A DNA stretch of 20,857 nt, from positions 1 through 20,857 of the forward strand of contig JAOXYB010063278.1 of NCBI GenBank assembly GCA_028565635.1, read 5' to 3'. The DNA is from Phoronis ovalis (taxonomy: Eukaryota; Phoronida; Phoronidae). Both the position numbers and the translations under genes were made by a program. The notes under the pieces are model-generated. The model saw nothing but the letters and a program-made list of their open reading frames with translations. It was not told where the DNA came from and did no database searches. Positions 1-20,857 of this stretch are shown one piece after another (within the stretch, counting starts at the first letter, position 1; each line of letters opens with the position of its first letter).

Positions 1-115
1 AAAAAAGACTACCCTTTTCACGCGATTTTTCGTTCGCGCATGTGGACCCACCATTTGACCCAAGTGCCCTCCCCGGGTTTGTACGCTTTATCCATCAGGG
101 GACATTTACCACTCG
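1..115. repeat. Fragment of CCCGGG-type repeat family
   Basis: This stretch resembles part of the mosaic at 8830-9190. Shared features, in the same order, are CACGCGATTTTTCGTTC (like ACGCGTTTTTGTTCAC near 8838), a CATG followed by GG, then CCCTCCCCGGG (like CCCTCCCGGGG near 8950) and CCATCAGGGGACATT (like CCATCAGGGACATT near 9175). It is cut by the window edge. No coding potential was seen. Confidence 0.5.
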
Positions 116-827
116 GTCATTGATCTCAAACATGCAATAATGCATTGTGGTTCATCAATTCTTTACCTGCCTTGCAATACACCCAGAAGCAAAACATCAC
201 CTGTACGTACACCTGCAACTTTTTCTCTGTTACAAGAGTAAACCACTCAAACATATGATCATGAATGAAACCTTGCATTTAACGTAATTTACCTACATTT
301 TACTACAAATTTAATTTCAATGTACACGTAGGACGTGTATAATACCATATAGTTAGAAACCCAAAATTAACTGTCGAATGACATGGTCACAATTGCTTGA
401 CCATCCAGCTTTTTTGTTTGTTTGTGTATGAAAGAGAAATCAGTGTGCAAGATATTGAATCTAATATTATTTTTTTAAAAGTAAAATATACTAAAATTTG
501 AGGATTATTTGAGCTACGGCAAATCGATGAATTTTCTCAGCTGTGAGGTGGTATTTTTCCGGGAATAGTGGTTATATAAATGCCTACATGAAAAATTAGG
601 TGGGAGTAGAATACATAATAATATTTAGTTCTTAACAAGTCATTTCCTTCGCGCAATGTTGGGGAAATTTTTATAATGGTATAAGTTACATTAAGTGACT
701 TTGTAAGCGGATAGGGAAATCAATTGTGTCCTAATAACATTTGTGAGATCAATGAAATAAAAGTTACGGTCAGTAGATGAACACGCAAAATTCCTTGTAA
801 ACTTTTTTAAAAACGAAAGAAAATATA
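116..827. other. Intergenic, AT-rich, no gene seen
   Basis: No open frame with coding character, RNA gene or clear repeat was recognised. It contains ordinary AT-rich sequence and short homopolymer runs only. Confidence 0.5.
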
Positions 828-1164
828 CCGGGGGGGGGGGGGTCAGTCAATATGAAAGTGGGTACTCATGTTCCAACAAAATATCACGTGAAAGAATACG
901 TTTTTCGAACCGCCGGTGCGTAACGCGCGTTACGCGTTTAGAGTCTGTTTTTTTGGCTAAAATCACGAAAAGGTGTGTTTTTTTTTTGGAGGTGTGACAC
1001 TTCATTAGGGGTGTTTTTTCCCAAAAATCACTTCCTTATGGGTATATTTTTTCGAAAAACACACTTCTTTAGGGGGTGTATTTTTTGCAGAATTTCACTT
1101 CGTTAAAGGAGCTTTTTTGAAAAACCATGTTGGAACTGGGGTACCCATTTTCATATTGACTGCT
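828..1164 (+). mobile_element. MITE-like element, copy 1, with G-run terminus
   Basis: The left end is CC followed by a long G run and TCAGTCAATATGAAAGTGGG, continuing to GTTCCAACA. The right end carries the inverse, TGTTGGAAC then GGGTACCCATTTTCATATTGA, so the termini are inverted repeats. An 18-bp perfect palindrome lies at 918-935. The interior from about 990 to 1115 is an imperfect tandem repeat of roughly 32 bp built on CACTTC-TTAGGGGTGT followed by a T-rich run. A second copy lies at 3250-3580 in the same orientation. There is no transposase, so it is non-autonomous. The right terminus lacks the C run seen in copy 2, so this copy may be slightly truncated. Confidence 0.8.
918..935. repeat. 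18-bp perfect palindrome in element copy 1
   Basis: GCGTAACGCGCGTTACGC equals its own reverse complement. Related versions occur at about 1841-1860, 3332-3349, 8411-8427 and 8804-8820, so it is a conserved internal part of this repeat family. Confidence 0.85.
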
Positions 1165-1505
1165 CTGAATAAAAAGCTAATAGTATTAAACAATTATTGT
1201 AGACTTGTGCAAGTCTACTGATTCCGAGAGCGCAGGCATTGAAAGGCAGATTCCACAAGAATAAAGTATTTAAATTGTCAAATTTAGGATAATTTTTTAT
1301 ATCCTATATTTGAAAAATAAAAATATTTGCCCCTTGCCAAACGTTGTTACCAAAGAGAAAGCTGATTGTTTTTTCTGTTACATAAATGTCATCTTAGTGA
1401 TTTGAAACAATTTATGCGATAAAATTAAACTTTATATTTATAAACCTCATAAACGTCATATTATCCTTATTCAAGCCTAACCGTTTTTATGCTACCCATA
1501 CATGT
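1165..1505. other. Intergenic, no gene seen
   Basis: AT-rich sequence between two repeat-derived stretches. Nothing supportable was seen on either strand. Confidence 0.45.
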
Positions 1506-2240
1506 CCTGAGATCCCGGGGGACCACTAAGATATAAAGTGGACACACATGCTCGATCGTGAATGGTCTGTATAAAGACTGTACACATCTGGTACAGGAGT
1601 ACCAAAAAGCACCCCTACAAAAATGGTACGCTATCCAAGACTAAAATTTTTCGACAAGCAAAAACAAAACGGATTATATTTTTCCGCCTGAAGCCACATC
1701 TAAATCCGCCAGCACGAATGTTTCCATCCTCTAACTAAAAACCTATCTAAACAAGAATCATCACCAAAATTGACCCTAAGCAACTCCAAGACGAAAAAAC
1801 TAACCCTTTTGCTCAAGACTACCGGTTTTCGTACTCTAAACGCGTAATGTACGTTACGTGCTTAAACCTCAAAAAGATACCCTTCATTTTTCATGCGATT
1901 TTGGTAATGAGCATGCGTTACCATTTATAAATCTAAGTGTCCCGGTCTGCGATATGTTATATCAAACGTATTTAAAAATTTACGAAAGATTACACTTTTT
2001 GGGTTGTCATTTCAGGTTATTCAATATACTATAAAATGTTTGAGGTCATCAGGTGTGTTGGGTGCGAACAAATCCAGTTTTTGAAATGACAGAAACATTT
2101 TTTTATACTTGTGATTTCCGATCGCAGCCTTGCATAGCCCGAGACACATGTTTTATTCTAAAAAACACTACAAACGCACCCCACCCTTTTGAAAAATGTC
2201 TTAAGGCCCGGCCGGATGTCGATCCAAATATATTATGATG
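1506..2240. repeat. Degenerate repeat region of the CCCGGGGG family
   Basis: It starts near GATCCCGGGGGACCACTAAG, which aligns with the terminus CCCGGGGGTCCGACTCAAAT at 8520. It holds a decayed palindrome at 1841-1860 (CGCGTAATGTACGTTACGTG) followed, as elsewhere, by a CGCGTTTT-like and CATGCGTTACC-like stretch. It closes near GGCCGGATGTCGATCC and AAATATATTATGATGG at about 2210-2240, again terminus-like. The 61-codon open frame at 2053-2238 lies inside this repeat and is not judged to be a gene. The boundaries are approximate. Confidence 0.45.
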
Positions 2241-2417
2241 GATATTACTGAAATTAGTTGCCACTAAAAGTTCATAAGGCCTTCAAAATATTTTTTTGTT
2301 TTGAATAAACTGGTATTTGGTTATCATTTTGACATTGTAAAGCTTTTTAAACAAATGTACTTTCTTACATAATGTAAAGTGGAGTCAAACAACTGTCATA
2401 CAAAATGGAATGCCCGA

Positions 2418-2560
2418 TTCTAAGCACTGACAAAGGTTAGGCATGATCCGGCAAGATCTGTTTTTGCTCACTTCTAAGCATTGATAAAGGTTAGACATGG
2501 CCAGGGTTTGCCTCTTCTAACCATTGATAACGTTAGGCATGATCCATGTCTTTGCAGTCA
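2418..2560. repeat. Imperfect minisatellite, three units
   Basis: Three adjacent diverged units begin TCTAAGCACTGACAAAGGTT, TCTAAGCATTGATAAAGGTT and TCTAACCATTGATAACGTTA. Each is followed by a version of AGGCATGATCC. The units are about 43-54 bp. No function is evident. Confidence 0.7.
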
Positions 2561-3055
2561 TGCAAAGGAAACTTGCTTATCGAGGACACAGTGCACAACA
2601 GTATACAACAGTATCTTTATTACAGTTTACATGCTGTAAATAATTCTGATATTGTCGTACGTGACTTTGCCATAAAGAGGTGTAAAAGGCACTCACATTT
2701 TTCCTGATTCAAGACTCTCAACGTTATTATTAAGGATAATTAGCTTTATAAAATATCACCTGATGACGCTTCATTGTCTTTGAGAATTAATCAGTCAACC
2801 TTATCATTATATGACTATGACTTAGTGACACACATATTTATGTCAAAACTGAACCATCGATTCGTTAGACGTCTGTTTTCTTCTTTGAAAATTAGGACCA
2901 GAGTTTGCATTAATAATAAAATTCACGAGTTTCTTTTATTTTTTCGGAATATTTATGATAGACAAAATTTCACCAACAAGTTTTTTAAAACAATACAAAC
3001 TTCAAAAAAAAAATCAAAACACATTTAGTCTTTGCCACAAAAGTATTAACAATTA
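2561..3055. other. Intergenic, no gene seen
   Basis: An 84-codon open frame at 2774-3028 is Lys/Phe/Ile-rich, as expected for translated AT-rich DNA. It has no recognisable domain, no splice-site support and no family resemblance. Nothing else was recognised. Confidence 0.4.
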
Positions 3056-3177
3056 TAGGGCCGATTTCTTATATCTCAACTTTCCTAAGGTTATGGATAA
3101 CCTTAGGTTACATAGTTTAATTTAACCTATGTTATCAATAATCTTAGGAAAGTCGAGATATAAGCAATCGGGCCTTA
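3056..3177. mobile_element. Foldback hairpin element, about 120 bp
   Basis: The left arm 3056-3113 and right arm 3119-3177 are near-perfect inverse copies: GGGCCGATTTCTTATATCTC on the left matches the reverse complement of GAGATATAAGCAATCGGGCC on the right, with few mismatches. The left arm holds a second, nested palindrome, CCTAAGGTTAT-GG-ATAACCTTAGG. TA dinucleotides sit at both edges, as expected for a TA-targeting MITE, but this is not proof. Confidence 0.75.
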
Positions 3178-3249
3178 ATGTTTATCTAGATTATTTCTGA
3201 CAATAGTTCTCTTCCTCCGCCCGAACTTGCAGACTTGCGAACATGGAGT

Positions 3250-3580
3250 CCGGGGGAGGACTCAATATGAAAGCGGGTACGCATGTTCCAACAACATTTC
3301 GCGTGAAATGGTATGTTTTTCGAATAGCTGTGCGTAACGCTCGTTACGCGCTTAGGGTCTGTTTTGATAAAATCACGAAAAGGCGTGGTTTTTTGGAGGT
3401 GTGACACTTCGTTAGGGGTGTTTTTTCCCAAAAGTCACTTCCTTAGCGGTGTATTTTTTCAAAAAACTCACTTCCTTAGGGGTATATTTTTAGCAGAATT
3501 TCACTTCGTTAGGGGCTTTTTTGAAAAGCCATGTTGGAACATGGGTACCCACTTTCATATTGAATGCCCCCCCCCCCCGG
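3250..3580 (+). mobile_element. MITE-like element, copy 2, with C-run terminus
   Basis: The left end is CCGGGGGAGGACTCAATATG followed by AAAGCGGGTAC and GTTCCAACA. The right end is its inverse: TGTTGGAACATGGGTACCCA, then CTTTCATATTGA and a C run ending CCGG. The long terminal inverted repeat, of about 45 bp, therefore includes the homopolymer run. A palindrome with two central mismatches is at 3332-3349. Four tandem units of about 32 bp (CACTTC-TTAG-GGTGTATTTTTT type) fill 3400-3530. Two overlapping open frames here, 3364-3663 plus and 3186-3431 minus, are only translations of the repeat. Confidence 0.85.
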
Positions 3581-5101
3581 GAAGATATACCATCATTGCA
3601 GTACAAGAATGTATATTTTTAGTCGAACTGGATGAGATTCTCTATTCCCGTAGCAGTAAATAAACATCATAGAGTATATTTAGATTACTTTTTAACTGAT
3701 TCCATAATTCCGTGACATCTCTAATCGTTCGCAGTGTGATGTTGGTGCATCTAGCGCTCTCATACAAAAGAAACGTGGATAATACTACGAAGAACCATAC
3801 TCTGAAAGGGAAAAACAAGTAAATAATCATGATATGTTCATATTAAACTAATTAACACAGTGAGAAATAGTACTGTTACGTAAAACCTTAAATTAAAGGT
3901 CTCCAATTTATTTTGTACTTCATTCATACTGGATTTAGCACCCTGTTTTTTGCAGTAGTACCGCCTCCGTTAATTCTAAATAAGGATGACACGGAATATC
4001 GTGACAATTTTGGATTAAATTGTATATAAACATACATGTTTACCGTGGTAAACTAGACTCAACTAAAAACTATGCCTATAATCTATTTGGTGACTTTTGA
4101 AATATTTTATGTAATTATATAGTATTTGGATGGATACCAGCATGTATTTATGGCCTTGATTTTGTTGACCATCGAAAACATCAGATGATAAAGATATACC
4201 TGCATGCCAATCAAAATATAGTTGTGCCGTTACAGGCGTAATTAGAATAGCGAACATTTTTTTAATATTATGCTTTATAGTGCCACATCACTGCTTGCTA
4301 CATAAATTCGATCGGATCGAAAGTGGCTTATGACGGAATAGCTCGTGGGGGGTAACAGGATTTTTTTCTAAGCCTTGAAATGTTTTTACATGCAATACAC
4401 GATTTCGACGTCTCGGGAATTGTGGTCACAATATGGTATTTATTATATGTACGTCAAGAGTGTCACATGTGGCAAACCCCTGAGCAAATTTCGTAAATTA
4501 GAAAAAATATGATTTAATTAATATTAGAAATTATTCCGCGACGGTGCTATTTGACTGTAAATTTTCGTCTCTGAATTTGGTAAAGAAATTGAAGAAATAG
4601 ATATAAAATTATACACCATTTAAAAATTTATAATTTTATGCTAACTAAAGCAAAATTACATTTTTTTCCATGGCTGGATAACCAGCCATTTTGTTACGCA
4701 GTATAATTTTTATTTTTGAAGAATACCTGCCTAAAACTCCACCACTTACAAATGTCTTTGAAAGTTGTTTTATGCAAAAGGAATGTATTTTCAAAGTTTA
4801 TGTGTTAAAAATGTGTTGAATTTACCTCGATAGACAAAGTCGGAAGTCCCACATGGATACATGTGCTTCATGCAATCACTTCAATTTTAGTTAGTAATAC
4901 CCAAATAAAACAATGCAAAAACGTGACAGACTTTGCTTTATACAGTTTATTAATCGTGACATTTCATAACTTATTATCTTTAATTATAATGATATAATGA
5001 TGTGAATAGATTAAATAAAGGATGATCATTAACTACAAAACTTTGGCTGTTAATTGCTTAAAAAATGTGGTAACTAGACGGAAAAAAGTATGCATTAAAT
5101 A
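3581..5101. other. Intergenic, AT-rich; one weak exon-like stretch on the minus strand
   Basis: No gene can be supported. The reverse strand of 3689-3801 has a good acceptor (TTTCCCTTTCAG), a 113-nt open stretch starting RVWFFVVLSTFLLYESARC and a GTAATC donor, but no family is recognised. A short perfect stem-loop (ATGGCTGG, loop ATAA, CCAGCCAT) lies at 4670-4689. Otherwise the sequence is AT-rich. Confidence 0.35.
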
Positions 5102-5712
5102 CACACGGATTGTGTGTTAGAATGCCAAAATTTTAAATAGTGAGAACCCTGAGTAATCTATTTCCCTTTTGCTTTCTTTTATGCATCATATGTTCTTTTA
5201 TCGCAACGCACACGTCAAACAGTCTAACATCAGTTGCAAAAATCCACTATTAGTAAATTAATCCTTTCAGTATACAGCACAATACGTGCATATACCCGGC
5301 ATATACCACGACGTAAAATGGTTCCGTGGAAAAACCTAACTCTCGTTGTTATTTAAGCGGAAAAAACATGATATATTTTTTTGCAGCTTAAACAAATATT
5401 TACGGAACACAGTCGAACGTCGTCAGAAATAATTATATATCTTATATAAATCAATGTCAAATTATTTTTATTTTTTGCAGCAACTAAAATAGCCTGAATT
5501 GAATAGAATACTAAGAAGAAATACCTGTAATTAACACTCTCGTTATATTTGTTAATGTAACAAGTGTCAACCGAAGCCAAATTCTGGTGCAATAGCTAAA
5601 TAATTAACAATAGTCAATAGCCCAATGCTACACTATTTTCCATTAAAGAGAAATAGATTACTCAGGGCATCTCACTATTTAACATGTTGGCATTCTAACA
5701 CAATCCGTTGTG
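5102..5712. mobile_element. Non-autonomous element with terminal inverted repeats of about 70 bp
   Basis: The left arm 5102-5170 begins CACACGGATTGTGTGTTAGA, continues ATGCC, then AAATAGTGAGAACCCTGAGT and AATCTATTTC. The right arm 5642-5712 reads as its inverse: GAAATAGATTACTCAGGGCA, TCTCACTATTTAA, GGCATTCTAACACAATCCG. About 470 bp of AT-rich sequence separates the arms. No transposase frame is present; a 79-codon minus-strand frame at 5353-5592 inside it has no recognised domain. Confidence 0.75.
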
Positions 5713-7849
5713 CCAAAGCCAGTTGCTGAAGTTACGTTATGACAATATTTGCCGACGAAGTCAAATTGTGACAAAGTTAGTCAAGTTTTGAGAAATAGGC
5801 CGGTGACGTCACAAAAAATTCAAATTCTTGTATCTTCCGAAGGGGATGGGGTAGAATCATTTTTTCCCCTGCATATAAGACAGGGTGCTGGGCAGATGGT
5901 ATTAAGTAAGAAGACACGCATTCAGGTTAAAATTTCAGCTCCGTAGAGGCAAGAATGTTCCTTTCCCCATACATTTCAATAGAGGGTTTCTGGCCCCGTC
6001 ACAATAGACAATAGCGGACACTTATTAGTTGGCCGCCAATTCCAGCTTCTGATGTCGATAGCTTTCGCCCATACAGCTCAAAGTCAAAAACAATCCTGTT
6101 ATTATTCATTTTAGAATTATTATAAAGGAATTTGGTAACAAAATAATCTAAGTAAATCCCTGTGTAATTTAATACAGTACCTCAAGCGGTAGTGTATCTA
6201 GCTACATATTTTCCTTTTAAAATACATTTATCTAAATTTAATCCGATTTATATTCCAGAAAATACAAAAACGTGAAATAACATTGGATACAATTGTAATT
6301 CTCTATTATTTTTTTATAGAATATAATTTTTTTTAAATAAAATGTATCTATAAAATACACAAGTAAGGTAAAATTGAGAAGTTCCAAGTTTCAGTTAGTA
6401 ATATATATCGGATATAACTAAGTACCAAGAATCCAACGCCAAAAAGTGTCAAAATTAATAATACATTATACTACGTGATAATTGTTTTTCCATTTTGATT
6501 TTAAGAAACATTTACATTTTTTGCGAGACTCACCCAAAATTAGTCCTATGTTGATCCATAGATGTAAATTTTCTTATAGTATTGTAGCCCCTACCTAGCT
6601 ATTATTCAGTGCTGTAAACTTCGTAAATACGACGCACCTTATCTTATACTTTAGCATCAAACTGTTCAGAAGGTTAGAATTTGTTTGAAGAAAATGTAAA
6701 TAAATAATTCAATCACGTATTTAAACTGCTAAGTATGTGAATACATTTATTGTCGTCATTTGTCCGCACGCAATTATTTACCTCAACAACACGCTAGCGA
6801 AAGCTATTGTTTATTTTACCGTAAAACTGTTCCTACTTCGATAAAAGATTATTTCTCGTTTTTGCTAATTAGGAATCAAATCAGTTCTACTTATCATTAT
6901 GCACCAGACGTGATCATAATATAGCGCAATTTTCAACCCCAGTGTGACAACTAATATTCGATCTTGTTATAAAAGTTACTTAACCTCAGTCTGAAGTTGA
7001 TAGAGGAATGTGATCAATATTAAAAGTTTACCCGGTCGATCGAATGCATGAAAAAATTTCATGGGTTATAATTATGAAGTTATACATGATTCAATAATGG
7101 AAATTAAAATAACTTAATGTCTAAATGAAAGCCTGAAGGCATCAACATAATTTGGAAGTTGAGTCTTGATACACTATTATTTCAAAAGGTCGAATTTTGC
7201 GGTTGACCACCGTTACTCATTATTGCTAATTTATACCAATAAAAATTAACAATCCTAGTTTAAACTAAAATGGTTTCTTTAATTATTTGATGATCACGAT
7301 ATACTGTGTGTACTGTCTCATTAGATTTATATAATATTTTATTAATATATTGTTTGAATAATGGTAGGCATGAAATCATGTAATTTTTAATTAACTACAT
7401 ATTATGTACGCATGTCAACAAACGCTGGGTCATTGACTGCATGAAAGTGAGAAAAATGAAAAACTTTAAAGTGAATGTAAATGTGAATGCAAAACGTTTA
7501 ACACATGCTGGTTATGTTAAAGTTGAAGGTATACTAGTACATAATGAAATTATGTGTTTTCACTTTGTGTTTGTTATCATCAACATATCAACATAATAAT
7601 TAATGTGGTTAGTGCACTTATTTTTATCATTATATCATTAATGGAAGTATATACATTAAGCTTCAGTTGAATCAAAAAAAGTAAAAATAATACTCAGAAT
7701 GGCCTTGAATGCATCTAATTGCACCATATTTCATTTTTTTATTTGCATCCTTACCATTCCTTTGAAAAAATCTCCCTATTCAATGACAGTTTCTAATGCT
7801 GACAGGTATGTGTAGGTTTTACTCCCGATTTCATTGTAGGCTTGCAATT
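5713..7849. other. Intergenic, AT-rich, no gene seen
   Basis: A 65-codon plus frame at 5749-5946 has a less AT-rich composition but matches no family I recognise and lacks splice context. The rest is AT-rich with many short repeats of A and T. No RNA gene or long inverted repeat was seen. Confidence 0.4.
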
Positions 7850-7854
7850 TTTTT

Positions 7855-8014
7855 ATTTAAGCCGACTAATCCACGACGGATACGCACAGCCTCCAATGAA
7901 CTTAAGAGCTAGGATATTACACCTTGTTACTACATGCATGATTGATCGATGATGACCAGGTTTGAACCCGGATCCTTTCCAATTGTGCTAACCTCGTACT
8001 ACACTACCGCAGCA
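7855..8014 (-). mobile_element. tRNA-derived SINE-like element
   Basis: On the minus strand, GTAGTGTAGTACGAGGTTAG followed by CAC (about 8008-7985) resembles a tRNA A-box region. GGTTCAAACC at 7968-7959 is a good B box, at about the spacing found in tRNA-type RNA polymerase III promoters. A clean tRNA cloverleaf does not form: the T loop is one base short for the best stem. A tRNA-derived SINE is therefore likelier than a functional tRNA. The tail boundary near 7855, by an AT-rich run (TTAAATAAAAAAATTG), is a guess. Confidence 0.45.
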
Positions 8015-8182
8015 CTTAGCAACATATTATTCCAACTGCATGACTGAAAACTTCAATATTTTAAATTTGTTTGTGCGAGTTTTTGCAAATCTGTATCAGT
8101 TAGCTAGTACTCAAACAGTTACATTGATATACGAAAATAATATATATTACATAAAGCCGCAATGTATGATACATCCGGGGTG

Positions 8183-8519
8183 ACAGATTTATATTTTTCC
8201 CGGGTGTCCGACAGCGTCGAGGATGTTTTTTTAACCCCTTTCACTGCAATTGATTGTCATGATACTTATAGTATATACTGCTGTAAGCACTGTAGTAGGT
8301 TAACTCACCTAGGTTTCCGGATCCATTGTGCAATAAATTAGGTACCCAGCTAGCCTTTTGTATATATTTTTTATTTTATCGAAAAATGTAAACCTTGTTG
8401 TGTAATCGGTGCGTAACGCGCGTTAACATGTTTTGCTTTTACAAATCACCCTTGTTACGCGTTTTTGTTCACAAACATGCGTACCAGCCTGGATATATGT
8501 CGACAACCTGGATATTTTT
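8183..8519. repeat. Partial element of the CCCGGG/palindrome family
   Basis: ATATTTTTCCCGGGTGTCCG at about 8191-8210 is a direct match to GATATTTTTCCCGGGGGTCC at 8511-8530. A copy of the internal palindrome (GCGTAACGCGCGTTAAC) is at 8411-8427, followed by TTACGCGTTTTTGTTCACAA and CATGCGTACC. It is a truncated or nested member of the same family. No gene is seen here; the overlapping 64- and 90-codon plus frames are repeat translations. Confidence 0.55.
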
Positions 8520-9141
8520 CCCGGGGGTCCGACTCAAATATATGAATGGGTTTTTGAAAAAGACCCTGGATGCGTTTTTCCATTTTTAAATGTTGACCCT
8601 TTTTCAATGACTGGAAGAAATTTTAAATGCGTTGAGATTTTTTTTTTTGAAAATATACCCGGGAAACGGAATTATGGGAAATTCACTCGCACTTCCAAAA
8701 ACTGAAGGCTATCGCAAATTAACTTTTGAGACGAAGCGATTTCGATACCCTAGCTATTTAAGCATGCACAGTTAATCAAGAATATATTTTATCGAACCTA
8801 AATGCGTAACGCACGTTACCGTGCTAAAAATCTCCCTTTTTACGCGTTTTTGTTCACACACATGGGTATCACTACCAGTAAGAAGTATACAATCCAAATC
8901 CAAAATTTTCAACTCGGCTGCACACCTCCACCAAAATATAACTTGAGTACCCTCCCGGGGAGCATTGCCTTGTTCTGTTAAGTGCGAGCAGCGTCTTTTG
9001 GCGACCATTATTTTGCATACTATTTTTACTGACTACCGTTGTTTTTTTTTTGGTTGTTAATTTTTCTTGTTAAGTGCGGGCAGCTAGCATTGTACCTTGG
9101 GGGTACCCCTACCCCCCTCATATTTGAGTCGGACCCCGGGG
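8520..9141. mobile_element. Element with CCCGGGG...TCCGACTCAAATAT terminal inverted repeats
   Basis: The left end at 8520 reads CCCGGGGGTCCGACTCAAAT then ATATGAATGGG. The right end at 9141, read inward on the minus strand, is CCCCGGGGTCCGACTCAAAT then ATGAGGGGG. A palindrome copy (GCGTAACGCACGTTAC) is at about 8804-8819, followed by TTTACGCGTTTTTGTTCACA. No transposase is visible. The terminus also resembles the ends of the 828 and 3250 elements (CCGGGGG, then a GTCAATATGAAAG-like motif), suggesting one superfamily. It may be composite, since internal CCCGGG motifs occur at about 8659 and 8954. Confidence 0.6.
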
Positions 9142-9263
9142 TATTAAAAAAAACTATTAAAAGTGGGCTAATATCCATCAGGGACATTAGGATTTTCGGT
9201 TTTTGTATTTTCTTCCCAGGATTTGGTTTCAGCGTTTTCAGCGTGGCTCCCACTAGGAATCAG
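9142..9263. other. Repeat-derived sequence upstream of the KDEL gene
   Basis: This short stretch between the element ending at 9141 and the start of the conserved 5' region of the KDEL gene shares CCATCAGGGACATT with the start of the window. Overlapping open frames on both strands are repeat shadows. Confidence 0.4.
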
Positions 9264-9377
9264 GGTTAGGAATGGACCCAGCGAAAAATAAACATTGTAC
9301 ACCGAACGACGCCCGATACGCGGGAAACTGTTCCTCCCTTAGTAATACAACAATTACGTCGGGACAAAAGTTTCAAG
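9264..9377 (+). promoter_or_regulatory. 5' UTR/promoter-proximal region of the KDEL gene
   Basis: This 114-bp stretch leads to the start codon at 9378. It is locally CpG-rich (for example GACGCCCGATACGCGGG), unlike the AT-rich surroundings. A copy about 85% identical, including the start codon context AAGTTTCAAGATGGC, lies in intron 2 at 10741-10860. No TATA box was identified and the transcription start cannot be placed. Confidence 0.4.
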
Positions 9378-12118
9378 ATGGCTTCGTTTTTGTGCAAGGG
9401 AGCTGCAGCTATTATCTGTTTTGCAGTTTTATTCTGTGTTACGACTTGTAATGAAAAGGAAGCTGGTTCTAATGAAGAACCAGTTAATGTAGATGAAGAA
9501 AAACTTGAATATACTAAAGGTTCTGCTTGCAGATATTGTGAATATTGCCGGGTAAGTTTCGTGCTATGTGCCGGTTTGTGATTAGTCAGTATTTTTGCGT
9601 ACTTCCGACACAAAACTGAGTCTCAGGTGTTTTAGTTTTTGTGAAAATTAGTTCTTTAATTGATTTTAATTTATAGTTTATGAAGAACGCTGATTATGAA
9701 GACACAATAAAGAAGCAAAATATAGTGCAGAAATGTTTATATGATTGTTTTTAAATATGTTTAGTTTTGCAAGTTGTGCGACGAAGATTGCCCATGTGAA
9801 ACAAGCCCCTCCAAGCCTAACTGCCACATGTGCAAGGTAAGTTAGAATTAATAGGATGATTCCTGACAAAAAAATACATTCATAATTTCAAATATCCTTA
9901 GTGTCATGGGTTTCTCTAGTCTTACACACATGATCCCATTATGGCTTTATGCACAGCGCCTACGGATGGTGAGTGGGGTCATGGCCAGTTCCTATCCCAA
10001 ACGGACCGAAGTTCGAAAACACTTACTTTCTTAATTAAATAAATGAATTCCACACACATCTGTGCTCCTGTCTATTCCTTGACTCTTCTGCTTCTTATAC
10101 CCCATAACTAGTCCTAGCTTCATGACCCTTTTATTGCTTGACTGCAGAAAAGCTGTAGGGTCATAGCCCAGATAGTGTTAAAACCAGTAGAAGTTAGCCT
10201 CTAGCAAAAACACTCACCGTGTGACAAAATATTTAATAAATTCAAACAAAATTGCTGTCTTGTTTGTCTCTGATACTCCTTCTTGGGTTATATGTCACTT
10301 GAATCTTGATTATACTCCTCAAGGTGAATTTTAGCAAATTTTCAGCCAAATAAAGTCTGCAAGATGGAGATTTTGCATTGCTCTGAGTGGTAATGGATTT
10401 GTATACTATAAAGTCACTTGACGAGTATTAATCAAGCTTCAAGACAGCAATTTTGTTTGAATTTATTAAATATTTTGTCATTGTTTTTGCAAGAGGCTAA
10501 CTTCTACTAGTTTTAACACTGTCTGGGCTATGACCCTACGGCTTCGCCGCAGGCAAGCGATAGTAGGGTCATGGAGCTAGGACTACCCCATATCAAAGCT
10601 TCCACAACAGATCAACATAACATCCAAAGTGCACTCTTGAAGGTCCGCCATCCATTACATGGATATTATGCTCTTGCTGTGCGTGAAGGCTAGTTGAACT
10701 TTGGCCCCTTTCAGATAGAAGCTAGCCATGAACCTACAAGGGTTGGGAATGAATCCAGAGAAAAATTAAAATTGTACACCCAATGATGCCCGATATGCGG
10801 AAAACTGTGCTTCACTTAGTAATACTACCATTACATTGGGACAAAAGTTTCAAGATGGCAGCATAGTAGAATCATGTGTGCAGGACTACAGTTTGATCTC
10901 CTATCTCAGATTGGTTGAATCTTTCACGTATGTGCAATAGCGTAATATCTATTCAATTGGTGATGGACCTTGAAAAGTGTATTTTAGATTTTATACAGCC
11001 TCAGGCTAGTACAACAGAGTAAAGGTTTTATAGTCTTTTATAAACTGACGTTTCAACATGACTTTACAAAATAACCTCATTTATGGGCTTGTTCACATCA
11101 CAAACTATCTCAATTCTCTGGAAAGCATTCAGTCAAGCTGCTGCTTCAGAACACTACACTGAATTATTTCGGTCACACCCTAGCAGGTATTCATTTCATG
11201 GCCGAGTGTGCTTACCATGAGATAGGGATCTTAAGACGACACACCTCTACAAGTAACTGAACAAGTGCCCCGCATTTCCAGTGTATTCAACACATCTCAC
11301 CTTTGTAACTGGCATCAGCTGAGATGCTATGGGAAAGAAGTCATAAAAGTGATTGCAGGTGTGCTTGAAAAGTACACTTGCCTAATTACTTTGAAATTGC
11401 TCTTACTTGCACATGTGTTTTTCTTTCAGTATTGTAAATTTTGTGCTATATGCAAAGTCTGTGACACAATATGTCAACCTGGTGGAGTTGTGGACAGAGT
11501 ATCTGCAGCCATTATTAAGTAAGTACTCCATGTTAAATTGTATTGTTTTTATCAGAAACTGATGGACTAGGCAGACATAGCAAAAATGTGCAGTTAACAT
11601 GCCAATGGTCTGATTTGGTTTCCTATCATTTTTAATGAAGGGGCTATTATGTACAGTGATGAACCAAAATATGATGGAAGTAAAGTATGTATATATATTC
11701 TGGTTTATACTACAAGTTTAACTCAGAAACCCAATAGAATGTGAGAGAAAATAATATCAACTTACCAATCTGGAGCCTGTTGTCGGAAACACCATAAATT
11801 TGTGATTCCTTAAATACTTATGATTTCATTACTTACCATGAATAGTGAAGTTACAATTTTTGTGACAACACATTTTTCCATAATGTGATGATTTACGGAA
11901 TCTTAATTGAGTTACAATGTTTCTGACAACAGGCCCCTGGGCTAAATTATTAAAAAAATACTGGTATCACTAACATTCTGTCCTTTTGTTAAGATGAGTG
12001 ATAAAAATGTGATTCATGTGCTGTTGTCTGTTTTAGTGCTCTACCAAGTCATGATCCTGAAGAGATTGACAAGGATCTCGATACTGTAAAAGATTACATA
12101 AACAAAGATGAGTTATAA
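9378..12118 (+). CDS. Small cysteine-rich ER-retained protein ending in KDEL (138 aa, 4 exons)
   Basis: The exons are 9378-9551, 9765-9836, 11430-11518 and 12037-12118, all with GT-AG junctions and in phase (174+72+89+82 nt). Residues 1-24 form a hydrophobic signal sequence (core AAAIICFAVLFCV), followed by an acidic linker to about residue 48. Residues 51-97 hold 14 cysteines in two similar blocks, CRYCEYCRFCKLCDEDCPC and CHMCKYCKFCAICKVCDTIC. A short acidic helix-like tail ends KDEL, the ER retrieval signal, which argues for a luminal ER/SR location. Both introns within the cysteine region are phase 0 and fall at equivalent points (CR|FC and CK|YC), suggesting exon duplication. The spacing recalls the cysteine-rich C-terminus of vertebrate histidine-rich calcium-binding protein (HRC), without its histidine/acidic repeats; that link is from memory and uncertain. 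The 3' UTR probably extends into 12119-12800; ATTAAA occurs at 12327, 12759 and 12768. Confidence 0.85.
10099..10592. mobile_element. Foldback element in intron 2 with likely 8-bp target duplication
   Basis: The left arm (about 10109-10262) and right arm (about 10440-10585) are long inverse copies: AGTCCTAGCT then CATGACCC outside, GTAGGGTCATAGCCCAGA in the middle, and TTCAAACAAAATTGCTGTCT at the inner end. ACCCCATA directly repeats at 10099-10106 and 10585-10592, the size of an hAT-type target-site duplication. An extra stretch near 10263-10300 interrupts the left arm. The right arm contains a CpG-bearing stretch (CGGCTTCGCCGCAGG). There is no transposase, so it is non-autonomous. Confidence 0.75.
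10741..10860 (+). pseudogene. Duplicated 5' end of the KDEL gene inside its own intron 2
   Basis: It aligns without gaps to 9264-9382 at about 85% identity (18 mismatches counted by eye). GGGACAAAAGTTTCAAGATG is identical up to and through the ATG. The reading frame then fails at once (ATG GCA GCA TAG). Seven of nine CpGs in the functional copy are lost here, mostly as C-to-T or G-to-A changes, as expected for methylation-driven decay. It could be inert, or it could act as a second promoter or 5' UTR exon. Confidence 0.8.
11775..11934. mobile_element. Short inverted-repeat element in intron 3
   Basis: The terminal repeats are GCCTGTTGTCGGAAACA at 11775-11791 and its inverse TGTTTCTGACAACAGGC at 11918-11934, with one mismatch. 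Further inward, GATTCCTTAAAT and ATTTACGGAATC are also inverse. AGTTACAAT-TTT-TGACAAC is present twice directly (about 11849 and 11910), so the internal structure is more complex than a simple hairpin. No coding capacity. Confidence 0.65.
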
Positions 12119-13301
12119 CCATAGCTTGCAGTTAGATATTTACTACATAAACACCAACCAACATATAATACTGCAAAATTCATAACCGATGAATGTCTAC
12201 ATTAGGTCATGTGCAATTGAAGCATCTAATTTGATATTTGAACAAAAATGACATTCCATTTAGCGTAGGTGTTAAGTTTTGTATTTTGTTGTTAAATGAT
12301 GTCGACACATTCTCCGTTTGTAGTCAATTAAAGCCTGGAACAAAGGGCTCCATTACACAGTTGACAGACTTCATACACCTTTGGTGCTAATTCAAGTTCC
12401 CCCTTCATGTACCTTTGTTCTCAATGTTAATGAGTTGAAATAACTGTTAATATGTATAGTTTGTGATGTGCAACTTATTTTGTTTCTAAATAAGGCTGGA
12501 AATTTAAAGTTATCAGTTTAAGCACAGTAGTGAAATATGGCAACTAAAACCATCCGACTATGTTCTGGAGTCAGCATATGACATAATGTTAACCAAACAT
12601 AACACAGTAATAACAGTAGTAGCTAGTCAAAGAAAAATTATGCAAAATGTCTGCAGTATATTCATCTATGTTAATTGTTGTAAGAAATCATTTTAATACT
12701 TTTATAAGAGTTGTGAAGTTGATTCAGTTTTGTGATATACGTTGTTGGTTTTGCATGAATTAAAGATATTAAACAAAATTACTTTAATAATGATCATTAA
12801 ATGTTCTACATATTAACTGTTATAAAAATAGTATTTGAAAATTATTGCATTAAAAAAAATCACAGACTTTTCTATACTCTAATTTGACAACTTTATAAAA
12901 GTTAGTCAAGAATCAAAAATTTTAAATTTAAACTTCTGTATGTTCAAAACCCATGATGCACATGGCCATGAGATAACATTAATTGCACTTATTTCCCCGC
13001 AATATAATGAAACACAAGTATATATTGAATTTTACAGTATACATTCTTCTAAACCCATTCGTCCACATTATCTTCCTTTTCAGGTATTTTGGTTGCATTG
13101 TAGAGTTACAGAAAATTGGAACGTTTTTTTGCATCATCTATCAGTGTAAAGATGTGCGATAGGCTTCCGGTATACAGTCTAATAATCCTGAAATAAACAA
13201 AAAATATATAAAATGTGAAACAAAGACTTTCAGATCTGATTTAAAGCCAACTTTCAATTTATGACACAACAATAAATATTTTTGAAAGGACAAGTATAAA
13301 C
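12119..13301. other. Convergent intergenic region / 3' UTRs
   Basis: This lies between the stop codons of the convergent KDEL gene (plus) and cysteine synthase gene (minus). It presumably contains both 3' UTRs; ATTAAA poly(A)-like hexamers for the plus gene are at 12327, 12759 and 12768. I found no canonical AATAAA for the minus gene. The 69-codon plus frame at 12940-13149 has no recognisable features. Confidence 0.4.
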
Positions 13302-16300
13302 CTAACCTTTGCCTTCCAAAAAGGACTGATTAAATAATTTGGCATAGTATCTTTGGCCCGTGTCACACAAGCAAGTAACAACTGTGTGTCCGGGACCTAA
13401 CATTTTAGCTACTTGTACTGCAGCAGATACATTCAATCCAGTTGATGCCCCAACAAAGAATCCTTCCTCGTGGAGTAGGCGGAAAGTCTGAAAACAAAAA
13501 ATATTTACTAAACAGTACTGACGAAAAGTTCAATACATAACTCAACTTTTCTTAAATCTTCCAGTTTGTATCTTCAGTTCAGGGGGAGGGGGCAGATTAC
13601 CCAAAAAGAATGATTTTTAATTACGATTATGAAACATTTTTATAAGAAATTGTTGGAAACTGATACAACAAGCATGATTTTTATTACATAGTTGTCATAA
13701 TATACCATATAGTGCTGAGGCAACCAAGCTGTATCCCTTACCATGTTTACAGCATCAGTATCCAATATACACAAAGCATCGTCAATCGGTGCACCTTCCA
13801 AGTTTTTTGTAATTCGTCCTTGTCCTATACCTTCTGTAATGGAGCTACCTTCCGACCTCTCTAGTTTACCAGTCTTGATATATTTATATAGGACACTGCC
13901 TTGAGGATCAGCGAGGAAAACTTTGATATTAGGATTCTTATCTTTCAGATACATTCCAACTCCTGAAAAAAATATGAACTGCCTTCTGTAATACAGTATT
14001 GCTGCCAGATATGCATGAGGAACCTCTTTTTAAAATGACGACTCCTTGCTATTGCAGCAGTTTCAGTCGCTTTTGTGCATTTACTCCTACGGGAAATAGA
14101 GTGCTTATGTTGGTGCTCAACTGTCCAAGGCCTGCTTCTTCATGAATAATAGATACTTGAGTTGATTAACTACAACAATAGTAATCTAATTAAAACTAAC
14201 ACAACAGACCTTGTTTTTAAACATCCCAACAGCTCCATCTAGTGAGTATCTGCGTTTAATGGTTACAACTGTCAGTCATATATATGTAGTCAATTCTTAT
14301 TTATAAACATAAGCTACAAACTCTATATCTTCCACTCAGTGTTTGATACTAGATGAATTTAATACCTGCTAATGTCCCTCCTGTTCCAGTTCCAAATACA
14401 ACAGCATTGACCTTGCCATCTGCAAAACAACAAATATTATAATCATATTACAGCAAATGAAAGCAAAATCACAGATTTCAGAGTTGCTGTATATATTTGC
14501 AGGCACAAAATATTTGCTTAGATTCTAGTGCTGACTGAAATAATTTTAAAGCATTAAGGCCGGATTATCAAAAACGACCAATTGCTCTTTTTTCGATAAA
14601 TTAATCAAGGAATCAGATTCGAAGATCTTGCAAACTTACTCAATCTTGCAAACTTACTCAATCTTGCATAAATTCAGATCCATCTTCGGTACAGATAGTA
14701 TATTTATCAGCAAAATTAAAAAAACACTCAAACACATGAAAATTAATTTAGTTTTATAAGTAAACATAAAAATATGACAATTATTGTTGGGTTTGAAGGC
14801 CATAACTTAGGACATTACATTTTTATCCACTACTTGCGAAGAAATGCTGAAACCTACTAGTTTCCTCCCAGATCTCTGGTCCTGTAGTTTCTATGTGAGC
14901 ACGCCTGTTGGCTGTATTATCAAACTGATTAGTCCAAACGGCATTATCCAAACTATCAGCAAATCTTTTAGCCTAAATGTAAGAAACGTGATTTTTTAAA
15001 GTAATTAAAATTATGCAAATTCATAGGAATTGCAAGTCACTTTAACCGAGGTGCAATGAAAATGTTTTAACATTAATGCATCTGATGGTACAATATTTCC
15101 CAAAGAACTAAAAAAGTATAATTTTGCCAACTTAAAATTTAATTAGTAATTGAAAATGCGGTTGAACATTTTGGGTAATAATTACATTTGCTAAGAAAAT
15201 AAAAACATTTTGAAATGAAAGAAATTGTAGCAATTTTCTCAGATTACCGACATTTAATTGGTTTCCCTGATATTATACAATAATATTGTATACAGGGTGA
15301 CAAGAAATAAACAGAAAAATTCTTTGGGGTACTGTCATTTCTTCAGTTCTAATACAGCAATAAAACAACTCATACTTTGCATAAATAAACTCAGTTATGT
15401 ACTTAAAAATACAAAATGCTTTGATTTTTACTTTATTTCTTACGACTGGTAGCCAACACAGATGTAGAACCATACTCCTTAGAGATCAAAATAAGGCCTG
15501 GCTCAGTTAAAAATGTGTAGCTTTGCTAAAAACTGCAAGTTTGGTGTTGAAATATCTTATGACTTTGGAATAACAAAGTCTTCAGTCAGTGATCTTAAAA
15601 ATATCCCAAATAGGCAAACTTAATAACCTAACGAGTCAAAAGTTTGTTTAAAATGTGAGTGGTGCTCTGATTATTTCGTGTCACTCTGTACTGTATCCTT
15701 AAGCAATTTTAGAAATGTTATAGAAAAGACATTCAATTGTGCCCGTATAATACAATTGTCGTACCTGATGGTTATAATTGTCTGGATCTGTGAATGCTAC
15801 AGCTGGGACTGGTCTAACATCAGCACCTAGGGTTTTTAGCATATCAATTTTTTCCTACAACAGACAATCAGATTGTTTAAGATTTACTTATTTACTGCCT
15901 GAAGCATAAGAAATAAGTTCCAATGCTTAAACCTTTATATTCTTCACAGTGACCTACTACCATGCCAGAAAGCTAGCAAAAAAAGTTTCCTAAGTTAAAC
16001 ATAATAATTTCCCTTACTATGTTGCTAATGAAATTAACCATGCCAAATATGATTAATTTAATAGCTGGACAGCTTCAACATACATGTAAATATACTACAC
16101 AAACACATTAAAATTCCATTAACTCACTTTTGACTGGGTATTTGGCATATATATTACACATTTGTAACCTAAAGCTAAGCAAATGTGAGCTAATCCAATA
16201 CCAGTATTACCAGCAGTTCCTTCAACTACTGTACCTCCAGGCTTTAACAGACCTACAATAGAAATTCATTACAACATGCAAATTATCAGGGTGGCAATAT

Positions 16301-18727
16301 AATAATAAATAATTTGTTGTCTATTAAAAGTTGCACATGTGGGTACCCCATGCCTGATGATACTTAATATTTGCGTAATTTAGACTGTGGGTTTCAGCAT
16401 CATGTAATGGCATACTGTTAACTGTGATTACACCTTAAGATATTATTTCATAACTATCTAGATTCAACAAAACGAATTGTCAGCATTATTCACAATATTC
16501 ATTTTTGTTTGATGCAACAATGTCTGGACTTATATGAATATATAAAACTTATATATCCTAGTTCATTATGTTAACCTCACACATCACCTTTTTCTTGAGC
16601 ATCTTGTATAAGAAAGTAAGCAGCTCTATCTTTTACTGATCCACCACCATTGGCAAATTCAGCTTTGGCAAGAATTTCACAACCTCCAATTAGAAGAAGT
16701 GCGCAATAAAAAACAATCTATAACTGTGTTTTAGAAATATTGATTAAGGAATTGTAAAAATATTTTAAAGTAGCAACTGCACAATGCGCAAATTACTCAA
16801 CACGGCAAAATATGAAATAGCCACTGTACTACTACCTTAACTTCATACCTGTTTCTTCACTCATAGAATTCAATCTGACTAGAGGAGTTCTGAAATATAA
16901 TCACAGTAACATTTACAACAAGGAAACAACATACAGAAGGCTTTTTATAGTGCCATATTACAGTATTAATTTTAGTCATAGCAAATTGGCAATTGGTAAT
17001 TATATTCATCATTAACTTCACATGCATCACACTATATGTATGACATTTTTTTATCACACTCGGCATACTGTAGTAATGCACCCTATTCTTCTGGTTCATG
17101 AATCAAATTTTTGATGAGTATAGATGCTACATACTAAGAGAATCTTTTGTGCATAGTAATGTAATGTATAAGGGAACTCCAGCTAAATACGTTAAAATAT
17201 AAGTACTATAGATACCTTCCTACCATTCCAACGAAACCTTTTCTAATAGCATCCTGAAAGAAACAAAAAGATTCAAACATATGAGGCAGTTAGGACCAAA
17301 AAACTACACCAATAGTATGTAATAAAGTTTGTTTATCATCTATTGCATTTAAAGCAACTACAGCAGACATTTAAACATTCAATTTTTAGCAATTCATTTA
17401 TTATAAATATAATGAGAATGTAGTCTTAATAACAGGCCCAAATTCTGATGTATTGGTCTTAACACATTCCTAGTCAAAATCTATCATCTTTAAAAATCTT
17501 AGTTTGTTATTATCAAGTGAAAAAAATCAAACGTTTCTTGTGTTACAACATTTGTTGATTTTTAACTCAATAAGAAGCAACCATCATATGCATGTTGTCT
17601 AAATTGATTTTCACTGATTTTTTACCAAATAAGGATGAGTACATTTTCATTTTCATCACTTGATAATAGCTAACTATTGTTGTACGAAAATTTTCATCAT
17701 ACATATGACTTTTTGTTGATTTCAGAAGATCTATGGTAGATTTGACTAGCAAAGTGTTGGGACCAATATGTCAGACATTGGGTTTATTGCAATTGTTAGG
17801 ACAAAATGAGTATTTATGGTACTTACAAGAGTTGAAAATGTAGAAATACAGATTAGTACATGACATGGTAGCCCTGGATGACCCTATTATCCGTTATTAT
17901 AACAGTCAATGACTGACTCATGAGTGACTTGCAGTTTTTACCAATTACATGGCACTTTACTAATCTTCATAATTTGAATATCTAAGTAGCATTGTCCAAG
18001 TTATAGCAAATATTAACATTACACTGCTGGAACTTATTTTATATACATCTACATAGTATTATGTAGACATAAAATCATTTTAAGTTGAGTTATGAAGGCT
18101 ACAAGCCGTCCACACACATTCCGTGTAGTAGAAGACTAGGTAAGCATAATTATATAGATCTATATAGATGTTCAAATTGAATCTAATGTATAGAATACGC
18201 ATGAAGCCATAAGGATAGTATATCATATTTTTTTATTTCAAAATATGACAACATTTTTTCGCCAGCTGCACTGCGGGTAAAAGAAAGTAGTGGAGCTGAT
18301 GAGTGATGATAATATCATAATGGATTAATGACGGACTATGTTTTTCGTTACATCGTTGGTTGCACATTATACTATCACAATTCAAAATAAGTGCAAGCTA
18401 TAAACATCTTATTTGATTAAGCACTAGCCATAAAATTTCGTAGTAAAACCTGCGATTATTTTTCTTGAATGTTTGCTTCAGATTAATCCCGAGATCAATC
18501 TGACCAGTCTTTTTCTCCAAAGATTTTTTTTAAACACTAAGAGCAGCTTACGTTTATATTGTTTTAAGCATAAATGCAAGAGTGACGTACGCCAGTTTTG
18601 CTGACACTATGTTCTTCATTATTATTGCAATGATCTATGAGCCTACCTTAGAAATGCATCGCTTTGGAACATAAAAATTTGCAATTGTTCTACAACATGT
18701 GCGAGAAAGTCTTACAATGGACGCCAT
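13302..18727 (-). CDS. Cysteine synthase (CS2-like), PLP-dependent, likely mitochondrial; 348 aa, 10 exons
   Basis: The exons, in coding order, are 18727-18647, 17253-17216, 16889-16849, 16683-16588, 16252-16128, 15854-15765, 14972-14858, 14419-14366, 13962-13742 and 13487-13302; their 1047 nt splice into one open frame. Residues 1-27 ([14 protein letters not shown]...) are Arg/Ser-rich without acids, a probable mitochondrial presequence. The fold-type II core follows: GMVGRTPLVRL (36-46), the PLP lysine K71 in GGSVKDR, the phosphate/substrate loop [10 protein letters not shown] (96-105), the glycine loop [10 protein letters not shown] (205-214), [11 protein letters not shown], and S302 in VGASTG, which contacts the pyridine nitrogen in this family. 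Segments such as [13 protein letters not shown] and [12 protein letters not shown] place it with fungal-type cysteine synthase 2 rather than cystathionine beta-synthase; there is no heme or CBS domain. The expected chemistry is sulfide plus an activated serine to cysteine. The substrate is not shown by sequence. NPGG before the lysine is NGGG here. Confidence 0.93.
14625..14668. repeat. 18-bp tandem repeat in an intron
   Basis: ATCTTGCAAACTTACTCA occurs twice exactly (14625-14642, 14643-14660), plus a partial third copy. It lies in the intron between the cysteine synthase exons at 14366-14419 and 14858-14972. No function is evident. Confidence 0.85.
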
Positions 18728-19916
18728 TTTGAATAATCTGGCATCCTTGGCTGGGTTCAATTCATACCACATCATGAAGACTATATAAAAATGCTGCTAA
18801 AAACAACAATAATCATTTTCTCATTAAATTGAATCAAATTACACATTTATATATTTTCTTGAGAACACATCTGTTGATTTCTTTACTAGCTTTTGAGACT
18901 AACAAGTAACATTTCATTTCTGCTTTCCCTTTTAGAAGAGCTCCAAGCACCTGCACCCGTAAAAAACACATTGGAAGTGACACACTAGTTAGAGTTGTAG
19001 ATTACTGTGTAAAAATGTGTGAGTATGCTTTAACATGCACTGTCACTGAACATTAGGATTGATGTTTATAGTAAAGTCAAGAAGGTTGTGTACTCCGGGA
19101 CGGGGTCGTCCGGGGGGTCGTACTAGAAACCGCCTACTGGGACTCATGATAATAAATAATTTATACATTCCACAATAGAGAGTTAGAGTCTGTGTACTTT
19201 CAATTTGAAGGCCGACAATAAAGTCGGTTCGGCACTGCGTCATTCTAAAGTAATGCACATTGTCTGATGCCTTATAAATTCTAAAAAAATTATAATTAAA
19301 AAGTTTTTATATAAAATCATATATTTTTAATTAAAAAAGTCCAATTTCTTGGCATTTTGTAAACTATAAATAAACCAACTTAGATAAAGTGCTTATATAT
19401 GGACCCCTATCGCGTATCATCTATTTAATAAACCTGATCATGGGATTCATCTGCTGGTAATTAATACTGATTTATAAATCAGTGCAAGATACTGTCAGAC
19501 CATTATGACTTGATTTGGAATAACTTTACATTGTCTAGATATTCTTAATGACATGCTGGTAGAAGACAAGTCACACAAGGATATGGTACAAAATTTTGTT
19601 ATTTACATAAATGGTGATAAGTACTGATAACCTATTTCTTTACGAAACTAGCATGGGACATTGAGTCAACTAACATTACCATAATGCATTGGAAACTGGC
19701 TGGGCAGGAAATTGCTACTAAGATTATTAGTTTGACCATTATTCATTGTAAGAACTTGACTTTCTTTTGTCTTGTGAATCTAATAATATTTTAGATTTGT
19801 CAACTACTGTTTTGGTATTCGATAATTATATTAGCGGTTTTTATTGTAAAAAAATGCACTATTAACATCAACTTAGATACTAATTTTATATTATTATTAT
19901 AATTAATTTGTTTCAG
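18728..19916. other. Divergent intergenic region, probable shared promoter zone
   Basis: This separates the start of the minus-strand cysteine synthase gene from the first recognised coding exon of the plus-strand transporter gene. It should hold the cysteine synthase promoter and possibly a noncoding first exon of the transporter. No TATA box or other motif was confirmed. A short GC-rich patch (about 19096-19135, CCGGGACGGGGTCGTCCGGG) stands out in AT-rich sequence and looks repeat-derived. The 71-codon minus frame at 19043-19258 is not judged to be a gene. Confidence 0.45.
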
Positions 19917-19951
19917 TCATGTTTTAAGTATTGAAAGTTATCACAACAATT

Positions 19952-20761
19952 ATGGTTGAAAATTGCTCGACACTACCAATTCCAAGTGCTTACGACAATC
20001 TGAGAGGTAAGAACATTTCTGATTTTGTTTATTGTTCATGCACTAGTCAAGTCTTATTCCAAAAATAACAGTGTCATTATACTTATAGTAGTTTCATAGA
20101 TACAAGCTTTTTAAAAGTTTACCGCTCCTTCCTTTTTTGTCAAGTGACCTGATAATATTGTTAGAAACAGATACTAGTCACTGCTGTAACAACTTCATCA
20201 GATAAATTAACGTAAATTGAAAATCACTACACTGTAATGGGTTAATATAAATCAAAATAAAAATGCTCAGCTTAACTCAAGAGCAACTTTCATGTCGAAA
20301 ATTCAGATGCTTTTTAACAAAATCATATTTACTCATGTTTTTGTATATTTTTATTGTTTCAGGGTTAAATGTTGGTGATATTGTTTTTATTCACGTTATT
20401 GTATATTTTGTTGTTTCAGAGTTAAGTATTGTTGGTATTGTTTTTTCTCATGTTTAACTTATTGTATTATTTTTATAGTTTCCGAGCTAAGTGTTAGTGG
20501 TATATTGTTTTGATTTATGTTATGGTATATTTTTATTATTTCATTGCTAAGTGCTAGTGGTGTTATTTTTACTCAGTCATGTTATTGTATATTTTCATTG
20601 TTTCAGAGTTAAGTGCTGGTGGTATTGTTTTCCTGGCTGTACTTTGCTCACTTACAGTCATTACTGTTGGGATATTTGTTGAAGAGGTCTATTTTATTGT
20701 TCACCATTTTGATTGTTGGAGGAGACTTAGTAGAACAATCTGGCTGCTAGGATTATACCCT
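19952..20761 (+). CDS. Organic solute transporter alpha-like membrane protein, first two coding exons (partial)
   Basis: Exon A, 19952-20006, starts after a TTTGTTTCAG acceptor at 19916 and encodes MVENCSTLPIPSAYDNLR plus one base; its donor is GTAAGA. Exon B, 20607-20761, begins after TTGTTTCAG, completes a Glu codon and encodes 51 residues to a CCT|GTAAGA donor; 70 codons are visible. A transmembrane helix (GIVFLAVLCSLTVITVGIFV) is followed by EEVYFIVHHFDCWRRLSRTI, then WLLGLYP. This matches the start of the OST-alpha/TMEM184 (Solute_trans_a) family: extracellular N-terminus, first helix ending in an acidic FxE-D/E-Y motif, an RR-containing loop, then TM2. Vertebrate OST-alpha (SLC51A) pairs with OST-beta for bile acid and steroid transport at the plasma membrane. 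The rest lies beyond the window. The start codon is inferred and an upstream noncoding exon is likely. Confidence 0.72.
20331..20606 (+). repeat. Tandem array of acceptor-bearing units before exon B
   Basis: Five imperfect units share ACTCATGTTATTGTATATTT, then TTATTGTTTCAG and AGTTAAGTGCTGGTGGTATT, ending in a T run. The acceptor-equivalent positions are 20362, 20419, 20484, 20544 and 20606. Units 1, 2 and 5 keep TTTCAG; unit 3 has TTTCCG and unit 4 TTTCAT at this point. The last unit is the real intron-exon boundary. Each unit therefore duplicates the intron 3' end plus the first codons of exon B. Confidence 0.85.
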
Positions 20762-20857
20762 GTAAGAGACGAATGTATATGATTATACCCTGTAAGAGAC
20801 GAATGTATATGATTATACCCTGTAAGAGACGAATGTATATGATTATACCCTGTAAGA
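20751..20857 (+). repeat. 30-bp tandem array carrying the exon B splice donor
   Basis: Units at 20751-20780, 20781-20810, 20811-20840 and a partial one from 20841 are identical over the visible bases and continue past the window edge. Each unit is the last 11 bases of exon B (GATTATACCCT), a GTAAGA donor and 13 further bases. Reading through the first donor gives VRDECI and a stop. Confidence 0.95.

Follow-up and report, generated by a model that had tools for sequence, protein, structure and literature searches.

Why does a coding exon end inside a perfect tandem repeat that offers a splice donor in every unit, and are the copies of that donor beyond the first of any use to the gene? The question is raised by the right-hand end of contig C3929, the whole of which, with its 20,857 bases, is the window analysed here. 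The exon concerned (exon B) follows a short exon with a start codon (exon A), and its acceptor and its donor both lie in tandem arrays. In a sequence-only reading of this DNA, the occurrence of two such arrays around a single exon had been called very unusual.

A repeated donor where the contig stops

The array of repeated donors is a genuine feature of the sequence. TRF, run on the window, gave it a period of 30, 3.6 copies (107/30 = 3.57), 100% matches, and a score of 214 (Table 1). The 30-base unit has three full matches within the window, each of them exact, and none of 100 dinucleotide-preserving shuffles contained a match to it with up to three mismatches. Of the first unit, 11 bases (GATTATACCCT) belong to the exon and 19 (GTAAGAGACGAATGTATAT) to the intron; in other words, it appears to straddle an exon–intron boundary, the exon edge being backed by homology. 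The array begins at 20751, where the preceding base (20750) is G and the last base of the unit is T. The motif CCT|GTAAGA is present in all four copies, including the last, partial one, first at 20761/62 and then 30, 60, and 90 bases further on. The perfect 30-bp repetition of this motif had been noticed from the letters, and TRF and the four donor positions bear it out. It had also been argued that the identity of the units points to recent expansion, and a perfect identity would indeed fit either recent expansion or homogenisation. Because the array is truncated by the contig end, the copy number of 3.57 is a minimum, the fourth unit is partial, and the far flank is unseen.

Table 1. Exons, arrays, and splice signals around exon B (positions in the window)
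Feature	Position	Strand	Description	Basis
Exon A	19952-20006	+	start codon, 18 codons and one base, donor GAG|GTAAGA	read from the sequence, joined in frame to exon B
Acceptor-side array	20333-20632	+	period 62, 5.0 diverged copies, 73% matches	TRF
Exon B	20607-20761	+	155 bases; moderate resemblance to the exon for TM1 in proteins of the OST-alpha (SLC51A, PF03619) type	
Donor-side array	20751-20857	+	unit GATTATACCCT|GTAAGAGACGAATGTATAT, 3.57 perfect copies, stops at the contig end	TRF
First donor GTAAGA	20762-20767	+	sole one of the four that leaves the frame open	
In-frame TGA	20780-20782	+	reached from any later donor	
Second donor GTAAGA	20792-20797	+	after CCT ending at 20791	
Third donor GTAAGA	20822-20827	+	after CCT ending at 20821	
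Fourth donor GTAAGA	20852-20857	+	final six bases of the contig, after CCT ending at 20851	

A search for the unit elsewhere in the genome, as the sequence-only reading had proposed, led back to the same place. In the assembly searched (77.4 Mb in 4805 contigs), no second locus of the array was found by similarity, and a 25-base pattern from the unit, with up to three mismatches allowed, gave three matches, all of them at the array (20751-20857), and none for the reversed control. All of 40 sampled contigs were longer than 10 kb, so that shorter contigs may be missing from the searched set. The single place that the array occupies in the searched assembly speaks against a dispersed repeat.

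That the contig stops inside the 30-bp array brings to mind an artefact of assembly, in which the contig would have been over-extended through a repeat that has only one or two units in the genome, or in which the length or uniformity of a real array would have been altered by the assembler. There is one parallel for such an ending, namely C1447, which likewise stops within a tandem array (12.1 copies of a 22-bp unit, 91%). Contigs of this kind are, however, uncommon: a tandem array with a period of at least 8 lies within 30 bases of the contig end at four of the 52 readable ends and extends to the last base at only one. The left ends contributed one of 32 (39 were sampled, seven reading N were dropped, and arrays were scored from 50) and the right ends three of 20, one of which reaches the last base (20 were sampled and arrays were scored from 40; all three positives score at least 75). 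Because so few contig ends carry an array, repeat tails do not characterise this assembly in general; strong arrays are also found inside contigs, for example in C4112 (20 bp x 4, 98%). We regard an artefact as an unlikely explanation.

Exon B, its reading frame, and its relatives

When exons A and B are joined, the product begins with ATG, stays in frame, and has 70 residues. Among 16 combinations of acceptor and donor, made from the positions 20363, 20420, 20485 (without AG), and 20607 with each of the four donors, the frame is open only for 20607 with 20761. It had been predicted that any later donor would add the residues VRDECI and then a stop, and the translation of all three later-donor exons confirms this, with TGA as the stop.

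At the other edge of the exon, the acceptor-side array that had been reported together with the donor-side array is likewise present, and the acceptor of exon B sits in its last copy. The copies of this 62-bp array read TTTCAG (copies 1, 2, and 5), TTTCCG (copy 3), or TTTCAT (copy 4). Like the 62-bp array, exon B occupies a single place in the searched assembly. This assembly is rich in tandem arrays (30 arrays with a score of at least 80 and a period of at least 10 in 177,621 readable bases, including five in the window), and two of them at one exon are thus less astonishing than they seem at first sight. There was no sign that arrays prefer splice signals, a splice-like motif being present in four of the 30 arrays versus 12.3% of random segments of the same length; for acceptors this test is weak, because the acceptor pattern misses the known 62-bp array.

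The likeness of exon B to the TM1 region (first membrane segment) of OST-alpha is moderate, as judged from alignments. Contig C1096 carries a paralogue, a PF03619 protein (E 3.8e-24; exons joined by eye), against whose first exon, which encodes TM1, exon B scores 49, a value equalled by three of 2000 plain shuffles and four of 2000 hydropathy-class shuffles. Against residues 36-90 of the solved OST-alpha chains the score is 45, equalled by one of 2000 shuffles of either kind, a flattering figure, since the choice of the OST-alpha stretch was guided by a weak alignment: in the search of the joined query against the PDB, the TM1 piece alone reached only 4.1 bits (i-Evalue 250). The alignment of exon B with an exon of C1332, which we take to be TMEM184-like, is at chance level, its score being reached by 1574 of 2000 class shuffles.

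Used alone as a query, exons A and B matched no family in Pfam, the cut-off of PF03619 not being reached, and a search of the PDB with E up to 10 found no OST-alpha. Contig C1887 encodes the C-terminal half of an OST-alpha, which may be the remainder of the gene to which exons A and B belong; its part of the joined query matched Pfam with an E of 5.9e-25, and the joined query matched the PDB with an E of 8.7e-16. It is solely through this part that the joined query scores against PF03619. Middle exons were not found, since a PF03619 search to E 10 gave nine matches, all on C1887, C1332, and C1096; in a large protein database, the joined OST-alpha query gave 387 candidates and none at E 0.01.

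The alignment also bears on the edge of the exon. Where exon B reads GLYP and then the donor, the C1096 paralogue continues in frame (GLYGVFALTALISLL), so that the edge of exon B fits, and the VRDECI-stop extension is unlike the OST-alpha family. The end at 20761, on which the earlier claims about the donors had been built, is thus that of a plausible coding exon, to the extent that the alignment with OST-alpha TM1 can tell.

The same comparison offers some ground for the idea that the intron after Tyr-Pro arose from the tandem duplication, in the manner of duplication models of intron gain. As read by eye, C1096 has no intron at this place, its exon simply continuing, and the exon of C1332 ends at a different one; moreover, a model of intron gain based on boundary repeats has been published, as passages of PMC3087553 set out. 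Two paralogues are, however, a thin basis for comparison, and the acceptor of the intron lies beyond the contig end. We consider the birth of an intron very improbable.

Boundary minisatellites and the choice of donor

Tandem repeats at the edges of exons have been described in several lancelet genes and in human ones, and the description of exon B as very unusual must be weakened in view of them. According to passages of PMC3087553, globin genes of lancelets contain minisatellite-like tandem duplications of exon–intron boundaries, of both donor and acceptor kinds; the name "mirages" was coined for those of Adh3, and BflGb6 occurs in two haplotypes with six and three units that are 81 to 100% alike. 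In the same passages, RT-PCR data for Adh3 and the globins are said to suggest that regular splicing persists. A passage of PMC3902484 names troponin C as a further case and likens to mirages the imperfect repeats of 60 bp and 108 bp over exons 3 and 4 of PGBD5, in contrast to which the mirages of globin, Adh, and troponin C are called perfect; the perfection of the 30-bp units is thus not new. As far as these passages go, the lancelet mirages (Adh3, BflGb6, BflGb9, and troponin C) resemble the array of exon B in being boundary-spanning minisatellites that repeat splice signals, and their reported unit lengths run from 10 to about 160 bp. PGBD5, as presented there, has its two arrays at neighbouring exons, whereas here they lie on either side of a single 155-base exon in an OST-alpha-like gene.

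Two human genes provide further comparisons. In CBS, a 31-bp VNTR (c.1444_1467+7) with 16 to 21 units lies across an exon end, as an excerpt of PMC2630376 describes it. It is nearly equal in unit length to the array of exon B, and its name implies 24 coding and seven intronic bases; each 31-bp unit shifts the frame, whereas 30 bp keeps it, and CBS units may carry substitutions, whereas those of exon B are identical. In IFI6 (6-16, G1P3), minisatellite units serve as splice donors, as noted in a passage of PMC4526556. The donor lies within the repeat units in both IFI6 and exon B, whereas the downstream units of IFI6 are described in that passage as used and as encoding different isoforms, and the later donors of exon B lead to a stop. 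The less common features of the present locus are the frame-keeping period of 30 bases and the presence of a further, older array at the acceptor edge of exon B; in the papers examined here, we found no counterpart in which a single exon is flanked in this way, and we do not claim that none is in print.

The array of exon B is best read as a new example of this already described oddity, that is, as a 30-bp mirage-type boundary minisatellite in an OST-alpha-like gene, whose first donor is productive and whose later copies are mostly ignored, a reading to which we give a probability of about 70%. A 30-bp segment across the end of exon 2 of a transporter gene of this type would have been duplicated in tandem, most likely by replication slippage (which we infer) or unequal exchange; the product would be a minisatellite with no fewer than 3.57 units, each of which carries a donor. 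The productive message would come from the first donor, with which the coding exon ends; the later ones, being intronic, would largely be passed over, and no more than a small share of the messages would carry the VRDECI-stop extension. Such messages would be expected to decay if, as in a gene of this type, further exons follow beyond this contig. The number of copies would be expected to vary.

Most likely, then, the donor copies are passive. Against this reading, competition between equal donors tends to favour the intron-proximal site, whose use would be unproductive here, and the nine bases shared by all four donors cannot single out the first. Nor do they make a strong site: the calculated U1 duplex of the exon B donor has an energy of -4.3 kcal/mol versus -9.6 for the donor of exon A, and the exonic bases of this poor match are a Pro codon. 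The title of a 1995 paper by Turri et al. is said to concern the IFI6 repeat units as splice donors, and Lievers et al. reportedly associated the 31-bp VNTR with reduced CBS activity in a title of 2001. With a weak donor and with three later copies that all reach one stop, the CBS report lends some colour to a splicing rheostat, in which weak repeated donors would compete and the copy number would set the unproductive share of the messages and tune the level of the transporter. On the contrary, the mirages of lancelet Adh and troponin C have been reported without aberrant mRNAs, according to the passage of PMC3902484 on them. The RNA structure around the array is also ordinary (z 0.78; 154 of 200 shuffles fold as well or better). 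A rheostat seems to us quite improbable. The z of 0.78 likewise lends no support to donors hidden by RNA structure.

A bolder scheme would join the two edges: independent minisatellites, one old and decayed and the other fresh and perfect, would set the level of productive message through the repeat length on either side and would place a transporter gene under heritable, fast-mutating control through decoy splice sites. We think it very improbable.

The locus presents a natural test of donor choice, with identical nine-base donors at steps of 30 bases, the first of which alone would be productive; if that donor is used almost exclusively, the context of the exon outweighs the donor sequence. 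If the host is no lancelet, boundary minisatellites reach beyond what the lancelet papers examined here describe.

Other genes and repeats of the window

The remainder of the window contains further genes and repeats; no Rfam match in the window reached the gathering score. On the plus strand, 9378-12118 holds a gene (exons joined by eye) whose cysteine-rich product is small, looks secreted, and ends in KDEL; the protein has no Pfam match, and the PDB offered nothing convincing (best E 0.88). The segment 9262-9382, the start region of this gene, is duplicated with 85% identity at 10739-10859, apparently within an intron of the gene itself. Nested inverted repeats at 10109-10585, whose arms measure 109 nt (87%) and 41 nt (100%), form a fold-back element in an intron. 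Further to the left, two copies of another repeat (832-1163 and 3252-3578) have inverted ends in runs of G or C, a tandem array of about 33 bp in their interior, and a palindromic core, GCGTAACGC.CGTTACGC.

On the minus strand, at about 13300-17255, there is a cysteine-synthase-like gene with introns (PF00291, E 1.2e-72; exons joined by eye), for which the top NCBIfam match, above the cut-off, is PRK10717, cysteine synthase A. A perfect 18-bp array of 2.4 copies at 14625-14668 contains GTAAGT on the strand of this gene (minus), and by our reading it lies within an intron and not at an exon edge.
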